Below, piece after piece: positions 1-64,000 of a stretch of 64,000 bases of DNA. The DNA is taken from contig CAIZFE010000035.1 in NCBI GenBank assembly GCA_903932145.1, positions 186,001 to 250,000 on the forward strand. Reading direction: 5' to 3'. Within the stretch, counting starts at the first letter, position 1. Each line of letters begins with the position of its first letter. A model generated the notes under the pieces. That model did no database searches. It was not told where the DNA came from and worked only from the letters and a program-made list of their open reading frames with translations. This stretch comes from an uncultured Rhodopila sp. (GTDB lineage Bacteria > Pseudomonadota > Alphaproteobacteria > Acetobacterales > Acetobacteraceae). The position numbers and the translations under genes were made by a program.

Positions 1-1
1 T

Positions 2-931
2 GCGATCCCCGAAGCCGGTCCCGGCGAAGTTGTCACCCGCACGATCTGGCTGTCGATCGATCCGTATATGCGCGGCCGGCTGCGCGAGGAACAAACCTAC
101 GCCGTCGCGATCCAGATCGGCGAAGTGATGACTGGCGAAACGGTGGGGGAGGTTGTCGCCTCCGCCCATCCCGATTTCGTCCCCGGCGACATCGTCGTTG
201 GGGCCCGCGGCTGGCAGAGCCATTCGGTCACCCCGGGCGGTCAGTTGGTCAAGATCACCAAAGGCGCCGCTCCGCTATCCGCGTATCTTGGCGTTCTGGG
301 AATGCCCGGTGCGACCGCCTACGCTGGCGTGACGGAAATCTGCAAACCCAAAGCCGGCGAAACGTTCGTGGTCGCGGCCGCATCCGGTGCGGTCGGGTCC
401 GTGGCGGGGCAGTTGGCCAAGCGGGCTGGTGCGCGCGTGGTCGGGATCGCCGGTGGCGCTGACAAGTGCCTGTGGGTGCAGGACAGCCTGGGCTTCGACG
501 ATTGCGTCGATCACCGGTCATTGGATCTGCGGCGTGAACTCCAGGCCGCGTGTCCGAACGGCATCGACTCCTATTTCGAGAATGTCGGCGGGGCGGTGCA
601 GGCAGCGGTGTTCGATCTGCTCAATCCGTTCGCACGCGTCGCGATGTGCGGCATGGTCTCGCAGTACAACGAGCAAACGATGCCGCCGGGGCCGAACCTG
701 GGCTTCGTTGTCGGCAAGCGGGTGCTGATCCAGGGCTTCATCGTCTCCGATCGGCCGGCCCGGATGACCGAGTGGCGCGCGATGGCGGAGCCGTTGATCG
801 CCGACGGGTCGCTGGCGTACCGGGAAGACGTCATCGACGGGCTGGAGAACGCCCCCGATGCGCTGACCGGCATTCTCAGCGGCCGCAATTTCGGCAAGTT
901 GCTGGTGCGGGTCGCGGCCGATCACGGCTAA
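2..931 (+). CDS. NADP-dependent MDR-family oxidoreductase (5'-truncated)
   Basis: This is the C-terminal part of a zinc-independent medium-chain dehydrogenase/reductase. It reads open from base 2, so the true start lies before the window. The Ser-Ile-Asp-Pro-Tyr-Met-Arg-Gly segment right at the edge is typical of the CurA/YncB/prostaglandin-reductase group, which reduces alpha,beta-unsaturated carbonyls with NADPH. The Rossmann glycine-rich segment AAASGAVGSVAGQLAK follows about 110 residues in, and the 'YFENVGG' segment typical of the group follows later. No catalytic zinc ligands are seen, as expected for this branch. The internal Met at position 68 is not a credible start because conserved sequence precedes it. 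The physiological substrate cannot be told from sequence. Confidence 0.9.
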   Translation, partial: AIPEAGPGEVVTRTIWLSIDPYMRGRLREEQTYAVAIQIGEVMTGETVGEVVASAHPDFVPGDIVVGARGWQSHSVTPGGQLVKITKGAAPLSAYLGVLGMPGATAYAGVTEICKPKAGETFVVAAASGAVGSVAGQLAKRAGARVVGIAGGADKCLWVQDSLGFDDCVDHRSLDLRRELQAACPNGIDSYFENVGGAVQAAVFDLLNPFARVAMCGMVSQYNEQTMPPGPNLGFVVGKRVLIQGFIVSDRPARMTEWRAMAEPLIADGSLAYREDVIDGLENAPDALTGILSGRNFGKLLVRVAADHG

Positions 932-972
932 GCCGACGCATTCGAAACAACGGGTCGGTTTCGCTTCCTTAT

Positions 973-1003
973 CGTCATGGTTTGGCTTGTCCGCGCCATG
1001 ACG
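973..1003. repeat. Degenerate copy of a CGTCATGG...CCATGACG hairpin repeat
   Basis: An 8-bp inverted repeat (973-980 and 996-1003) flanks a GGCTTGTCC-like core. It resembles the larger palindrome at 37151-37229 and the sequence near 27424, so it is probably a decayed member of a dispersed intergenic repeat family. Confidence 0.5.
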
Positions 1004-1135
1004 ATCGGGACCGCCAAGGCCTATTGGCGGCAAGCGACGCTTTATACCAGCCCGCGTTGAGAGCGACTTTCGGCCAGCGCTCCCTCGTCATACCGACGGC
1101 GGTGGGTATCCACGTCGTGTATCAGCGTAAAGAAT

Positions 1136-1168
1136 GACGTGGATGGTGCGCCTTCGCGCACCATGACG
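1136..1168. repeat. 33-bp hairpin repeat, copy 1 (GACGTGG-stem-CCTTCG-stem-GACG)
   Basis: Stem ATGGTGCG (1143-1150) pairs perfectly with CGCACCAT (1157-1164) around the loop CCTTCG. A second 33-bp copy at 20813-20845 keeps the flanks and loop but has a different, still perfectly paired stem. It lies between the MDR gene and the small cysteine protein, outside any gene. Confidence 0.65.
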
Positions 1169-1210
1169 ATGTGAGGACGATCTGCGTGTGTCGGGCCACG
1201 ACGGCCGCTA

Positions 1211-1435
1211 TTACGCTTCAACCGGCGCGAAATCCGCGCATGACAACCGGCGGGAGTGATACGTATCGTGCCGTAGGCACATTCCATCGTCCGCCGCGAC
1301 CGAGGCATAGGCCGATCCCAGAACCGTCAGGCCCGGCAGCATGGCCTCGATCCGTTGCGGATCAGCCTCGAAGGACCGGCATGTGCCGCAGGTATTGCCG
1401 CCGGGCCGAACGCCTGACGCGAAGCGGCGCGTCAT
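1211..1435 (-). CDS. Small four-cysteine protein coupled to the YeiH-type exporter
   Basis: A 74-residue protein whose ATG (1435-1433) overlaps the TGA of the upstream exporter gene as ATGA, the classic arrangement for translational coupling. It has four cysteines at residues 16, 19 (CGTC), 53 and 66, with His57 and His60 between the last two, which could bind a metal or form disulfides. There is no signal peptide or membrane segment. I do not recognise a named family. The codon choice, the overlap and the cysteine pattern make it a credible gene rather than a chance reading frame. An accessory role for the exporter is inferred from the coupling only. Confidence 0.65.
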   Translation of the reverse strand: MTRRFASGVRPGGNTCGTCRSFEADPQRIEAMLPGLTVLGSAYASVAADDGMCLRHDTYHSRRLSCADFAPVEA

Positions 1436-2856
1436 CGGGCGATGGAAGTCCAATACGAAGAAAATACAACCGCCGACAGGACAAATCCCAGCGTCAGATT
1501 GACGACAACCCCGACGGAGAACGCCACGAACGCATCGCCGGTCACGGGGGCCAGATGCCTGACACGCAGTGATGCGCCGATACTCAGAAAGCTGAACGTG
1601 AACGCCCAGTTCCGCAACGCATCGATCGGAGCAATGAGCAAAGGTCTCGCGGTCGAATCGAACGCCGCGATGGCCGTCCCGTGTCCAGCCCAGGTGATCA
1701 ACAGCGAGGCAAAGATGAAGCCCAGAATGAATTTCGGGAACCGGGTCCAAATCTGCGCGAGATCGACATGGTTTCCCGTGCCGGACGGTTCCCATTTTGT
1801 GATCGCGACGAAGGACAGCAGCGCCGCCCAAATGCCAATCCACATGTCGCGGCCAACGACTTTGACCAAGGTGTAGGACCACAGCGCCTGGTCGGGCGTG
1901 CCGGCAATCAGGCCATCCCGAGCGAAACCACCGTAGGTCTGGGCGGCGGCGAAGCCCGCTGCGTCGGCGTATTCCGAGGTTCCGATCCAGGCCCCGCCGA
2001 CGCCGGTGGACAGAAACCATGCGCGCGCGAGCAGGGGCAACAGCACGATCATCACCATGGCCCATCCCACGACGATCGTGGTGGCGACCGTTATGTCCTC
2101 GCGTTTCGCGCGCACGGCACCGGCGATCGCAATGACCGCGGACAGCCCGCAGATCGAGCCGCCGCCTGCCAGCATCGCCGCGAGCCGACGGTCGAGGTTC
2201 AGGAACCGCCCCACATTATAGATGACGAGGAACGTGACGATGGACGCGATCGAGGCTTGCAGGATGGCGATCGGGCCAGCCTGTAGGATCACGGGAAGGG
2301 GGAGCGTGGCGCCCAACAGGACGACGCCGACCTTGATATAGAACTCCGCCCGCAAGCTGGTTTGCAGCCACGCCGGTATGCGCACCGTGTTGGCCAGGAT
2401 CAACCCGACGGCCAGTGCGATGATTGGCGTTTCGAGATACAACAACCGCGTGTTGCGCCAGGCGCTGATGGTCAGAATGACCATCGACAGCAGGTAGATG
2501 ACGACAAACCCTCGGGCGAAATTTCCGGCGCGTTGACTCATCAGCCGCGCCGCACCGGTAAAAACCACCAGCAGCACGGCGCCCTGAACGCCATACCGCG
2601 CGCCGTCGCGGGAGAACTGGGCCCAGAGTTCAGGAAGATCGGACCAGGCCTCCGGCAGGACGGCAAACCACGAGAGGCTGACTCCGGACAAGAACGTAGT
2701 CACGGATGCAATCACAACGGCCAACCCGATCATGACCGCCCACCAGTCCTCGGCCAGCCATGCACGTTCTGCCGGAGGACCTGCCTCGTGGATCGTGCGG
2801 CCGACGGTCATCGATGATGGTGCGTGAGGAACATACCGCTTCACTAGCCGAACCAT
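1432..2856 (-). CDS. YeiH/UPF0324-family putative sulfate exporter
   Basis: A polytopic membrane protein of up to 474 residues with about 10-12 hydrophobic segments. The glycine-rich segment AGGGSICGLSAVIAIAGA, followed by the KREDITVA region, is the signature of the YeiH/UPF0324 family (annotated as putative sulfate exporters; the substrate is not well established). An extended N-terminus (residues 1-60) and a large loop before the first conserved helix are somewhat longer than usual. Translation may start at the first Met (2856) or at Met16 (2811); neither has a strong ribosome site. The stop overlaps the start of a small cysteine protein. The gene diverges from the LLM oxidoreductase at 3013. 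Confidence 0.85.
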   Translation of the reverse strand: MVRLVKRYVPHAPSSMTVGRTIHEAGPPAERAWLAEDWWAVMIGLAVVIASVTTFLSGVSLSWFAVLPEAWSDLPELWAQFSRDGARYGVQGAVLLVVFTGAARLMSQRAGNFARGFVVIYLLSMVILTISAWRNTRLLYLETPIIALAVGLILANTVRIPAWLQTSLRAEFYIKVGVVLLGATLPLPVILQAGPIAILQASIASIVTFLVIYNVGRFLNLDRRLAAMLAGGGSICGLSAVIAIAGAVRAKREDITVATTIVVGWAMVMIVLLPLLARAWFLSTGVGGAWIGTSEYADAAGFAAAQTYGGFARDGLIAGTPDQALWSYTLVKVVGRDMWIGIWAALLSFVAITKWEPSGTGNHVDLAQIWTRFPKFILGFIFASLLITWAGHGTAIAAFDSTARPLLIAPIDALRNWAFTFSFLSIGASLRVRHLAPVTGDAFVAFSVGVVVNLTLGFVLSAVVFSSYWTSIAR

Positions 2857-3012
2857 CCCTGTTGCGGAAAGTGTTAGTTGTGTGGATATCGTTTCAAAGC
2901 GACCGACCGCGATGTCCCGGAATATCTCGATTTGACAATAGTCATTTGTTGCGCGGATCGGCGATCGCTTCCACTATTCGGCGAACCGCTTCAACCGATC
3001 AGGAGACGCCCC

Positions 3013-3867
3013 ATGCAATTCGGTGCATCGATGTTCTTCACCGACTACTCGATGACCCCGGCGGCTCTGGCCCGGGCGCTGGAGGACCGTGGATTCGATA
3101 TTCTGTTCGCGCCGGAACATTCCCACATTCCGCTGTCGCGCAAGACGCCGTTTGTGCTGGGGGCCGACCTGCCGAAGCGATATTACGACGTGATGGACCC
3201 GTTCGTGACCCTGTCGGTCGCGGCGGCGGTCACGACAACGCTGAAGCTGGCGACCGGCGTCTGCCTGATCGCGCAACGTGACCCGATCCAGACCGCCAAG
3301 CTGGTAGCGTCGATCGATCAGGTTTCCTGCGGGCGTTTCGTATTTGGAATCGGCAACGGCTGGAACCAGGACGAGATGGAAAACCACGGCACCGACTTTT
3401 CCCAGCGGCATAAACTGGCCCGGGAACGCGTCGAGGCGATGAAGGCGATCTGGACTCAGGATGCCGCCGAGTATCACGGTGAGTTTGTCGATTTCGGCCC
3501 CATGGCGGCATGGCCGAAGCCGGTTCAGAAACCGCACCCTCCTATTTGGATCGGCGGTGCATTCCCCTATTCCGCTCGGCGCGCGGTGCGGTACGGCGAC
3601 GGTTGGATGCCGCAGGTGACAAACGCCGACAAATTGCCGCTGACCGAGGCCATTCCCCGGTTTCGGCAGATGACCGGGGAAGCCGGTCGCGATCCCGCGA
3701 AGATGACGATCGTGATGGGGGCGCAGCCGCCGGATGTGGCGCTGATCGGACGCTATCAGGCGCTGGATGTGGATATCGTGTATCCCAGCCTGCCGTCGGA
3801 GGGGCCGGATACGATCTTGCCGATTTTGGATACGTGGGTGGAGGTGCGACGGCAGGTCAACGGGTGA
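3013..3867 (+). CDS. LLM-class flavin/F420-dependent oxidoreductase (TIGR03619-like)
   Basis: A 284-residue luciferase-like TIM-barrel enzyme. The start is fixed by an AGGAGA ribosome site at 3001-3006 directly before ATG 3013. Family marks include an N-terminal 'FGASMFFTDYSM' strand, 'GVCLIAQRDPIQTAK', the 'GRFVFGIGNGWNQDEM' loop and 'PPIWIGG' near the cofactor pocket, as in the F420_Rv2161c subgroup. Members use reduced flavin or F420 for oxidation or reduction of small organics; the substrate here is unknown. It stands alone, with no partner flavin reductase adjacent. No F420 biosynthesis gene is in the window, so the cofactor remains open. Confidence 0.85.
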   Translation: MQFGASMFFTDYSMTPAALARALEDRGFDILFAPEHSHIPLSRKTPFVLGADLPKRYYDVMDPFVTLSVAAAVTTTLKLATGVCLIAQRDPIQTAKLVASIDQVSCGRFVFGIGNGWNQDEMENHGTDFSQRHKLARERVEAMKAIWTQDAAEYHGEFVDFGPMAAWPKPVQKPHPPIWIGGAFPYSARRAVRYGDGWMPQVTNADKLPLTEAIPRFRQMTGEAGRDPAKMTIVMGAQPPDVALIGRYQALDVDIVYPSLPSEGPDTILPILDTWVEVRRQVNG

Positions 3868-4017
3868 GCGGCAAGGACACCGGGTCGTCGAAGCCGTAAA
3901 GCTCCAGCCCCTCCAAGCTGCCTGGAACGGCTGGGGTGCGTGCTGTCCTCCTTCAATATGTCACTGACACGGTGGGGGCGGCTTCGCCTCGACCGCATAT
4001 CAGCCATCCCGGCCCGA

Positions 4018-4500
4018 TCAGGCCGCCGCCGGTTCCTCCCGGTTCTTTTTCCTCGGCCGCCCGCCGAGCCGCCCGTTTTTCACCGAAGACGAAGCCTTGG
4101 CGTTCGACGTGACGCTTCCGGCCAACCGAGCGGCGGATCGGCGGATAGTCGTGATGGATTCTTCGAGCAGGCGCGTCACCAGGCCATCGACGCTGATATG
4201 CAAATCCAAAGCGTCAAGGCTGAGAAACGTGCCGTCCTGAGTCGACCGTAGCGTTCGCAACTCCCGCTGGGACGCGTCGCTCAAGGAAGGAATCCAATCC
4301 CGCCGGGCACCGAAAATACGGCCATCCGTCAACAACAGCACGATGGCATTACGCGTTCGGTCGAACCAGACGTCCGTGGCGCGGTGCTCATGGGACGCGC
4401 AGGCATCTTCGGTGGCCATGGCACGATTAATCGTTGCCTCGGTGACCGGCTTGCGGCGCGGGAGGGTCCAACCATCGAGATCGCTTGTCTTTATGCCCAT
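4018..4500 (-). CDS. DUF2442-domain protein with basic C-terminal tail
   Basis: A 160-residue protein. The central part (about residues 42-110) matches the DUF2442 pattern: 'DVWFDRTRNAIVLLLTDGR', then 'IPSLSDASQREL' and a final 'ALDLHISVDGLV'. The last 30 residues are basic and end in a Gly-Arg-Leu-Gly-Gly-Arg-Pro-Arg-Lys-Lys segment resembling an AT-hook, which is common in this family and suggests DNA binding. The start overlaps the end of the DUF4160 gene by 10 bp, so the two form one transcript. DUF4160 and DUF2442 proteins recur as a pair in many genomes and are suspected toxin-antitoxin-like modules; that role is not shown here. Confidence 0.8.
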   Translation of the reverse strand: MGIKTSDLDGWTLPRRKPVTEATINRAMATEDACASHEHRATDVWFDRTRNAIVLLLTDGRIFGARRDWIPSLSDASQRELRTLRSTQDGTFLSLDALDLHISVDGLVTRLLEESITTIRRSAARLAGSVTSNAKASSSVKNGRLGGRPRKKNREEPAAA

Positions 4501-4979
4501 TCCTTTGCCTCCTCGATATGGTGTCCGGCGGTCAGCGACAATCGCCGCCCGTCCGATAGGGTGACCGCGACCTTGCCGGTTACGGCATTGTAAACCGCCG
4601 AAGTGATGGCTGCGGACGCGCCTTCAGGTTTCAATGCGACCTTGACCAAAATATGGTCTTGGTTGGTTGCGGGTCTTGTTTCAGCCTGCCGGTTCACCAA
4701 GCCGGTACCGTGTCGTGCGCCGTGCGTGCGCCACCATTCGGATCGGCAAAGTGGCAGCCTCTGTTCGATTTGGTCCGCGATCTGATCGAGTGTAGCCACA
4801 GTCGGTCGCCGGCCAGACCTTCTAAAGCGATACAACGCGACAACGTCAGAAAGAAACGAGAACCGAAATCGCGCGCCCCACCCCTCGCGTTGGTGCCAAG
4901 CGTGAACGTGAGGTGGTGGATGATCTTCCGAACCGATAAACACCTGTATGTCACCGATCCGGAATATCGTCCCTGCCAT
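4491..4979 (-). CDS. DUF4160-domain protein with C-terminal DUF2442-like extension
   Basis: A 162-residue protein. Residues 1-40 hold the DUF4160 signature 'IFRIGDIQVFIGSEDHPPPHVHAW', with the conserved Pro-Pro-His-x-His. The C-terminal 40 residues ('SAVYNAVTGKVAVTLSDGRRLSL') resemble the start of a DUF2442 domain, so this may be a fusion carrying half of its partner's fold. It is the first gene of a two-gene unit with the DUF2442 protein at 4018-4500. A strong promoter ends only 5 bases before the ATG, so the message should be leaderless; the domain begins at residue 1, which supports this start. Confidence 0.8.
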   Translation of the reverse strand: MAGTIFRIGDIQVFIGSEDHPPPHVHAWHQREGWGARFRFSFLSDVVALYRFRRSGRRPTVATLDQIADQIEQRLPLCRSEWWRTHGARHGTGLVNRQAETRPATNQDHILVKVALKPEGASAAITSAVYNAVTGKVAVTLSDGRRLSLTAGHHIEEAKEWA

Positions 4980-4984
4980 AAAGC

Positions 4985-5013
4985 ATTATAATCTATCGGT
5001 TAGGTTTTTTCAA
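4985..5013 (-). promoter_or_regulatory. Near-consensus sigma-70 promoter for the DUF4160/DUF2442 pair
   Basis: On the minus strand, TTGAAA (5013-5008) and TATAAT (4990-4985) are separated by exactly 17 bp. TATAAT ends 5 bases before the ATG at 4979, so transcription would begin at or next to the A of the start codon. Both hexamers are unusually close to consensus for this GC-rich DNA. Confidence 0.8.
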
Positions 5014-5061
5014 TCTCTTTGGGGTCAGTCCGTAAGCCCCGAATCCGGCTGACGAGCGCGA

Positions 5062-5262
5062 TCAGGTATAGGCTGCTTCGACCATCCGTCGGACAGCATC
5101 CTCGACCAAATCGTCGGCGGTTGTCGCGGGTGACGATGCCGGCGGCATGGTATCTGCGGGAGGCGCCTGGAAGGTTGGCACCTCTGGAATGCCGGTATCC
5201 GGCCGGCGGCGGGACGGTTTGCCCGGCTGGCCGGGTTTGTGCGATCCGGATTTTCGGCGCAT
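5062..5262 (-). CDS. Small proline-rich hypothetical protein downstream of Uma2
   Basis: A 66-residue frame beginning 8 bp after the Uma2 stop. The N-terminus is basic (RRKSGSHKPGQPGKPSRRR), the centre is rich in Pro and Ala, and the C-terminal 16 residues ('DDLVEDAVRRMVEAAY') could form an acidic amphipathic helix. This basic-linker-helix layout looks like a small adaptor or antitoxin-type peptide. I do not recognise a family. The position suggests co-transcription with the nuclease, but the ribosome site is weak, so the gene is only moderately supported. Confidence 0.45.
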   Translation of the reverse strand: MRRKSGSHKPGQPGKPSRRRPDTGIPEVPTFQAPPADTMPPASSPATTADDLVEDAVRRMVEAAYT

Positions 5263-5270
5263 CGCGGACT

Positions 5271-5819
5271 CTACCGTGCCGCCGGGAACAAACCGCTTAC
5301 GATTATTCCGGGCGGATCGAGGTGCAGGGTTTCGCCGCCAACAATCCGTGTCAGGATCGTACCGTCTTCGTTGCGGGCATGATGGATGACAGCCTGGTCT
5401 TCGATCCGGACGATCAGATGGTGGTGGACGGAAGGCAGGCGGACGTAATCGATCAGCTTTGCCCCGGACTCCCCGGATCGGGTCGATGGCGATAGGACCT
5501 CGACAACGATCACCGGATCATCCAGGCGCATGGTGGCGTCCGGGACGCGCGATCCATACCGGACAAGGACGTCCGGCTCGTTGACGGTGGCAGCATCGAT
5601 TGAGACCGTCATACCATCGGGAAAAGCGTCGCAGGGGCAGCCGGCGGCTTCGATTGCTTCGGTCAGGCGGCGCCAATTGGCGAGGGCGTGACCACCCCGT
5701 TCAGGCGCCATCGGGAACACCTCACCCGCGGCGAGTTCGTCATGCTGACCCTCCGGTTGCTCCATCGCCCGGGCGATGAATTCATCGGTGGTCATACGCA
5801 CAGAGGCAGGATCGGACAT
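5271..5819 (-). CDS. Uma2-family putative endonuclease (DUF820)
   Basis: A 182-residue PD-(D/E)XK-fold protein. I chose ATG 5819 because an ACAGGA ribosome site lies 8 bases upstream and the family N-terminus 'MTTDEFIARAMEQPEGQHDELAAGEVFPM' (described in parts) begins soon after; an in-frame Met at 5921 adds 34 unconserved residues. The nuclease core is visible as 'NEPDVLVRYG' followed by 'VIVVEVLSPSTRSGESGAKLIDY', giving the acidic pair and Lys of the active site. Uma2 proteins are very abundant in some lineages; they are predicted nucleases of uncertain role, often near mobile or repetitive DNA. Confidence 0.88.
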   Translation of the reverse strand: MSDPASVRMTTDEFIARAMEQPEGQHDELAAGEVFPMAPERGGHALANWRRLTEAIEAAGCPCDAFPDGMTVSIDAATVNEPDVLVRYGSRVPDATMRLDDPVIVVEVLSPSTRSGESGAKLIDYVRLPSVHHHLIVRIEDQAVIHHARNEDGTILTRIVGGETLHLDPPGIIVSGLFPAAR

Positions 5820-6082
5820 ATGTTTTCCTGTCACGGTGGTTTGCGACACTCGGGCGATTGTGGCGCATCGGCGGCTTACGATGCAAGCACGCCGCTCTCC
5901 CGGGCGAATTCCAACACTCATCAGGCCAAGCGGTGCACTGTTTATGCGTCATGGCCCCATCCCGGCCAGACCGGGAGCTGACCATGACGATACCGCGGCG
6001 GCATCGACCTGAAACGGTCATGTCCGGACGGATGCTGCGACGGATATTGACTTATTTCCTAAATTAGTTTAGCCACTGAGGA

Positions 6083-6868
6083 ATGGAAACCTCACCCCCG
6101 CCGCGTCCGGCCGTCGATCCTTTCCCGTTCCTGTACCACCAACTCGTCTATACGCTGACGAGCCTGTTGCCGCCGCCGCTGGATGGCTCGCCCGAGGCAC
6201 TCCGAGCCCGCAATCAAGCCGCTGTTGCCAAGGTGGCGGCGCTGCTGCCGGTCGGCGCGAATGAGCTCGATCTGGCCGCCCAGTGCATCGCCGCCCGCGC
6301 CCAGGCCGAGGAGATGCTGCGGCTGGTGCGCCAGCATAAGGACGACGTCGGGTTGGTGCTGCGGTTGAACGCGCAGTATGGATCGACGGTGCGGACCTCG
6401 CTTGCCGCACACGGCCGCCTGATGCGGGTGCAGGCGCTGCGCCAGAAGCGGGAGGCGGTGGAAGGGGCCGCGACAGCGGACGCCTGGACGGCGCACGTTG
6501 CTGAACAGTCCATGCTGCACGTGGTGGAGCGGAGAGCCAAACCGCCCGAGGCGGCGCGGCCCGGTGTGGCGCCGGCGGTTGGCGTGGAGGAGAGGATTGA
6601 GGAGAACGTATCAGAAAATGGGACAAATTCTCATGGTGTGGCTTTTGAGACGCGGATGAGCGCGCACCCCGGGAGCCAGGGGGCCAGAGGGTCGGATGAA
6701 ACGGCTGTGAACGAGGCGATGGCCGGATTGGTCTTGGCCAGGGTACGTTTGGCCGGCCGGGACTTGCCTGCGAACGGTCACGATGGCCGGGGGCGGGCGG
6801 ACCCAGGCGGCAATGGCAATCACGAGACGGTATCGGCCGGACGCGGTTATTGTCCGGCGTCGCCCTAG
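6083..6868 (+). CDS. Lineage-specific helical hypothetical protein (paralogue of 28510-29145)
   Basis: A 261-residue protein. Residues 1-160 are predicted helical and start with a Pro-rich head ('METSPPPRPAVDPFPFLYHQLV'); the rest is low-complexity and Gly/Ala/Arg-rich. The segment 'LAAQCIAARAQAEEMLRLVRQH...VLRLNAQY...H...RVQALRQKR' matches, position for position, the layout of 'LAADIISCRFQTLEALSDAAQ...VLRLRGGAV...H...LDQVQRDRR' in the protein at 28510-29145, so the two look homologous. I know this type only as unnamed hypothetical proteins in Acetobacteraceae. Its stop overlaps by 4 bp the stop of the convergent TauE-type permease. Function unknown. Confidence 0.7.
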   Translation: METSPPPRPAVDPFPFLYHQLVYTLTSLLPPPLDGSPEALRARNQAAVAKVAALLPVGANELDLAAQCIAARAQAEEMLRLVRQHKDDVGLVLRLNAQYGSTVRTSLAAHGRLMRVQALRQKREAVEGAATADAWTAHVAEQSMLHVVERRAKPPEAARPGVAPAVGVEERIEENVSENGTNSHGVAFETRMSAHPGSQGARGSDETAVNEAMAGLVLARVRLAGRDLPANGHDGRGRADPGGNGNHETVSAGRGYCPASP

Positions 6869-7653
6869 AACACCAGCCGTCCGCCGACAAAGCACAACAC
6901 CCCTGCCAGCATCGCCCGCATGACCTTGTCGGGGACATGCGCGGATAGGTAGCTTCCGAGGATGATTCCGGGGATCGATCCGCTCAGCAAAGAGCTCAGC
7001 AATGGCCAATCCACCGAACCGAGCCACCAGTGACCGACTCCCGCCACCAGGGTCAGAGGCACGGCGTGGGCGATGTCGGAGCCGACGATCACCGGCATCG
7101 GGATGCGGGGATATAGAAGCAACAGCGCCGTCACCCCGATCGCGCCGGCCCCAACCGATGACAGAGTGACGAACGTTCCGAGCAGCACGCCGGTGATCAC
7201 AGTCAGCCGGGCCGCTTGACCTGGCGTGATGCGGTCGAGCAAAGGCCCCATCATGCGCACGAACTGCGACCGAAATATCAGCGAGACTGAGGTCAGCAGC
7301 AACATGATCCCCAACAACAGCGAGATGACCCTGGCACTGCCGGCACTGTTGACATTGAAATGCGAGATCACCAACAAGGTGACAATCGTCGCCGGCACGC
7401 TGCCCGACGCCAGTCGGCGGACGATCCGCCAATCGACCGTATGGTTCATACCGTGCACCAGCGTGCCCACTGATTTGGTCGCCGACGCATACAGCAGGTC
7501 AGTGCCGACCGCCGTCGCCGGATGGATGCCGAACACCAACACCAGAAGCGGCGTCATCAACGAGCCACCACCAACGCCGGTTTGTCCCACCAGCAGGCCC
7601 ACGAAGAAGCCCGACAGCATGAACAGCGGGTCGATGGAGGACAACAGACTCAT
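6865..7653 (-). CDS. TSUP/TauE-SafE family permease
   Basis: A 262-residue inner-membrane protein with about eight hydrophobic segments. The N-terminal 'GFFVGLLVGQTGVGGGSLMTPLLVLVFG' (in parts) is the glycine-rich half-repeat typical of TSUP transporters, and it recurs in weaker form near residue 150 ('TLSSVGAGAIGVTALLLLYP'). The family exports sulfite, sulfoacetate or related sulfur anions, or takes up organic sulfur compounds. The gene stands alone between a convergent hypothetical gene and the GST gene, so the substrate is not indicated. The C-terminus 'GVLCFVGGRLVF' is a normal family end. Confidence 0.88.
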   Translation of the reverse strand: MSLLSSIDPLFMLSGFFVGLLVGQTGVGGGSLMTPLLVLVFGIHPATAVGTDLLYASATKSVGTLVHGMNHTVDWRIVRRLASGSVPATIVTLLVISHFNVNSAGSARVISLLLGIMLLLTSVSLIFRSQFVRMMGPLLDRITPGQAARLTVITGVLLGTFVTLSSVGAGAIGVTALLLLYPRIPMPVIVGSDIAHAVPLTLVAGVGHWWLGSVDWPLLSSLLSGSIPGIILGSYLSAHVPDKVMRAMLAGVLCFVGGRLVF

Positions 7654-7868
7654 GCACGATCACCTGATGGTAGTTGACAGTTTAGCACACCGAAGTGGTC
7701 GGCATCAGTGGCCTTTCGCGTCCGTTTACCAGGAACCTCACCATTTCGTCACTGCCCCCCGGATAAGAAAGCAGGATCGGGCTGACGGACCGCCATTCGC
7801 ACCGGATTCCTTCCGTGCGGCCACGCAGAATGAGAATGTGTTAGCCTTGATGCGGGCGAACTACGACG

Positions 7869-8498
7869 TCACAGGTCATCCACCGGCATGTTCGCCTGAA
7901 CGGCCGGGCGGGCGTTAAAGGTTGCGTGCCAGGCGGCCAGACTTGGATGGCCGTCGCGCCAGGCCAGGGAGGCGAACCGGAAGTCCAGATATCCCAGTGC
8001 CACGCCGATGGCCAGGTGACCGACCGAAAAAGGGCTGTCGGCCAGGGCGTCCGCTTCGTGCTCCAGCGCGGCCACGCAGGCGACCAGTTTCGCGCGCCAT
8101 AGGTCCTTGTGCGGCTCGCTTTGGCGTTCAGGTGGGCGGAACCCCTCGGACAGCAATGGCAGGGCGTTGTCCAGCATGCCCTGACCGAGCGCATGGCGGC
8201 GCAGGGCGGTCAGGCGTTCGGGCCACGCCGCGGGATACAGCTTCGGGCCGTCATGGAGTGTGTCCAGGTATTCGATAATGACCGGCGAGTCGTAGATCGC
8301 GGTTCCGTCCGGCAGCTCCAGCGTCGGGATCTTGCCGACGGGGTTCACCTTCATCAGGTCCCGGTGCGGCGTCGTGCCGCCGGCGACCGTGCGGACGGTG
8401 CGGATGCGGTCCTGCAAGCCCATTTCCGCCACCGCGATCATGACTTTCCTCACGTAGGGTGAGCGGGGGGACCAATGCAGGATCATCGTCTGGGTCAT
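7869..8498 (-). CDS. Glutathione S-transferase family protein
   Basis: A 209-residue cytosolic protein. Residues 1-80 form the thioredoxin-like GSH domain, with the candidate catalytic region 'LHWSPRSPYVRKVMIAVAE', the cis-Pro turn 'VGKIPTLEL' and the 'DSPVIIEYLD' motif that contacts glutathione. Residues 90-209 are the all-helical C-terminal domain with 'FSVGHLAIGVALGYLDFR', where the usual N-capping box appears. It is divergent from the hydrolase at 8567. Its place at the head of a block of LLM, isomerase and acyl-CoA dehydrogenase genes suggests a role in xenobiotic or aromatic metabolism, but no substrate can be assigned. Confidence 0.9.
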   Translation of the reverse strand: MTQTMILHWSPRSPYVRKVMIAVAEMGLQDRIRTVRTVAGGTTPHRDLMKVNPVGKIPTLELPDGTAIYDSPVIIEYLDTLHDGPKLYPAAWPERLTALRRHALGQGMLDNALPLLSEGFRPPERQSEPHKDLWRAKLVACVAALEHEADALADSPFSVGHLAIGVALGYLDFRFASLAWRDGHPSLAAWHATFNARPAVQANMPVDDL

Positions 8499-8566
8499 AC
8501 GGATACCTTCACGAGGCCCCAGGTTGGGCCTATCGTCAGAATCAAAAGAGGGAAGGGACGTTTGCC

Positions 8567-9358
8567 ATGAACTGGATCGAAGTCAACGGCACCAGCCTGC
8601 GATATGAACTCACGGGCAGCGGGCCGACCACCCTGGTGTTGATCCACGAGATGGGCGGCACGCTGGATAGCTGGGATCAGGTGCTGCCGGCGCTGAACAA
8701 TGGCCGGCGTGTGCTGCGCTACGATACGCGCGGCGCCGGGTTGTCGGAGAAAACCCGTGGCACCGTCACCTGGAACCAGATGGCCGACGACCTCGCGGGA
8801 TTGCTCGATGCGTTGGGGATCACCGGCAAGGTCGCACTGGCCGGCATCGCCGTGGGGGCGGCGATCGCAGTGCATTTCGCGGTCCGCTATCCGGATCGGG
8901 CGGCGGCTTTGGTGCTGCATGGGCCAGCCGTCGGGGTAGGCGACGATCGGAAACAAGCCACGTTGAACCGTGCCGCGTCGGTGGAGGCCGGCGGTATGCG
9001 CTCGGTCGTGGAGACCAGCCTGGCGAATTCCTATCCGCCGGTGGTGCGGCACAACGCCGAGGTATTCGCGGCGTTCCGAGCGTGCTGGCTCAGCAACGAC
9101 CCGGAAAGCTTCGCGGCGATCAATCGGATGCTGGCAGCAGAGAACATCGAGCACGAATTGCCGAAGATCGCCTGTCCGGCGTTGTTTACGGCCGGGCGGC
9201 ATGACGGGTTGCGGCCGACCTCGATCATTGAGCCGATGTCGAGGGAAGTCCCCGGGGCACAGTTTCTGGAGTTGAACAGCGGCCATTTTGCGTCGGTGCA
9301 GACGCCGGGGTTGGTGGCGCAGGCGATCCATTACTTTGTGCATGGGTTGGGATACTAA
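8567..9358 (+). CDS. Alpha/beta hydrolase-fold protein lacking the serine nucleophile
   Basis: A 263-residue protein resembling 3-oxoadipate enol-lactonases and related hydrolases. ATG 8567 is preceded by GGAAGGGA at 8551-8558. The oxyanion motif 'LIHEMGG', the 'YDTRGAGLSE' loop, the acid 'GRHDGL' and the C-terminal histidine 'NSGHFASVQTP' are all present. The nucleophile elbow, however, reads Gly-Ile-Ala-Val-Gly where Gly-x-Ser-x-Gly is expected, so the catalytic Ser is Ala (GCC codon). The gene is otherwise intact, so it is either non-hydrolytic (binding protein, cofactor-free oxygenase-like or decarboxylase-like chemistry) or inactive. It diverges from the GST gene. Confidence 0.85.
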   Translation: MNWIEVNGTSLRYELTGSGPTTLVLIHEMGGTLDSWDQVLPALNNGRRVLRYDTRGAGLSEKTRGTVTWNQMADDLAGLLDALGITGKVALAGIAVGAAIAVHFAVRYPDRAAALVLHGPAVGVGDDRKQATLNRAASVEAGGMRSVVETSLANSYPPVVRHNAEVFAAFRACWLSNDPESFAAINRMLAAENIEHELPKIACPALFTAGRHDGLRPTSIIEPMSREVPGAQFLELNSGHFASVQTPGLVAQAIHYFVHGLGY

Positions 9359-9434
9359 TTTTTCGGCCGGAGGGGCTTGGATAAGCCTCTCTCGTTCAAT
9401 ATCTGGATAATGAGGCGGCTATACTTGTCGGCCA

Positions 9435-10589
9435 TTAGTCTTCCATGCGGCGCCGGACCTCCAGGCGGTCGATTTCAAGCTGAATCGCTTCGGCGGATTG
9501 GCCGGTCGATCCATCCTGATTTTCGCGGGCATAGCTGTAACTATCAGCGCGAGATTCGCGTGACGATTGAAAGTGAGGATGAACATACCGAGCCATCAAT
9601 TCGTAATGGCGCCGTGTCTGTGTGCGGTCTGCCCAGTTCTGCGCCATTTCCAACAGAACGCCGAAGCCGCCGGTTTCCGTCAGCAGACGCTCGATAAAGC
9701 TGATGGCGTCATCCGGTGTGCCGATGCAGGCGGCGCCGCTGTCGATCAGGTACTGGCAGGGATCCTCGACGTCGCCGGGAACGAAAGGGAACGTCGCGGT
9801 ATCGCGAAAATAATCGCAGTATTGGTTGATGCCGTGTTTGACGTTGTCCCTCGCTTGTTCTCGCGTCTCCGCGATGTGCATCAGCGTGGTCATGCGCCAG
9901 TTCTTGCGATCCGGGCTGTGACCGGTTAACCGAGCGGTATCCGCGTAATGATCCCAGTTGCCGATGTGATACTTCAGGGCCTCGGCGTCGGTGCCCCCGA
10001 TCGACAGCATGCCCAGACCATGCCAGCCCGCCGCCAACGCTCCAGCGGGGGATCGCGTGGCTGCCACGGCCATTTCCATGCGTGGCCGCGTGAAGGGCGG
10101 CAGTTGCAAACGCGCGTCGGCGAGATTGAACCAGTCCGTTTGGCGGGTGATGGTTCCACCGTCCAGTAGTTCTATGATCGTATCGAGAGCTTCGTTCATC
10201 ATGCGCCGCTGCGAGGCAGGGTCGATGCCAAGGGTCTTGGCGTCGATCACGCCCGAACCGGGTCCGACCCCGATCATCGCCCGGCCACGGGTCTGGTAAT
10301 CGAGTTGTACCATGCGGTCGGCCAGGATGAACGGATTGTGGTAAGGCAAAGCAACGACACCTGTGCCCAGGCGGATATACTTCGTCCGCTCCGCCGCGGC
10401 GGCGATGAACAGGTCGGGACTGCCGATGATCTCGAATCCGCCGGAGTGATGTTCGCCAATCCAGGCTTCATGATAGTTCAGGGCATCCAGGTGCTGCAGC
10501 AACGCCATGTCGCTTTCCAGCGCCAGCAGCGGATTTTCCTTAAGATCGTGGAATGGCGCCAGAAAGATGCCGGTACGCAAATACGTCAT
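9435..10589 (-). CDS. LLM-class flavin-dependent monooxygenase
   Basis: A 384-residue bacterial-luciferase-type enzyme. The N-terminal strand 'LRTGIFLAPFHDLKENP', 'EAWIGEHHSGGFEIIGSPDLFIA', 'RLGTGVVALPYHNPFILADRM' and 'GRAMIGVGPGSGVIDAKTLGID' are the family core and resemble LimB-type limonene monooxygenases and luciferase alpha chains. Such enzymes use FMNH2 from a separate reductase and O2; no reductase gene is adjacent. The last 45 residues are polar and probably disordered. The stop lies 76 bp from the convergent hydrolase, and the MBL hydrolase ends up a short 17 bp upstream, so the two are probably co-transcribed. Confidence 0.9.
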   Translation of the reverse strand: MTYLRTGIFLAPFHDLKENPLLALESDMALLQHLDALNYHEAWIGEHHSGGFEIIGSPDLFIAAAAERTKYIRLGTGVVALPYHNPFILADRMVQLDYQTRGRAMIGVGPGSGVIDAKTLGIDPASQRRMMNEALDTIIELLDGGTITRQTDWFNLADARLQLPPFTRPRMEMAVAATRSPAGALAAGWHGLGMLSIGGTDAEALKYHIGNWDHYADTARLTGHSPDRKNWRMTTLMHIAETREQARDNVKHGINQYCDYFRDTATFPFVPGDVEDPCQYLIDSGAACIGTPDDAISFIERLLTETGGFGVLLEMAQNWADRTQTRRHYELMARYVHPHFQSSRESRADSYSYARENQDGSTGQSAEAIQLEIDRLEVRRRMED

Positions 10590-10606
10590 TGTGGTGTCCG
10601 GAATCC

Positions 10607-11458
10607 TTACACGTCCAACCGGTACGTACCACCGTCCACGACCAGACGTCCAGCCGTGGCTCCGGCGAAATGAGTGCCAATAATCAGGACCGGGGTGCCC
10701 GCGAGTCGTTGGAACATCCGGCGGCGGGTCGCGATGCCCTGGTCCGGATCGCTATCGGCCAAAGTGCTCCACTCCGGGTTGGCGATCTGGCAGGGGTGGT
10801 GCACGAAATCGCCGGTGATCATGGCCTGCTCGCCGCGCGACTGGATCATGACGCTGACGTGGCCCGGGGTATGGCCGAGAGTCGGGATCAAACTGATTTC
10901 GTCGCATATCTTCTCATTCGTCTCGACCATCGTCGCCATACCGGCCTCGACGATCGGCGTCACCGAGTCCGCCATGATGTGCGCCATGTCCGGGCGGTCT
11001 TTCACCGCCGACCAATGCTCGTATTCCGTCCGGCCCATCAGGTAGCGGGCGCGAGGGAAGGTCGGCACCCATTTGCCATCGACCAGGCGGGTGTTCCAGC
11101 CGACATGATCGACGTGCAGGTGGGTGCACAGCACCGTGTCGATCGAGTCCGCCGGAAAGCCGGCCGCTGCCAGATCGGCGAGGAACGGGCCATCGCGGTC
11201 ATTCCAGTGGGGGATACGGCGAGCCTGTTTGTCGTTGCCCAGGCAGGTATCGACGATGATACGGCGATCCGGGGTTTCGACGATGAAGCTGTGGATGCTC
11301 ATGCGCAGGCGGCCATTTTCGTCGGCGAAATGCGGTTGCAGCCACGCCAGCTTGAGGATTTCCTCCGGCGTCGCCTGTGGCAGCAGGAAGCGCGTGCCGC
11401 CCGTCATCTCCAGTTCCACGACCTTGGTCACGGTGACGTCGCCGATGGTCCACTTCAT
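10607..11458 (-). CDS. MBL-fold metallo-hydrolase
   Basis: A 283-residue metallo-beta-lactamase-fold protein. The zinc site is complete: 'CTHLHVDHVG' (HxHxDH), 'LGHTPGHVSV' and 'GDFVHHPCQ'. I chose ATG 11458, which has GGAG eight bases upstream, over an in-frame Met at 11524. Members close to this type include lactonases and other ester or thioester hydrolases. It lies directly upstream of the LLM monooxygenase and divergent from the DsbA-fold isomerase, so a role in hydrolysing a lactone or ester formed by the monooxygenase is a reasonable inference (Baeyer-Villiger-like sequence), not shown. Confidence 0.9.
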   Translation of the reverse strand: MKWTIGDVTVTKVVELEMTGGTRFLLPQATPEEILKLAWLQPHFADENGRLRMSIHSFIVETPDRRIIVDTCLGNDKQARRIPHWNDRDGPFLADLAAAGFPADSIDTVLCTHLHVDHVGWNTRLVDGKWVPTFPRARYLMGRTEYEHWSAVKDRPDMAHIMADSVTPIVEAGMATMVETNEKICDEISLIPTLGHTPGHVSVMIQSRGEQAMITGDFVHHPCQIANPEWSTLADSDPDQGIATRRRMFQRLAGTPVLIIGTHFAGATAGRLVVDGGTYRLDV

Positions 11459-11543
11459 GCCGGTTGCTCCGTTTCTGGCCGCTGGCTTGTGCCAATCGGC
11501 GCCGTCGATCAGTATTGCTGTCAATCACCTATGGAGGAAACGG

Positions 11544-12149
11544 ATGGGCTTGCATATCGACTACTATGTCTCGTTGAACTCGCCATGGACCCATCTGGGC
11601 GCGGCTCGGATCGAGGCTATGGCGATGGCGCATAACGCCTCCATGCGGATCTATCCGGTCGATTTCGGGGCGATTTTCGCGGAGTCCGGCGGGCTGCCGC
11701 TGCCGAAGCGGTCGCCGCAGCGGCAGGCGTACCGGTTGCAGGAGCTGCCGAGGTGGCGCGATCACCTGGGTATTCCGATCCATGTGAAACCGGCGTTCTT
11801 CCCGGCCGCCGAAATGCCGGCCGCCGCCTGCGTCATCGGGCTGCGGGAGACGGTGGGCGACCAGCCGGCGATCAAGCTGGCGCACCGCGTGCTGAAAGCG
11901 CTGTGGCAGGAGGAAAAGAACCCCGGCGATCCGGCGGTTCTCGCCGAACTGATTACCGATGTCGGCCTTGACGCTGATCAGGTTCTTAAGCTTGGCAGCG
12001 ATCCGAAATGGGCGGAACTCCGGATGGCCGACACGCGGGCAGCCTTGGACAAGGGCGTGTTCGGTGCCCCGAGTTACGTGATCGGTGACGACATCTTCTG
12101 GGGCCAGGACCGGCTCGATTTCGTCGAACGCCGACTGGCGCGCGGCTGA
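11544..12149 (+). CDS. 2-hydroxychromene-2-carboxylate isomerase / DsbA-fold protein
   Basis: A 201-residue protein of the DsbA-like thioredoxin superfamily, kappa-GST/HCCA-isomerase branch. ATG 11544 is preceded by GGAGGA. The N-terminal 'DYYVSLNSPWTHLG' carries the Ser-Pro that replaces the DsbA CxxC and acts with glutathione in HCCA isomerases. The C-terminus 'GVFGAPSYVIGDDIFWGQDRL' contains the cis-Pro loop and the family's terminal signature. HCCA isomerases act in naphthalene-type catabolism, but many members have unknown substrates. Its TGA overlaps the next gene's ATG by one base (TGATG), so it is coupled to the LLM enzyme. Confidence 0.88.
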   Translation: MGLHIDYYVSLNSPWTHLGAARIEAMAMAHNASMRIYPVDFGAIFAESGGLPLPKRSPQRQAYRLQELPRWRDHLGIPIHVKPAFFPAAEMPAAACVIGLRETVGDQPAIKLAHRVLKALWQEEKNPGDPAVLAELITDVGLDADQVLKLGSDPKWAELRMADTRAALDKGVFGAPSYVIGDDIFWGQDRLDFVERRLARG

Positions 12150-13195
12150 TGCGCGTCTATACAATTTTGCCGCAACAGCATTGGCGCGATGTCGGTCCCG
12201 CCGCGCGCACTGCCGAGGCAGCCGGGTTCGACGCGTTGATGACGGTCGAACTTGGACACGACCCGCTGGCGCCGCTGGCGTTCGCCGCGCTGGAAACCAA
12301 TCGTGTGGAACTGACACCGTCGGTTGTCGTTGCGTTCCCGCGCAGTCCGACCACGCTGGCGCAGCAGGCCTGGGACTTGCAGGCCAACTCCGGCGGTCGT
12401 TTCGTGCTGGGACTGGGTAGTCAGGTGAAGGGGCATAACGAGCGCCGCTTCGGCATTCCCTGGACCGCACCGGCCCCGCGGATGCGTGACTATGTGATGG
12501 CCTTGCGAGCGGTATGGGGCGCCTGGCAGACTCGCGGCAAGCTGGATTTCGACAGCCCGCACTACAAGTTGTCGTTGATGACTCCGGATTTTTCGCCCGA
12601 ACCCACGGGATTGCCGATGGTGCCGGTGACGGTCGCGGCGGTGGGGGAGGCAATGTTGCGCGTCGCCGGTCAGGTCGGCGACGGGGTGCGGCTGCATCCG
12701 TTATGCTCGCGGGCCTATCTGGAGCAGGTGTGCCTGCCGCAGATGATGGAGGGGATGCGGCGCAGTGGACGCTCGCGGCTGAATTTCGATGTGCATGGCG
12801 GTGGCTTTGTCTGCACCGGCCCGGACGACGAAACGGTTGCCGCCGAAATGGAAAAGGCGCGCCGGCGGATTGGTTTCTATGGGTCCACGCGTACCTATCT
12901 GCCGATTTTGGCGCTACACGGTCTGGAGGATCTGGGCGGGAAACTGCACCGGATGTCGGTGACCGGCCAATGGGACAAGATGGCGGCCGAAGTGTCTGAC
13001 GACGCCGTGCGGGTTTTCGCGGCGTGCGGAACGTATGATACGCTGGCGAAAAAGATCGAGGCGCGTTTTGGCGGTGTGGCCGATTCAATCGATCTGCACT
13101 TCCCGGCGGGCACCCCGGTCGGGCTGATGCATGAACTGGTGACGGACATCCATCGCATCCCGCACACCTTCGCCGGATTCAACACGAACTGGTAG
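12149..13195 (+). CDS. LLM-class oxidoreductase, TIGR03617-like
   Basis: A 348-residue luciferase-like enzyme coupled by a 1-bp overlap to the isomerase. 'FDALMTVELGHDPLAPLAFAAL', 'VVAFPRSPTTLAQQAWDLQANSGGRFVLGLGSQVKGHNERRFG' (in parts), 'PAPRMRDYVMALRAVWGAWQ' and 'HGGGFVCTG' fit the TIGR03617 F420-dependent subgroup. That subgroup often sits beside acyl-CoA dehydrogenases and CoA ligases, as here, and probably acts on a CoA- or acid-linked intermediate. The cofactor, F420 or flavin, cannot be settled from the window. It is the second gene of a four-gene unit running to 15448. Confidence 0.88.
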   Translation: MRVYTILPQQHWRDVGPAARTAEAAGFDALMTVELGHDPLAPLAFAALETNRVELTPSVVVAFPRSPTTLAQQAWDLQANSGGRFVLGLGSQVKGHNERRFGIPWTAPAPRMRDYVMALRAVWGAWQTRGKLDFDSPHYKLSLMTPDFSPEPTGLPMVPVTVAAVGEAMLRVAGQVGDGVRLHPLCSRAYLEQVCLPQMMEGMRRSGRSRLNFDVHGGGFVCTGPDDETVAAEMEKARRRIGFYGSTRTYLPILALHGLEDLGGKLHRMSVTGQWDKMAAEVSDDAVRVFAACGTYDTLAKKIEARFGGVADSIDLHFPAGTPVGLMHELVTDIHRIPHTFAGFNTNW

Positions 13196-13205
13196 GGAAA
13201 CGACG

Positions 13206-14354
13206 ATGGCCACGCCAATGTTCCGTTTCGATCCCGTCGAGCTGCCGCCCGAGGCGCTGGTTCTGCGCGCCGAGGTGCGGGATTTCCTCAAGGAGCATCA
13301 GCATCTGATGGGATTCTCCAAAAGCTCGTTCAATCGCGATTTCAGTCGCGCGATGGGCAAGCGGGGATGGATCGGCATGACGTGGCCGAAACAATATGGC
13401 GGACAGGAGCGTAGCGCGTTTGAGCGGTACGTGCTGATCGAGGAAATGCTGGCGGCCGGGGCGCCATTGTCGGCGCATTACATCTCTGACCGGCAAAGCG
13501 GCCCGAACATTCTGCGGTATGGGACGGAGGAGCAGAAGCAGTTCTTTTGTCCGAAGATCGTTGCCGGAGAGCTGACGTTTTGTATCGGCATGAGTGAGCC
13601 GAACTCCGGTTCCGACGTGTCCGCGACACGGACCCGGGCGCTGAAGGTTGATGGCGGCTACAAGATCAACGGTAGTAAACTGTGGACGTCGAACGCGCAC
13701 AGGTCGGATTACGCGATCCTGTTTTGCAAGATGACAGGTGGTGGCTACGACGAAACCGACCGGCATGCCGGTGCCACGCAATTTTTGTTGGAGATGAAAA
13801 CACCGGGCGTCGATGTCCGGCCGGTGCTGAACCTACTCGGGGAACACCACTTCAACGAGATATTCCTCACGGATGTTTTCGTTCCGGACGATCGGCTGCT
13901 GGGCAAGGAAGGTAACGGTTGGAACCAACTCACCAGCGAACTGGCATTTGAGCGCAGCGCCCCCGACCGGTTTCTGGTGCTGTTTCAGATGCTGCGCGAG
14001 ATGGTCCGCATGGCCGGCCCGACGCCGGATAAGGCGACGGCGGCGGCGCTTGGGAAACTGATCTCGCAGTTGGCGACGCTGCGCAGCATGTCGCTGTCGA
14101 TTGCCGGAATGTTGCACGAAGGGTTGCAGCCAAACAACGAGTCCGCCGTCGTGAAAGATTTGGGGACTCGCTACGAACAGGACATTCCGGTGGTCGCTCG
14201 GCAGTTGTTTCCGACCGAACCGGAACTGGAGGCGGTCGAGACCTACGTGTCGATGATCGCGCGCAGCACGATGAATGCGCCACGCCTGTCCATCCAGGGC
14301 GGCACGCGGGAGATCCTGCGCGGGATCATCGCGCGCGGGCTTGGTCTGCGCTGA
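13206..14354 (+). CDS. Acyl-CoA dehydrogenase, likely alpha subunit of a heteromer
   Basis: A 382-residue FAD enzyme. 'FCIGMSEPNSGSDVSATRTRA' is the flavin/substrate motif of ACADs, followed by the beta domain ('INGSKLWTSNAH') and the C-terminal helical domain ending 'IQGGTREILRGIIARGLGLR'. The Glu of the usual Tyr-Glu-Gly-Thr base motif is replaced by Gly, as in ACADs whose catalytic Glu lies elsewhere. The gene is 10 bp after the LLM gene and 14 bp before a second, shorter ACAD. Adjacent ACAD pairs of this type form alpha2beta2 enzymes in actinobacterial sterol and side-chain degradation, so a heteromeric enzyme is inferred. Confidence 0.9.
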   Translation: MATPMFRFDPVELPPEALVLRAEVRDFLKEHQHLMGFSKSSFNRDFSRAMGKRGWIGMTWPKQYGGQERSAFERYVLIEEMLAAGAPLSAHYISDRQSGPNILRYGTEEQKQFFCPKIVAGELTFCIGMSEPNSGSDVSATRTRALKVDGGYKINGSKLWTSNAHRSDYAILFCKMTGGGYDETDRHAGATQFLLEMKTPGVDVRPVLNLLGEHHFNEIFLTDVFVPDDRLLGKEGNGWNQLTSELAFERSAPDRFLVLFQMLREMVRMAGPTPDKATAAALGKLISQLATLRSMSLSIAGMLHEGLQPNNESAVVKDLGTRYEQDIPVVARQLFPTEPELEAVETYVSMIARSTMNAPRLSIQGGTREILRGIIARGLGLR

Positions 14355-14368
14355 AGGGGGATTGCACC

Positions 14369-15448
14369 ATGGCCATTCGCGATGAGACCCGGATGCTGCT
14401 GGACAGCATGACCCGGTTGTTTGAAGACAAATCCACCAAGCAGGTGATCGACCGAGCGGAGACGGGGGAGTTTGCGTCGTCGTTGTGGGATGTGGTGGCG
14501 GAAACCGGGGTGCCGCTGGCGGCGTTGCCGGAATCCGCAGGCGGTGCGGATGCGGAATGGTCCGATTTATACGCGGTGCTGCGCGTGGCGGGAAGGTTCT
14601 CGGTGCCGCTGCCATTGGCGGAAACGATGCTGGCCGGTTGGGTTGCATCCAGTGCCGGGCTGGAGCTTTCGGATGGGGCGATGACGGTGGGGCCGGTGAT
14701 CGGTTCGGATCGGCTGAGTCTTGTTCGCGACGGCAATGGTTGGTTGCTGTCGGGCAAGGCGTCGCGGATTCCTTACGCGTCGCATGTCGCGCGGACGGTG
14801 TTGATCGCTGATGGGCCGGACGGGGAGATGGCGGTTGCCCTGGATGGCACCGGCGATGCCGAGGTCACCCCGGGCAAAAATATCGCCAATGAATCGCGGG
14901 ATACGCTGGTTTTTACCCGGGCTCGATTGGCGGCGGATGCGGTTGGATCGTTGGGTCGTGGTGTTTCGCGGGGCGGGTTGTATCGGCGGGGGGCTTTGGC
15001 GCGTGCAACCATGATGTCGGGCGCGCTGGAGCGGGCGATGGATCTGGCGGTTGGTTACGCTCAGGAACGGGTGCAGTTCGGCCGGCCGATCTCGAAATTC
15101 CAGGTGGTGCAGCAGAATCTCGCCGTGCTGGCCGGGCAAACGGCGGCGGCTGTCGCGGCGGCGAACCTCGGGATCGAGGCGTTGGGCAAGGCGGATGCCG
15201 AACACGAAACGTTCCTGATTGGGGTGGCCAAAACGCGGGTGGGAGAGGCAGCGACGCTTGCCTGCGAGATCGCGCATCAGGTGCATGGCGCGATCGGGTT
15301 CACGAAGGAGTACGCACTGCAATTGTCAACGCGCCGGTTATGGTCCTGGCGCGAGGAATTCGGTTCCGATCCGGAATGGGCCGCTCGGGTTGGTTCTTTC
15401 GCGTGCGCGAACGGGGCGGATGGTTTGTGGGAGATGCTGACGTCGTGA
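14369..15448 (+). CDS. Acyl-CoA dehydrogenase, partner subunit
   Basis: A 359-residue ACAD-fold protein with a divergent N-terminal and middle domain. The C-terminal domain is recognisable: 'YAQERVQFGRPISKFQVVQQNLA', then 'ACEIAHQVHGAIGFTKEYALQLSTRRLWSWREEFG' (in parts). It lacks the C-terminal EGT base and has a reduced flavin motif, which is what is seen in the second chain of heterotetrameric acyl-CoA dehydrogenases. It follows the larger ACAD by 14 bp with a GGGGG-type ribosome site. The acyl substrate is unknown. The stop abuts the stop of the convergent gamma-glutamyltransferase gene. Confidence 0.88.
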   Translation: MAIRDETRMLLDSMTRLFEDKSTKQVIDRAETGEFASSLWDVVAETGVPLAALPESAGGADAEWSDLYAVLRVAGRFSVPLPLAETMLAGWVASSAGLELSDGAMTVGPVIGSDRLSLVRDGNGWLLSGKASRIPYASHVARTVLIADGPDGEMAVALDGTGDAEVTPGKNIANESRDTLVFTRARLAADAVGSLGRGVSRGGLYRRGALARATMMSGALERAMDLAVGYAQERVQFGRPISKFQVVQQNLAVLAGQTAAAVAAANLGIEALGKADAEHETFLIGVAKTRVGEAATLACEIAHQVHGAIGFTKEYALQLSTRRLWSWREEFGSDPEWAARVGSFACANGADGLWEMLTS

Positions 15449-17140
15449 TCAAATCGCCATCGCATAGGCCGGTCGGCGCGGGTCCGCCCCCGCGCCCATA
15501 AGGCCGGTTATAGGATCGGTCAGAATAACTTCCACCGCGCCTGCCAGCCCGGTCCAGTCCGGCCAGTCCTGGATCGAGTGACCCCGGGCCGCCAGATCGT
15601 CACGCGTTGCCTGATCGATCCGGCCCTCGATCGCCAACCGGCCGGGGAAGTAGTCGAACGGCGCGAATGACGACGGAAACGAATACGAGGCCACGCGAGG
15701 CGCCTCGATCGCGGTTTGCACATCCATCCCGAAATGCATGACGTTCAACAGCACCTGCAACATTGCCTGGATCTGCACGTCGCCGCCGGGCGTGCCGAAT
15801 GGCATGACGCCGCCTGTCTCGGTCACCAGCATGGCCGGATTGGGTGTCAACCTGGGGCGTTTGCCGGGTGCGACACCGGCTGGATGGCGTGGATCGGGCC
15901 GGCTTTGCGATCCTCGGCCGGATGGGACGATGCCCAGTCCGGGGACGACCGGCGAATTCCACGATCCGTCCGATGGCGTGGCGCTGAATGCATTGCCCCA
16001 ACGATCGACCACGCAACAATACGAGGTATCCGCCTCCACGCCGGGCATCTCAGCCCCGGACGCGACCATTGCTCGGTCGGCCGCATCCAGCGGTGGCGGC
16101 ATTTTCCGGAAAGCGCGGTCATCGCGCAGCGCGGCGGCGCGCCGGGCGATTGTCGCGGGATCGAGCAAATAATCGACCGGGACGTCGGTGAAGCGGGGAT
16201 CGCCGAAGTAATATTCCCGGTCGGCCATGGACAGGTTCAGGCACTCGACAATCCTGTGCAGGTAATCGGCGGAGTTATGTGCCAGAGCGTCGATGCCGAC
16301 ATGTTCGACCAGTGCCAATGCTTGTTGCAGCGCGGGTCCCTGACACCATGCGCCACAGGTCAGCAGATCGTGTCCGCGCCAGCGACGCCGTACCACCGGT
16401 TCGATCGGGGAGCTGTACTCGGCCATGTCGTCCATCGACAGATAACCGCCCTCCTGTTCCTGAAAGCGAACGATGGCGCGTGCGATATCGCCTTTGTAGA
16501 ACGCATTCCGCGCCGCATCCAGCCCGGCCAGACGATCGGGGCCGGCGGCTTTATCCTGGTCAGCCATGTATTGAATCGTCCGCGCGAGATCGGTCTGCAC
16601 GAATTTTTCCCCGGTCTTCGGCGCGCGTCCGTTCGGCAGATATACCGCAGCGTTCGACGGCCATCGCGCATACTCGGCGACGCGGCCGCCAATCGAGCGT
16701 TCAAGAAACGGATAAACCGCAAACCCCTCGGCGGCGAACCGGATCGCGGAGGCAGCGACGTCCGAAAACCGCATGGTGCCATGCCGCCGCAAAGCGGTGA
16801 TCCAGGCATCGGGAGCCGATGGCACCACCGTGCGCAGCACGCCGTCGGGGATCTTCCCCCCGTGCTGGCGCATGAACAGATCGGCGGGGATGGACTTCGG
16901 CCACCAGCCCAGGCCGGCGATTGTTTCGGTCGTGCCGTCGGCCAGCCGGATCAGGATCGGGGCCACACCGGCGAAGTTGACCAGATCGGGGATCAGCACC
17001 CCCAGCGCGATTCCCGCCGCCACCCCGGCATCGATCGCGTTGCCGCCGGCTTCCAGGATCGAAAATCCCGCCGAGGTGGCGAGATAATGGCCCGCCGAAA
17101 TCGCGTGCCGCGTGCCATGGATGGTCGGACGATGGGTCAT
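15449..17140 (-). CDS. Gamma-glutamyltransferase family protein
   Basis: A 563-residue Ntn-hydrolase precursor. The large-subunit region has 'GNAIDAGVAAGIALGVLIPDLVNFAG', and the expected autoprocessing Thr is in 'EADTSYCCVVDRWGNAFSATPSDG' (about residue 375), splitting the chain into subunits. The small subunit shows 'PGKRPRLTPNPAMLV' and 'FGTPGGDVQIQAML'. No signal peptide is evident, so it may act in the cytosol. Family members transfer or hydrolyse gamma-glutamyl groups of glutathione and conjugates; more distant members are acylases. The GlyGly-containing loop is less canonical than in GGT of E. coli, so hydrolase or acylase activity on another substrate is possible. Confidence 0.88.
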   Translation of the reverse strand: MTHRPTIHGTRHAISAGHYLATSAGFSILEAGGNAIDAGVAAGIALGVLIPDLVNFAGVAPILIRLADGTTETIAGLGWWPKSIPADLFMRQHGGKIPDGVLRTVVPSAPDAWITALRRHGTMRFSDVAASAIRFAAEGFAVYPFLERSIGGRVAEYARWPSNAAVYLPNGRAPKTGEKFVQTDLARTIQYMADQDKAAGPDRLAGLDAARNAFYKGDIARAIVRFQEQEGGYLSMDDMAEYSSPIEPVVRRRWRGHDLLTCGAWCQGPALQQALALVEHVGIDALAHNSADYLHRIVECLNLSMADREYYFGDPRFTDVPVDYLLDPATIARRAAALRDDRAFRKMPPPLDAADRAMVASGAEMPGVEADTSYCCVVDRWGNAFSATPSDGSWNSPVVPGLGIVPSGRGSQSRPDPRHPAGVAPGKRPRLTPNPAMLVTETGGVMPFGTPGGDVQIQAMLQVLLNVMHFGMDVQTAIEAPRVASYSFPSSFAPFDYFPGRLAIEGRIDQATRDDLAARGHSIQDWPDWTGLAGAVEVILTDPITGLMGAGADPRRPAYAMAI

Positions 17141-17203
17141 GGGCCTTCTCCTGATCGCCCGGAAGCCTGCGGCAAATTGGATGGAAGGTCCAGGCCGGCG
17201 GGT

Positions 17204-18083
17204 TTATCCTGCCGCACGCGCCAGTTGCTCGGGACGCACATGGTCCAGGAAGGCGCGCAACGCGCTGGACACATGTGCATCCCGCCGGTGGATGAAAACG
17301 GTGGTTACCATCGCCTCTTGTTTCGGTAAGCGATGCACGCTGACCCGCTGGGCATGCCAGACCGGACCCAATAACGCGCGTGGCAGCAGGGTGATTCCCA
17401 GGCCGGCGGCGACGCAGCCGAAGATCGCCTCCAGCGTGCCGAATTCCATCAACCGAGGCACTGCGATGCCGCGCCAGCACCATTTCCAGCCGCTGGCGAT
17501 ACGAACAACCGGCGCGCAACACGACGATGCGGGCAATCCCGCCTTGCGTCGCCATTTCAATCGACGTCACGTTCGGCGCTGCCAGGACGACCAGTTCTTC
17601 CTCGAATATGACCTGTTCCAGCAACGATGGGTGAGCGACGGGGCCGCACACGAACGCGCCCTCTAACCGGCGGTCCAGCACCGCCTCGATCAGCTCAGCG
17701 GTGGTGCCGGGGCGCAGCGCGATATCGACCTCGGGGCAGGCGGCGGCATAGCTTGCGATGACCGGCGACAAATGCAGCGCTGCCGTCGTTTCCAGCGATC
17801 CGATCGTCAACGGCCCGCTCGGTATACCGTCGTCGCGCGCCGCTTTGGCCGCGTCGGCCAGCAGCCATGCGATGCGCCGAGCGTAGGGCAGCAAGCGATG
17901 ACCGGCGGCGGTGAGGGCGACGCCGCGGCTGTGCCGGTCAAATAACGAACAGCCCAGTTCGTCCTCAAGAGCCCTGATGCGCGCTGTCACGTTGGACTGC
18001 ACGGTGTTCAGTTCGGCGGCGGCGCGATTCATGCCGCCGGTTCGCGCGACGGCTTCGAACATCTTGAGCTCGGCGGTATCCAT
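17204..18083 (-). pseudogene. LysR-family regulator interrupted by a frameshift
   Basis: The N-terminal winged helix is complete ('ELKMFEAVARTGGMNRAAAELNTVQSNVTARIRALE', in parts) and starts at ATG 18083. The effector domain runs well to 'GCSYRQRLEMVLAR', then the frame changes near 17468-17475. The rest ('GIAVPRLMEFGTLEAIFGCVAAGLGITLLPR' in parts, to the stop at 17204) is intact in another frame. Loss of one CG from a GCGCG run explains the shift. It is either a real pseudogene or a sequence error. It lies between the GGT gene it precedes and the divergent MFS gene it probably controlled. Confidence 0.85.
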
Positions 18084-18094
18084 GCGAAGCGACC

Positions 18095-18111
18095 TATCGT
18101 TGTTAGCGATA
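18095..18111. promoter_or_regulatory. Candidate LysR operator (TATCG-N7-CGATA)
   Basis: A perfect 5-bp inverted repeat, TATCG (18095-18099) and CGATA (18107-18111), contains the T-N11-A core expected of LysR sites. It is 12 bp upstream of the LysR start and 58 bp upstream of the divergent MFS start, the usual position for autoregulation and activation of the neighbour. Confidence 0.65.
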
Positions 18112-18168
18112 GCTTTTATCATAACCAATCGTTTGATCGCATCAAGCGGCGCTGATAATTGGCGCACC

Positions 18169-19320
18169 ATGTCACATCGCAGCGCATCCAATCGATCTCC
18201 GGTTTACGTCGCTCTCGGCGGCCTGATCGCCATGGCGGTGGCCATCGGCATTGGCCGCTTCGTCTATACCCCCATCCTGCCGCCGATGATGGCGGCGCTG
18301 GGTCTGAGCAAATCGGCATCCGGCCTGATCGCATCAGCGAATTTCGCCGGCTATCTGGTGGGCGCCCTGGCGGCGACTCGCGCGACGTTACCCGGCCCGC
18401 GGCGGGTTTGGTTGCCGGGCGCGTTGGTGCTCAGCGCGGCCACCACCGCCGCGATGGCACTGGCCGGTTCGGTCGCGGTCTTCATGCTGTTGCGGTTTAT
18501 CGGCGGCGTCGCGAGCGCGCTGGTGCTGATCCTGGCCTCGGCTCTGGTGCTGGATCATTTGGTGCTGGTGGGCCGGCCGAAGCTGGCTTCGTTGCATTTT
18601 GCCGGGGTTGGGGTTGGCATCGCCGTGTCGGCGGCGTTGGTCGCGGTTCAGCTTGCCTCCCGTGCGGGATGGGCGTCGATGTGGGCGATCAGTGGAGGCG
18701 TGTCGCTGGCGGGCGCGATCGCGGTGGCGCTGCTTGTGCCGGACTCCGAACCGCCCGCGCCGTTGGTCCGAACCGTTCCGGGCGCGCGGCGTGATCCACG
18801 GCTGGTGCGGATGACGGCGGCATACGGGTTGTTCGGGTTTGGCTATGTCATTACGGCGACGTTCCTGGTGGCGATCGTGCGCGCCACCCCGGCGATCCGG
18901 GAGCTGGAGCCGGTGGTCTGGATCGTGGTTGGTCTGGCCGCCGCGCCGTCAGTGTTGCTGTGGACGTTGCTTGGCCGCCGGATCGGTCTGCAATCGGCGT
19001 TTGCGGTCGCGGCGATGACCGAGGCGGCGGGTGTGCTCGCCAGTGTTCTGTGGCCGAGCGGAGCGGGGATTTGCGTGGCGGCGGTTCTGGTGGGCGGCAC
19101 GTTCATGGGGCTGACGGCGCTGGGCCTGATGCGGGCGCGCGAACTGGGGCAGGACAATCCGCGAAGGGCGATGGCGGCGATGACGGGCGCGTTCGGGGTG
19201 GGTCAGATCGCCGGGCCGCTGCTGGCGGGCGTGGTTTCCGATGCGCTGGGTGGGTTCATGGTGCCGTCGTTGGCGGCGGCCGGCGGGTTGGTTTTGGCGG
19301 CGTGGCTGGTTCGGCGGTGA
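18169..19320 (+). CDS. YbfB/YjiJ-family MFS transporter
   Basis: A 383-residue permease with about 12 hydrophobic segments. The start 'IGIGRFVYTPILPPMMAALGLSKSASGLIASANFAGYLVGAL' (in parts) is the YbfB/YjiJ signature, and 'MGLTALGLMRARELGQDNPRRAMAAMTGAFGVGQIAGPLLAG' (in parts) is the matching C-half motif. It probably exports a small organic compound; no substrate is known for this branch. I chose ATG 18169, since the hydrophobic core begins about 15 residues later. It diverges from the LysR gene over a candidate operator, so it is the likely regulated target. Confidence 0.88.
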   Translation: MSHRSASNRSPVYVALGGLIAMAVAIGIGRFVYTPILPPMMAALGLSKSASGLIASANFAGYLVGALAATRATLPGPRRVWLPGALVLSAATTAAMALAGSVAVFMLLRFIGGVASALVLILASALVLDHLVLVGRPKLASLHFAGVGVGIAVSAALVAVQLASRAGWASMWAISGGVSLAGAIAVALLVPDSEPPAPLVRTVPGARRDPRLVRMTAAYGLFGFGYVITATFLVAIVRATPAIRELEPVVWIVVGLAAAPSVLLWTLLGRRIGLQSAFAVAAMTEAAGVLASVLWPSGAGICVAAVLVGGTFMGLTALGLMRARELGQDNPRRAMAAMTGAFGVGQIAGPLLAGVVSDALGGFMVPSLAAAGGLVLAAWLVRR

Positions 19321-19552
19321 GTGAGGCAGTGGACCCCTGCGGTTCAGTCGATGCAGGATGTGAGGCCGAGCCGCGGATGGCAGTTCGAATGCCGCGGCCT
19401 GGACCGCTCGATTGCGCATCGTCATGTCCAACCAACTGAGAGGGGCCGCTTTTGGACGCGAGCGGAACGGCAACTTTGGAGCGTGTGGGGCCGAAATCTA
19501 CGCTCGTTCCCTCATAACCGTTCAGTCGGTTTCGACCCGAATCTCACCAGAA

Positions 19553-20035
19553 TTAGAGAGTTTGGAACAACACCAATGCGTCCACGTAGCCAACCCTGGG
19601 ATGGTGGAAAGCCAGTGGAAGACGACCTACGATCTCAAACCCCATTGCCTGCCATAGACGCACCGCTCGCTCGTTGGTGCTGACAACGAAGTTGAACTGC
19701 ATGGCGCGGTAGCCGCGCGATTTCGCGTGCTCAAGCGAGTGTTCGCACATGGCGCGTGCTACGCCTCGGCCCGTCGCGGTAGCACTGGTCATATAGCCGC
19801 AATTGCAGACGTGGGAACCTCCACCCGCCTGGTTTGGACGCATGTAATATGTGCCTAAAACCTCGCCGTCTGCCTCGGCCACGAAGGTTTCCTTGTCTGC
19901 CCCCAACCAGTAAGCGAGCGCCTCAGTCTCGCTCAGGCTCGGGTCAACAGTGTAAGTCTCCCCAGCTTGGATAATGGGGCCGATGATGGACCAGATGGCC
20001 GAGCTATCGTCGAGGCAAGCGGAACGGATTATCAT
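19553..20035 (-). CDS. GNAT-family N-acetyltransferase
   Basis: A 160-residue single-domain acetyltransferase. Acetyl-CoA-binding motif A is seen as 'CGYMTSATATGRGVARAMCEHSLEHAKSRGY' (in parts), with the Gly-Arg-Gly-Val-Ala pyrophosphate loop, followed by 'NFVVSTNERAVRLWQAMGFEIVGRLPLAF', the usual motif B. The N-terminal 'SACLDDSSAIWSI' matches the family start. Many similar proteins are annotated as phosphinothricin- or amino-acid-type acetyltransferases, but the acceptor here is unknown. It is monocistronic and divergent from the VOC gene at 20274. Confidence 0.88.
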   Translation of the reverse strand: MIIRSACLDDSSAIWSIIGPIIQAGETYTVDPSLSETEALAYWLGADKETFVAEADGEVLGTYYMRPNQAGGGSHVCNCGYMTSATATGRGVARAMCEHSLEHAKSRGYRAMQFNFVVSTNERAVRLWQAMGFEIVGRLPLAFHHPRVGYVDALVLFQTL

Positions 20036-20191
20036 TTTGGCGCCCTACATCACATTCATTACTGCCGCAACTGCCTGCCCGGAGCGTCCGGGCTCCGCCC
20101 ATTTTTGGCGTAGGGATTGTGCGCAGGAACGTCGGCAACCGGTCAAAGCCTTTAGGAAAATCCATCGGGAATATTGTGATCGCCGTTACAT

Positions 20192-20206
20192 GTTCATATT
20201 ACGTTC
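20192..20206. promoter_or_regulatory. Candidate LexA (SOS) box, GTTC-N7-GTTC
   Basis: GTTC (20192-20195), ATATTAC, GTTC (20203-20206) matches the alphaproteobacterial LexA box. It overlaps a plausible promoter on the plus strand, TTGTGA (20174-20179), 17 bp, TATTAC (20197-20202), and lies 67 bp before the VOC gene at 20274. It shares 17 of 18 bases with the box at 29167-29184. Confidence 0.6.
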
Positions 20207-20273
20207 TTGATCTCCCGGCCGCAAACGTATAGAAGACCTCCGTCATTTCACCACCCTCTTCGAGGAGACACCG

Positions 20274-20738
20274 ATGTCCGTATCGCCCGTGCCAGCCGGC
20301 TATCACAGCCTGACGCCGTATCTAATTGTGGACGGCGCCGACCGGGCGCTGTCCTGGTATGCGGAAGCGTTCGGGGCGCGCGAACTGATGCGCCTGGCGG
20401 GTCCGGAAGGCCGGATCGGGCATGCCGAGATCGAGATCGGCGACAGTCGCGTCATGCTTGCCGACGAAGCGCCGGTACATAACGCCAGGGCGCCGGGGGC
20501 GTTTGGCGGCTCGCCGGTCAGCCTGCATTTGTATGTCCCCGACGTGGACACGTTGATCGCCAAGGCGGTGTCGATGGGGGCGGAGGTGAAAAGCCAGCCG
20601 GAGGATAAGTTCTACGGCGACCGGATGGGCTCGCTGCTCGATCCGTTCGGCCACACCTGGCACGTCGCGACGCATGTCGAGGACGTCTCGAACGAGGAAA
20701 TCGAACGGCGTCTGGTGGCGATGTCCGGGAAGGGGTGA
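20274..20738 (+). CDS. VOC-family (PhnB/glyoxalase-like) protein
   Basis: A 154-residue vicinal-oxygen-chelate protein. 'SLTPYLIVDGADRALSWYAEAFGARELMRLAGPEGRIGHAEIEIGDSRVMLADE' (in parts) and 'LLDPFGHTWHVATHVEDVSNEEI' are typical of the PhnB-like group; the metal ligands are probably the His of 'IGHAEIEIG' region and later acidic and His residues, which I cannot place with certainty. An AGGAG ribosome site lies before ATG 20274. Members include resistance proteins, but most have unknown substrates. A candidate SOS box sits in the probable promoter, so DNA-damage induction is possible. Confidence 0.88.
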   Translation: MSVSPVPAGYHSLTPYLIVDGADRALSWYAEAFGARELMRLAGPEGRIGHAEIEIGDSRVMLADEAPVHNARAPGAFGGSPVSLHLYVPDVDTLIAKAVSMGAEVKSQPEDKFYGDRMGSLLDPFGHTWHVATHVEDVSNEEIERRLVAMSGKG

Positions 20739-20812
20739 GCAGGCGTTTGAGCGGTTCGGTCAAAGCCGCCCTGTCAGGTCGGGGCTACGTTTTTTCTGGC
20801 GCGGGGTAGCAA

Positions 20813-20845
20813 GACGTGGATGGCGGGCCTTCGCCCGCCATGACG
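20813..20845. repeat. 33-bp hairpin repeat, copy 2
   Basis: Stem ATGGCGGG (20820-20827) and CCCGCCAT (20834-20841) closes the loop CCTTCG. The copy at 1136-1168 has the same flanks (GACGTGG and GACG) and loop but a different perfectly paired stem. It is followed to about 20900 by two shortened, degenerate CCGCCA(T/C)GACG units. Confidence 0.65.
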
Positions 20846-20962
20846 CTGGGGCAACCCGCCATGACGCACGGGCAATCCGCCACGACGTTGGGGCAAGTCG
20901 GCTCGGCATTTCGACACAGCCCGCTTCGCTCGCTATCACCGCGCGGCGGGTCCCGGTCGGCA

Positions 20963-22108
20963 CTACCGGCCCGGCTGCGCCAAACCCTCGCCGCGGTAAT
21001 GCCGGTTGGTCAGCGGAAAGAACCCATAGCCGAACCGGATTGCCTTCGGGTCTGGCGTTGGCTGCAAGCGCAGCACCACGAGGACCGTCGCCATCAGCCC
21101 GCGGTTCTTGCGGCCGAGCGCGACCATGGCGGCATCGACGGCTTTGATCAGGGCCTCGTCGAAGCCGGCCAACGAACTTCCGGGCGACAGCAGCAACAAC
21201 CCGGGATGGCGGATATTGATCCGCGCCTGCGCCGCTTCGATCGTCGCGGTTGCCGCCGCCAGCAGGCTGGCGGGAGTCCAGGCGCGGCCCAACGGGAACT
21301 CGAACCGGTCGAACACCTCGGTGTGGACGGGAATAATGTCCGCCGCGCCGACGATCAGGTTGAAGCCATCGATGTGCCCGGGATAGCCGGTTGGGGCGGG
21401 AAAATTGATCCGGTTGCCCATCATGTTGATGCAATGCGCCGCGCCGAACGGCGCCAGGCCGTGCAAATCACAGCCTCGTTCAGCGGCGGTCGCCGCCATC
21501 GCGGGAAACAGCGGATGGTGCGACCAGGTCGCGACGAAGTGCAGGAAGGCGGCGACATGCAGCGCCGCGTTGGCGGTCGGGTTGTCCTGCGTGCAACTCC
21601 AGTCCTCGGGCTGGGCACCCAGGTGAGCGACAGCCCAACCCAACGCATGCTGCCGCAGGCCATGGAACGGTTCGCCGGTTCTGCATGCGATGATCGGAAG
21701 CGCGCTGCCGACGTGATGTTCGTAGGCCGCGGCGGCCTCATCCAGCCGTTCGGCGGACAGGCGATAGGTGTTGTCAGCCGGCGTCACCGGCCGGTACAGA
21801 GCGGCCAACCGGTCCATTTCGGCTCGGCCGAGGACGGTGACACCCGGGGGGATGGTCATCGGGGCCATGCGGGGTTCGGCGGATGGCTCCGCCACGATCA
21901 CCGCGACCGGTGTGTGCGGGACCTGGCCCATCGATGGTGTCGTGGTGACGGTGCCGCATCGCGCGCACTGGATGCCGACCGCGTAGAACCCGGCCGGATC
22001 GTAGCCGCTAATCAGTGTGTTGCCGCAGGGGCAGGACAAGATCCCATGGCCCGCGGCGGCCATGACCGGCTCGCCGCCGCCCTGGACGAAATGGATATCG
22101 GACGCCAC
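20963..22108 (-). CDS. Conserved hypothetical protein with N-terminal zinc-ribbon-like motif
   Basis: A 381-residue soluble protein I do not recognise by name. Near the N-terminus there is Cys-Pro-Cys-Gly (about residues 26-29) and Cys-Ala-Arg-Cys-Gly (about 48-52), spaced like a zinc ribbon. The rest is mostly helical, with conserved-looking stretches 'RLSAERLDEAAAAYEHHVG', 'HVAAFLHFVATWSHHPLFPAMA' and 'FGAAHCINMMGNRINFPAPTG'. The His-rich segment around residue 195-205 could form an active site. It lies 12 bp downstream of the DUF3035 lipoprotein and is probably co-transcribed with it. Function unknown. Confidence 0.7.
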   Translation of the reverse strand: MASDIHFVQGGGEPVMAAAGHGILSCPCGNTLISGYDPAGFYAVGIQCARCGTVTTTPSMGQVPHTPVAVIVAEPSAEPRMAPMTIPPGVTVLGRAEMDRLAALYRPVTPADNTYRLSAERLDEAAAAYEHHVGSALPIIACRTGEPFHGLRQHALGWAVAHLGAQPEDWSCTQDNPTANAALHVAAFLHFVATWSHHPLFPAMAATAAERGCDLHGLAPFGAAHCINMMGNRINFPAPTGYPGHIDGFNLIVGAADIIPVHTEVFDRFEFPLGRAWTPASLLAAATATIEAAQARINIRHPGLLLLSPGSSLAGFDEALIKAVDAAMVALGRKNRGLMATVLVVLRLQPTPDPKAIRFGYGFFPLTNRHYRGEGLAQPGR

Positions 22109-22120
22109 GGTGCTAACGGC

Positions 22121-22717
22121 CTAGATCCAGGAGAACAGGCCGCTGAACCAACCCTGCTGTTTCTGCTGGATGATCGGCGTGTTGCCGGCCTCGGGACCCT
22201 GGCCGAGTGCCGAATTATCTCGCAGGCGTTGCGCTTCTTTCGCCGCATCGATCTGGACGTGATTGGTGTCCGGCTTCTGCCAGTACAGCAGTTTGTCGAT
22301 GAAGCCCTTGTCGGCGGCCGCGGCGTGGGCGTCCTGATCGACCTTGCGGCGGATATCCGCGGGCGCTTCGGGGCCGGTTTCCTGCAGCAGCGCGGCCTGG
22401 CCGGCACTGGTTCCGCCTTTGGGCGCGCCCAATGCCAATTGGGGCACAAGCGATTCCTCGGCCTGCTGGCGCTCACTTTGTTCCTGCGGGCGCGGCGCGC
22501 CAGGGCGGGGCGGCCGCAGGTTGTAATCGGGCGGCATCGACAGCGGTGCGCGCGTCGTGACGGTATATTCGTCCGGCGCATCGCGGGTCAGGCCAAAGGT
22601 CCGGCTCAGCTTATCGCTGCTACAGCCGGCCAAAAGGATTACGGTGCTCCCCAGAACAAGGGAGCGGATCAGGCGCGGGCTGGACGGATTGGTTCGCATG
22701 GGACGCTCCATACTCAT
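22121..22717 (-). CDS. DUF3035 outer-membrane lipoprotein (BamF-like)
   Basis: A protein of up to 198 residues. It begins with a lipoprotein signal ending in Leu-Leu-Ala-Gly-Cys (Cys about residue 32), followed by 'DEYTVTTRAPLSMPPDYNLRPPRPGAPRPQEQ' (in parts), the hallmark of DUF3035 proteins. The C-terminal half is Gln/Ala-rich and ends 'QGWFSGLFSWI'. The Caulobacter BamF subunit of the outer-membrane beta-barrel assembly machine is often annotated from this family, so a Bam accessory role is likely but not proved. Met7 (MRTNPSS) is an alternative start. In many relatives it follows lspA; here that gene is absent. Confidence 0.8.
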   Translation of the reverse strand: MSMERPMRTNPSSPRLIRSLVLGSTVILLAGCSSDKLSRTFGLTRDAPDEYTVTTRAPLSMPPDYNLRPPRPGAPRPQEQSERQQAEESLVPQLALGAPKGGTSAGQAALLQETGPEAPADIRRKVDQDAHAAAADKGFIDKLLYWQKPDTNHVQIDAAKEAQRLRDNSALGQGPEAGNTPIIQQKQQGWFSGLFSWI

Positions 22718-22769
22718 TCACAGGCTTGGGCCGCAAGTATGCAGCCGGGGGTTATTGAAAGTTGGCCGG

Positions 22770-24179
22770 TTATCGGTTCTGGCCCGCCTGCCGCCGGCGG
22801 GGCGGCAGAGTCAATAGCATGGCAACAAACAATCCGGCTGTCGCGGCCCATTGCGCGATCGAGAAGGCATGCGCGTAGGCGCGCTCCCCGGTACCGCCGC
22901 CGAGAACGGTGAAAAACAGGCTGCCGATGGCCGCGACGCTGATGGCCGCGCCGATCTGCAGGGCGGAGTTGGTGATGCCGGCGGCGACTCCGCCCTGGGC
23001 CGGGGGAATGTCGCCGAGAACGGTGGCGAACAGGCGGGGGAAAGCGATGCCTTGACCTAGCCCGGCGAGGAAGACGGCGGCGGTCAGCGGGACGCCGTTG
23101 ATGCCCAGCGCGACCAGGACGCCGATCAGCGTGTAGAACGTGACCTGGATGGCCATGCCAATAGTCAGCAGTCTCGGTCTCAACCTGATCATTGGCGCAC
23201 TCAGCAGCGGGCCGAGGAACAGGCCGATCCCGTAGGGCACGATGGCAAGGCCAACCTGAAGCGGGGCCATGCCGCGGCCCTCCTGCTGATAGATGCCGAA
23301 CAGCAGGTAGAAGCAGGTGGTGAAAAAGAACAGCGTGGCGATCATGACGCCGCGCCGGAAGCTGGGGATGCGCAGCAATTTGACGTCCAGCAGCGGCATG
23401 CCGCCGGTTTTCAGAAGCTGCGCCTCATACCAGAAGAACAGCCAGGTCAGGATCGGGGCGCAGGCGAGAACGATGAATACCCAGGTTGGCCAGCCTTGCT
23501 CGCGGCCCTCCGACAGCGGCACGACGATGGCGGCCAAGGCAAGGGAGATCAGGGCGGCGCCGCCAAGGTCCAGGCGGACGTTGCTACCACCGCCGGTTTC
23601 CGGCACCACCTTCCAGCCGAGAACCAGGGTTATGGCGCAGACCGGCAGGGTCAGCAGGAAGATGGCGCGCCAGCCGAGGTCATATGGGTTCCATTGGATC
23701 AGGGCGCCGCCGCTGAACTGGCCGATGGCTGCGGCCATACCCATCATGATGGCATAGGCACTCATGGCCCGCGCCAGTTCTCGTTCATTTGTGAACAAGG
23801 CTCGGATGGTGCCGAGGACCTGGGGCAGCAGGACCGCCGCCGCCGATCCTTGGACGATACGGGCCACGACCAGATGCATCGGGGAGGTGGCGATACCGCA
23901 CACCAGGCTGGCGAGCGAGAATCCGGCCATGCCGATCAGAAAGCAACGCTTGCGGCCGTACAGGTCTCCCAGCCGGCCGCCTGTGATCAGGAACACGCCA
24001 TAGCCGCAGGCGTAGCCGGAAATCACCAGTTGCAGTTGGGCCGGGTTGGCCCCCAGGCTGTCATGGATGGAGGACAAAGCCACATTGACGATGAAGAAAT
24101 CCAGCGGCGGCAGGAACCCGCCTGCCAGCAGCACCACCAGTGCCACCCAGCGCAGCGAGGATTTTTGTTGTGTCGTCAC
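22770..24179 (-). CDS. DHA2-type MFS multidrug transporter
   Basis: A 469-residue permease with about 14 hydrophobic segments, as in the drug:H+ antiporter-2 family. The motif A region 'GGRLGDLYGRKRCFLIGMAGFSLAS' (in parts) and the TM5 motif C-like 'GSAAAVLLPQVLGTIRALF' are present, with 'LGDIPPAQGGVAAGITNSALQIGAAI' in the C-terminal half. The start 'VALVVLLAGGFLPPLDFFIVNVALSSI' (in parts) is the expected first helix with the conserved Asp. Likely an efflux pump for hydrophobic or cationic compounds. No TetR regulator is adjacent; the gene diverges from the J-domain gene. Confidence 0.9.
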   Translation of the reverse strand: MTTQQKSSLRWVALVVLLAGGFLPPLDFFIVNVALSSIHDSLGANPAQLQLVISGYACGYGVFLITGGRLGDLYGRKRCFLIGMAGFSLASLVCGIATSPMHLVVARIVQGSAAAVLLPQVLGTIRALFTNERELARAMSAYAIMMGMAAAIGQFSGGALIQWNPYDLGWRAIFLLTLPVCAITLVLGWKVVPETGGGSNVRLDLGGAALISLALAAIVVPLSEGREQGWPTWVFIVLACAPILTWLFFWYEAQLLKTGGMPLLDVKLLRIPSFRRGVMIATLFFFTTCFYLLFGIYQQEGRGMAPLQVGLAIVPYGIGLFLGPLLSAPMIRLRPRLLTIGMAIQVTFYTLIGVLVALGINGVPLTAAVFLAGLGQGIAFPRLFATVLGDIPPAQGGVAAGITNSALQIGAAISVAAIGSLFFTVLGGGTGERAYAHAFSIAQWAATAGLFVAMLLTLPPRRRQAGQNR

Positions 24180-24258
24180 GTCGTCTCCCTAAATCGCAGC
24201 CGAAACCGGATCGTTCTGCTATAATGTGTCATTGTTCGTAGGATGCCACCTGATCGCA

Positions 24259-25389
24259 ATGCCGCCACCCCGCACCAGACTGGACCCTGAAGGTTACTAC
24301 GCCCGGCTGGGGTTGGAGCCAACGGCGGCCCCGGCGGCTGTGGTCGCGGCCTATCGGGCGAAAGCCAGGATAGTGCACCCTGACGTGCCGGTCACTGGCA
24401 ACGCGACGGCCTTTGTCGCGGCGAAGCAGGCCTACGATGTCTTGTCCCATCAGGACCGGCGCCAGGAATATGACCGCAACGCCAGGCAGGCGGTTGCTCC
24501 GCCAGAACCGGTCGTGATTCGGCAGGCCGAGTGGCCCTCGGCACCGCCGACGCGACAGCCGCGGTTCTCGGATTTGCCGGTGCCGGTTTGGGTCGGTGTC
24601 GGGGCATTCCTGGCACTCGGCATCTATCAGGCGGCGTCGCATCTGCTGGCGCCGTCGGGTGTGGTTCGGGCCGGTATCCGGCCAAACGCGGCGATCGTCG
24701 CGCCGCTGTCCGACAGTGCGCATCAGGCGATGTTGTATGGACCGGCGCCGGTACGGCTGGCGGGCACGCCGAATTTCTATGTCTTGCCGGCAGGCAGTCC
24801 CGCCGTGCTGTGGCGGATGGATCCAGCGCGGAACAATGTGCTGACCCCGCTGACCCAGTTGCCGCCGTTCAGTGCGGTGCAGGCGGTGCGTCTGATCCGG
24901 CAGACCGGCATGCTGGAGGTGCTGCTGAAGGACAACGCCAGCGGCTTCATCAGCGCCGACCATCTCGCGCCCGGCGATGCCCTGGCGGCACACCGGGCGT
25001 ACTGTGGATACAATGCCGGGCCGGCGCCGTTTGATGGCGAGGTGTTGGAGCGGCGGGGTTTGGGCGCCGGAACGCTGACCGTGCAGAATCGGGCGGTACA
25101 GCCGGCCGTGGTGAAGCTGCGTGACGCGGCCGGGGCGGTGATGCTCTCGGTGTTCCTGGGGCCGAACGCGGAGGTAACGATGAACGGCCTGCCGGAGGGC
25201 ACATATCACCCCGATTTCGCGATCGGCGAATTGTGGAGCCGAGCCTGCAACGTGTTCGCGGCGGGAATGCGGGCTCGGCGCGCCACCGCGGCGCTGCTGG
25301 TGCCGGCGGCAGAACCGCTCGTGGTGGCGCCGGATATCAACATGCCGGCGGCGTTGGATATTGCCGATCAGGCGTTCGGGCAAGATTGA
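24259..25389 (+). CDS. Membrane-anchored J-domain protein
   Basis: A 376-residue protein. Residues 10-70 form a J domain with the His-Pro-Asp tripeptide ('AKARIVHPDVPV') that stimulates DnaK ATPase. A single hydrophobic segment near residues 105-128 ('VPVWVGVGAFLALGIYQAASHLL') follows a Pro-rich linker, and the remaining 240 residues are a beta-rich region with 'FYVLPAGSPAVLWRMD', 'GFISADHLAPGDA' and 'YCGYNAGPAPFDGEVLERR'. If the J domain is cytosolic, the C-terminal part is periplasmic. The C-terminal region matches no family I know. ATG 24259 is preferred to 24226; a TATAAT at 24220-24225 may be its -10. Confidence 0.8.
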   Translation: MPPPRTRLDPEGYYARLGLEPTAAPAAVVAAYRAKARIVHPDVPVTGNATAFVAAKQAYDVLSHQDRRQEYDRNARQAVAPPEPVVIRQAEWPSAPPTRQPRFSDLPVPVWVGVGAFLALGIYQAASHLLAPSGVVRAGIRPNAAIVAPLSDSAHQAMLYGPAPVRLAGTPNFYVLPAGSPAVLWRMDPARNNVLTPLTQLPPFSAVQAVRLIRQTGMLEVLLKDNASGFISADHLAPGDALAAHRAYCGYNAGPAPFDGEVLERRGLGAGTLTVQNRAVQPAVVKLRDAAGAVMLSVFLGPNAEVTMNGLPEGTYHPDFAIGELWSRACNVFAAGMRARRATAALLVPAAEPLVVAPDINMPAALDIADQAFGQD

Positions 25390-25394
25390 AGCGT

Positions 25395-25422
25395 GTCGTG
25401 ACCGGAGTCGCCCGGTCACGAC
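25395..25422. terminator. Bidirectional hairpin between convergent genes
   Basis: A perfect 11-bp stem (25395-25405 and 25412-25422, GTCGTGACCGG and its complement) with a 6-nt loop lies between the stops of the J-domain gene and secB. No U-tract follows, so it may act as a transcript end or 3' stabiliser for both. Confidence 0.6.
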
Positions 25423-25433
25423 AGGCACGCGGT

Positions 25434-25925
25434 TCAGGCGATCGCGGGGGCTGCACCGGGCTGGGCGCGGCGCGACTGCCAAAGCGCCACGAAATCGATC
25501 GGCTGCAGCAGAACCGGCGGGAAGCCGCCGTCGCGGGTGACGTCCGACAGGATGTTGCGGGCGAACGGGAACAGAATGCGCGGGCATTCGACCAGCAGCA
25601 CCGGCTCGATCGCATTTTCGGGCAGGCCGTTCAGGGTGAACACGCCAGCGTATGTCAGTTCGGCCACGAACACCGTCGGCGCCACGCCGTTGGTCTGCGC
25701 CGCACTGTCATGCGCCTCGGCGCGGATAACGATCGCGACTTCGTAAACGCTCTGGCCTTCCTGAATGCGACGGGCCTGGACATCGAGGTTGATGCTGACC
25801 TGGGGCTGCGACTTCAACTGGCTGAAAATCTGCGGCGCGCCGGGAACTTCGAAGGACAGGTCCTTCACGTACTGAATATTGACAACCAGCGGCTGGGCTG
25901 CGGGCTGCGGGGTGGTCTCGGACAT
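25434..25925 (-). CDS. secB: Protein-export chaperone SecB
   Basis: A 163-residue cytosolic chaperone that keeps preproteins unfolded and delivers them to SecA. The family is clear from 'NIQYVKDLSFEVPGAPQIF' at the start, 'VYEVAIVIRAEAHD', 'VAELTYAGVFTLNGLPENAIEPVLLVECPRILFPFARNILSDVTRDGGFPPVLLQPIDF' (in parts), which holds the SecA-contacting and tetramer surfaces. ATG 25925 gives the normal length and a short N-terminal tail. A histidine phosphatase and a Tim44-like gene are close by, and secB beside a Tim44-like gene is a common alphaproteobacterial arrangement. Confidence 0.97.
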   Translation of the reverse strand: MSETTPQPAAQPLVVNIQYVKDLSFEVPGAPQIFSQLKSQPQVSINLDVQARRIQEGQSVYEVAIVIRAEAHDSAAQTNGVAPTVFVAELTYAGVFTLNGLPENAIEPVLLVECPRILFPFARNILSDVTRDGGFPPVLLQPIDFVALWQSRRAQPGAAPAIA

Positions 25926-26011
25926 GTCTGACTCCGTTTCAATAATCGCGCCGGCTGCGGCCTGCGGCGAGGCGCGCCGGGTAGCACGGCTGTGGCGGGA
26001 TTGCCACCAGC

Positions 26012-26566
26012 TTATGCGTGCCAGACCAGTCGGTCGGGTGCCGGCTCGGCGGGGTCGCAGCGCAGCCATTGGCCGTTCGCCACGCTCTGCCCGGTCAGGC
26101 TGAGGATAAAGCCCCAATGGCTGACCACCAGCGTTCTCGCCCAATCGTGTCGTTCCGCCAAAGCTGCGCGAAACCGGGCGGCGCGATCGACGATTGAGGC
26201 TTCCGGTTCTTCCTCGGCCGGCCACCAGGTGTCCACGATCAGCCCGAAATCGTGCTCCGGCCAGTCCCGTTCCAGATCGGACCGGAGCGAGCCGACGTCG
26301 CACGCATAGGCATAGCGTTCCCGCACGATCGGATCGAGGGTGATCGGCAAACCGAGTGCCGCGGCGACCGGGCGGGCGGTTTGCAGGGCGCGGGTGTAGG
26401 GGGAGGCGATGATCCGCTCGATCCCCTGGCCCATCAGCGCCTGCGCTGCCTCGGCCGCCTGGGCGTGTCCAAGCTCCGTCAGCCGCGGGTCGATGATGCC
26501 CGGATCCCGGCGGGTGACGCCGAAATGCAGGTTGAATTCGCTCTGACCATGGCGCAGCAAAATCAT
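26012..26566 (-). CDS. Histidine phosphatase (phosphoglycerate-mutase-like) protein
   Basis: A 184-residue enzyme with the phospho-acceptor motif 'LLRHGQSEFN' at the N-terminus and the second catalytic His in 'TLVVSHWGFILSLTG'. 'RLTELGHAQAAEAAQALMGQGIERIIASPYTRALQTARPVA' (in parts) is the usual helix and phosphate pocket with the second Arg. ATG 26566 puts the RHG motif at residues 5-7 as in other members; an in-frame Met at 26602 adds 12 unconserved residues. These proteins dephosphorylate small metabolites or proteins. It is upstream of secB in the same direction, with 86 bp between. Confidence 0.88.
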   Translation of the reverse strand: MILLRHGQSEFNLHFGVTRRDPGIIDPRLTELGHAQAAEAAQALMGQGIERIIASPYTRALQTARPVAAALGLPITLDPIVRERYAYACDVGSLRSDLERDWPEHDFGLIVDTWWPAEEEPEASIVDRAARFRAALAERHDWARTLVVSHWGFILSLTGQSVANGQWLRCDPAEPAPDRLVWHA

Positions 26567-26698
26567 GGCCGGGACATAACAGAGCCCGGGATCGCGGGGC
26601 AAGTTTGATAAATGCCGCGTTTTTGGCCATTTTCGCGCCGGTTTCGTTTGTCATGGCCCCGACGCGCGCCTATCTGTCAGGACTGAGGAGATAACTTC

Positions 26699-27370
26699 AT
26701 GGGTGCAAGCGGCGGATTTCCTATCGATCTGGTCCTGTTTGGGATGATCGCGGCCTTCCTGGTCCTGCGTCTGCGCAGTGTCCTGGGTAAGCGAACCGGG
26801 TTGGAGCGTCAGGCGCCTCCGGTTCAAACGGGACCCGCGCGCCCCGCGAACGGGCCGATCATCGAAGCCAAGGCGGAGCCCCCGCAACCGGTCGCATCGC
26901 AGAGTATGCCGGATGCGGCCTCGCCGACTGGTCAGGCACTGGCCGGCATGCGGACGATCGATCGCACCTTTGACCCGGCGCGGTTTTTGTCCGGCGTCGA
27001 CCAGGCGTTTCGGATGATCGTTGGCGCGTTCGCCGCCGGGGATCGCGTGGCGCTGCGGTCGCTGCTGTCGGACGACACCTACGGCGCGTTCGAGCAGGCG
27101 ATTGCCTCCCGCGAAAAATCCGGCGAAAAGCAGTTCAGCGAAATCCGGTCGATGCACAAGCTGGGCATCGACGCGGCGGAGCTGAAAGGCCGCGTCGGGT
27201 CGATCTTGGTGCGGATCGTGTCCGATCAGATCAGCTACACCACGGATAAAGACGGCAAGCCGCTGACCGGCACCGATGCCGTGACGGAGATCACCGATCT
27301 GTGGACGTTCGAGCGTGATCTCGGACAGTCCGACCCGACATGGCGTCTTGTCGCTGCCCGCAGCGGTTGA
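26699..27370 (+). CDS. Tim44/TimA-like inner-membrane protein
   Basis: A 223-residue protein. A single hydrophobic segment (residues 8-24, 'PIDLVLFGMIAAFLVLRLR') is followed by a Pro-rich linker and, from about residue 95, a Tim44-like domain: 'FLSGVDQAFRMIVGAFAAGDRVALRSLLSDDTYGAFEQAI' (in parts) and 'ITDLWTFERDLGQSDPTWRLVAARSG'. Alphaproteobacterial members are relatives of mitochondrial Tim44 and may help protein insertion or membrane assembly. It is divergent from the phosphatase, with secB nearby, the conserved alphaproteobacterial neighbourhood. It starts at ATG 26699 after a GGAG ribosome site. Confidence 0.88.
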   Translation: MGASGGFPIDLVLFGMIAAFLVLRLRSVLGKRTGLERQAPPVQTGPARPANGPIIEAKAEPPQPVASQSMPDAASPTGQALAGMRTIDRTFDPARFLSGVDQAFRMIVGAFAAGDRVALRSLLSDDTYGAFEQAIASREKSGEKQFSEIRSMHKLGIDAAELKGRVGSILVRIVSDQISYTTDKDGKPLTGTDAVTEITDLWTFERDLGQSDPTWRLVAARSG

Positions 27371-27423
27371 TCGGTGTCGTCCGGCCGGCCGGTTCGGATA
27401 GGTAACCGGCCGATTGTCCTCCT

Positions 27424-27488
27424 CGTCATGGATAGGCCTGTCCAATCCATCTTTGTCATGGCCCTCCCCCGATCAAGTCGGGGGAGGG
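27424..27488. repeat. Intergenic repeat with 11-bp-stem hairpin
   Basis: A CGTCATGG half-element (27424 on) is followed by a perfect hairpin, CCCTCCCCCGA (27462-27472), TCAAG loop, TCGGGGGAGGG (27478-27488). Downstream 'GGCGAGAGTCGGC' is also found next to the palindrome at 37151-37229, which ties the two elements together. Confidence 0.65.
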
Positions 27489-27609
27489 TGATGATGAAGG
27501 GGGCGAGAGTCGGCATTATACGTACTGCATGATACCCCGAGGCCAGGACCGGCCATAACACGCACAGAAAGCAGGCCGGCCAGTGCCGCCGAAACGGGAG
27601 ACTGCGACT

Positions 27610-28380
27610 ATGACTGCAACCAAGCCTCGGGTCGGACTGTTCATAACCTGCCTCGTCGATTTGCACCGGCCGTCGGTTGGCTTTGCGGCGATCAAGCTGC
27701 TGGAACGCGCCGGCTGTCAGGTGGAAGTGCCTCGGGCACAGACGTGCTGCGGTCAGCCGGCCTATAACTCCGGCGACCGGAAGACGGCGCGCGATCTGGC
27801 GGTCGGGATCGTCGATGCCTTCCGTGGCTACGATTACGTCGTGGTGCCTTCGGGTTCCTGCGCTGGTATGTTGAAACATCACCTGCCGCATCTGTTCGAC
27901 GACGACCCCAACCTGCGGGCGACGGCGGACGCCATGGCATCCCGGGTCTATGAACTGGTTAGCTTTCTGACCGACGTTCTTGGCGTCCGTGACACCGGAG
28001 CCGTGTGGACCGGCGGCACCGTGACCTATCACGACAGTTGCTCTGGCCTGCGGGAACTGGGGATCAAGCAGCAGCCTCGCGATTTGTTGCAGGCGGCCGG
28101 CGCGACCGTGGTGGAGATGACCGAACCCGAGATCTGCTGCGGCTTCGGCGGCACATTTTGCGTCAAATATCCCGATATCTCAGTGCGGATGGTGTCGGAC
28201 AAGACCAAGGATATCGTCGCGACCGGCGCGGACACGGTACTGGCCGGCGATTTGGGCTGCCTGCTGAATATCGCCGGACGGTTGCAGCGAGAGGGACACA
28301 CTGTCCACGCCCGCCATGTCGCCGAGGTGTTGGCGGGTATGACCGGCAATCTGTCGGCGATCGGCGAGGCTCGCGGATAA
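27610..28380 (+). CDS. (Fe-S)-binding CCG-domain protein, LutA/YkgE-like
   Basis: A 256-residue protein with two cysteine-rich CCG domains: 'RAQTCCGQPAYNSGDRKTARDLA' with the upstream Cys, and 'HDSCSGLRELG' with 'EPEICCGFGGTFCVKYPDISVRM' (in parts). This is the heterodisulfide-reductase-type cluster-binding fold of LutA (YkgE), a subunit of the LutABC L-lactate oxidation complex and of related glycolate oxidases. No lutB or lutC gene is in the window, so it is an orphan or its partners are elsewhere. ATG 27610 is preferred; Met 27583 adds nine residues before the first strand. Confidence 0.88.
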   Translation: MTATKPRVGLFITCLVDLHRPSVGFAAIKLLERAGCQVEVPRAQTCCGQPAYNSGDRKTARDLAVGIVDAFRGYDYVVVPSGSCAGMLKHHLPHLFDDDPNLRATADAMASRVYELVSFLTDVLGVRDTGAVWTGGTVTYHDSCSGLRELGIKQQPRDLLQAAGATVVEMTEPEICCGFGGTFCVKYPDISVRMVSDKTKDIVATGADTVLAGDLGCLLNIAGRLQREGHTVHARHVAEVLAGMTGNLSAIGEARG

Positions 28381-28509
28381 TATCGGCGGCGGCAGTCAGC
28401 TTTCGTCATGGCCGGCTAGAACTCCGGGCCGGGCGACCGGTTGCAGCGACAGCCGGATCGGAGCGCGCCTGTGGCTTTTCTGGCTGCATTCGAGAGATAA
28501 GCCAGCCGG

Positions 28510-29145
28510 TCAAACGGCCTGCTGGCCAACGGCCGGGTTCGTTGGCTGGCCGCCGGGCGAACCCGCCGCACCGGCGCACGTGGCGTGGCGAGCCTGGTGC
28601 TTTTTCAAATTTTCAGCGATACGCTTGGCTGTCTGGCGTTTCTGAAACGATTTCGCCCGGGATTGCTCGCCGCCAGGCTTCGTGGCGGTGTGAATCGCCT
28701 GCCGCACCATTTGAATCAAATCGGCTGTGTCGATTGTCGGAGGGCTGGAGTCAGGTATCATCGGAGCGGAGGCTGCTTCCGGCTGGGGCTGTGACTGGCG
28801 CGCACCAGTTCGGCGGTCCCGCTGAACCTGATCCAGTTTGCGCTGCGACTTATGACCCTCGCGGCTGAGGCCGACCGCTCCGCCACGCAAGCGCAGCACC
28901 TTGTTCAACGACAAATCCGGTTGGGCGGCGTCGCTGAGTGCCTCCAACGTCTGGAACCGGCAACTGATAATATCCGCAGCAAGGCCCAATTCCTCCTCGG
29001 TTTCCGCATGGTAAGCAGAGAGCATCTGGCTCGCGGCGTCCCTGGCAACGATCGTGTCTCCGTTGGCGCCGGTCAGGAACAGAGAGGTGAGGCGCCCCAG
29101 GATCGTGTCCAGAATGGCGCGGGCGACGGTAGTGGGGAGGGACAT
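28510..29145 (-). CDS. Lineage-specific helical hypothetical protein with SOS-box promoter
   Basis: A 211-residue protein. The N-terminal 110 residues are helical ('LAADIISCRFQTLEALSDAA', 'LNKVLRLRGGAVGLSREGHKSQRKLDQVQR') and share their layout with the protein at 6083-6868. The C-terminal 100 residues are Gln/Pro/Ala-rich with a basic helix 'SFQKRQTAKRIAENLKKHQARH' that could bind nucleic acid. No named family. A GTTC-N7-GTTC box lies 24 bp before the start, between TTGCCT (-35) and CATATA (-10), so LexA would block RNA polymerase directly. A DNA-damage-related role is a hypothesis from this alone. Confidence 0.7.
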   Translation of the reverse strand: MSLPTTVARAILDTILGRLTSLFLTGANGDTIVARDAASQMLSAYHAETEEELGLAADIISCRFQTLEALSDAAQPDLSLNKVLRLRGGAVGLSREGHKSQRKLDQVQRDRRTGARQSQPQPEAASAPMIPDSSPPTIDTADLIQMVRQAIHTATKPGGEQSRAKSFQKRQTAKRIAENLKKHQARHATCAGAAGSPGGQPTNPAVGQQAV

Positions 29146-29168
29146 AACTGGAGCGCCTCGGGTTATAT

Positions 29169-29183
29169 GTTCATTTTACGTTC
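29169..29183. promoter_or_regulatory. Candidate LexA (SOS) box, GTTC-N7-GTTC
   Basis: GTTC (29169-29172), ATTTTAC, GTTC (29180-29183) fits the alphaproteobacterial LexA box and is nearly identical to 20192-20206, including the flanks AT before and T after. On the minus strand it falls between TTGCCT and CATATA, spaced 17 bp, upstream of the gene starting at 29145. Confidence 0.65.
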
Positions 29184-29312
29184 TACAGGCAAATTAGGTT
29201 AACATTCTTCAAATATCAAGAATTATTTCCAATAGCTGCAAACGGGTGCCGATACCGTTGACGCCACGCCCCCTTTGGGTTGCAACGGTTGCAACCAAAG
29301 GAAGCCCGTCCG

Positions 29313-30509
29313 TTGAGCCGCATGCTGATCGCCGTGGTGGCGATGTTCCTGCAACAAACCTGCGGTTCGATCGGCCGGGTGTTGCCTGCCGTCCTCGCCC
29401 CGTTGATCATTCTGGAATTGCACGCCGATCCCTCGTGGGTCGGGGTGTATTTCGGCCTGATGGCCCTGGCGGCGCTCGTCGGCCAATTGGGTTCGGGCGG
29501 CTTCATCATTCGCCACGGCGCCATCCGCATGAGCCAGGTCGCGCTGGTCGCCACGGGCGGCGGCATGGCGCTCGCCATCGTCGGCGGCGCGGCGGGCTTT
29601 ATCCTGTCGGCGCTGGCCGGCAACGGCATCGCCGCCGTCGCAACCCCCGCCAGTTCCCAGTTGCTCGGCCGATGGGCGGTGCGGCGCTATGCGTCCTTCG
29701 CGTTTTCGATCACCCAGACCGCCATCCCGGCCGGCATTCTGATCGGTGGTTCGCTGGGTCCGTTGCTGTCCCAGTCGCTGGGCTGGCGCGGCACGATGCT
29801 GGTCAGCGCCGCAGTCTGCTGTGTGGTCGCTCTGCTGTTGCAACCGCTGCGGGGGCGGCTCGACACCGATCCGGAGCCGTCCCACCCGATCCATCTGTCG
29901 GACTTCGTCACTACAGTAACCGGCGTTTTGGCGAAACCGGAGTTGCGGGCGCTGTCGTTCGCCTGTTTCGCCTTTAACGGACTTCAGTCGGTCCTGACCG
30001 CCTATTTCGTCACCTATCTCACGGCGCTCGGCTACGACCTGGTCACGGCGGGATCGCTGTTTTCCACCGTGATCGCCATCGCCATTCCGTGCCGCATCTT
30101 GTGGGGTTGGGTCGCCGGCTTTCATGTGGCACCACGCCTGGTGATGGCCGGACTGGCGTTCGGCATGGCAGTCAGCAGCGTGCTGATGGGGGCATTCACT
30201 CCGGCCTGGACGATGCTCGCGATCGGTATGGTGACTGGCATACTGAGTGCGACAGCGATGTCATGGCATGGCGTCGTGCTGTCGGAGTCCGCACGCCATG
30301 CGCCCTTTGGCCGAGCGGGGGCGGTGACGGGAGGTGTGCTGTCGTTCGGGCAGATGGGGGCATTTCTCTTGCCGTCGGTGTTTTCGTTGCTGCTGAGGTT
30401 GACCGGTGGCTACGCGGCAGGTTGGGCCGCGTGCGCCATTCCGGCGGTGCTGGTCGGGATAAACCTGCTGCGTCGCCCGGGTGGCGAGACTGTCGTCAGT
30501 CACATGTGA
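29313..30509 (+). CDS. MFS transporter
   Basis: A 398-residue permease with about 12 hydrophobic segments. The first helix 'MLIAVVAMFLQQTCGSIGRVLPAVLAPLII' (in parts), the 'GVYFGLMALAALVGQLGSGGFI' loop and 'LLGRWAVRRYASFAFSITQTAIPAGILIGGSLGPLL' (in parts) are typical of the superfamily. I prefer TTG 29313, which has AAAGGA at 29297-29302, over ATG 29322 nine bases later; both give the same topology. The substrate is unknown. It runs convergently into the histidine kinase gene, 19 bp from its stop, and is divergent from the SOS-box gene. Confidence 0.85.
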   Translation: MSRMLIAVVAMFLQQTCGSIGRVLPAVLAPLIILELHADPSWVGVYFGLMALAALVGQLGSGGFIIRHGAIRMSQVALVATGGGMALAIVGGAAGFILSALAGNGIAAVATPASSQLLGRWAVRRYASFAFSITQTAIPAGILIGGSLGPLLSQSLGWRGTMLVSAAVCCVVALLLQPLRGRLDTDPEPSHPIHLSDFVTTVTGVLAKPELRALSFACFAFNGLQSVLTAYFVTYLTALGYDLVTAGSLFSTVIAIAIPCRILWGWVAGFHVAPRLVMAGLAFGMAVSSVLMGAFTPAWTMLAIGMVTGILSATAMSWHGVVLSESARHAPFGRAGAVTGGVLSFGQMGAFLLPSVFSLLLRLTGGYAAGWAACAIPAVLVGINLLRRPGGETVVSHM

Positions 30510-30528
30510 TGGTGAAAATCACATGGTC

Positions 30529-32169
30529 CTATGATCTTCGGTCCGTTGATGCCTCGATCATTGTCCGAACACGGGTCGCCAGTGCGTCGAAAGCAAACGG
30601 CTTGCGCAACAATTCCATGCCTGGTGCGAGTTCCGCGTCATTCAATGGCGATCCGGCATAACCGGTGATCAGAAGGACCGGCAGTTCCGGGATTGTTTTC
30701 CGCGCCGCGTCGGCCAGCCTTCGCCCGTTAAATCCCGGGAGCCCGACATCAGTCACGAGTAAGTCGAAGTGATCGAGTGATTGTGCGAGTTCAAGACCGG
30801 ATGGGCCGTCTTCGGCCTCAACGACAGAAAAACCAATGTCACGCAGTATTTCCACAATCATGCTTCTCACGCGCTCTTCATCTTCGACCACCAACACTGT
30901 TTTGCCCGCTCCGTCGGTTCCTGCCGCTTCGTGGATTTCCCGCGGTGCGTCCGGCGTCACAACAGCGTTCGATTCGTGCCGAGGCAGATAGAGCCGCACG
31001 GTCGTTCCAACTTCGGGGAGGCTTTCGATCCTGACAAACCCGCCGGATTGATGGACGAAACCATAGACCTGCGACAGCCCGAGGCCGGTGCCTAACCCCT
31101 TGGGTTTCGTCGTGAAAAACGGCTCGAACGCTCGGGCAATGATGTCCGCAGTCATACCTAGGCCGGTGTCGAAGACAGCGATTTCCGCATAGCCGCCAGG
31201 CTCGACGCCATTCTGGTCCGCAAGGTCGGCGTGCGACAAAATTTTGTCTTCGGTGGTGATGATCAGCCGGCCGCCTTCCGGCATGGCGTCGTGCGCGTTC
31301 AGGACCAGGTTCAGCACCGCACTTTCCAGTTGGTTGGCGTCGCACAATGTGGACCAGAAGCTGTTATGCAGCATCAGTTCCACCTGCACTTCGGGGCCGA
31401 CGCCGCGCCGAATGAGGTTTTCCATACTGCGCAGCAGCAGATCCGGTTTGACCGGCGTCGGTTGCAACGCCTGCCGTCGCGCGAAGCTCAGCATCCGGTC
31501 GGTCAAGCCGGTGGCACTGGCCAACGCTTCCCGTGCGGACTGAATATAGCGGCCCACCTCCTCGGGACGACCCTGCGCGATCCGCCGTTCCATCAGGTCG
31601 AGACACCCCGAGACGCCTTGCAACATGTTGTTGAAGTCATGCGCAACGCCGCCGGTCAATTGGCCCACGGCCTCCATTTTCTGGGCCTGATGCAGGCGTT
31701 CCTCGCTTGCTCGCAGCGCCTGTTCGGCCTGATGCCGGCCGGTCACGTCGGTCAGCACGCAGACAATCCACCGGGTGTCGTCCTGCCGCTCCAGGCGACC
31801 CGAAATGAGCACATCAACCATTGCGCCATCGCACCGCTGAAAGCGCCGTTCGATGCCGTTCATTTCACCCGTAGCCATCAGGTTCGCAAAGTCGATCTCG
31901 GCCCAGGCGTCGGAGCAGGGCGGGCAGAAGTCAGCCAAATTATGACCGAGCATGTCGTTTTTCTGGAAGCCCAGAAAGGCGAGGCAGCTTTGCGACGCGC
32001 CGGTGATGCGGCCGGCGGTATCGAGGGTGAGCATGGGCACCGGCGCATGTTCAAACGTCGCGCGATAGCGCGCTTCGCTCAGGCGCAATGTGTCCCCTGC
32101 CGGGGCATGCCGCGCGGCCGCGTTGGAGGTGAGCACCTTTGGAAGCCAACTACCCAATCCCTCTAACAT
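30529..32169 (-). CDS. PAS-domain hybrid histidine kinase with receiver
   Basis: A 546-residue cytosolic sensor. Residues 30-150 are a PAS domain ('YRATFEHAPVPMLTLDTAGRITG') with its PAC tail. The H-box is 'GQLTGGVAHDFNNMLQGVSG' (about residues 162-180). The ATPase shows N-box 'NLVLNAHDAMPEGG', G1 'VFDTGLGM' and G2 'GTGLGLSQVYGF'. The C-terminal receiver (about 425-545) has 'VVEDEERVR', the phospho-Asp in 'LLVTDVGLPG' and Lys in 'LLRKPFAF'. The His-Asp-Phe-Asn-Asn box is of the HWE-like or classical HisKA hybrid class seen in alphaproteobacterial stress sensors. No response regulator partner is adjacent, so the output is unknown. Confidence 0.93.
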   Translation of the reverse strand: MLEGLGSWLPKVLTSNAAARHAPAGDTLRLSEARYRATFEHAPVPMLTLDTAGRITGASQSCLAFLGFQKNDMLGHNLADFCPPCSDAWAEIDFANLMATGEMNGIERRFQRCDGAMVDVLISGRLERQDDTRWIVCVLTDVTGRHQAEQALRASEERLHQAQKMEAVGQLTGGVAHDFNNMLQGVSGCLDLMERRIAQGRPEEVGRYIQSAREALASATGLTDRMLSFARRQALQPTPVKPDLLLRSMENLIRRGVGPEVQVELMLHNSFWSTLCDANQLESAVLNLVLNAHDAMPEGGRLIITTEDKILSHADLADQNGVEPGGYAEIAVFDTGLGMTADIIARAFEPFFTTKPKGLGTGLGLSQVYGFVHQSGGFVRIESLPEVGTTVRLYLPRHESNAVVTPDAPREIHEAAGTDGAGKTVLVVEDEERVRSMIVEILRDIGFSVVEAEDGPSGLELAQSLDHFDLLVTDVGLPGFNGRRLADAARKTIPELPVLLITGYAGSPLNDAELAPGMELLRKPFAFDALATRVRTMIEASTDRRS

Positions 32170-32453
32170 GAAGATATATCCTTGGTTGTTGGTCGGAACG
32201 CGGGCCTCACGAACGTGTCATAAGCATTGCCATTGGGGGTGGCGCGATTCAAACAGAATCGGGCGCGGAATGTTCAAACAAAAGTGATGCTGATATCTGT
32301 ATGAATCCTGGAACGGTACAATACCGATATCCGGCAGAATCGCTTGAGCTGGCAAAGTTGCTGATGATCCGAAAATGCCGCTCGGGAGTCCGCGTGGCTC
32401 GCGGGCGACTGGCCGGCGCGGACGGGGCACCGCCGCGTGGCTGACGGTGAGGT

Positions 32454-32530
32454 TGGCGCACCCTGGTGGATTCGAACCACCGACCCACAGCTTAGAAGGC
32501 TGTTGCTCTATCCATCTGAGCTAAGGGTGC
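32454..32530 (-). tRNA. tRNA-Arg (anticodon TCT)
   Basis: A 77-nt cloverleaf with encoded CCA (3' end at 32454). The acceptor GCACCCT pairs perfectly with AGGGTGC, then G as discriminator. The anticodon stem ACAGC/GCTGT encloses loop CTTCTAA, giving anticodon TCT, and the T arm contains GGTTCGAATCC. It lies between the kinase and the TadG-like gene. Confidence 0.95.
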
Positions 32531-32871
32531 CCGCCAGTTGGCTGATCCTGACGCTGCAAACGGCGCCCCGGCGATCAACCCGTGACCGGAACGCGCGCCA
32601 CGGATATCTAGCGCGGCCGGGCAGTGTTGCCAAATCCATTCGTCGCGACCCGGCGTTCTCCGCCCGCTCGGGCGTCGAACGGCGACACGGGCGGCCGCAT
32701 CCCGGTCGTGCTTCATCGCATTATGCAACGACCGAAAATGTTTGATCGGGCGCCGTGTTTCTGTCACCACCGTGCCGGAACGGCGGCGGCCGCCTGTTTC
32801 GCCGGCCCTGCGCCCGAGCACGGAGCGGCACCGTACCCGACCGAACATCACAGCCCGGGGTCTGTCAGGCA
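32531..32871. other. Intergenic stretch without a supportable gene
   Basis: The 341 bases between the tRNA and the TadG-like gene hold only a few unconserved reading frames and no clear promoter, repeat or integrase remnant. I see nothing I can name here. Confidence 0.5.
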
Positions 32872-34407
32872 ATGCCCACCGGCCATCCTGCCCAGGACAC
32901 ACGCAAGCCGAAGCGGACCTGGCGCGACCGCCGGGCGGTGACGGCGATCGTGTTTGCCCTCAGCCTGTTCCCGCTCATGGCCATCATCGCGCTCGGCCTC
33001 GACGCCGGCATGGCGTTTTCGGCGAAAGCGCGGCTCGACACCGCAGCGGATCTGGCCGTGCTGGCCGGAGTCAGAACCGCGGTCAACGCGCTCGCCGCCA
33101 ATTCGGCCAATTATATCGCGCTGGGCCAGACCGCCGGCACGCAGCGGTTCAACGCCCAGGCCGGCCAGCAGATCGCGGCCATCAGCGCGCCTGTCTCCAG
33201 CATCGCGCTGACCGCGACCGGCACCGCCATTCAGGGCGTGGTCACCTGGTCGGCGACCTATACCACCACATTCGGCAAACTGTTCGGGGTGCCGACCTGG
33301 AGGATGTCCGGATCATCCGCGGCCAGCGGGCCGATGAGCGCACCATATTTGAATGTGGAAGTGCTGCTGGACAATTCAGGCTCGATGGAGATCGCCGCCA
33401 CCGACGCCGACATCAAGACGTTACAGATTCTGACAGCCTGCTCGACCGCATCGCAAACGGCGGGCCAGGGTTACGGCGCCTATGGCTGTAGCGCCGGCGG
33501 TTACAGTTACAGCGGGACACTCGCATGCCCGATTCCGGCCACCAAAATCGGCGGCGTTTCGTATCCGGCCTATCCTGTCAACAACGCGCCGGCCTGCCCG
33601 AACCGGCAAGGCGCCCAGGCCCCGTGTGCGTTCGCCTGTCATTTCGACACCAGCAAACCAGCCGGCACCGGAGTCGATTATTATGCCGTCGCCCGCAGCA
33701 CGATCGGCACCTCGTATCAGATTACGCTGCGGTTCGATCTGGTGAAACAGGCCGTCAACCAGTTGATCGCCACCATGCAGACGGACGGCGGAACGACCGG
33801 GACGCTGAATATCGGCATTTTCACCTTCTCCGACATTCTGACGCAGGTCTATCCATCCAGCGGCGAGGCCGGCCATGACTGGGCGACGGCCAGCAGCGTC
33901 GTCGGCGCGCCGCCAACGCAGCCGAATCAGCCGGACACCGGGTTGCAGCCCTATGTCGGGGTGAATGGCGGCGACACCGACTTCCCGACGATCATGAACG
34001 ATCTGGCCGGCGCGCTGACCGCATCCGGTAACGGCACCACCTCCGCGTCGCCGCGCAAGGTGCTGTTCCTGGTGACGGACGGACTCCAGGACCCGGCCAA
34101 CCGGAACATGATGGCGTTTCCACCAAGCGCCTGTAGCAAGTTCAAATCGATGGGTTACACAATTTATGTCGTTTATACACCATATCAATCGCTGATGAAC
34201 ACCTGGTTCCTGGATGGAACCTATCCGACCCTGGAGAGCATCGTGCAAGCAGATCCGGCCGCGACGAACTCCATTCCGTATAATTTACAGCAATGCGCGT
34301 CCGCGGCCTCCGATTTCGTCATTGCAACGGATGGCGCATCGCTTCAGGCCGCGATGCAGACGTTCCTGACCATGGCGCAGAGCCCGGTCAGCCATTTGAC
34401 GCAATAG
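32872..34407 (+). CDS. TadG-like pilus-associated protein with von Willebrand factor A domain
   Basis: A 511-residue protein. The N-terminus is a TadE/TadG-type prepilin-like anchor: basic head, then 'AVTAIVFALSLFPLMAIIALGLDAGMAFSAKARLDTAADLAVLAG' (in parts), residues 22-66. A vWA domain begins about residue 162 with the metal motif Asp-Asn-Ser-Gly-Ser (MIDAS) and includes 'KVLFLVTDGLQD'. It has many small and Cys residues in 185-260 (four to six Cys), suggesting disulfides outside the cytosol. Such proteins associate with Tad/Flp pili or the cell surface. No tad, cpa or rcp gene is in the window, so it is an orphan. Confidence 0.85.
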   Translation: MPTGHPAQDTRKPKRTWRDRRAVTAIVFALSLFPLMAIIALGLDAGMAFSAKARLDTAADLAVLAGVRTAVNALAANSANYIALGQTAGTQRFNAQAGQQIAAISAPVSSIALTATGTAIQGVVTWSATYTTTFGKLFGVPTWRMSGSSAASGPMSAPYLNVEVLLDNSGSMEIAATDADIKTLQILTACSTASQTAGQGYGAYGCSAGGYSYSGTLACPIPATKIGGVSYPAYPVNNAPACPNRQGAQAPCAFACHFDTSKPAGTGVDYYAVARSTIGTSYQITLRFDLVKQAVNQLIATMQTDGGTTGTLNIGIFTFSDILTQVYPSSGEAGHDWATASSVVGAPPTQPNQPDTGLQPYVGVNGGDTDFPTIMNDLAGALTASGNGTTSASPRKVLFLVTDGLQDPANRNMMAFPPSACSKFKSMGYTIYVVYTPYQSLMNTWFLDGTYPTLESIVQADPAATNSIPYNLQQCASAASDFVIATDGASLQAAMQTFLTMAQSPVSHLTQ

Positions 34408-34420
34408 ATCGGCACGAACG

Positions 34421-35197
34421 CTAAACCGCGGCCCGGCCGCCATCGACGAACAGGTTGACGCCGTTGATGTACCGGCCGGCGTCGGAGCACAGCAGTAGCG
34501 CCGCCCCGACCAGGTCGTCCGGCGTGCCCAGCCGCCCGGCCGGAATGCGTTGCGCCAGCGCCTCGCCTTCCACCGCCATCTGTTCGCGGTTGCGTGCCGT
34601 CAGGATCGCGCCGGGGGCGAGATTGTTCACCGTCACACCCTGTGCCCCGAACTGCCGAGCGAGGCTCAAGCCCCAGTTGCGTTGGGCGGCTTTGGTGCCG
34701 GCATAGACGAACATCGCCGGGTGCGGCCGCTCTTGCTGCACGCTGCCGATCGTCACCACCCGGCCCCAACCGCGCGCGGCCATCGGCGGCACCAGGGTTT
34801 GCAGCAACTCCATGGTCGTGCGCAGGTTGACCGCGATCTGGCGGTCGAACCGTTCGCGGGTAATGGCGGCGAAATCCTCCGGCAATTCGATGGAGGCATT
34901 CAGCACCAGGATATCGACCGGCGCCCAGGCCGACACCGCGGCGGCCAAATGGAGGCCGGCGTCGTCCCGGACAAAATCCTGGGCGAACGCGGTGGCTTCG
35001 CCGCCCATCGCCTCGATCTCGCGCACCACGCCGGCGGCGTCGCTGGCTTCCTCGTCCGAACCGGCGTGATGGATCGCTACCCTGGCCCCCGCGCCCGCCA
35101 GGCCCAGCGCGATCGCCCGGCCGATTTCGCGGCGTGCGCCGGTCACCAGGGCGGTGCGGCCGGTCAGGCGGAACGACGCGAACGGATCATGGGACAT
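34421..35197 (-). CDS. Short-chain dehydrogenase/reductase
   Basis: A 258-residue classical SDR. The cofactor motif is 'ALVTGARREIGRAIALGLAG' (TGxxxxxG), with 'LVLNASIELP' in the NNAG position. The catalytic set is Ser in 'VVTIGSVQQER' and Tyr-x-x-x-Lys in 'FVYAGTKAAQ'. The C-terminal 'DDLVGAALLLCSDAGRYINGVNLFVDGGRAAV' (in parts) is the standard 3-oxoacyl-reductase-like end. NAD(P)H-dependent reduction of a ketone or oxidation of an alcohol is expected; the substrate is unknown. It ends 14 bp from the convergent TadG-like gene. Confidence 0.9.
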   Translation of the reverse strand: MSHDPFASFRLTGRTALVTGARREIGRAIALGLAGAGARVAIHHAGSDEEASDAAGVVREIEAMGGEATAFAQDFVRDDAGLHLAAAVSAWAPVDILVLNASIELPEDFAAITRERFDRQIAVNLRTTMELLQTLVPPMAARGWGRVVTIGSVQQERPHPAMFVYAGTKAAQRNWGLSLARQFGAQGVTVNNLAPGAILTARNREQMAVEGEALAQRIPAGRLGTPDDLVGAALLLCSDAGRYINGVNLFVDGGRAAV

Positions 35198-35375
35198 GGC
35201 GGGACTCCAGGGGCGGCGGTCCGATTGACGTAGCGCACCGATGTCACGGTCACAATCGGTGCATGTCGTCGGCTGAAGGCGGGTTTGCGCACGGCGCCCC
35301 GTGTCCGAGCTGTGTCAGACCTTTGCGCCCGTGGCCCCGCTTGAACGAACGCAATTCCCCGGTCATCATCATCGA

Positions 35376-36260
35376 ATGACAGACCCGCAGAAGCCATTCC
35401 AGCGCCTGGACTATCAGGCCTCCATCGACCGACCGAAACTCCAGTTGCCGGGCGGCAAGCGCGTCGCCGTGTTCCTGGTGGTGAATATCGAGCGATGGGA
35501 CATCGATCGCACCATGCCGCGCCAGGTGCTGTCCCCGCCGCAAGGCGCGACCGTGATCCCCGACGTGCCCAACTGGGCCTGGCACGAATACGGCATGCGG
35601 GTTGGCTTCTGGCGGTTGAAAGCGGCGCTGGATTTGCATGGCATCGCGCCGACCCTGGCGATCAACGGTATCGTCCCCTCCGCTTATCCTCAGGTGACCA
35701 AAGCCTGCCGCGATGCGGGGTGGGAGTTCATGGTCCACGGCCACCACCAAATGGCGACGCACCTCGTCGAGGACCAGCGCGCGATGATCCAGGAGGCGAT
35801 CGCCACGTTGCGGGAGGCCGGCGGCCACGATCCCGTCGGCTGGCTGGCGCCCGGCCTGACCGAGACGCTGGACACCCCGGACCTGCTGGCCGAGGCCGGC
35901 ATCAAATATTGCGCCGATTGGGTGGTCGATGACCTGCCGGCGACGTTGCGCACCAAACACGGCCCGATGCTGACGATGCCGTACAGCGTGGAACTCAACG
36001 ACATTCCGATGATGATGATCCAACATCATCGCGCCGAAGAACTGTACGACCGCACCATCGCGCAATTCGAACGTCTGTATGAGGAGGCCGGAGAGCAAGG
36101 CGCCAAAGTCATGGGCCTTGCGGTGCATCCTTATATCAGCGGCGTGCCGCACCGGATCGGCTGGTTCGAACGCGCATTGACCCATATGGCCAGCCGCCCT
36201 GGCACGCTGTTCTGGCAAGGACGACAAATCATGGACTGGTATCAGCAGGTAACCGCATGA
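35376..36260 (+). CDS. Polysaccharide deacetylase family protein (PuuE/allantoinase-like)
   Basis: A 294-residue NodB-fold hydrolase. The core is 'KRVAVFLVVNIERWD', 'FWRLKAALDLHGIAPTLAINGIV', 'EFMVHGHHQ' for the metal site and 'DPVGWLAPGLTETLDTPDLLAEAGIKYCADW' (in parts). Proteins with this pattern include PuuE-like allantoinases and other amidohydrolases rather than cell-wall deacetylases. ATG 35376 is preferred to 35301 since the conserved sequence starts later. It overlaps the next hydrolase by ATGA, so the two form one unit, which suggests a small degradative pathway for a nitrogenous or acyl compound. No uric-acid pathway gene is adjacent. Confidence 0.85.
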   Translation: MTDPQKPFQRLDYQASIDRPKLQLPGGKRVAVFLVVNIERWDIDRTMPRQVLSPPQGATVIPDVPNWAWHEYGMRVGFWRLKAALDLHGIAPTLAINGIVPSAYPQVTKACRDAGWEFMVHGHHQMATHLVEDQRAMIQEAIATLREAGGHDPVGWLAPGLTETLDTPDLLAEAGIKYCADWVVDDLPATLRTKHGPMLTMPYSVELNDIPMMMIQHHRAEELYDRTIAQFERLYEEAGEQGAKVMGLAVHPYISGVPHRIGWFERALTHMASRPGTLFWQGRQIMDWYQQVTA

Positions 36261-37084
36261 GCTTCATGGCGCGATGGGGCACGCTCAGCCAGGCCGAACG
36301 AGACGCCGCCTACAACAACTCCGCCGCCGTACCCGACAGCCCGATATTGAACGCGGCCCGCGAGATGGGCTCGTCGATATTCCGGATGTCGCATCCGGCC
36401 CGGCTGGACCTGAGGTACGGCCCGCGCGAGCGCAACACATGGGACCTGTTCCCGCAGCCCGATCCCGACGCACCCTGCGTGGTGTTCATCCACGGAGGCT
36501 ATTGGCAACGTAACGCCAAAGAACAATTTGCCAACCTCATCGCCGGCCCCTACGCGCGCGGCTGGTCGGCGGCGTTGCCCGGCTATACCCTTGCCCCCGA
36601 TGCCTCGCTGACCGAGATTGTCGCCGAAATAAATGCCGCTCTCGACTGGCTGGGTGTGCACGGCCCGGCGCACGGGATCAACGGCCCGATCGTGCTGTCC
36701 GGCTGGTCGGCGGGCGGGCACCTGACCGCGCAGTGCCTCGGTCATCCGTTGGTGAAAGCCGGGCTGGCGATCTCCGGCGTGTTCGAACTCGGCCCGGTGC
36801 GCGACACCTACCTGAATGAAAAACTGCGGCTGACCGAGCACGAGATCGTTGCGTTTTCCCCGATGCGGCTGCCGCCGGTGAATAAACCGCTGGCATTCGC
36901 TTACGGAACCGCCGAACTGCCCCCGTTGATGTCAGACAGCCGCGATCTGCACGCGCTGCGATCGGCCGCGCATCTGCCGGGCGCGTTGATCCCCGTGCCG
37001 CGCGCCAATCATTTCACAATTGTCCATGAACTGCGGGACGCCGAGGGAATACTGACCCGGCAACTGCCTTTGTTGTTGGGTTAA
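36257..37084 (+). CDS. Alpha/beta hydrolase, arylformamidase-like
   Basis: A 275-residue esterase-lipase-fold protein. The oxyanion motif 'VFIHGGYWQRNAKEQFANLI' is followed by the nucleophile elbow Gly-Trp-Ser-Ala-Gly-Gly ('VLSGWSAGGHLTAQCLG'). The acid and His are suggested by 'AYGTAELP' region and 'ANHFTIVHEL'. The layout is that of kynurenine formamidases and related carboxylesterases. It is coupled by a 4-bp overlap to the deacetylase-like gene. A joint ring-opening or amide-cleaving pathway is possible, but kynurenine genes are not in the window. Confidence 0.87.
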   Translation: MSFMARWGTLSQAERDAAYNNSAAVPDSPILNAAREMGSSIFRMSHPARLDLRYGPRERNTWDLFPQPDPDAPCVVFIHGGYWQRNAKEQFANLIAGPYARGWSAALPGYTLAPDASLTEIVAEINAALDWLGVHGPAHGINGPIVLSGWSAGGHLTAQCLGHPLVKAGLAISGVFELGPVRDTYLNEKLRLTEHEIVAFSPMRLPPVNKPLAFAYGTAELPPLMSDSRDLHALRSAAHLPGALIPVPRANHFTIVHELRDAEGILTRQLPLLLG

Positions 37085-37150
37085 AGCCGTACGACAAATG
37101 ATCATGTCATACCAGCCGCTGTTGGCTTTGCCTTACTTCCATTTTACGTT

Positions 37151-37229
37151 CGTCATGGCCCGGCTTGTCCGGGCCACCAATGCCCTGGCGGTGCCGCGAT
37201 AGGTGGCCCGGACAAGCCGGGCCATGACG
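37151..37229. repeat. Perfect 28-bp inverted repeat (intergenic palindromic element)
   Basis: Arm 1, 37151-37178, and arm 2, 37202-37229, are exact reverse complements around a 23-bp spacer. The arm begins CGTCATGGCCCGG and contains GGCTTGTCCGGG. Shorter or degenerate relatives occur at 973-1003 and 27424. Its size and the conserved outer CGTCATGG suggest a REP-like or MITE-like element. Confidence 0.8.
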
Positions 37230-37367
37230 ATGGGAGGCGAGAGTCGGCTTCAATCGCGGTTCCTTAGTTTCCCCCGCCCGCGTGTCCTAAACCCGGGGCA
37301 AGGGGCTTGACACTCCGAGTTGCGAGGCCACCCTGTCCGAACTGAAGAAAACAAAGAGGAAACCACC

Positions 37368-37658
37368 ATGTCAGTCCGCCTCATCGTCTCGATCACCGCC
37401 GCACCCGGCAAGGGCGCGGACCTCGCGGACGCCTTCCGTCAACGCTGTCTGGACGTCATGCAAGAACCCGGTTGCGAGCAATTCGAGGTCTTCCAGAGTG
37501 TCGTTAACCCGGACCGGCTGGCGCTGCTCGAACGCTGGGTGGATCAGGCCGCCCTCGATGTCCACGCCAAGGTCAACACCACCCGCCCGCCGATGCCGGC
37601 CGGGTTGCGTCTCGGAACAGGCGAGCGCGAGGATTACGAATACGCGCTAAAACGATAA
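37368..37658 (+). CDS. Antibiotic-biosynthesis-monooxygenase (ABM) domain protein
   Basis: A 96-residue ferredoxin-like-fold protein. ATG 37368 follows AAAGAGGAAA ribosome-site-like sequence. 'RLIVSITAAPGKGADLADAFRQRCLDVMQEPGCEQFEVFQS' (in parts), then 'LALLERWVDQAALDVHAKVNT' is the ABM/putative quinol monooxygenase pattern, with the conserved Glu-Arg-Trp. These small dimeric enzymes use cofactor-free oxygenation of quinols or have unknown roles in redox stress. It is monocistronic after the palindromic element and convergent with the LVIVD gene, with a hairpin between them. Confidence 0.88.
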   Translation: MSVRLIVSITAAPGKGADLADAFRQRCLDVMQEPGCEQFEVFQSVVNPDRLALLERWVDQAALDVHAKVNTTRPPMPAGLRLGTGEREDYEYALKR

Positions 37659-37668
37659 AACAACGATA

Positions 37669-37703
37669 GTGCATGACCGCTTCGGCCCGAAGCAGTCATG
37701 CAC
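37669..37703. terminator. Bidirectional hairpin between convergent genes
   Basis: GTGCATGAC-C-GCTTCG (from 37669) pairs with CGAAGC-A-GTCATGCAC (to 37703) with one mismatch and a short loop, exactly filling the gap between the ABM and LVIVD stops. No long U-tract follows. It may also be a relative of other CATGAC-containing repeats. Confidence 0.6.
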
Positions 37704-37709
37704 AAGTCA

Positions 37710-39017
37710 CTACCCCTTATACTCCAGAACATGCAGCCCGGCATTCCAGTCGCTGAGATAGATAATCCCATCCTTTGACACATACGCATCGCAGGTCTGC
37801 GCCGCCAGAGCCACATTCGGCCGCGGATCCATCAGCTTCTTCGGCACCGGCGGCACCCAATATGCGATCTCCTTAGGCGCAAACTGATCCTTGATATCGA
37901 ACACCCGAAGCCCGGCATTGTGATAGGTCGCGAAAATCACATCCTCCGACTGGAACGCCCCCGGCCGGTTCTCGTGCAAATTATGCGGCCCGAAATTGCC
38001 CAGCTTGCAGTAATCCCGATCCGTCGGCGTCGGCAAAGTCGAGATCGTCACCGGGTTCTCCGGCGCCCGCACATCAAGGACGAACGTGTGGAAGATCCCC
38101 TTGGCGCAGTTGTCGGCATTCGACTCATCGGCCACGACGGCCAACCCACGACCCGGCAGCGGCAGCGGTGTGTGAGTCCCGCCCGGAAACGGTGGCGACC
38201 AGTTGATATGCGACAGCAGCTTCGGCGCCGCCGGATCGCTGATGTCGTGAATGGTAAACCCGCCATCCCGCCAGGCGGCATAACCGAGATTTCCAGCGGT
38301 AATCATATGATGCAGCGCCCAGCGCTTGCCCTTGGGTGACATCGGGGTTTCGCCCGCCGCCCGGTTCATGCCCGGCAGCCACCATTTCGATACAATCTCC
38401 GGCTTCGTAATATCCTTCAGATCGACGATGCACAGAATATGATCGGTGAACCCGTCGAAATGCGCCGAGACATACGCATATCGCCCGCCAACCCACCAAA
38501 GCCGGTTGATGCCCAGGCCCGGCATCTCCAGGAACGCGACTTCGCGAATCTCCGCCGGCTTCGAGATATCGTGAATCGACAGTCCGGATCGAAATTTCTT
38601 GCGGTTGGTCAGCGTGTCTGACGGGTTGTTTTCATAGTAATCACGCATGCTGTTATAAGACTGCATCGCAACGATGTTGGCGCCGTTTGCCACCAGCATC
38701 ATGTCGCCGGACACCTGAAGATGGTGCGTCCGCGTAAAGTCGCCCGCCGTCCAGAACCCGACCGGTTTCAAGTGCCGCGGGTCCGATGCGTCCAGCACCG
38801 TGATACCGTTGCTGAACATATGCCCGACGTAGACGTGCTTGCGGTTGACCATGACCTGCACGCCGTCGGGGCGCCCACCCTGGTCCGAATACGACAGATG
38901 TTTGATCTTGTGTCCGATCCCTTCCGGCGGAATCGATGCCTCGGCGTGCGCGAGGCCGGGTGCCATGCCCGCGGCAAAAAGCCCCGCGGAGAACCCGCGC
39001 CGTGTGAAACCCTGCAT
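37710..39017 (-). CDS. Tat-exported LVIVD beta-propeller protein
   Basis: A 435-residue protein. It starts with a twin-arginine signal, 'FTRRGFSAGLFAAGMAPGLAHA' (residues 4-25), so it is folded before export to the periplasm, which often implies a cofactor or rapid folding. The rest consists of LVIVD-type blades ('YVGHMFSNGITVLDASDPRHLKPVGFW', 'GLSIHDISKPAEIREVAFLEMPG', 'YAAWRDGGFTIHDISDPAAPKLLSH', 'GLRVFDIKDQFAPKEIAYWVPP', in parts). Such repeats build a beta-propeller, usually for protein or sugar binding. The family has no firm enzymatic role. It stands alone, with the ABM gene convergent. Confidence 0.85.
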   Translation of the reverse strand: MQGFTRRGFSAGLFAAGMAPGLAHAEASIPPEGIGHKIKHLSYSDQGGRPDGVQVMVNRKHVYVGHMFSNGITVLDASDPRHLKPVGFWTAGDFTRTHHLQVSGDMMLVANGANIVAMQSYNSMRDYYENNPSDTLTNRKKFRSGLSIHDISKPAEIREVAFLEMPGLGINRLWWVGGRYAYVSAHFDGFTDHILCIVDLKDITKPEIVSKWWLPGMNRAAGETPMSPKGKRWALHHMITAGNLGYAAWRDGGFTIHDISDPAAPKLLSHINWSPPFPGGTHTPLPLPGRGLAVVADESNADNCAKGIFHTFVLDVRAPENPVTISTLPTPTDRDYCKLGNFGPHNLHENRPGAFQSEDVIFATYHNAGLRVFDIKDQFAPKEIAYWVPPVPKKLMDPRPNVALAAQTCDAYVSKDGIIYLSDWNAGLHVLEYKG

Positions 39018-39277
39018 GACGAATCCTGCCTGTGAAACGTTACTATCGGATCATGGTGGCCAACCGCATCGTCCGGGTCAACGCCCCGTATTACGAAGGC
39101 GGCAACAGGGCGTGCACGACGCACACGGACCCGCGCGACAAGGTCGGTTTGATCAACTCCTGGATCGACAGTCGGTCAGGCCCATCAGTTCCGGCTGCAA
39201 TTCAGCGAACAATCAGGGATCCGCCATCGAGCCCGGCTGTGCGTTGGCTATCGAACGCCGCTCGGCAAGCAGACACT

Positions 39278-39754
39278 TTACGCAACAGATGTTGCACCGG
39301 CTCGCATGATTCGGCGGCGTTCGAGACTCTCACGCGGCCAGAATTGTTCGATATCGTACAACTCAGGGAATGCGATCGTATTTGGCGGTAACACCATCCA
39401 GGGCAGCTTTGAGGATGTGTAGATATGGATGTCGGGCGGCCAGAGATACGGCTCATCCATCGTTCCGACGCGGACGAAGCGAACCGCCGAACCGGCCTGT
39501 GGGTAGTTACTCCAGACGGCTACCTTGCATCCGGGACAACGCGCGATCCGCTGTCCCCTGCCGCTGGCAGACGGCGTGTCGATCAACTCCGGCTCCCCGC
39601 CAAGGTGCTGGACCCGATCGGCTTCATACAGCGCGTTAAGGGCGTTTGCCGTCCCGGTCTCACGCTGGCACCAGGTGCAGTGACAGGCATGGACGATCAA
39701 AGGTGCGCCGGTGAGACGGTATCGGACGTGCCGGCACGTGCAGCCACCCTCCAT
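39278..39754 (-). CDS. GFA-family (CENP-V/glutathione-dependent formaldehyde-activating) protein
   Basis: A 158-residue zinc protein. The metal sites are visible as 'GGCTCRHVRYRL', 'CHCTWCQRETG' and 'ARCPGCKVAVWS'. The second half has 'VRVGTMDEPYLWPPDIHIYTSSKLPWMVLP' (in parts), the usual GFA end. Translation starts at ATG 39754, which has GAGGAG upstream; an in-frame Met at 39919 adds 55 unrelated residues. Family members are linked to S-hydroxymethylglutathione chemistry but most, including this one, are uncharacterised. Confidence 0.88.
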   Translation of the reverse strand: MEGGCTCRHVRYRLTGAPLIVHACHCTWCQRETGTANALNALYEADRVQHLGGEPELIDTPSASGRGQRIARCPGCKVAVWSNYPQAGSAVRFVRVGTMDEPYLWPPDIHIYTSSKLPWMVLPPNTIAFPELYDIEQFWPRESLERRRIMRAGATSVA

Positions 39755-40214
39755 GTGAGCCTCCTCGCTCTGGGGTTCCTGATTGTTGGGCTCCGATGGA
39801 ACCCGAACATCAGCCAATATGCCATTCTGAGAGTGCGTCAGGTGATGTTCAGATGCCGCCCACCAAGGTGCTCTCATCGATTTGAGTATTGACTGACCGG
39901 CGGTGCGGCCCGCGTCCAAGACAATGCGACCGCAAGGTGGACCTTAAGCCAAACTGATCGGGCGCAAAGGTCGTTTCGGCTGCCTACCTCCGGGGTCGCC
40001 GTGAGAAATGGCGACCTTCGGGGGCAGGACATGAGTGGTTATGCTCGCGTTCCCGTTCGGCAGGGCGCGGCGCGGATCACTCTGCCACGCCGGCCGGGTG
40101 GGCGGGTCCACCGACCCGAAACACGACACCGGGGCCGTTCCTCTGTCAATTCGCCCGATGACGGACATCAACCGGGAATGGGACCCGGGCGCATGTTGGA
40201 TCAGATGGATTATC
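39755..40214. other. Intergenic stretch without a supportable gene
   Basis: These 460 bases lie between the GFA gene start and the end of the Tyr/Pro-rich lipoprotein gene. Long reading frames cross it on both strands, but they continue antisense through neighbours and carry no recognisable motif. I see nothing I can name here. Confidence 0.45.
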
Positions 40215-40757
40215 TCAGCACTTCTGGTTGGGTTCGCAGTGCCGTCGTTCTTCGCGTGCGGGTTGTGTTGGGCGAGCCGCGGCCGGAGTCGCGGCCGGCC
40301 GAGCCTGTTCGGCGGGACGATATTGTTGCTGGCCGCGATAGGGCTCCGCGCTGGACGGGCGCGCTTGCGGATAGCCGCCACCACCAGAGCGGAAAGTCGC
40401 ACCCGACGCCCGTTGCTGCTCGAGGTGACGGCCAACCTGATCCGGGGCGTGATGAAATTCATGACGCCTGTCGTAGTAGCCCCAACCGCCGCCGAAGAAG
40501 ACCAGCGGCATGGCTGCCCCTTCCACGAACAAGGTGGGGGCGCCATCGTTGTAGCTGTAGCCGGGATAGACATTCCCATAGGCGTCGGTTGGCGGTGGGT
40601 AGCCCGCTTGCGGATACGCCGGTTGCGCGTACCCGTAACCAGCCGGGGGCGGATATTCAGGCTGGGCATATCCATAGCCCGCGTTGGGCGGTGGCACATA
40701 ACAGCCACTCAAAGGCAGCAGCAGGGCCACCAGCGGGAGAGCGCGACGCATCCTCAT
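40215..40757 (-). CDS. Tyr/Pro/Gly-rich lipoprotein
   Basis: A 180-residue protein with a lipoprotein signal ending Leu-Pro-Leu-Ser-Gly-Cys (Cys19). It is followed by imperfect tandem 'YGYAQPxYPxAGYPPP' repeats up to about residue 65, a central block 'PTLFVEGAAMPLVFFGGGWGYYDRRHEFHHAP', and a Gln/Arg/Pro-rich C-terminus with two closing cysteines. Surface lipoproteins of this composition are frequent in Acetobacteraceae and other alphaproteobacteria but have no known function. The central block with HEFHH could bind metal. Start may be Met1 or Met3. Its stop is well separated from the transporter gene behind it. Confidence 0.72.
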   Translation of the reverse strand: MRMRRALPLVALLLPLSGCYVPPPNAGYGYAQPEYPPPAGYGYAQPAYPQAGYPPPTDAYGNVYPGYSYNDGAPTLFVEGAAMPLVFFGGGWGYYDRRHEFHHAPDQVGRHLEQQRASGATFRSGGGGYPQARPSSAEPYRGQQQYRPAEQARPAATPAAARPTQPAREERRHCEPNQKC

Positions 40758-40858
40758 GGAATCCTTTTCCGTTCAATTATGAACAGATAGGCGATCAGGG
40801 CGGCAATTACACCAAGCGATCTGCCGGTCGCCGGGCCGTCGCTGCCACCGGTGGCTGC

Positions 40859-42208
40859 TCACATGATCCAGGACAGCACGATCAGTGTCGAAGTCACGGT
40901 GATCGCACCGCCGATCCGTGTGGCGATCGAGGCGAACGGCATCAACTGCATACGGTTGGCGGCGGTCAGGATAGCGACGTCGCCGGTCCCGCCCTGTCCG
41001 CTGTGACAGGCGTTTACGATGGCCGCCTCGATTGGATACAATTTCAGCAGGCGTCCGATCACGAACCCGGAGCCCATCAGGGTGAAAACCGTGGCGACCA
41101 CTGTGGCGATGTAGGTCGGCGTGAAGGCCGCCATCAGCTTGTCCCAGGGCGTCAGAGACACGCCGATCGCGAACAGCAACGGATAGGTCACGGCCGTCTG
41201 AAAGAACTTGTAAACCGTGAACGCGCCGGCTTGCAGCCCGGGCGGGATCGCTCGGGTCAGCTTCAGGATGACCGCCAGGAACAGCATGGTGACAGGCGCC
41301 GGGAAATCGAACAGGCGCTGACCGATCACGCCGATCAGATATAGCGTAACGGCTGTAACGCCCGCCGCCGCGATGGTGGAAACGTCAACCTGGACGCTCG
41401 TCTGTTCGGTTTCTTGCGGCAGTTCATCATGCTCACCCGGTTGCAAACGGCCCTCGCCGGTCAGATGCGGATATTGCTTTCCCAGAAAGTTCAGGGTGCC
41501 GGCCGCCAGAATGGCCGTCAGACTGCCCAGCATCACCGGAGGCAGCACCTGCGCGAAAATGTCGCCTTGCGGCTGATGCATCAGGGCCGCGTAACCGATC
41601 GACAGGGGAATGGCGCCCTCGCCAACCCCGCCGGCCATAATCGGCACGACGACAAAGAAAAACGTGTGATAGGTGCCCAGACCCAGCGCGGTACCGACGG
41701 CGGTTCCGACGATGCCGGCAACAACCGATCCAAGGATAAGCGGCACGAAAATCTTCATGAAGCCCGCCACCAACACCTGGCGGTCCATCCCCAGAATGCT
41801 CCCGACGATAATCGCGGCAATAAACAAATAGAGAAAATTGCTGGTCTTGGTGAAATCCACAACCGCCCCGATCACGGGGGCGGGCAGCAGATGGTAGTAG
41901 GTCAGCGCGGACGGGATGAACGTCGCCAGGATGGCCGAGGCGCCGATCCTGCGAACCACCGGTATATGCTTGCCGAGTTCGGCGCAGGCGAAACCGCCGA
42001 CCGCCAGGATCGCGATCCCCATCAACAGATCGGAAGGAACTTTGCCGGTCGCGTTGAAGCCGGCGATGATGAGCACCAGCAGGATAAAGACCGGGACGGG
42101 TATGATCCCGATGCGTGTCTCGACGATTCGCCACCAGCCGTGCGGCCAGAAACCTACTTGCCCGGTGCGATCCGAGCTTTGCACGGGAACACGTGTTGTT
42201 TCGTCCAT
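40859..42208 (-). CDS. 2-hydroxycarboxylate (CitS/MaeN) family transporter
   Basis: A 449-residue sodium- or proton-linked carrier with about 11 hydrophobic segments. Both signature re-entrant loops are present: 'IMAGGVGEGAIPLSIGYAALM' in the first half, and 'NACHSGQGGTGDVAILTAANRMQLMPFASIATRIGGAITVT' (in parts) in the second. The family transports citrate, malate or lactate-type hydroxy acids in exchange or symport. Here it lies beside a hydroxychromene isomerase-type gene and an SDR in the same direction, 82 bp apart, so it may import a related hydroxy acid or aromatic catabolite, but that is inference. Confidence 0.92.
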   Translation of the reverse strand: MDETTRVPVQSSDRTGQVGFWPHGWWRIVETRIGIIPVPVFILLVLIIAGFNATGKVPSDLLMGIAILAVGGFACAELGKHIPVVRRIGASAILATFIPSALTYYHLLPAPVIGAVVDFTKTSNFLYLFIAAIIVGSILGMDRQVLVAGFMKIFVPLILGSVVAGIVGTAVGTALGLGTYHTFFFVVVPIMAGGVGEGAIPLSIGYAALMHQPQGDIFAQVLPPVMLGSLTAILAAGTLNFLGKQYPHLTGEGRLQPGEHDELPQETEQTSVQVDVSTIAAAGVTAVTLYLIGVIGQRLFDFPAPVTMLFLAVILKLTRAIPPGLQAGAFTVYKFFQTAVTYPLLFAIGVSLTPWDKLMAAFTPTYIATVVATVFTLMGSGFVIGRLLKLYPIEAAIVNACHSGQGGTGDVAILTAANRMQLMPFASIATRIGGAITVTSTLIVLSWIM

Positions 42209-42289
42209 CGAGGCGTTTCCTGTTTGTCTGGCCGGGCGCTGCTTTGACGCCTGATCCGGAGTGGCGCAGCCTAAGCCCGGTCGTGGCGA

Positions 42290-42892
42290 TCAGGCTATCC
42301 CAAGAATCGCCTCCTCCACATCCCGCAGCCGGTCCTTGCCGAAATAGATGGCATCGCCAACAAAAAATGTGGGTGACCCGAACGCACCGCGCGCCACCGA
42401 CATCTCGGTGTTCGCGATCAGCTTCGCTTTCACCTCCGGGTCCTGCGACCGCGCCATCACCTTCGCCGCATCGAAACCGGAGGCGGTCAGCGCGTCACGC
42501 AGCACATCCGGTTCGTCCATCTTCTTCGGCGCTTCCCACATGTGGTGGAACATCGCGTTCACATACCGGTCGAGGCCGCCGTCAATCTCGGCCGCCACCG
42601 CGCCGCGCATCATCTGCAACGTGTTCACCGGGAAGAACGGATTCCGTACGTAATCGGTGATTTTGTGATGGCGGAGGAAACGTTCTGTTTCCAGCCGTTC
42701 GTATTCCAGCTTGTTGCGGATGCCTCCGAATGCTTCCATTGGAGAACGGTTTCCGGTGGCTTTGAACACGCCGCCCAGCAGCACCGGCACATACCGGAAT
42801 TTTGCCCTGGTGCGCGCCTCGATGCCAGGGATCACCCGGTGCGCCAGATAGGCGTTCGGGCTGCCGAAATCGAAATGGAATTCCACTTGCAT
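42290..42892 (-). CDS. 2-hydroxychromene-2-carboxylate isomerase
   Basis: A 200-residue DsbA-like protein of the kappa-GST/HCCA-isomerase group. The N-terminal 'VEFHFDFGSPNAYLAHRV' has the Ser-Pro active-site pair, 'PFFPVNTLQMMRGAVAAE' is a family block, and the C-terminal 'ARGAFGSPTFFVGDAIYFGKDRLRDVEEAI' (in parts) holds the cis-Pro loop and terminal signature. It catalyses glutathione-dependent isomerisation in aromatic-ring catabolism in known members. This copy is longer and more canonical than the one at 11544. It sits 10 bp downstream of an SDR, in the same operon. Confidence 0.92.
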   Translation of the reverse strand: MQVEFHFDFGSPNAYLAHRVIPGIEARTRAKFRYVPVLLGGVFKATGNRSPMEAFGGIRNKLEYERLETERFLRHHKITDYVRNPFFPVNTLQMMRGAVAAEIDGGLDRYVNAMFHHMWEAPKKMDEPDVLRDALTASGFDAAKVMARSQDPEVKAKLIANTEMSVARGAFGSPTFFVGDAIYFGKDRLRDVEEAILGIA

Positions 42893-42901
42893 GTTGTTTC
42901 C

Positions 42902-43639
42902 TCACCAGGTTTCGCTGTTGGGACGCAGATCGAGTTCATGCGTCCATGCATCGCGCGGCTGTTGATGCAATCGCCAATACGTTTCGGCGATGGATGCAGG
43001 GTTCATCAGCACCCGGTCCTCCGGCGACCCGCCGCTTGCCGCGATGCGCTGACGCACCCACGCGGTATCGACACCGGAATCGATCACCAGATGCGCCACA
43101 TGGATGTTTTGCGGTCCGAGTTCCCGAGCCATGCTTTGGGCAACGGCGCGCAGGCCGAATTTGGCGCTGGCGAAGGCCGTGTAGCCATTGCCGCCGCGCA
43201 CGCTGGCGGTGGCGCCGGTGAAGAAGATCGATCCGCGTCCGTGTGCCAGCAAGCGGCGGGCGCCCTCGCGGCCCGTCAGGAATCCGGCATGGCAGGCCAG
43301 TTCCCAGACTTTTCGGAACACCCGTTCGGTGGTGTCCAACACCGGAAAATTGACGTTGGCGCCGACGTTGAAGACCACGACCTCCAAAGGGGCGGCCTCG
43401 TCGGCCTGGCGCATGAAATCGGCGACGGCGTCTTCTTGCCTTGCGTCCAGCGACAGGCCGGTGCAGGTGCCCCCGTTGGCCTCGATATCGGCAACCAGCG
43501 GGGCCAGTTTCTCACCATTTCGCCGGCCGGCGAAAACGTGGTAACCCTCTAAAGCGAAGCGGCGGGCGATGGCGCCGCCGATGTAGTCACCGGCTCCAAC
43601 GATCGCCACCGACGCCGCTGGTTGCTTCTTATTTTGCAT
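42902..43639 (-). CDS. Short-chain dehydrogenase/reductase
   Basis: A 245-residue protein. 'SVAIVGAGDYIGGAIARRFALEGY' gives an SDR-like dinucleotide site, although the Gly spacing (GAGDYIGGAIA) is that of the atypical 'GASRGIG-like' members. 'VVVFNVGANVNFPVLD' is the NNAG equivalent, Ser is in 'GSIFFTGATASVRGGNGYTAFASAKFG' (in parts), where the Tyr and Lys are YTAFASAK (Tyr-x-x-x-x-x-x-Lys), so the catalytic pair is not canonical YxxxK. It probably acts with the isomerase 10 bp downstream. The operon diverges from the HxlR gene over a candidate operator. Confidence 0.8.
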   Translation of the reverse strand: MQNKKQPAASVAIVGAGDYIGGAIARRFALEGYHVFAGRRNGEKLAPLVADIEANGGTCTGLSLDARQEDAVADFMRQADEAAPLEVVVFNVGANVNFPVLDTTERVFRKVWELACHAGFLTGREGARRLLAHGRGSIFFTGATASVRGGNGYTAFASAKFGLRAVAQSMARELGPQNIHVAHLVIDSGVDTAWVRQRIAASGGSPEDRVLMNPASIAETYWRLHQQPRDAWTHELDLRPNSETW

Positions 43640-43662
43640 TGACGTCCTCCGTCTGGCCCACC

Positions 43663-43681
43663 AACTATCAACATCGTAGTT
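43663..43681. promoter_or_regulatory. Candidate HxlR operator (AACTA-N9-TAGTT)
   Basis: AACTA (43663-43667) and TAGTT (43677-43681) form a 5-bp inverted repeat in the 62-bp gap between the divergent SDR and HxlR genes. Position fits a shared regulatory site, but the arms are short. Confidence 0.45.
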
Positions 43682-43701
43682 TTAAGGCGAGAACTTGTAA
43701 A

Positions 43702-44160
43702 ATGCAGCGCAAGAGTTTCAGTGACATGCAGTGCCCGATCGCGCGCGGATTGGAGCATGTGGGCGAGTGGTGGAGCATCCTGATCCTGCGGGATGCCTTT
43801 CGCGGCCTGAGCCGCTTCGACGAGTTCTCCGAGAACCTTGGAATCGCGCCGAACATGCTGACCCGGCGGCTAACGTCTCTGGTGGAAGCCGGCATGCTGG
43901 AACGGCAACGCTACAACGAACACCCGCCCCGTGACGAGTATGTCCTGACCGAACGGGGCCGGGACTTCCGGCCGGTGCTGTTCGCACTGCTGGCATTTGG
44001 CAACAAACATTTCCCGCCCGATGATCGCATCGTGCGGATCGTCAACGCCAAAACCGGCGAGGACGTGATCCCGGTGCTGGTCGATCCCGCCACCGGACAA
44101 CCGGTGGATAGCCTCGACTACCACGTGGTTTCGACGATGCTGCAACAGGCAGCCGCGTGA
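43702..44160 (+). CDS. HxlR-family transcriptional regulator
   Basis: A 152-residue winged-helix protein. 'DMQCPIARGLEHVGEWWSILILRDAFRGLSRFDEFSENLGIAPNMLTRRLTSLVEAGML' (in parts) is the HxlR domain with its conserved N-terminal Cys near residue 11, which in some members senses electrophiles. ATG 43702 is supported by the family N-terminus. The stop overlaps the GTG of the following thioesterase. It diverges from the SDR/isomerase operon and probably regulates that operon or itself through the inverted repeat between them. Confidence 0.9.
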   Translation: MQRKSFSDMQCPIARGLEHVGEWWSILILRDAFRGLSRFDEFSENLGIAPNMLTRRLTSLVEAGMLERQRYNEHPPRDEYVLTERGRDFRPVLFALLAFGNKHFPPDDRIVRIVNAKTGEDVIPVLVDPATGQPVDSLDYHVVSTMLQQAAA

Positions 44161-44663
44161 TCCGCGAACGCACGTTCGCCTGGACCGACCCGAAACTAAC
44201 CGCCGACGCCAGTCGCACCATGGCAGGCCTCGACCTCTTGGCCGGTATGCGCGACGGCACTATACCCGGGGCTCCGATCGCCGCGCTGGTCGGTCTGTCG
44301 ATCGCGGAGGTCGAGGCCGGCCGGATCGTTATGTGCCTGACCCCGGCGGAGTATCACTACAACCCGATCGGCTCGATGCACGGTGGTATCCTGGCGACGC
44401 TGCTGGATTCGGTGATGGGCTGCGCGGTGCATTCGACGCTGCCGCGGGGCAGGGGGTACACGTCGCTGGAGATCAAGGTGAACTACGTCCGCGCCGTGAC
44501 AAGCGATTCCGGTGAACTGTCGGCTGAGGGTAAGGTCGTTCATGCCGGCCGCCGGTCTGCTGTGGCCGAGGCAAAAGTCGTTGACGCCAAGGGTAGGCTC
44601 TGTGCAACCGCCAGCACGACGTGCCTGATCTTCGATTTGCCGGGTGCAACTCCGGGTGCTTAA
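44157..44663 (+). CDS. PaaI-family hotdog thioesterase
   Basis: A 168-residue acyl-CoA thioesterase of the hotdog fold. It begins at GTG 44157, which overlaps the HxlR stop (GTGA). 'YHYNPIGSMHGGILATLLDSVMGCAVHSTLPRGRGYTSLEIKVNYVRAV' (in parts) is the PaaI-type core, with Asn-Pro and His-Gly-Gly of the active site, and 'GRRSAVAEAKVVDAKGRLCATASTTCLIF' (in parts) is the C-terminal strand. Such enzymes hydrolyse aromatic or medium-chain acyl-CoA. Genetic coupling to HxlR suggests it is part of the same response as the SDR/isomerase operon. Confidence 0.9.
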   Translation: MIRERTFAWTDPKLTADASRTMAGLDLLAGMRDGTIPGAPIAALVGLSIAEVEAGRIVMCLTPAEYHYNPIGSMHGGILATLLDSVMGCAVHSTLPRGRGYTSLEIKVNYVRAVTSDSGELSAEGKVVHAGRRSAVAEAKVVDAKGRLCATASTTCLIFDLPGATPGA

Positions 44664-44674
44664 CGGGTAACGTC

Positions 44675-44774
44675 GCGGGGGAGCCGCGCGAGCAACCGGC
44701 GCGGGGGAGCCGCGCGAGCAACCGGCGCGGGGGAGCCGCGCGAGCAACCGGCGCGGGGGAGCCGCGCGAGCAAC
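44675..44774. repeat. 26-bp tandem repeat, about 3.8 copies
   Basis: Units start at 44675, 44701, 44727 and 44753, and are identical over the core GCGGGGGAGCCGCGCGAGCA. The last copy is shortened and ends near 44774. The 26-bp period is not a multiple of three, so this is not a coding repeat. It sits between the thioesterase and the DUF433/PIN-like pair. Confidence 0.9.
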
Positions 44775-44916
44775 GGACGATGCGACTGCCAAGGCGCATC
44801 TGGCGGCCGGCCGATGCCGATATTGCAGTGGGCCGTGGACTTGCGCGGCAAAGCCACCGGGCCGCCGCGCGGTCCAATCGTTGAATCCGAACTACAAACC
44901 GCGTATCCTACCTTAC

Positions 44917-45129
44917 ATGCAAATATCAGCCATCACCCGCGACCCGGAGATCATGGGCGGCACGCCGGTGCTCCGCGGAACACGGGTCCCGGTGCAAACC
45001 TTGCTTGATTATTTGGAGGCCGGCGAAACAATCGACGACTTCCTGGAAGGGTTTCCCTCGGTCAGCCGCGTTCAGGTCGTGGAATTTCTGGAGCAGGCGA
45101 AGGATCGCCTGGTCGACTCCGTCGGGTGA
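44917..45129 (+). CDS. DUF433-domain antitoxin
   Basis: A 70-residue protein of the DUF433 family: 'ISAITRDPEIMGGTPVLRGTRVPVQTLLDYLEAGETIDDFLEGFPSVSRVQVVEFLEQA' (in parts). The winged-helix-like fold and 'GGTPVLRGTRVPV' motif are typical of antitoxins paired with PIN-like toxins. ATG 44917 precedes this domain; an upstream TTG (44881) in frame is possible but adds unconserved residues. Its stop overlaps the toxin start (GTGA), as in most such pairs. It should bind its own promoter region and neutralise the toxin. Confidence 0.85.
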   Translation: MQISAITRDPEIMGGTPVLRGTRVPVQTLLDYLEAGETIDDFLEGFPSVSRVQVVEFLEQAKDRLVDSVG

Positions 45130-45449
45130 GGGTCTTCGTCGATGAGTGTGTGGACCGCCGCCTGGCTCGCTTCATCATCGGCCATGATGTGTGGACGGCT
45201 CGCGATCAGGGGTGGACCGGCGTTTCAAACGGGCGCCTCCTGGCTTTGGTCGCGCAGGGCTTCGACGTTTTTGTGACCGTGGATCGCAACCTGTCGTATC
45301 AGCAGAACCTTCGCTCGCAGCCCTTCTCCGTCATCGTACTGAATGCGCGAACCAACCGGCTTGCCGACCTGCTACCGCCGGTGCCAGAACTGATGACTGC
45401 GATTACGACCGCGCCGGTTGGGATCGCGACGATCATCGGAGCGGGTTGA
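45126..45449 (+). CDS. DUF5615-type PIN-like toxin
   Basis: A 107-residue PIN-fold protein starting at GTG 45126. 'RVFVDECVDRRLARFIIGHDVWTARDQGW' has the first acidic residues (Asp6, Glu7), 'LLALVAQGFDVFVTVDRNLSYQQNL' has the Thr-Val-Asp-Arg-Asn motif with another acidic ligand, and 'PFSVIVLNA' the core strand. The fold is a metal-dependent RNase-like domain, but DUF5615 proteins have not been well tested. It pairs with DUF433 as a VapBC-like toxin-antitoxin module. Confidence 0.82.
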   Translation: MRVFVDECVDRRLARFIIGHDVWTARDQGWTGVSNGRLLALVAQGFDVFVTVDRNLSYQQNLRSQPFSVIVLNARTNRLADLLPPVPELMTAITTAPVGIATIIGAG

Positions 45450-45590
45450 ACCGCGCCATCCCCTGAAAAGGCACCGGCCGGTAAGCAAAGCCGCGCCGAC
45501 CAGGGTAACGACGCAGGGTGATTGCATTTGGAGTTTTGCAATAATACCGGGCACCCTGGGCCAGGGAGTAGCCTGAATAAAGCAGAAGAA

Positions 45591-45665
45591 TCGAACCACA
45601 GATGCACACGGATGCACACAGATAATTAAGGATTTTTGCCTTATCCGTGTGCATCTGTGGTTCGA
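45591..45665. repeat. Perfect 23-bp inverted repeat (AACCACAGATGCACAC type)
   Basis: Arm 1 (45591-45613) and arm 2 (45643-45665) are exact reverse complements, 29 bp apart. The arm contains AACCACAGATGCACACGG, and the sequence after arm 1 repeats GATGCACACAGAT. Elements of the form 'accacagatgcacac' are widespread in bacteria as mobile-like intergenic palindromes, so this is probably one copy. Confidence 0.8.
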
Positions 45666-45797
45666 AATAACTTTCGACGGGGCTTGATGGGCCACTGATG
45701 GTGCTTTCGGCCGCAAAATGCGATCGCCCCGGGTGACCGCGTAACCTCTCTTGCAGGGGCCGGCGTCGGGCGCCATGATCCAGGTGTGGAAATCGGA

Positions 45798-46009
45798 ATG
45801 CAGCGACTGGAAGACACACTTGTCCGAATCGAGGTACTGACGAACAGCCTCGATCGTTGGTTGCGAAGGTCGAAATTGGATTGGCCGAAATGAAAGGCGG
45901 GATGAACCATCTTCCATCGACCTCGGCTATGATCGTGACATTGCTCGGGGGACAGGTGGTCGCAGTCGCGGCTATTCTCGCGACCCCGGAAATCGCCAGC
46001 GTTCATTAG
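45798..46009 (+). pseudogene. Small coiled-coil/TM protein remnant with frameshift
   Basis: Reading from ATG 45798 gives a helical start ('RLEDTLVRIEVLTNSLD'), but that frame stops after about 33 codons. The sequence continues in another frame as 'VEIGLAEMKGGMNHLPSTSAMIVTLLGGQVVAVAAILATPE' (in parts) to TAG at 46007-46009. Many proteobacteria encode a short protein with an 'AEMKG..NHLPSTWAM' and one membrane helix, so this is probably a decayed copy of that family. Support is by eye only. Confidence 0.45.
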
Positions 46010-46038
46010 CGCACGCCGGCTCATAAAGTATCTCCTCA

Positions 46039-47238
46039 TTGACCCAAACAGCCTCGGTAATCGGCGGCGGCCCGGCGGGCCTGATGGCGGCCGAGATCCT
46101 CGCGCAGGCCGGACTTGCCGTCACCATCTACGACCAGATGCCGTCCATCGGCCGCAAATTGCTGATGGCGGGACGCGGCGGCCTGAACCTGACTCACGCC
46201 GAACCGATGCCGGTATTCTTGTCGCGCTACGGCTCCGCCGTCGCCTGGATCGAGCCATTCATCGCCGCCTTTCCGCCTGAGGCCCTGATCGCCTGGTGTA
46301 ACGGCCTCGGCCAGCCCACCTTCACCGGCTCCAGCGCCCGGGTATTCCCGACCGCGATGAAATCATCGCCGTTGCTGCGCGCCTGGATGCGGCGATTAGG
46401 GGATCTAGGCGTGCAATCGCGTGTCCGGCACCGTTGGACCGGCTGGGACTATGACGGCAGCCTGTGCTTCGCCACGCCGTTTGACACCGTTCGAGACAGG
46501 CCGGATGTAACCATTCTGGCGATGGGTGGCGCCTCCTGGCCACGTCTCGGGTCCGATGCCGGATGGGTGCCGACGTTGTCCGATCTGGTGACACCGTTCC
46601 AACCCGCCAATTGCGGCTTCCTGGTTGACTGGTCGCCGCATCTGCGCGCCCGCTTCGCCGGACACCCGCTGAAACGTCTGGCCATGACATTCCGCGGCGA
46701 GACCGTGCGCGGTGAGGCTGTTATCACCGAAACCGGCATCGAAGGCGGAATCATCTACGCTTTGTCCGGCCGCCTGCGCGACGCGATCCAGACCGAGGGG
46801 GCCGCGACGCCGCATCTCGATCTGCGCCCCGATCTCAGCCACGCCGAACTGGACAAACGCCTCGGAGGCCCCCGCCGCAGCCAGTCGCTGGCGAACACCT
46901 TGCGCAAACAGGCGGGGCTGACGCCAGAGGCAATCGGTCTGGTGCAAGAAGCCCTGCACAACGGCTCCAGCACGGACAATCTACCCGCGCTGATCAAAGC
47001 CCTACCGATCCGCCTGACCGCCGCCGCCCCGATCGCCCGGGCGATTTCCTCGGCCGGGGGGATGCGGTTCGAATTTCTCGACGACCATCTGATGCTGCGG
47101 CATCGCCCCGGCGTTTTCGCGGCCGGGGAGATGCTGGACTGGGAGGCGCCGACCGGGGGTTATCTGCTGCAAGCCTGCTTTAGCACCGGCGTCGCGGCGG
47201 CCAACGGCGCCCTTGCATGGCTGGAACGCCAAACCTGA
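46039..47238 (+). CDS. HI0933-like flavoprotein, TIGR03862 type
   Basis: A 399-residue FAD protein. 'SVIGGGPAGLMAAEILAQAG' is the N-terminal dinucleotide motif, and 'GRKLLMAGRGGLNLTHAEP' is the HI0933/BaiN-family hallmark. 'LAMGGASWPRLGSDAGW' and 'GVFAAGEMLDWEAPTGGYLLQACFSTGVAAANGA' (in parts) close the FAD site. It starts at TTG 46039, as the motif begins five codons later; no better ATG is near. Physiological substrates of this group are unknown. It lies 75 bp upstream of leuC and could be the first gene of that operon. Confidence 0.88.
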   Translation: MTQTASVIGGGPAGLMAAEILAQAGLAVTIYDQMPSIGRKLLMAGRGGLNLTHAEPMPVFLSRYGSAVAWIEPFIAAFPPEALIAWCNGLGQPTFTGSSARVFPTAMKSSPLLRAWMRRLGDLGVQSRVRHRWTGWDYDGSLCFATPFDTVRDRPDVTILAMGGASWPRLGSDAGWVPTLSDLVTPFQPANCGFLVDWSPHLRARFAGHPLKRLAMTFRGETVRGEAVITETGIEGGIIYALSGRLRDAIQTEGAATPHLDLRPDLSHAELDKRLGGPRRSQSLANTLRKQAGLTPEAIGLVQEALHNGSSTDNLPALIKALPIRLTAAAPIARAISSAGGMRFEFLDDHLMLRHRPGVFAAGEMLDWEAPTGGYLLQACFSTGVAAANGALAWLERQT

Positions 47239-47313
47239 GCGCCGAACGGGTTGCACACGTCGGCATGTTCGTTCAAATCAGCGCCCTGAAACGCACGACC
47301 ATCGGGAGCAAAC

Positions 47314-48732
47314 ATGTCAACCAGCGGGCCACGCACCCTTTTCGACAAGATATGGGCCAGCCACGTCGTCGAGAGACTCCCTGACGGCACCTGTATTCTC
47401 TATATCGACCGGCACCTGGTGCATGAAGTCACCAGCCCGCAGGCGTTCGAGGGTCTGCGTATGGCCGGCCGCAAACTGCGCCGCCCGGACATGACGATCG
47501 CGGTCGCCGACCACAATATCCCGACCGTCGGTTCGCGCATTCCCGCCGACATCAAGGAAGAAGACTCCCGGATTCAGGTCGAGACGCTGGAGAAGAACGT
47601 CAAAGAGTTCGGCGTTCCCTACATCCCCATTCTCGACGTCCGCCAGGGCATCGTCCACATCATCGGGCCGGAACTCGGTCTGTCGCTGCCCGGAACGACC
47701 ATCGTATGCGGCGATAGCCATACATCGACCCATGGCGCATTGGGGGCGCTGGCGTTCGGCATCGGCACGTCGGAGGTGGAGCATGTGATGGCCACCCAGA
47801 CGCTGCTACAAAATCCCGCCAAGAACATGCAGATCGACGTGTCCGGCACGCTCGGTTTTGGCTGTTCCGCGAAAGACATCGTGCTGGCGATCATCGGCAA
47901 GATCACCACGGCCGGCGGCAACGGGCACGTCATCGAATACACCGGCGATACCATCCGAGCGCTGGACATCGCAGGTCGCTGTACGGTCAGCAATATGTCG
48001 ATCGAGGCGGGCGCCAAGGCCGGTCTGATCGCCCCCGACCAGACCACGTTCGACTACCTGCGCGGCCGCGAATTCGCCCCGAAAGGTGAGGATTTTGAGC
48101 GGGCTGTCGCTTACTGGAAAACCCTGCCGACCGATGCCGGCGCGCATTACGATACCATCGTGCGCCTCAGCGCGGCCGATATCGCGCCCATGGTCACCTG
48201 GGGCACCACCCCCGGTGCCGTCGTGCCGGTGACCGGCGTTGTGCCGAATCCGATGGACGAACCGGACGAGGGCAAGCGCGCGCAGTTGCAGCGCATGGTC
48301 GAGTACATGGCGCTGACCCCCGGCCAGCACATGACCGACCTGGGTATCGACGTGGTGTTCATCGGTTCCTGCACCAACGGCCGGATCGAAGACATTCGCG
48401 CCGCCGCCGCTGTCGCCAAGGGCCGCAAGGTTGCCGCCGGTGTTCAGGCTTTGGTGGTCCCCGGCTCCGGCCTGGTGAAACGTCAGGCTGAGGAAGAAGG
48501 TCTCGACCGCATCCTGTTGGAAGCCGGTTTCGAGTGGCGCGACCCGTGCTGCTCTATGTGTCTCGGCATGAACCCGGACAAGCTGACGCCGGGCCAACGT
48601 TCGGCCAGCACGTCGAACCGCAATTTCGAGGGTCGCCAGGGTCCGAACGGCCGCACGCATCTGCTGTCCCCCGCGATGGCGGCCGCCGCGGCGGTCACCG
48701 GACGTCTGACCGACGTGCGGCAGTTGGTTTAG
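47314..48732 (+). CDS. leuC: 3-isopropylmalate dehydratase large subunit
   Basis: A 472-residue aconitase-fold enzyme that, with LeuD, isomerises 2-isopropylmalate to 3-isopropylmalate in leucine biosynthesis. The [4Fe-4S] ligands are in '[19 protein letters not shown]' and '[15 protein letters not shown]'. '[27 protein letters not shown]' (in parts) and 'VTWGTTPG' are diagnostic. It starts at ATG 47314 after 'CGGGAGC', and leuD follows 24 bp later. No leader-peptide or T-box attenuator is apparent in the 75 bp before it. Confidence 0.97.
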
Positions 48733-48756
48733 AAAAGCAGGGAAGGGAACTCAGCC

Positions 48757-49377
48757 ATGGACGCCTTCACCACACTGACCGCGATCGCCGCGCCGATGCC
48801 GATGCAGAACATCGACACCGACAAGATCATCCCGGCGCGCTTTCTGAAAACCATCAAGCGCTCCGGTCTCGGCATCCACCTGTTCGACCCGCTGCGGTTC
48901 GACAAGGATGGCAACGAGAAGCCGGACTTCATCCTGAATCAGGAACCATACCGCAAAGCGCAGGTCATCATCGCGCACGAAAACTTCGGCTGCGGCTCGT
49001 CGCGTGAGCACGCCCCCTGGGCGCTGCTGGATTTCGGCATTCGCACCATCATCGCGCCGGACTTCGCCGATATTTTCTACAACAACAGTTTTAAGAACGG
49101 CATCCTGCCGATCCGCCTGCCGCGCGCGGTGTGCGATCAGTTGATCGAGGATACCAAGATGGGCGGCAACGCCCGTGTCACCATTGATCTTGCACGCCAG
49201 GTCGTCATCCGTCCCAACGGCGAAGAAATCGGCTTCGAGATCGACGCATTCCGGAAGCACTCGATGCTGAACGGGCTGGACGATATCGGCCAGACCCTGC
49301 AGCACGACAAGAAAATCGACAGCTTCGAGGCGGATCGGGCGGCAAACCAACCCTGGCTGCCCTCGACCGCCGCCTGA
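48757..49377 (+). CDS. leuD: 3-isopropylmalate dehydratase small subunit
   Basis: A 206-residue subunit that completes the active site of LeuC. '[20 protein letters not shown]' and '[48 protein letters not shown]' (in parts) are the family marks, the latter with the substrate-binding loop. It is in the leuC-leuD-leuB operon, 24 bp on each side, with GGAAGGGAA before the start. Confidence 0.97.
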
Positions 49378-49401
49378 ACTTTATCCAAGGACTTTTCCCC
49401 G

Positions 49402-50514
49402 ATGGCTGCCAACAAGAAGCTTCTGATCCTCCCCGGCGACGGCATCGGCCCCGAGGTCATGCGCGAAGTCCGTCGCGTGATCGACTGGATGGATCGCCGT
49501 CGCATGGTCACGTTCGATGTCTCCGAGGACTATGTCGGCGGCGCCGCCATCGACGCCTACGGCGCGCCGATCACCGACGAGACCATGCAGAAGGCCAAGG
49601 ACACCGACGCCATCCTGTTCGGCTCCGTCGGCGGTCCAAAATGGGACAAGCTCGGTTTTCAGATGCGCCCGGAGATCGCCATTCTGCGGCTGCGCAAGGA
49701 ACTCGACCTGTTCGCCAACCTGCGTCCCGCCATCGTGCTCGACCCGTTGGCCGACGCCTCGACCCTGAAGGCCGACGTCGTCCGTGGTCTTGACCTGATG
49801 ATCGTGCGCGAAAGCACCGGTGGCATCTATTTCGGCGAACCGCGTGGCGTCGAGACGATGCCCGACGGCCAGAAGCGCGGCTTCGACACCGAAACCTACA
49901 CGACGAATGAGATCGAACGCGTCTCCCGCGTGGCCTTCGAACTCGCCCGCAAGCGGCAGAACCGCGTGTGCAGCGTGGAGAAAGCGAATGTCATGCAGTC
50001 CGGCCTGTTCTGGCGCCAGACCGTGACGGCGTTGCAGCAGCGCGAGTTCCCGGATGTCGAGCTGTCGCACATGTATGCCGATAACTGCGCCATGCAGTTG
50101 GTTCGCCAGCCAAAGCAGTTCGACGTCATCGTCACCTCCAACCTGTTCGGCGACCTGCTGTCCGATCTGGCGTCGATGCTGACCGGCAGCCTGGGCATGC
50201 TGCCCTCGGCCACGCTGGGTGCCGTGCAGCCGTCCGGCAAGCGTCACGCGCTGTATGAGCCGATCCACGGCAGCGCCCCGGACATCGCCGGCAAGGGCGT
50301 TGCCAACCCGCTGGGGCAGCTTCTCAGCTTCGCTATGCTGCTGCGCTATTCGTTCGGCATGGAGGAAGATGCCGGGCTGATCGAAAAGGCGGTCACCAAC
50401 GTGCTGAAGAATGGTCTCCGCACCGCCGACATCATGGCCCCTGGCTCCGCGCGCGTCGGCACCGGCGTCATGGGCGAGTCGATCCTGCGGGAGTTGGATA
50501 AGCTGGCGGCCTAG
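49402..50514 (+). CDS. leuB: 3-isopropylmalate dehydrogenase
   Basis: A 370-residue NAD-dependent beta-decarboxylating dehydrogenase for the third step of leucine synthesis. '[17 protein letters not shown]', '[12 protein letters not shown]', '[15 protein letters not shown]' and '[24 protein letters not shown]' (in parts) give the catalytic Lys/Tyr/Asp set, and '[15 protein letters not shown]' the NAD site. It ends the leuCDB run, and tRNA-Arg(ACG) follows 161 bp later. Confidence 0.97.
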
Positions 50515-50674
50515 GCGGCTCTCCATGCGGCGCCGGGGGCTCGGGTTTCTCGGCGGACACGAGGTTTGTGGACGCCGAAACCGGATTTTCCGGCACGCAT
50601 GGCAGAAAATACGATTAGGCGCGGCTTAGGGGTTGTCACCATGCGGCGGTTCGGTTACATCGCCGCCTCTGCCT

Positions 50675-50751
50675 GCACCCGTAGCTCAATTGGATAGAGC
50701 ACCAGACTACGAATCTGGGGGTTGGAAGTTCGAGTCTTTCCGGGTGCGCCA
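50675..50751 (+). tRNA. tRNA-Arg (anticodon ACG)
   Basis: A 77-nt cloverleaf with encoded CCA. The acceptor GCACCCG pairs with CGGGTGC, and the anticodon stem CCAGA/TCTGG encloses loop CTACGAA with anticodon ACG, presumably deaminated to inosine. The T arm has AAGTTCGAGTC. Confidence 0.95.
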
Positions 50752-50947
50752 GTCTTTTCTGTTATCTGGCAATGATGTATGGGTTGTGGGTCAGAATTTC
50801 AGATCGACACTCAATCGGCCTTTGTTATCCCTCGTTCGAAAATCCGCTCGCGTTGGTCATGATCGGACGGCTTGACGTAACGTTGCGTCCGGTTCCGTGA
50901 TGGAGTCCCATCCTGCGGTACCAAACCGGACGAACAGGACTATCCCA

Positions 50948-51508
50948 ATGACACACATCCAATGGCGCGCCGATCCTCTCGTCTGGGGCCATGGGCCTCG
51001 TTTGTTCGAGGTGTTCCTCGAACCGACCTGTCCGTACTCCGTGCGGGCGTTCGGCAAACTCGATGACCTGCTTCGTCAGGCAGGCGAAGACCGGATCACC
51101 ATCAAGATCCGTTTGCAGTCGCAGCCGTGGCACATGTATTCAGGCGTGATCGTTCGCTGCATCCTGGCTGCCTCTACGCTTCCGGGAGGCAAGCAGGCCG
51201 CCAGGGCCGTCATGGCGGCGGTGGCCGAGCATCGTGAGGAGTTCGAATTCGAGCGTCATTGCCGCGGCCCCAATCTCGACGCCACACCCAGCGACATCAT
51301 CGCGCGGATCGAAGGCTACAGTGGCGTGAAACTCGCTGAGGCGTTCGCGATTTCCGATCTCGACCGCGAGATCAAGTGGCACTGTAAATATGCCCGCCAG
51401 AATGGCATCCACGTGTCGCCGACGTTCATGATCGACGGATTGGTGCAGCCCGACATCGGCAGTGGGGACGCGGTTGCCGACTGGGCGTCGCGTTTGCTGA
51501 ACATCTGA
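50948..51508 (+). CDS. Thioredoxin-fold (DsbA-like) protein with CPYS active site
   Basis: A 186-residue protein. 'LFEVFLEPTCPYSVRAFGKLDDLL' has the CxxC position as Cys-Pro-Tyr-Ser, so only one redox Cys (about residue 28) remains. 'NGIHVSPTFMIDGLVQPDIGSGD' holds the cis-Pro loop. It is likely cytosolic, as no signal is present. One-cysteine members bind glutathione or act as isomerases rather than oxidases. ATG 50948 is preferred since an upstream in-frame Met at 50897 lacks conserved sequence. Confidence 0.8.
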   Translation: MTHIQWRADPLVWGHGPRLFEVFLEPTCPYSVRAFGKLDDLLRQAGEDRITIKIRLQSQPWHMYSGVIVRCILAASTLPGGKQAARAVMAAVAEHREEFEFERHCRGPNLDATPSDIIARIEGYSGVKLAEAFAISDLDREIKWHCKYARQNGIHVSPTFMIDGLVQPDIGSGDAVADWASRLLNI

Positions 51509-51680
51509 CCAGGACTGCCGCTTCTGGACCGTCAAGGTATCGACTGGCGCCTGGTTCGCTTACGATTGAGCCTCGTCAGAGGCAACAATCGGCCGGTTGC
51601 TCTTTTCCCGGCCCGCCAACCATGGTCTGGTTCCGGCGCGGAGACAGCGGTCTCGCGTGACTTTGTTTGGAGAGAACGAA

Positions 51681-52067
51681 ATGTTCAGTCATGTTGTGGT
51701 CGGGAGCAACGATATCGCCCGATCGAAGATATTCTACGATGCCCTGTTGGGCGCGGTCGGCGGCAAGCCGGGCATGCAGGATGCCAAGGGGCGCCTGATA
51801 TACGCGCATAATGGCGCGCTGTTGCTGGTGACCCCGCCGATCGATGGTGAGCCCGCCACGCACGCCAACGGCGGCACGATCGGTTTCGCGATGACAGGCC
51901 CGGCGCAGGCTGATGCCTGGCACGCGGCTGGAGTCGCGAACGGCGGCACGGCTATCGAGGACCCTCCGGGCGTTCGCCAGGGCGGCGCCGGAGCCCTGTA
52001 TCTGGCTTACCTTCGCGATCCGGACGGCAACAAACTGTGCGCGCTGCATCGTATGCCGGCTGCCTGA
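51681..52067 (+). CDS. VOC-family (glyoxalase/bleomycin-resistance-like) protein
   Basis: A 128-residue single-domain protein. 'MFSHVVVGSNDIARSKIFYDALLGAVGGKPG' (in parts) is the glyoxalase-like N-terminal half, and 'YLAYLRDPDGNKLCALHRMP' the C-terminal strand with Asp-Pro-Asp-Gly-Asn-Lys. A likely ribosome site GGAGAG lies before ATG 51681. It is unlikely to be glyoxalase I, as several ligands are missing. Many similar proteins have no known substrate. A hairpin follows the stop. Confidence 0.88.
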   Translation: MFSHVVVGSNDIARSKIFYDALLGAVGGKPGMQDAKGRLIYAHNGALLLVTPPIDGEPATHANGGTIGFAMTGPAQADAWHAAGVANGGTAIEDPPGVRQGGAGALYLAYLRDPDGNKLCALHRMPAA

Positions 52068-52076
52068 ATCGTGACA

Positions 52077-52100
52077 CGGGCCGCCCATCCGGGCGGCCCG
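52077..52100. terminator. Strong GC hairpin after the VOC gene
   Basis: A perfect 10-bp stem CGGGCCGCCC/GGGCGGCCCG with a 4-nt ATCC loop begins 10 bp after the VOC stop. It lacks a U-tract. Confidence 0.6.
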
Positions 52101-52105
52101 ATCGA

Positions 52106-52366
52106 TTACCTGCCATCGCCCACGCGCGTTAACGCGTGGCTGAGCTGCTGTACCGCGGTGCTACAGAACGGCTCGTGAAGCCGTCGGCGAACAACAACGG
52201 CAAGCCAGTCCGGACGCTGCTTGAGCACGCTGTCCGCGATGAGTTGATTATCTAAACGGCACCGCTTTGTTGACCTGTCGAGCGATATCATCGAACAGCA
52301 CACGGCCCGCAAACACCTTGACCGAGCTTTGAGGCGGGACGTGGCCAGGATCTTCCGGTCGGTCAT
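52106..52366 (-). CDS. Unrecognised 86-residue reading frame
   Basis: A frame of 86 codons whose C-terminal half ('QLIADSVLKQRPDWLAVVVRRRLHEPFCSTAVQQLSHALTR', in parts) has amino-acid-like composition, with hydrophobic spacing consistent with two helices. The N-terminal third looks random. It may be a small gene, a gene remnant or chance. It lies between a hairpin and the decayed transposase. Confidence 0.25.
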   Translation of the reverse strand: MTDRKILATSRLKARSRCLRAVCCSMISLDRSTKRCRLDNQLIADSVLKQRPDWLAVVVRRRLHEPFCSTAVQQLSHALTRVGDGR

Positions 52367-52559
52367 CGCCGCCAGGGTTTCAAAAATCTATTTTTCAAAT
52401 CTGCCAGCGCTCGCTTGTCTCCGCCTGTGTCCGTGCTCTGACCATAATGCAATCAGCACTGCGATCGGGGAGTGGAGCGTTCGTCCCCTGGCCGTCATGG
52501 CCCTGCTTGGCACAGACCGGCCACCCACGACTTGCCGCAAGATCGGTTTTCGGGGGGAA

Positions 52560-52829
52560 CGGTCGCACGGACAGGCAGCGATGGTCAGGCTGCGCCGCTG
52601 CTTGCCAACATTGTGCTCATAGAGATAGACGCGGAACTGTCCGGCGATATGATCGCGCATATCCACGCGCCGAAAACCTAATACGACATTCGTTACAAAA
52701 TCGGCATTTTTCCACCCGGGTCGCGACCTCCGCCCGTTCGGCTTGGTCAGGCAGGTAGGGCGTCCGCTGCGGGGGGCGGTCGGCCAGTCCGTCAATGCCG
52801 GCCTCGTTGTAATGGTGAACGCGGGCGCG
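52560..52829 (-). pseudogene. Decayed IS630-family transposase remnant
   Basis: Read on the minus strand, the sequence gives 'RVHHYNEAGIDGLADRP', then in a second frame 'RSGRP', then 'YLPDQAERAEVATRVEK', and later 'FVTNVVLGFRRVDMRDHIAGQFRVYLYEHNVGKQRR' (in parts). These match, in order, the N-terminal helix-turn-helix end and the VVRWRRVDLR...FGV.Y.E.TVGK region of IS630-type transposases. At least two frameshifts and the absence of the DDE core make it a remnant. Confidence 0.65.
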
Positions 52830-52947
52830 ATTTTATGTTGCGTATGGCTTTCCGGCTTGCATATGTTTTTCCGTCGAGGGATCTAACGTTTGTGGCTAAT
52901 ATCAGCATGATTTCTAACGATTTACTGCGGCACAAGGGTAACTTTTG

Positions 52948-53403
52948 GTGATCAAATCAACCGGTCTTCCCAACGGTCAGTTTCTTTTGGATGGCTTGAT
53001 GCTGAATCAAGACCGGCTGCGTACAGGTTCGAAGGCTGCGATTTCATTGCCGGTACTCAAGGCGATCTTGATCGTGGCCACGTCTGGCATGCCATTCGAT
53101 GAGGAATTTTATCGTTTGACTTATCCCGATCTGCGAGCGGCCTATGATGCCGGCGATGTCACCGACCTCAGAACTCATTTTATCGAAGAAGGCTATTTCG
53201 AGGGGCGGTTTGGATCGAAGCCTGAAGTTGACGAGCAGTTTTATCGGGACACCTATCCTGACGTGGCGGCAGCCGTCGCAAAAGGCGACGTTTTGTCGGG
53301 GCTTGACCATTACATGCGGGCAGGCGCATTCGAAGGACGCTTTGCGAACGCAGACGATATGGATACCGTCAAGCGTTGGAATGGCCTGCTCGGCCGCAAG
53401 TAG
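52948..53403 (+). CDS. Small protein with YPDV...HYxxxGxxEGR repeats
   Basis: A 151-residue protein beginning at GTG 52948 (or TTG 52945), with AAGGG nine bases before it. Two tandem repeats of about 40 residues: 'FDEEFYRLTYPDLRAAYDAGDV...HFIEEGYFEGRF' and 'VDEQFYRDTYPDVAAAVAKGDV...HYMRAGAFEGRF' occupy residues 50-140. The same unit appears in the glycosyltransferases and methyltransferase of this cluster. Alone it has no catalytic domain, so it may be a scaffold or binding module. It is the first gene of the glycan cluster. Confidence 0.75.
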   Translation: MIKSTGLPNGQFLLDGLMLNQDRLRTGSKAAISLPVLKAILIVATSGMPFDEEFYRLTYPDLRAAYDAGDVTDLRTHFIEEGYFEGRFGSKPEVDEQFYRDTYPDVAAAVAKGDVLSGLDHYMRAGAFEGRFANADDMDTVKRWNGLLGRK

Positions 53404-53520
53404 CCGAGACAGTGGCGCTCCGCGGTCGTGCCGGAGCAGCCCGGCTATCGTGCCCTAAGCATGCTTGCCCGGGGCCAAAATCCGCGAAGCGGGCATCGGT
53501 GAACCACCAGGAGTCGAACG
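53404..53520. other. Short intergenic spacer in glycan cluster
   Basis: It holds the ribosome site for the next gene (AGGAG near 53508) and no other recognised feature. Confidence 0.4.
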
Positions 53521-56274
53521 TTGGATCCCACTGAGCTCGTTGAGCTGATTTTTTCGTCGCCGTTTGTGGATGACGCGCTTTGTCGCGAAAATCTGGGTGG
53601 CGGTAAGTCGGATGTCGCGGCAGCCCATCTATATCTTCAGCTACCCGCTCGGTTTCGGCCGCAAATATCGCACTTATTCGACAAGACGTACTATCTTGCT
53701 ATCAATCCAGATATCGATGCGTCTGGAGTGGATCCTCTGATTCATTTTATCGAACATGGGTGTTACGAATGCAGAATCCCACACCCCCTGATTAATTTTG
53801 AACATATACACAATATAGATCCACACGCTCTGCCTGTTGGCGCTTCGTCTTCTGATTTGTATGAAATATTACGTTACAATATTGTCGATCCAAGCCCTTA
53901 TTTTTCGAACGAATACTACCACACCCAAGCGCCGAGGTCTTTGGATTTGGGGTTCATTGAGCATTTTTTGAGTCGTGGCTTGAGGGAGGGGCTGCGGCCA
54001 AACCCTTTTCTTGATCCACTTTGGTACTATCGTCAGCTTGATGGGGTTCACGACGTATGTTCGGGTCTGCGGCATTTTGTTTCGGTTGGAGACAGCCAGG
54101 GCCGCGCGTCGAGCCCAGCCTTTGACGGAGCGCGCTACCTGGAGCGGTATCCTGATGTCGCAGCCGCCGGCATTTCGCCTCTGATCCACTTTCTGGGGCA
54201 GGGACTCAGCGAGGGCCGCAGCAGCTTTCCCACGCTTGATCAATCCGCGTCGTTCGCCCATCTCGCTCCGTATCGATCCGAAGGAACCGCGGCCACAATC
54301 GAGGAAGCCGGTTCGGTGGCGGCTTATAGCGCCATGCTGCAACGCGTCGCCAGCCGGCGGCAGGATGAGAAAAATAACGTTTCCGTTCTCCCTGTTGATA
54401 TCTTGCATTTCGACGATCCGCTGGCTCACCTGGCGGAATTGGCGTTGCCTCTGTTCGATACACCCAGGGTGTCGATTCTCATTCCGGTGTACAATGAGAC
54501 GAATTATACGGCCGAGTGCATCGGGTCGATTTTGTCATCGAACCCACAGGTCAGTTACGAGGTCATTGTCGCCGACGACGCATCACCCGATCCGTCCGCC
54601 GCGGCGATCGGTCAGATCGAAAATCTAAAGTTCATTCAGCACCCCAAAAACATGGGGTTCCTGCGGAACTGTAACGCGGCCTTCGAAAGCTGCGGGGCGG
54701 AGTATCTTCTGCTGCTCAACAACGATGCGCAGTTGATGCCGGGGGCGCTTGATCACCTGGTCGAGATTCTCGACCGTCAGCCGGATGTGGCGGCGGTCGG
54801 ACCGAAGATGCTCTATCCGAACGGTCGCTTGCAGGAAGCCGGCTGCACCATCAATCGCGACGGCGTAACTGACATGGTTGGCCTGTTCGCCGATCCGGCC
54901 AAGCCCTGTTTTAACTATGATCGGGACGTCCACTATTGTTCGGGAGCCGCGCTCCTGGTGCGTCGCAGCGCGATTGGGGCTACCCTGTTCGACGAAACGT
55001 TCATGCCGGCCTATTGCGAGGACACCGACCTTTGCTTGCGCTTGCTGTCCGAAGGGCATCGGGTTGTTTATTGCCATAAGGCAGAAATCGTCCACCATTT
55101 GAGCGTGTCCACCAACAAGCAGTCCGTTACCAAGCGGTTGCAGCTTGTGTCGCGGAATCAGCAAAAGCTGGTTCGAAAATGGGCGCCGTTTCTGGAGCAG
55201 ATGAACAAGGTTCGTCCGATCGCGTTCTATCTGCCGCAATATCACCCCACGCCGGAAAATGATTACTACTGGGGCCAGGGCTTCACCGAGTGGACCAACG
55301 TCACCAAGGCGACTCCGGCGTATGGCGGCCATTATCAGCCGCATCTGCCAGCCGATCTGGGATTTTACGATCTTCGCGTCAAGCAGACCATGGAACGCCA
55401 GGCGGCATTGGCCCGGCGCTATGGCATCGCCGGATTCTGCGTATATTACTACAATTTCGGGCGCCGGCGCGCCCTGGATCAACCGTTTGAGGCCATGGTC
55501 GCCGATCCGACGATCGATTTCCCCTATTGCGTTTGCTGGGCCAACGAAAATTGGACCCGCCATTGGGACGGCGGCAGCAAGGGGATGATCTTCGAGCAGA
55601 AATACGACCACGAAACATTGCTGAAGGTCATCGCCGATGCGGCGCGCTATGCGGCGGACCCGCGCTATATCCGCGTCAACGGCAAGCCGCTGTTCATCGT
55701 TTACCGGCCGCTGCTGATCCCCGATGTCCGGGGTTTCGCCCGGATGTGCCGGCAGGGTTTTCGCGACGCCGGCTTCGAAGAGGTCCATTTGGTCTATGTC
55801 GAGAGCATGGAGTCCGCGTCCTCGCTGCCGCCGCCCGCCGATATCGGCTTTGACGCCTGCATCGAATTCCCGCCGCAGGGGCTGGCGGTTCGCGTGGCGG
55901 ACCAGACGCAGAATATCATTCGGGAAAATTTCGCGGGCGTGCGGTATGATTACGAACCCACTATCATTGAAAGCATCAGCCGAACCACGGTTCCATACAA
56001 ACGCTATCCATCCGCTTTCCCGAGTTGGGACAACACACCGCGGCAGCCGTTGCGCGGGGACAGTTTCATCAACGCCTCGCCCGAGGCGTTCCAGGTCTAT
56101 GTGGAGGAAAAGCTCGCCGAATCAGCTCGGCAATTCGTCGGCGATGAACGCCTGCTGTTCATCAATGCGTGGAACGAATGGGCAGAAGGGACGCACCTGG
56201 AGCCTGATCGACGATACGGTCACCGCTGGTTAGAGGCTATCCGCAACGCGATGATGGCCAGGTCGCTCGCATGA
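53521..56274 (+). CDS. Fusion of repeat domain, GT2 glycosyltransferase and WbsX-like (GH99-type) domain
   Basis: A 917-residue protein starting at TTG 53521, with AGGAG upstream. Residues 50-240 hold four repeats of the YPDV/HF..GLxEGR type ('YYLAINPDIDASGVDPLIHFIEHGCYECR', 'YLERYPDVAAAGISPLIHFLGQGLSEGR'). Residues 317-540 are a GT2 nucleotide-sugar transferase: 'SILIPVYNETNYTAECIGSIL', 'NNDAQ' (DxD-like), 'EDTDLCLRLL'. From about 564, 'RPIAFYLPQYHPTPENDYYWGQGFTEWTNVTKA' (in parts) starts a WbsX/GH99-like domain, with 'WANENWTRHWDG' and 'NAWNEWAEGTHLEPD'. It may both add and trim or transfer sugars in polysaccharide assembly. Confidence 0.88.
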   Translation: MDPTELVELIFSSPFVDDALCRENLGGGKSDVAAAHLYLQLPARFRPQISHLFDKTYYLAINPDIDASGVDPLIHFIEHGCYECRIPHPLINFEHIHNIDPHALPVGASSSDLYEILRYNIVDPSPYFSNEYYHTQAPRSLDLGFIEHFLSRGLREGLRPNPFLDPLWYYRQLDGVHDVCSGLRHFVSVGDSQGRASSPAFDGARYLERYPDVAAAGISPLIHFLGQGLSEGRSSFPTLDQSASFAHLAPYRSEGTAATIEEAGSVAAYSAMLQRVASRRQDEKNNVSVLPVDILHFDDPLAHLAELALPLFDTPRVSILIPVYNETNYTAECIGSILSSNPQVSYEVIVADDASPDPSAAAIGQIENLKFIQHPKNMGFLRNCNAAFESCGAEYLLLLNNDAQLMPGALDHLVEILDRQPDVAAVGPKMLYPNGRLQEAGCTINRDGVTDMVGLFADPAKPCFNYDRDVHYCSGAALLVRRSAIGATLFDETFMPAYCEDTDLCLRLLSEGHRVVYCHKAEIVHHLSVSTNKQSVTKRLQLVSRNQQKLVRKWAPFLEQMNKVRPIAFYLPQYHPTPENDYYWGQGFTEWTNVTKATPAYGGHYQPHLPADLGFYDLRVKQTMERQAALARRYGIAGFCVYYYNFGRRRALDQPFEAMVADPTIDFPYCVCWANENWTRHWDGGSKGMIFEQKYDHETLLKVIADAARYAADPRYIRVNGKPLFIVYRPLLIPDVRGFARMCRQGFRDAGFEEVHLVYVESMESASSLPPPADIGFDACIEFPPQGLAVRVADQTQNIIRENFAGVRYDYEPTIIESISRTTVPYKRYPSAFPSWDNTPRQPLRGDSFINASPEAFQVYVEEKLAESARQFVGDERLLFINAWNEWAEGTHLEPDRRYGHRWLEAIRNAMMARSLA

Positions 56275-56299
56275 TCTCGCTTCCGAAAGATTGCCATAA

Positions 56300-57700
56300 A
56301 TGACGGCTGCATCTTTTCCGGTCACGCTGATCGGCCATCCGTTCGCGACGGTGGGCATGGGTGAGCAACTGCGGTCCCATATCGCCGCCTGCCAGGCGGT
56401 CCATTTGCCCCACACCGTGCTGGACATTTATCGATACGCCAGCCGGAGCGATCCTGACCATCGCACGCTGGTTGGACAGTCCGAAATCGACGTGCCGGGC
56501 GGCGGGATTCGGATTTTTCATGTCAATGGTGACGAGGTCGAACCGGTGATACGGGCGTTTGAAGCGCGCGGCGGCAATTTCGCGGACGGCTACAACATCA
56601 TCGTGCCGGCCTGGGAATTGCCGGCGTATCCGTTGGTATGGGCCGATCAGCTTCGGAAGTTCAACGAAATTTGGGCGATTTCCGGGTTCGTCAAAGACAG
56701 CCTGGCGGCGGCCGGCTTGCACAGTGTTCTGATCGGGCAGGCGGTCGAGGTTCCGTTGGGGCATTTTCTGCCGCGGAAATATTTTGGTATCAAAGAGTCT
56801 GCCTTTACGATCTTGCATTTTTTCGATCTGTCATCCTATGCGTCGCGCAAGAATCCCGGCGCGGTGCTGGATATGTACGAGGCGATCAAGGCGAAGCGGG
56901 AATATGAAGACATTCAACTCGTTCTTAAGGTCAAGAAGGGCGACGAAGACGGAGAGGAATGGATCGCTCCGCTGCGGGAGCGGGTGCCGGAAGCCTGCTT
57001 CCTGGCCAAACCCATGAGCTCACTGGAAACACGCAGCCTGATCAATTGCTGCGACTGCTTCGTGTCGTTGCATCGTGCCGAAGGATTCGGGCGCGGCACG
57101 GGGGAGGCCATGTTCCTGGGACGCCTGGCGATGGCGACCGGCTGGTCGGGCAATCTGGATTACATGACCAGGGACAATTCCCTGCTGGTGGATTACGATC
57201 TGATACCGGTCGGCGCGGACGAGTATCCTTTCGGCGCGGGTCAGCAATGGGCCAACGCCAGGGTCAGCCATGCCGTGGAGTTGCTGGATGCGGCAATCGG
57301 CGATGTGGAGGGCCGGCGGGTTATGGCCGCGAACGGGCGGCGCACCATCCGGATGGACCATGGTTACCGAGCGGTTGGCGTGCGGGTGATGGATCGGGTC
57401 TCGGAGATCGTCGCGTTCTTGTCCCATGCCGAAGCGCCGGCCGAGGTGGTCTTCGTTGTGCAGGATGCTTTGGCTGAGGTGGCTTCTCCGGCCGATGAGA
57501 CCGCGGAGGGTTGGGCCGTCCTGGAAGACGCCGCGGTGTCGGTCGCCGACGCGGTGCAAACGCATGATCCGGACGTCACCGCTTCCAAGCGCGGTCGCAA
57601 AGCGCCGTCCGCTCGATTGCGAAAAAAACAGGAGCAAATCGGTTCGTCGTTGATTATAGCTAACCGGATCAAGGAGTCGTCTTCCGGTGCCGCCGATTAA
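56300..57700 (+). CDS. GT4-type glycosyltransferase
   Basis: A 466-residue GT-B enzyme. The donor-site signature is 'VSLHRAEGFGRGTGEAMFLGRLAMATGWSGNLDYM' (in parts), with the Glu-x7-Glu-type motif, and 'FTILHFFDLSSYASRKNP' begins the C-terminal Rossmann domain. The N-terminal domain is 'VTLIGHPFATVGMGEQLRSHI'. A charged, probably disordered 60-residue tail follows from residue 380 on. It is 26 bp downstream of the GT2-WbsX gene. Its stop overlaps the start region of the sulfotransferase-like gene, so the three are co-transcribed. Confidence 0.87.
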   Translation: MTAASFPVTLIGHPFATVGMGEQLRSHIAACQAVHLPHTVLDIYRYASRSDPDHRTLVGQSEIDVPGGGIRIFHVNGDEVEPVIRAFEARGGNFADGYNIIVPAWELPAYPLVWADQLRKFNEIWAISGFVKDSLAAAGLHSVLIGQAVEVPLGHFLPRKYFGIKESAFTILHFFDLSSYASRKNPGAVLDMYEAIKAKREYEDIQLVLKVKKGDEDGEEWIAPLRERVPEACFLAKPMSSLETRSLINCCDCFVSLHRAEGFGRGTGEAMFLGRLAMATGWSGNLDYMTRDNSLLVDYDLIPVGADEYPFGAGQQWANARVSHAVELLDAAIGDVEGRRVMAANGRRTIRMDHGYRAVGVRVMDRVSEIVAFLSHAEAPAEVVFVVQDALAEVASPADETAEGWAVLEDAAVSVADAVQTHDPDVTASKRGRKAPSARLRKKQEQIGSSLIIANRIKESSSGAAD

Positions 57701-58919
57701 CGCCGATATGCCCGAACCTGGAACAGATCCGGCCGGCACCAGGCCGCTGTTGTTTTTGCACATCCCCAAAACGGCCGGAACGTCGTTTCTGCTGATGTTG
57801 CAGAACACCTTTGGGGATAGCCGCGTGCGGCGCATCCACACGGTGGATGAAACGATCAAAGAAACGCTTGAGGCTGCCGTCGCGAAGCTTGGCGACATAT
57901 CCTGCCTGACAGGACATTTGCCGGTCCATCTGTTCGGGGACAGCCTGGACAAATTCCGACCGTTTACCGTCCTGCGGGAACCGGTTGCTCGGGTTTTATC
58001 ATTATTTCGATTCCTGAAGGCGGGCGATCCGGCCGATTGGAAGCGGTTGGATTTGCCGCCCGATTTTACGCTGAGCGACTTTCTTGGATCGGCACATCCC
58101 GAACTGTACGGGCAGGTCAACAACGGCATGGTGCGCATGCTGTGTGGCGATCCCAAGCGGGAAGATCCTGAACGCGCCAGGTTCTGGGACAAAACCGGAT
58201 GGACCGACGCCCTGCACGCGGCGATCGCGACGCTGGAGCGGATCGATTTCGGTCTGACCGAGGATATGGGCGCTACGCTTGCGCTGGCACGCTGTGTGTG
58301 GTCGGTGCCTTATGAACTGCAGCAGTATCGGGAGAACACGACCCGGCGGGACACGAGCGCGGAGGATATCGACGACATCAGTCGCATCATCGCCATGAAC
58401 ACGCTCGATCTGACGTTGTACTATTGGGCGGTGGCGGAATTTCATAAGCGGGTTGCGGCGTTGCCGAAAGCCTTGCCGGATCGTCCGTGGAATCCGCTGA
58501 CGGTGTTCATACCGCCATTGGGCGTGGAACAGAGTATCGCCAACGTACCCGGACGGCGTGGGTTTCACGAGTTTGAGGGCATCAAAGTCGCATGGCTGCG
58601 GGCGGATGAGGTCGCGGACATCCATTTTGCCGGCAAAGCGGATCTGCTGCACTTTCGGCTGCTGTTGTTCTGTGTGGTGGCGGACTATCCAACGGACCGC
58701 ATCATTCTCCGGGTGAACGGCCAGCCGGTGAAAACTCACTTTTCGTCTGTGGAAGCAAAATGGGGCTGGTTGGAGACGGACCATTTCGAGACGCGCGATG
58801 GGCTGAATCATTTGGCTATCGAAGCGTCGGTGTTTTTCCCGGCTTCGACCTTGGACCCGCTGACGGGTGACAAGCGACGGCTTGGTGTTGCGCTGGCTAA
58901 CCTGATACTAGCGCCGTAG
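57687..58919 (+). CDS. Sulfotransferase-family protein with C-terminal extension
   Basis: A 410-residue protein. The PAPS-binding P-loop-like motif 'LFLHIPKTAGTSFLLMLQ' is near residue 22, and 'FTVLREPVARVLSLFRFLK' is the 3'-phosphate loop. It probably starts at GTG 57687, overlapping the previous stop; ATG 57708 is an alternative that still leaves the motif intact. The region after about 270 forms a beta-rich carbohydrate-binding-like domain. It is likely to sulfate or otherwise modify the glycan made by the neighbouring enzymes. Confidence 0.82.
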   Translation: MPPINADMPEPGTDPAGTRPLLFLHIPKTAGTSFLLMLQNTFGDSRVRRIHTVDETIKETLEAAVAKLGDISCLTGHLPVHLFGDSLDKFRPFTVLREPVARVLSLFRFLKAGDPADWKRLDLPPDFTLSDFLGSAHPELYGQVNNGMVRMLCGDPKREDPERARFWDKTGWTDALHAAIATLERIDFGLTEDMGATLALARCVWSVPYELQQYRENTTRRDTSAEDIDDISRIIAMNTLDLTLYYWAVAEFHKRVAALPKALPDRPWNPLTVFIPPLGVEQSIANVPGRRGFHEFEGIKVAWLRADEVADIHFAGKADLLHFRLLLFCVVADYPTDRIILRVNGQPVKTHFSSVEAKWGWLETDHFETRDGLNHLAIEASVFFPASTLDPLTGDKRRLGVALANLILAP

Positions 58920-59002
58920 GCACTGAGGAGAATCCGATGGGAGCCGATATTTGCGCTTCAAACTCTCTTGCAGCGGTCCAAAGCCGCGAGTTAGCCTAGC
59001 AT

Positions 59003-60859
59003 ATGACGACGAACATTCATGTTGACTTTCGGCTCGACGGCAACAGCGCAAGCTTCGGGATGAGTGGGTTCGCCGAGCCAGAAAAAATCGGGACGTGGAT
59101 GATTGGAGATACAAGTACCCTCTCTCTACCTTTGCCGACTTCAGATTCCGGCCCTCGCTCAGACGAAAAGCGCCGATTTGACATCTCATTCAGTGTAATA
59201 CCTGAATTGGTTCCGGGAATTGTCGAAACGCAGCGTTTGCAAATTATTGTAAATGACCGCCTTGCTCTTGATGCGCGAATTGGTGGACCCGCCGAGCTTC
59301 AATGCGTTATTGATAATGACAGCATTGGCGTCTCTAGCAATGTTGAAGTGAAGTTTAAGCACCCCGATGGCATACGCCCCCTGGATCATGGGCGCAGGGA
59401 TGCGAGGGTTCTTTCCATTTGTCTATCATCTTTGAGCATGCGTGAGCATGACGATCCGCCCGCCGATAATGACAATGCCGGTAGCAGCCTACCTGTGTTC
59501 GATGATGAACTGCTCGCGTCGGACCTTAAGTCGATCGGCTGTCGGACCGAGGTTCCCTTCCCGGTGTTCGGCGAGCGACCGGTCTGGCGCTCGCTTCGCT
59601 CCACCGAGTCACCGACACCGCTTCGCCCGCTAGCGGTGGAGAACACCGTCTGGACCGACGAGTGGGTCATTTCTATGCACCGTAAGGGCAGCCCGACCAT
59701 CCCTGTCCAGATTAGTGCTTATTTTCTCCGCGATGCATTGGTTTTTGGCCATGGTTACGTTGCCGTGCGCGGTGTCCTCGTGACCTGTCCGGATGTTATG
59801 CCAGCATATGTAAAATCTGGTATTAAGAATGGAAGTTACGATCTTTCTAGCTTTGCCAAGCTACCGCTACGCACTATCGAGGAACCTTGCATCGTCTACG
59901 CTGGCTGGGGTGTTTCGATCTATGGCCATGTGCTGATCGAGTTCATTCCGAAGCTGCATATACTGCTGTCGGCTAACGTACTGGGGGAGACTCGACCTCG
60001 TTTGCTGGTACAAGATGACATCCCTGAATGGCATCTGGCCATGCTGAGTGTCCAATTTGGCCTCACACGCGAAGATTTCATATTTTTTGAGCCCCAGGCT
60101 GAGCGCATATTGCTCCACCAAGCCATCGTGCCTACGCTGCTCTCACGGCCGGATGGGTTCCTTCCAGCGACGCAGGACAGCATCCTTGCGGGGATCACCG
60201 CCTGCAAGCGCGTTAGTGGCAGGCACCTACCTACACGGCTTTACCTTTCCCGAAGCCTGTTTCGTGGCAGCCATACACGTGCCCGAGAGTTTATCGGAGA
60301 ACATCTAATCTCTCGAATAGCCGCGGACGAATTTGGATTTACCATCGTGAGTCCTGAACAACTTGCTTGGCCCGAGCAGGTCTCCCTTTTCGCCAGCGCC
60401 ACGGCCATTGTTGGCGAGTTCGGCTCCGCCCTGCACGCTGCCATGTACAGCCAGCAGGGCACCCGGATACTTTCGATCGGAATTGGTAATATAACGCAAT
60501 CTTACATTGCCGCACTCTGCGGCCACGATATGGCCTATCTTCGAGTTTCCGGTCAGTTAAGCCAGCGCTTCTCCGTCGATGCTACCGAATTCCGCGAAAT
60601 CATGGCCGCTCACTTCGGCGAACAGCCCCCGTTGGCTGGCCTTCAACCGGCTCGATGGCCGATGGTCGAAACGGCATCTTTCTACTGGCCAACAGAAAGC
60701 TCTAGACCACCGCCAAGGCCGCCAACCGATGTGCCGACAGATTTCGACGACGAGGCATACCTGCGGATGAATGCGGATGTACGCGAGTTTGGCATGGATC
60801 CGCGGGTCCACTATCTCCACCACGGGTGGCATGAAAAACGCCGATGGAAGGCTGAGTGA
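59003..60859 (+). CDS. GT61-type glycosyltransferase with terminal repeat module
   Basis: A 618-residue protein. The first 220 residues are an unassigned, likely beta-rich region. The catalytic part from about 300 has 'YAGWGVSIYGHVLIEFIPKLHILLSA', 'ERILLHQAIVPTLL' and 'FASATAIVGEFGSALHAAMYSQQGTRILSIG' (in parts), as in GT61 (DUF563). It ends with a unit 'FDDEAYLRMNADVREFGMDPRVHYLHHGWHEKRRW' (in parts), the cluster's shared repeat. The codon use and AT-rich stretches at 59180-59420 differ from neighbours, suggesting acquisition. The next gene starts inside its stop (GTGA). Confidence 0.83.
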   Translation: MTTNIHVDFRLDGNSASFGMSGFAEPEKIGTWMIGDTSTLSLPLPTSDSGPRSDEKRRFDISFSVIPELVPGIVETQRLQIIVNDRLALDARIGGPAELQCVIDNDSIGVSSNVEVKFKHPDGIRPLDHGRRDARVLSICLSSLSMREHDDPPADNDNAGSSLPVFDDELLASDLKSIGCRTEVPFPVFGERPVWRSLRSTESPTPLRPLAVENTVWTDEWVISMHRKGSPTIPVQISAYFLRDALVFGHGYVAVRGVLVTCPDVMPAYVKSGIKNGSYDLSSFAKLPLRTIEEPCIVYAGWGVSIYGHVLIEFIPKLHILLSANVLGETRPRLLVQDDIPEWHLAMLSVQFGLTREDFIFFEPQAERILLHQAIVPTLLSRPDGFLPATQDSILAGITACKRVSGRHLPTRLYLSRSLFRGSHTRAREFIGEHLISRIAADEFGFTIVSPEQLAWPEQVSLFASATAIVGEFGSALHAAMYSQQGTRILSIGIGNITQSYIAALCGHDMAYLRVSGQLSQRFSVDATEFREIMAAHFGEQPPLAGLQPARWPMVETASFYWPTESSRPPPRPPTDVPTDFDDEAYLRMNADVREFGMDPRVHYLHHGWHEKRRWKAE

Positions 60860-61617
60860 CATCCGCTTTGTTAAAAGGGACGCGTATGCTCCGATTCAAA
60901 CACTCCGGGAAGCTCGGCGATATTATCTGGAGCTTGCCCTTCGTAAGAAGCCTCGGGGGCGGGATTTTGTTTGTCGCCATTGACGACCACGGGAGAAATC
61001 TTGACGAACACGGTAAACCGGCGCCCGGTTTAACGATGAACGATTTTGCCAGCATTCAACCATTTCTTTTGCAGCAATCTTATCTGATTGCCGTGGAAAA
61101 ATTTTCCGGCGAGGCGGTGGATTATGATCTCGATCAGTTTCGTACAAACCGTGGTCACCTTACTTTCAACCTCGTCGACAACTATTTTTATGCTTTTGGT
61201 CAAACACCGCCAGACCGGATCGCCTACGATCCCTGGCTGCTGACCGATGCTGCATCCCCAACCCAACGGAAGATCATCATTAGTCGTACCGAGCGCTATC
61301 TGATCAATACGCCGTTGCACAATCAGTTCTATGATCGGTTGATCTCCCGAGGCCTGTCAGCCCAGGGCATATTTATCGGCTTACCAGCTGAGCATGCTGC
61401 ATTCCAGTCCGAATTCGCCATCGAAATGCCACTTCTGCCGCCGTCCGATATCGCCACCATTGCCGCGGCGGTGCGCGATTGCGATCTGTGGGTAGGCAAT
61501 GAGAATATGATCGGCGCTATCGCCGAAGGATTCAAAAAAACCTGCGTGCGCGAAATCCGTAAAGACAGAGAAGAGCTAAACTGTGTTTTTGATCGTGCCA
61601 ATCTATTTTATATATAG
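60856..61617 (+). CDS. GT9-like (heptosyltransferase-like) glycosyltransferase
   Basis: A 243- to 253-residue protein. The N-terminal 'FKHSGKLGDIIWSLPFVRSLGGG' is the GDIIxxLPxxRxL motif of the GT9 heptosyltransferase fold, and 'WVGNENMIGAIAEGFKKTCVREI' sits where the C-terminal donor site is expected. It is short for GT9 (usually about 330-350), so it is partial in domain content or a reduced relative. GTG 60856 overlaps the upstream stop; ATG 60886, with AAAAGGG before it, is the stronger start. The protein is AT-richer than the rest of the window. Confidence 0.72.
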   Translation: MTSALLKGTRMLRFKHSGKLGDIIWSLPFVRSLGGGILFVAIDDHGRNLDEHGKPAPGLTMNDFASIQPFLLQQSYLIAVEKFSGEAVDYDLDQFRTNRGHLTFNLVDNYFYAFGQTPPDRIAYDPWLLTDAASPTQRKIIISRTERYLINTPLHNQFYDRLISRGLSAQGIFIGLPAEHAAFQSEFAIEMPLLPPSDIATIAAAVRDCDLWVGNENMIGAIAEGFKKTCVREIRKDREELNCVFDRANLFYI

Positions 61618-61845
61618 GCGTTATTATCTGCGGTTTTGAAACGCAGTCTATATGGGGCCGCCCGAACACATATCGAGTGTTCGGAAGCCCGCTTGGGGCC
61701 GTCTGGGGAAAGATTCGCCTCGTTAACTGCGCACGACAAAGGGGACCCGATTCATTCCTTCAGACCAATTCGGGAGTGTCAGTCGTCACGATTACTGCTG
61801 AATGCCGCCTCCTTTTGTTAGGATCCCCCCGACAGGAAGTTGCGT
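61618..61845. other. Intergenic region between convergent glycan genes
   Basis: It contains one 8-bp hairpin, CCGAACAC (61662-61669) and GTGTTCGG (61677-61684), which might end the upstream operon; no U-tract follows. I see no gene here. Confidence 0.35.
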
Positions 61846-62805
61846 TTACCGATACCGTCGCCCTTCGCGCCAGCCCCAGCCGAGATAGTGCGTACCCGGA
61901 TCTATGCCGCTCAATCTCACGTCTCGATGCAGCGCCAGATAAACATCTGCGTTAAAGGCCTCCGGTAGTTGCTGCGGTGGCTTTGTCAATTGTTCTATCA
62001 CCTGACGAGGGTCATCAAGCCGATTGGCCCCTTCATTTGGCAAAGCGAGCAGGTTATATCCGCCAATATCGGCAACGGTGTATCCCTGCCCCTCAAGCCA
62101 TTCGCTTAACGGATTGAGCCCGCACTTCAGATATTCGGCGAAAATGATCGGTTTATTGAGGCGGATAGTGTCACGCGCGCCATCAAGGACATCAATCTCC
62201 ATTCCTTCTACATCGATCTTGATGATCGATACCTTAGGCAACGACATGGAGTCGATCGTTATCAAAGGCACAAATTCCGGGTCCTGTCCCATCCTGCGGT
62301 CCTGGGACAAGCGCTCACGCTGCTCGGTGCCAAACTCCACACTACCGAATGACAGAGGGCGAGTGTAGTCAAACGCGGGCAGCTCAAGTTTGCCAGACTC
62401 TCGCCCGACACAAGCGTTAACGCAGACCACATTGAGCAACCCGTTTAGCGCAACGCTACCGGCCAACATGTTGAAGATGATTCGCTGACCTTCGAAGCAA
62501 TATACCCGACCGCGTTCGCCTATTGCGTGACCTAGTGCGACTGCGAAAAAGCCAACATTTGCCCCGACATCTAGGAACACGCAGCGGTCACCGAGGCGCC
62601 GTGCCAAGTCGGACAATATTCGGATTTCGTCAAATCCCAGCGGCCTGCCGGTTTGGATCGCCGGCCATCCTTGTCCAGCATCCAGCCGGTGCAAGATCAT
62701 CGGCCCGTAGGCCGTCTCCGCCACGATCGTGAATGGGATACGGTCTGTGATATTTCCGGCTGGCACGTTCGCTCTCCAGGTGGTAACGCTAACATGATAC
62801 CCCAA
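61846..62805 (-). CDS. FkbM-family methyltransferase with terminal repeat module
   Basis: A 319-residue SAM-dependent methyltransferase. 'FLDVGANVGFFAVALGHAIGERGRVYCFEGQ' (in parts) is motif I with the acidic ribose ligand, 'NVVCVNACVG' follows, and 'VSIIKIDVEGMEIDVLDGA' is the FkbM motif. The C-terminus 'FNADVYLALHRDVRLSGIDPGTHYLGWGWREGRRY' (in parts) is the repeat also found in the adjacent glycosyltransferases. It probably methylates a sugar of the same glycan. It is oppositely oriented to the transferases. Confidence 0.9.
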   Translation of the reverse strand: MGYHVSVTTWRANVPAGNITDRIPFTIVAETAYGPMILHRLDAGQGWPAIQTGRPLGFDEIRILSDLARRLGDRCVFLDVGANVGFFAVALGHAIGERGRVYCFEGQRIIFNMLAGSVALNGLLNVVCVNACVGRESGKLELPAFDYTRPLSFGSVEFGTEQRERLSQDRRMGQDPEFVPLITIDSMSLPKVSIIKIDVEGMEIDVLDGARDTIRLNKPIIFAEYLKCGLNPLSEWLEGQGYTVADIGGYNLLALPNEGANRLDDPRQVIEQLTKPPQQLPEAFNADVYLALHRDVRLSGIDPGTHYLGWGWREGRRYR

Positions 62806-63083
62806 CCGTTCGATCCTTGGAACCGCTAGTTATAGGGCTGAATGCCTTTTGACCGAGCGTCCTTTCCTTCATTTGCGACGACGAACGACCGTTGGCTGTT
62901 TGGCATGTAACGCTGGTGGCCGAAGAGACACCGCATCGCGATTATCCGCCGCGGAACCCTTGCGACGGCCTATAGCGATGCTATCGTTGGCTGCGCTATT
63001 CGACGTGCCCGGGCTGATTTTGAAAGACCGTGATCGTTGACTGGCGTGCAAAAAGTCATGATTTCGTTCGGAGTTTCGATGGT

Positions 63084-64000
63084 ATGCGCCTGAACGAGTT
63101 GCTTTTCGTCGCAGTCGCGCCGCTGATCGCCGTCGGGTGGGGCTTGGCGGACGAATTACCGGTGGCCACCGTCAAGCTGCCCATCTCCCAAACCGTCCAC
63201 GTCGCCGAGTTCGGCGCAAAATGTGACGGCACCGCAGACGATACGGTAGCGATGCGGAACGCCGCGAGCGCAATTCCGCTTTCAGGGGCTGTTCTGCAAT
63301 TTCCGAGCGGCGTCTGCGTAATGCACGGCACGATTTACCTGAAGTCGCACACTCATGTCCTGGGCGATCGAACGACCCTGCTTGCCGCTGCTCCCTGGAA
63401 GGCGGACTACCTATATGGCTACGCCTTCATGGAGAATGCCCATTACAATGCGATCACAATCATGGACAAAGACATTTCTGTCAAAGGAATGACCTTCGAT
63501 TATGGAACTTTCGCTCCTTTCATCGCCCCGGCTGGGGGAAAACACGCTGTCCGTTTCATAAAGGCACGAAACACCGTGGTCGAATCCAATGTGTTCCTAC
63601 TTCGAGGGGCGGAGGATGCCGTAGCTGGCCTTGGCGTCGACAACATGCGCGTGCAGGGTAACTCAGCCTACGAGTTTGGCAATTGCGCTTATGATTTTTG
63701 GGCAGCCCCAACGAACGTCCAGGTCATTGGCAATTACGCTGAGACCGAAAAGTCCGCGCAAATGGTCAATTTCAATCCAGAGCGGGATAACTGGGATAAT
63801 TCAGGCGCGGTGGCAAGAGGCCTGGTAGTGGCCGACAACACCCTGGTTGTGACAGGCGCACAGGCGGTTTCCAGCATGATCGAGCCCTTGGGGCCGAAAA
63901 CGTCGGTTCGCGATGTCACAATAACAGGAAATCGGTTTCATAATGCCTTTTTGGCAATGCGAGGCGACGTCGCCGACGCGAAGATTCATGACAATATTTT
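63084..64000 (+). CDS. Right-handed beta-helix protein (pectate-lyase-like), 3'-truncated
   Basis: Reads open from ATG 63084 to the window end, at least 305 codons. A signal peptide ('MRLNELLFVAVAPLIAVGWGLA') is followed by the pectate_lyase_3 start 'VAEFGAKCDGTADDTVAMRNAA' (in parts), then 'NVFLLRGAEDAV' and repeated short beta strands with Asn and Gly turns ('MRVQGNSAY', 'VQVIGNYAE', 'VTITGNRFH'). Such secreted proteins bind or cleave polysaccharide; the activity is unassigned. Next to the glycan genes it may trim or release the polymer. Confidence 0.8.
   Translation, partial: MRLNELLFVAVAPLIAVGWGLADELPVATVKLPISQTVHVAEFGAKCDGTADDTVAMRNAASAIPLSGAVLQFPSGVCVMHGTIYLKSHTHVLGDRTTLLAAAPWKADYLYGYAFMENAHYNAITIMDKDISVKGMTFDYGTFAPFIAPAGGKHAVRFIKARNTVVESNVFLLRGAEDAVAGLGVDNMRVQGNSAYEFGNCAYDFWAAPTNVQVIGNYAETEKSAQMVNFNPERDNWDNSGAVARGLVVADNTLVVTGAQAVSSMIEPLGPKTSVRDVTITGNRFHNAFLAMRGDVADAKIHDNI

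Follow-up and report, generated by a model that had tools for sequence, protein, structure and literature searches.

A putative LexA operator upstream of one member of an expanded protein family in an uncultured Rhodopila

The gene at 28510-29145 and its upstream region

The stretch of DNA analyzed here (the window, 64,000 nucleotides) comes from an uncultured Rhodopila sp. The features relevant to this study are the following.

6083 to 6868, forward strand: distant ("group B") member of the superfamily described below (profile A4, E 3.9e-10)
20192 to 20206, forward strand: second GTTC-N7-GTTC box, 67 bp before the next ORF; probably a LexA operator
20274 to 20738, forward strand: ORF behind the second box, which we take to be VOC/glyoxalase-like
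28510 to 29145, reverse strand: gene for a 211-residue family protein (ORF, profile searches, structure model, dN/dS)
29156 to 29159, reverse strand: probable ribosome-binding sequence GAGG
29169 to 29183, reverse strand: putative LexA operator (SOS box) GAACGTAAAATGAAC (sequence, comparison with lexA, relatives, excess in family promoters)
29191 to 29196, reverse strand: probable -10 element TAATTT
29214 to 29219, reverse strand: probable -35 element TTGATA

A sequence-only reading of this DNA had placed a GTTC-N7-GTTC box in front of the 28510-29145 gene. The sequence bears this out: the forward strand at 29169-29183 reads GTTCATTTTACGTTC, which in the direction of the gene becomes GAACGTAAAATGAAC. 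Between the box and the ATG at 29145 we count 23 bp, not the 24 bp first given. The same reading had set the box between a -35 element, TTGCCT (29187-29192), and a -10 element, CATATA (29164-29169). Both words are present with the 17 bp spacing, but they are poorly kept in two family copies from related genomes, L090 (genome G011) and L093 (genome G022): TTGCCT is not kept in either, and L090 has CATCTA in place of CATATA, which is absent from L093. The conserved pair is instead TTGATA and TAATTT, and we therefore rejected the earlier assignment as probably wrong. TTGATA is identical in L090 and is TTGCAT in L093; TAATTT follows at a distance of 17 bp, and the operator begins 7 bp further. Across the -10 region the window has CCTAATTT, L090 CCTAATGT and L093 CCTACTAT. 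Judged from these comparisons, TTGATA/TAATTT would be the active promoter. The probable ribosome-binding sequence lies within CCCGAGG, which is kept in both relatives.

The ORF behind the second box returned no NCBIfam family at E <= 1e-3. It has matches at E <= 1e-40 in 7 of 33 genomes, its own included, and since five of these seven carry an exact box upstream, the repeat at 20192-20206 is probably a second LexA operator.

An expanded family of predicted helical proteins

The 211-residue product had been described as an unnamed, lineage-specific protein. It has no match over threshold in Pfam, NCBIfam, PHROG or PADLOC, and against the same collections the scanned relatives gave either nothing or weak matches below the cut-off. 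It does not stand alone, however: it is one of a large family scattered over the genome, and the box is confined to some of the subfamilies. A search of solved structures by sequence (E up to 10) returned one match, a designed helical protein at E 2.1. The AlphaFold2 model (10 sequences; mean pLDDT 72.7, pTM 0.49; weak after about residue 117) contains helices at residues 9-23, 31-43, 50-73, 80-113, 115-118, 140-155 and 159-191, of which the first four are modelled at fair to high confidence and are followed by a low-confidence linker. The predicted architecture is a four-helix N-terminal domain, the linker and a basic C-terminal helix. The last 60 residues have a net charge of +8; across the family the tails vary by subfamily and some are not basic. 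One helix has conserved arginines (R85, R87 and R95). Our guess is that the family proteins might be adaptors or inhibitors that bind a nucleic acid or protein partner through the conserved LRLR helix and the subfamily tail.

Profile A1 detects 29 copies in the organism's own genome, and the wider profile A4, with all 118 candidates scored, gives 47 matches. These copies were resolved to 48 ORFs, with a broken copy counted twice. The main group was defined as ORFs scoring 38 bits or more (32 ORFs), a threshold set after the scores had been seen. Copy counts in relatives are lower bounds because 12, 13 or 16 candidates were scored per genome. A search of 193 genomes with the single protein sequence found matches in 21 genomes from 3 of 161 genera, with up to at least 17 per genome. 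With profile A1, 29 of 243 genomes match, from 4 of 197 genera, and G046, a genome of another genus, holds at least 13 copies. In a class-wide draw, profile A4 matched 6 of 289 genomes, the own genome included. Nine loci that the window protein found in named genomes are listed under Rhodopila sp. (seven), Acidisphaera sp. S103 (one) and a Proteobacteria bacterium (one); the Acidisphaera copy, in record NZ_LMUJ01000047.1, is boxed. Repeats of about 50-280 bp, dispersed and in part palindromic, lie near several family copies, at the loci L044, L046, L051, L054, L058 and L061.

The group B member of the window, 6083-6868, has no exact box within 200 bp upstream and no box with one substitution within 80 bp upstream. 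Group B (6083-6868 and L193-L206, about 15 copies) has a promoter word of its own, ACTT-N2-TTCC, before 12 of 16 ORFs; that the word is common to the group suggests common regulation by something else.

The gene adjoining 28510-29145 encodes a CCG-domain protein; 30 of the 33 genomes of the genus have it. Besides the own genome, three of the 29 others (G011, G022 and G002) have a family gene on the side where 28510-29145 lies, and all three of these genes are boxed; in the stretch read, the remaining 26 of the 30 genomes have no family ORF beside the CCG-domain gene. The G011 copy, L090, is clearly the orthologue of the 28510-29145 gene. Its locus (L090/L214) shows synteny on both sides, with 93% identity for the CCG protein and 92% for the MFS protein; it falls in the same tree clade, and its box, GAACATACATTGAAC, stands at the same position, -38. 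In G022, synteny extends over the CCG side, with L093 about 0.7 kb from the CCG-domain gene. The tree places neither L093 nor the G002 copy with the window gene, and the two lend support to the operator reading by position only. The expectation that orthologous promoters keep the box is thus upheld by the one clear orthologue; the G022 and G002 copies are boxed as well, but the tree does not support their orthology.

Comparison of the 28510-29145 gene with L090 gave a dN of 0.20, a dS of 0.94 and a dN/dS of about 0.21 (0.12 for residues 1-113 and 0.34 for the tail), about four times the 0.05-0.06 of two neighbouring genes. Purifying selection on the gene speaks for a functional target of the operator, and the excess over the neighbours counts against it.

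The family could be a relic of mobile-element genes, with SOS control serving an element's departure from a damaged host. In the class-wide draw, four of the five other genomes matched by profile A4 encode proteins that end in an HVHVH-like tail. A tail of similar type is seen in the own copy L188, and one HVHVH-tail protein has relatives on 11 plasmids. Dispersed, partly palindromic repeats, up to about 280 bp long, also occur near several copies. Against this, the window protein has no match in 72,556 plasmid and 50,697 phage records and none was confirmed in viral contigs. Around the 29 own copies no type of non-family ORF recurs at more than four loci, in a count that excludes the protein family itself, overlapping frames of family ORFs and arrays; the commonest type, presumably SDR-like from its appearance, is found at four. 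Seven of the 26 relatives that have no family gene beside the CCG-domain gene were read for an empty site; the flanks differ and none is clean. We consider a mobile origin of this kind improbable. DNA comparison showed that the loci of the 29 own copies share the gene with its promoter, family arrays and, near several copies, the dispersed repeats; a common mobile unit was rejected.

The putative operator in the genus and across the family

In the own genome a LexA model search found a single LexA above the family cut-off; across the genus, LexA exceeds it in 28 of 32 genomes. Twenty-eight lexA loci were read, of which one was dropped as its start was not identifiable. GAAC-N7-GAAC precedes lexA in all 27 genes with an identifiable start, the own gene included, beginning 56-107 bp upstream of the start; in 21 of the 27 the box is GAACCAACATAGAAC. 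The same kind of operator occurs at an imuA-like gene, and the assignment of the 29169-29183 repeat to the alphaproteobacterial type of LexA box is therefore supported.

Across the whole genome (6.66 Mb, with the window in its contig C35) GTTC-N7-GTTC occurs 254 times, compared with 80 times for the reversed pattern; 100 of the 254 sites were listed individually. A stricter pattern, GAACAWANNNNGAAC, derives from boxes of the family; the boxes at lexA and at 29169-29183 do not match it. The pattern has 18 matches in the own genome versus 2 for the reversed control. Ten of the 18 precede family genes, a share that is biased upward because of the origin of the pattern. One further site overlaps the first ATG of the imuA-like ORF (NF033429 at E 2.7e-13; 50 bits, below the cut-off of 150), another begins 26 bp ahead of a gene for a PA0069-type radical SAM protein (L086:1527-2702; NF033668, E 1.1e-146), and a third, C73:30783, begins at a distance of 41 bp from the start of a peroxiredoxin gene. 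No named gene could be tied to four of the 18 sites. The strict box C35:39323 (L212:1024-1038) has a family-like promoter, by eye including the -35 region. A profile and region check detected no family ORF behind it, and it may be an orphan promoter.

Among the known SOS genes of the own genome, lexA, the imuA-like gene and the PA0069-type radical SAM gene carry the operator. The sequence-only reading had proposed a comparison with lexA, recA and the imuA-imuB-dnaE2 genes; lexA and the imuA-like gene carry the box, but recA is without a typical one: its locus offers just the atypical GTTCGCAGAAAGTTC, some 180 bp ahead of the match.

A regulator other than LexA, such as a phage-like S24 repressor, might read the GAAC-N7-GAAC sites of the family. 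The own genome does contain a weaker second match to the LexA model (C3:127546-128073, E 7.8e-8), and such below-cut-off matches recur in the genus. This match nevertheless falls below the cut-off, which a single LexA passes, and the operator of the family is of the same kind as that at lexA and the imuA-like gene; we regard control by another regulator as very unlikely. Extra LexA-like repressors were dropped as candidates after five fetched regions gave no meaningful BLAST similarity to the own LexA. ORFs matching only the DNA-binding (N-terminal) part of the LexA model were found in G022, G025, G029 and G008. These four genomes are among those rich in family copies.

Within the 64-kb window the two GTTC-N7-GTTC boxes equal the number expected from shuffled sequence (1.95, sd 1.34), as they would if the box were a short direct repeat that had arisen by chance. 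The family promoters give a different picture. An exact box starts 24-64 bp before the ATG in 14 of the 32 main-group ORFs and in none of the 16 lower-scoring ORFs; these 14 boxes in 48 upstream regions compare with 0.38 expected from the genome-wide frequency. Among half-site orderings GAAC is found 14 times in these regions and the 11 others 0-3 times, and among spacers of 0-16 bp a length of 7 gives 14 boxes and the others 0-4. When all words of the form 4-N(0-16)-4 were ranked on the gene strand of the last 80 bp, GAAC-7-GAAC came first, in 11 of the 32 main-group ORFs. Together with the box kept in L090, these statistics led us to reject a chance origin, which is barely credible. Although the count in the window is at chance level, the comparison across genes and genomes makes the box at 29169-29183 convincing.

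A further six ORFs have, at -36 to -17, a box that deviates from the half-sites at a single base: L175, L179 and the leading genes of the arrays L177, L181, L184 and L185. These four are two-gene family arrays in which the box before the first gene is GAACAAACAGTGAAT three times and GAACATACCGTGAAT once. The first gene of the L185 array scores 31.8 bits and hence belongs to group B despite its one-substitution box.

In four other genomes an exact box precedes 13 of 41 copies, in one case at a distance of 144 bp. These copies were taken from protein searches blind to boxes, leaving out one ORF without a start and one too near the end of its stretch. Our first locus set left out nine ORF rows that had no recognised start; these represent five distinct copies, including a broken gene. 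Of the 64 distinct copies in this set, 24 are boxed in gene orientation. The exact box is missing from 18 of the 32 main-group ORFs, all 16 lower-scoring ORFs and 28 of the 41 copies in the four other genomes; more than half of the family is therefore without it.

We placed 104 copies (41 boxed) on a quick tree, in which 39 of 101 inner branches are open. The box label requires 10 changes there versus 32.5 in shuffles, and none of 500 shuffles was as low, a clustering that near-copies inflate. ORFs were excluded from the tree if they scored under 50, had no ATG or were preceded by less than 110 bp of sequence. Boxed copies fall together by subfamily: the branch of the window protein has 19 of 23 copies boxed, and a sister clade of four copies has no box and, by eye, keeps a similar -35/-10 pair.

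We aligned 25 family promoters on their boxes, restoring by hand four copies without a recognised start. By eye, most rows have TTG near -35 and a CTA-containing -10 directly before the box. No column upstream of the box exceeds 0.6 bits other than -35 (T in 18 of 25), -14 and -12. Within the box, most of the spacer varies, but its third base, on which the boxes had not been selected, is A in all 25. The same base is A in five distinct lexA boxes and T in three of five VOC boxes.

The family promoters are of common descent and the copies are not independent, which raises the question of whether the box is a by-product of copying, an inherited passenger with no present role that spread together with promoter and gene. 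The promoter elements outside the box that the copies have in common would fit such a history, as would the distribution of the box by subfamily, the many copies without it and the four boxless sisters that keep a similar promoter. The constancy of the third spacer base while most of the spacer varies argues against it, as does the retention of the box in the orthologue L090 at a dS of about 0.94 and in far more diverged copies. We consider a passive box unlikely.

A possible SOS-controlled family and its known counterparts

Computation establishes the operator and its conservation, and the family and its expansion. From these comparisons we are largely confident that 29169-29183 is a LexA operator, that DNA damage would free the gene behind it, and that this gene is one of an expanded family under partly common control. 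The operator would span about the first 15 bases transcribed from TTGATA-17-TAATTT, a promoter of sigma-70 type. By established LexA biology, bound LexA would block the gene, and DNA damage, through RecA-triggered cleavage of LexA, would free the promoter. With the operator common to a subset of the family, the SOS response would turn on a battery of paralogues together, whose products would combine a conserved, probably helical N-terminal domain with divergent C-terminal tails. The 28510-29145 product would then be a candidate new component of the DNA-damage response, as the sequence-only reading had proposed.

A further-reaching reading is tentative, and we hold it to be somewhat less probable than its opposite: in this Rhodopila-like lineage the family, amplified to dozens of genes, may be the largest single SOS output, its paralogues, with one helical core and differing tails, forming a combinatorial DNA-damage programme of a kind not seen in model bacteria. 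That at least 14 genes of one family carry the operator suggests that amplifying a single family can reshape the SOS output. The boxed copies provide a defined set of candidate DNA-damage proteins, and the boxless sister clade with its similar promoter and the boxless group B are natural controls.

Among the closest known counterparts are alphaproteobacterial proteins with an HVHVH tail (L129-L132), which profile A4 matches at E-values of 1.3e-17, 1.5e-12, 9.9e-9 and 1.7e-6 and which have a homologous helical domain. The window protein differs in having no such tail, although a related one occurs in the own copy L188. No family name was found for the HVHVH-tail proteins, neither GTTC-N7-GTTC nor GAAC-N7-GAAC occurs in L129-L133, and the protein with plasmid relatives has none in phages. 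SulA and SidA are small LexA-controlled SOS effectors encoded by single genes, with known targets. The family described here resembles them in being small and box-bearing, and differs in comprising many paralogues with divergent tails.

In the accessible portions of the open-access literature we found no report of an SOS-controlled amplified family of this kind; a search of that literature for Rhodopila LexA or for LexA and the SOS response in Acetobacteraceae likewise found nothing. Another close counterpart is the LexA regulon of Caulobacter crescentus. There, according to the available text of PMC12700426, LexA has the motif GTTCN7GTTC, GTTCttgttatGTTC being among the SOS boxes, and binds at 47 SOS genes grouped in 31 transcription units. 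The likeness, as far as the available portions of the sources go, lies in the operator half-sites, the 7-bp spacer and the presence of imuA among the SOS genes (PMC12700426, PMC6120978), and the Caulobacter box GTTCttgttatGTTC resembles family boxes found here, for example GTTCTTGTTACGTTC. The difference is one of gene content: those portions contain no expanded family of this type, whereas here at least 14 genes of a single such family carry the operator.
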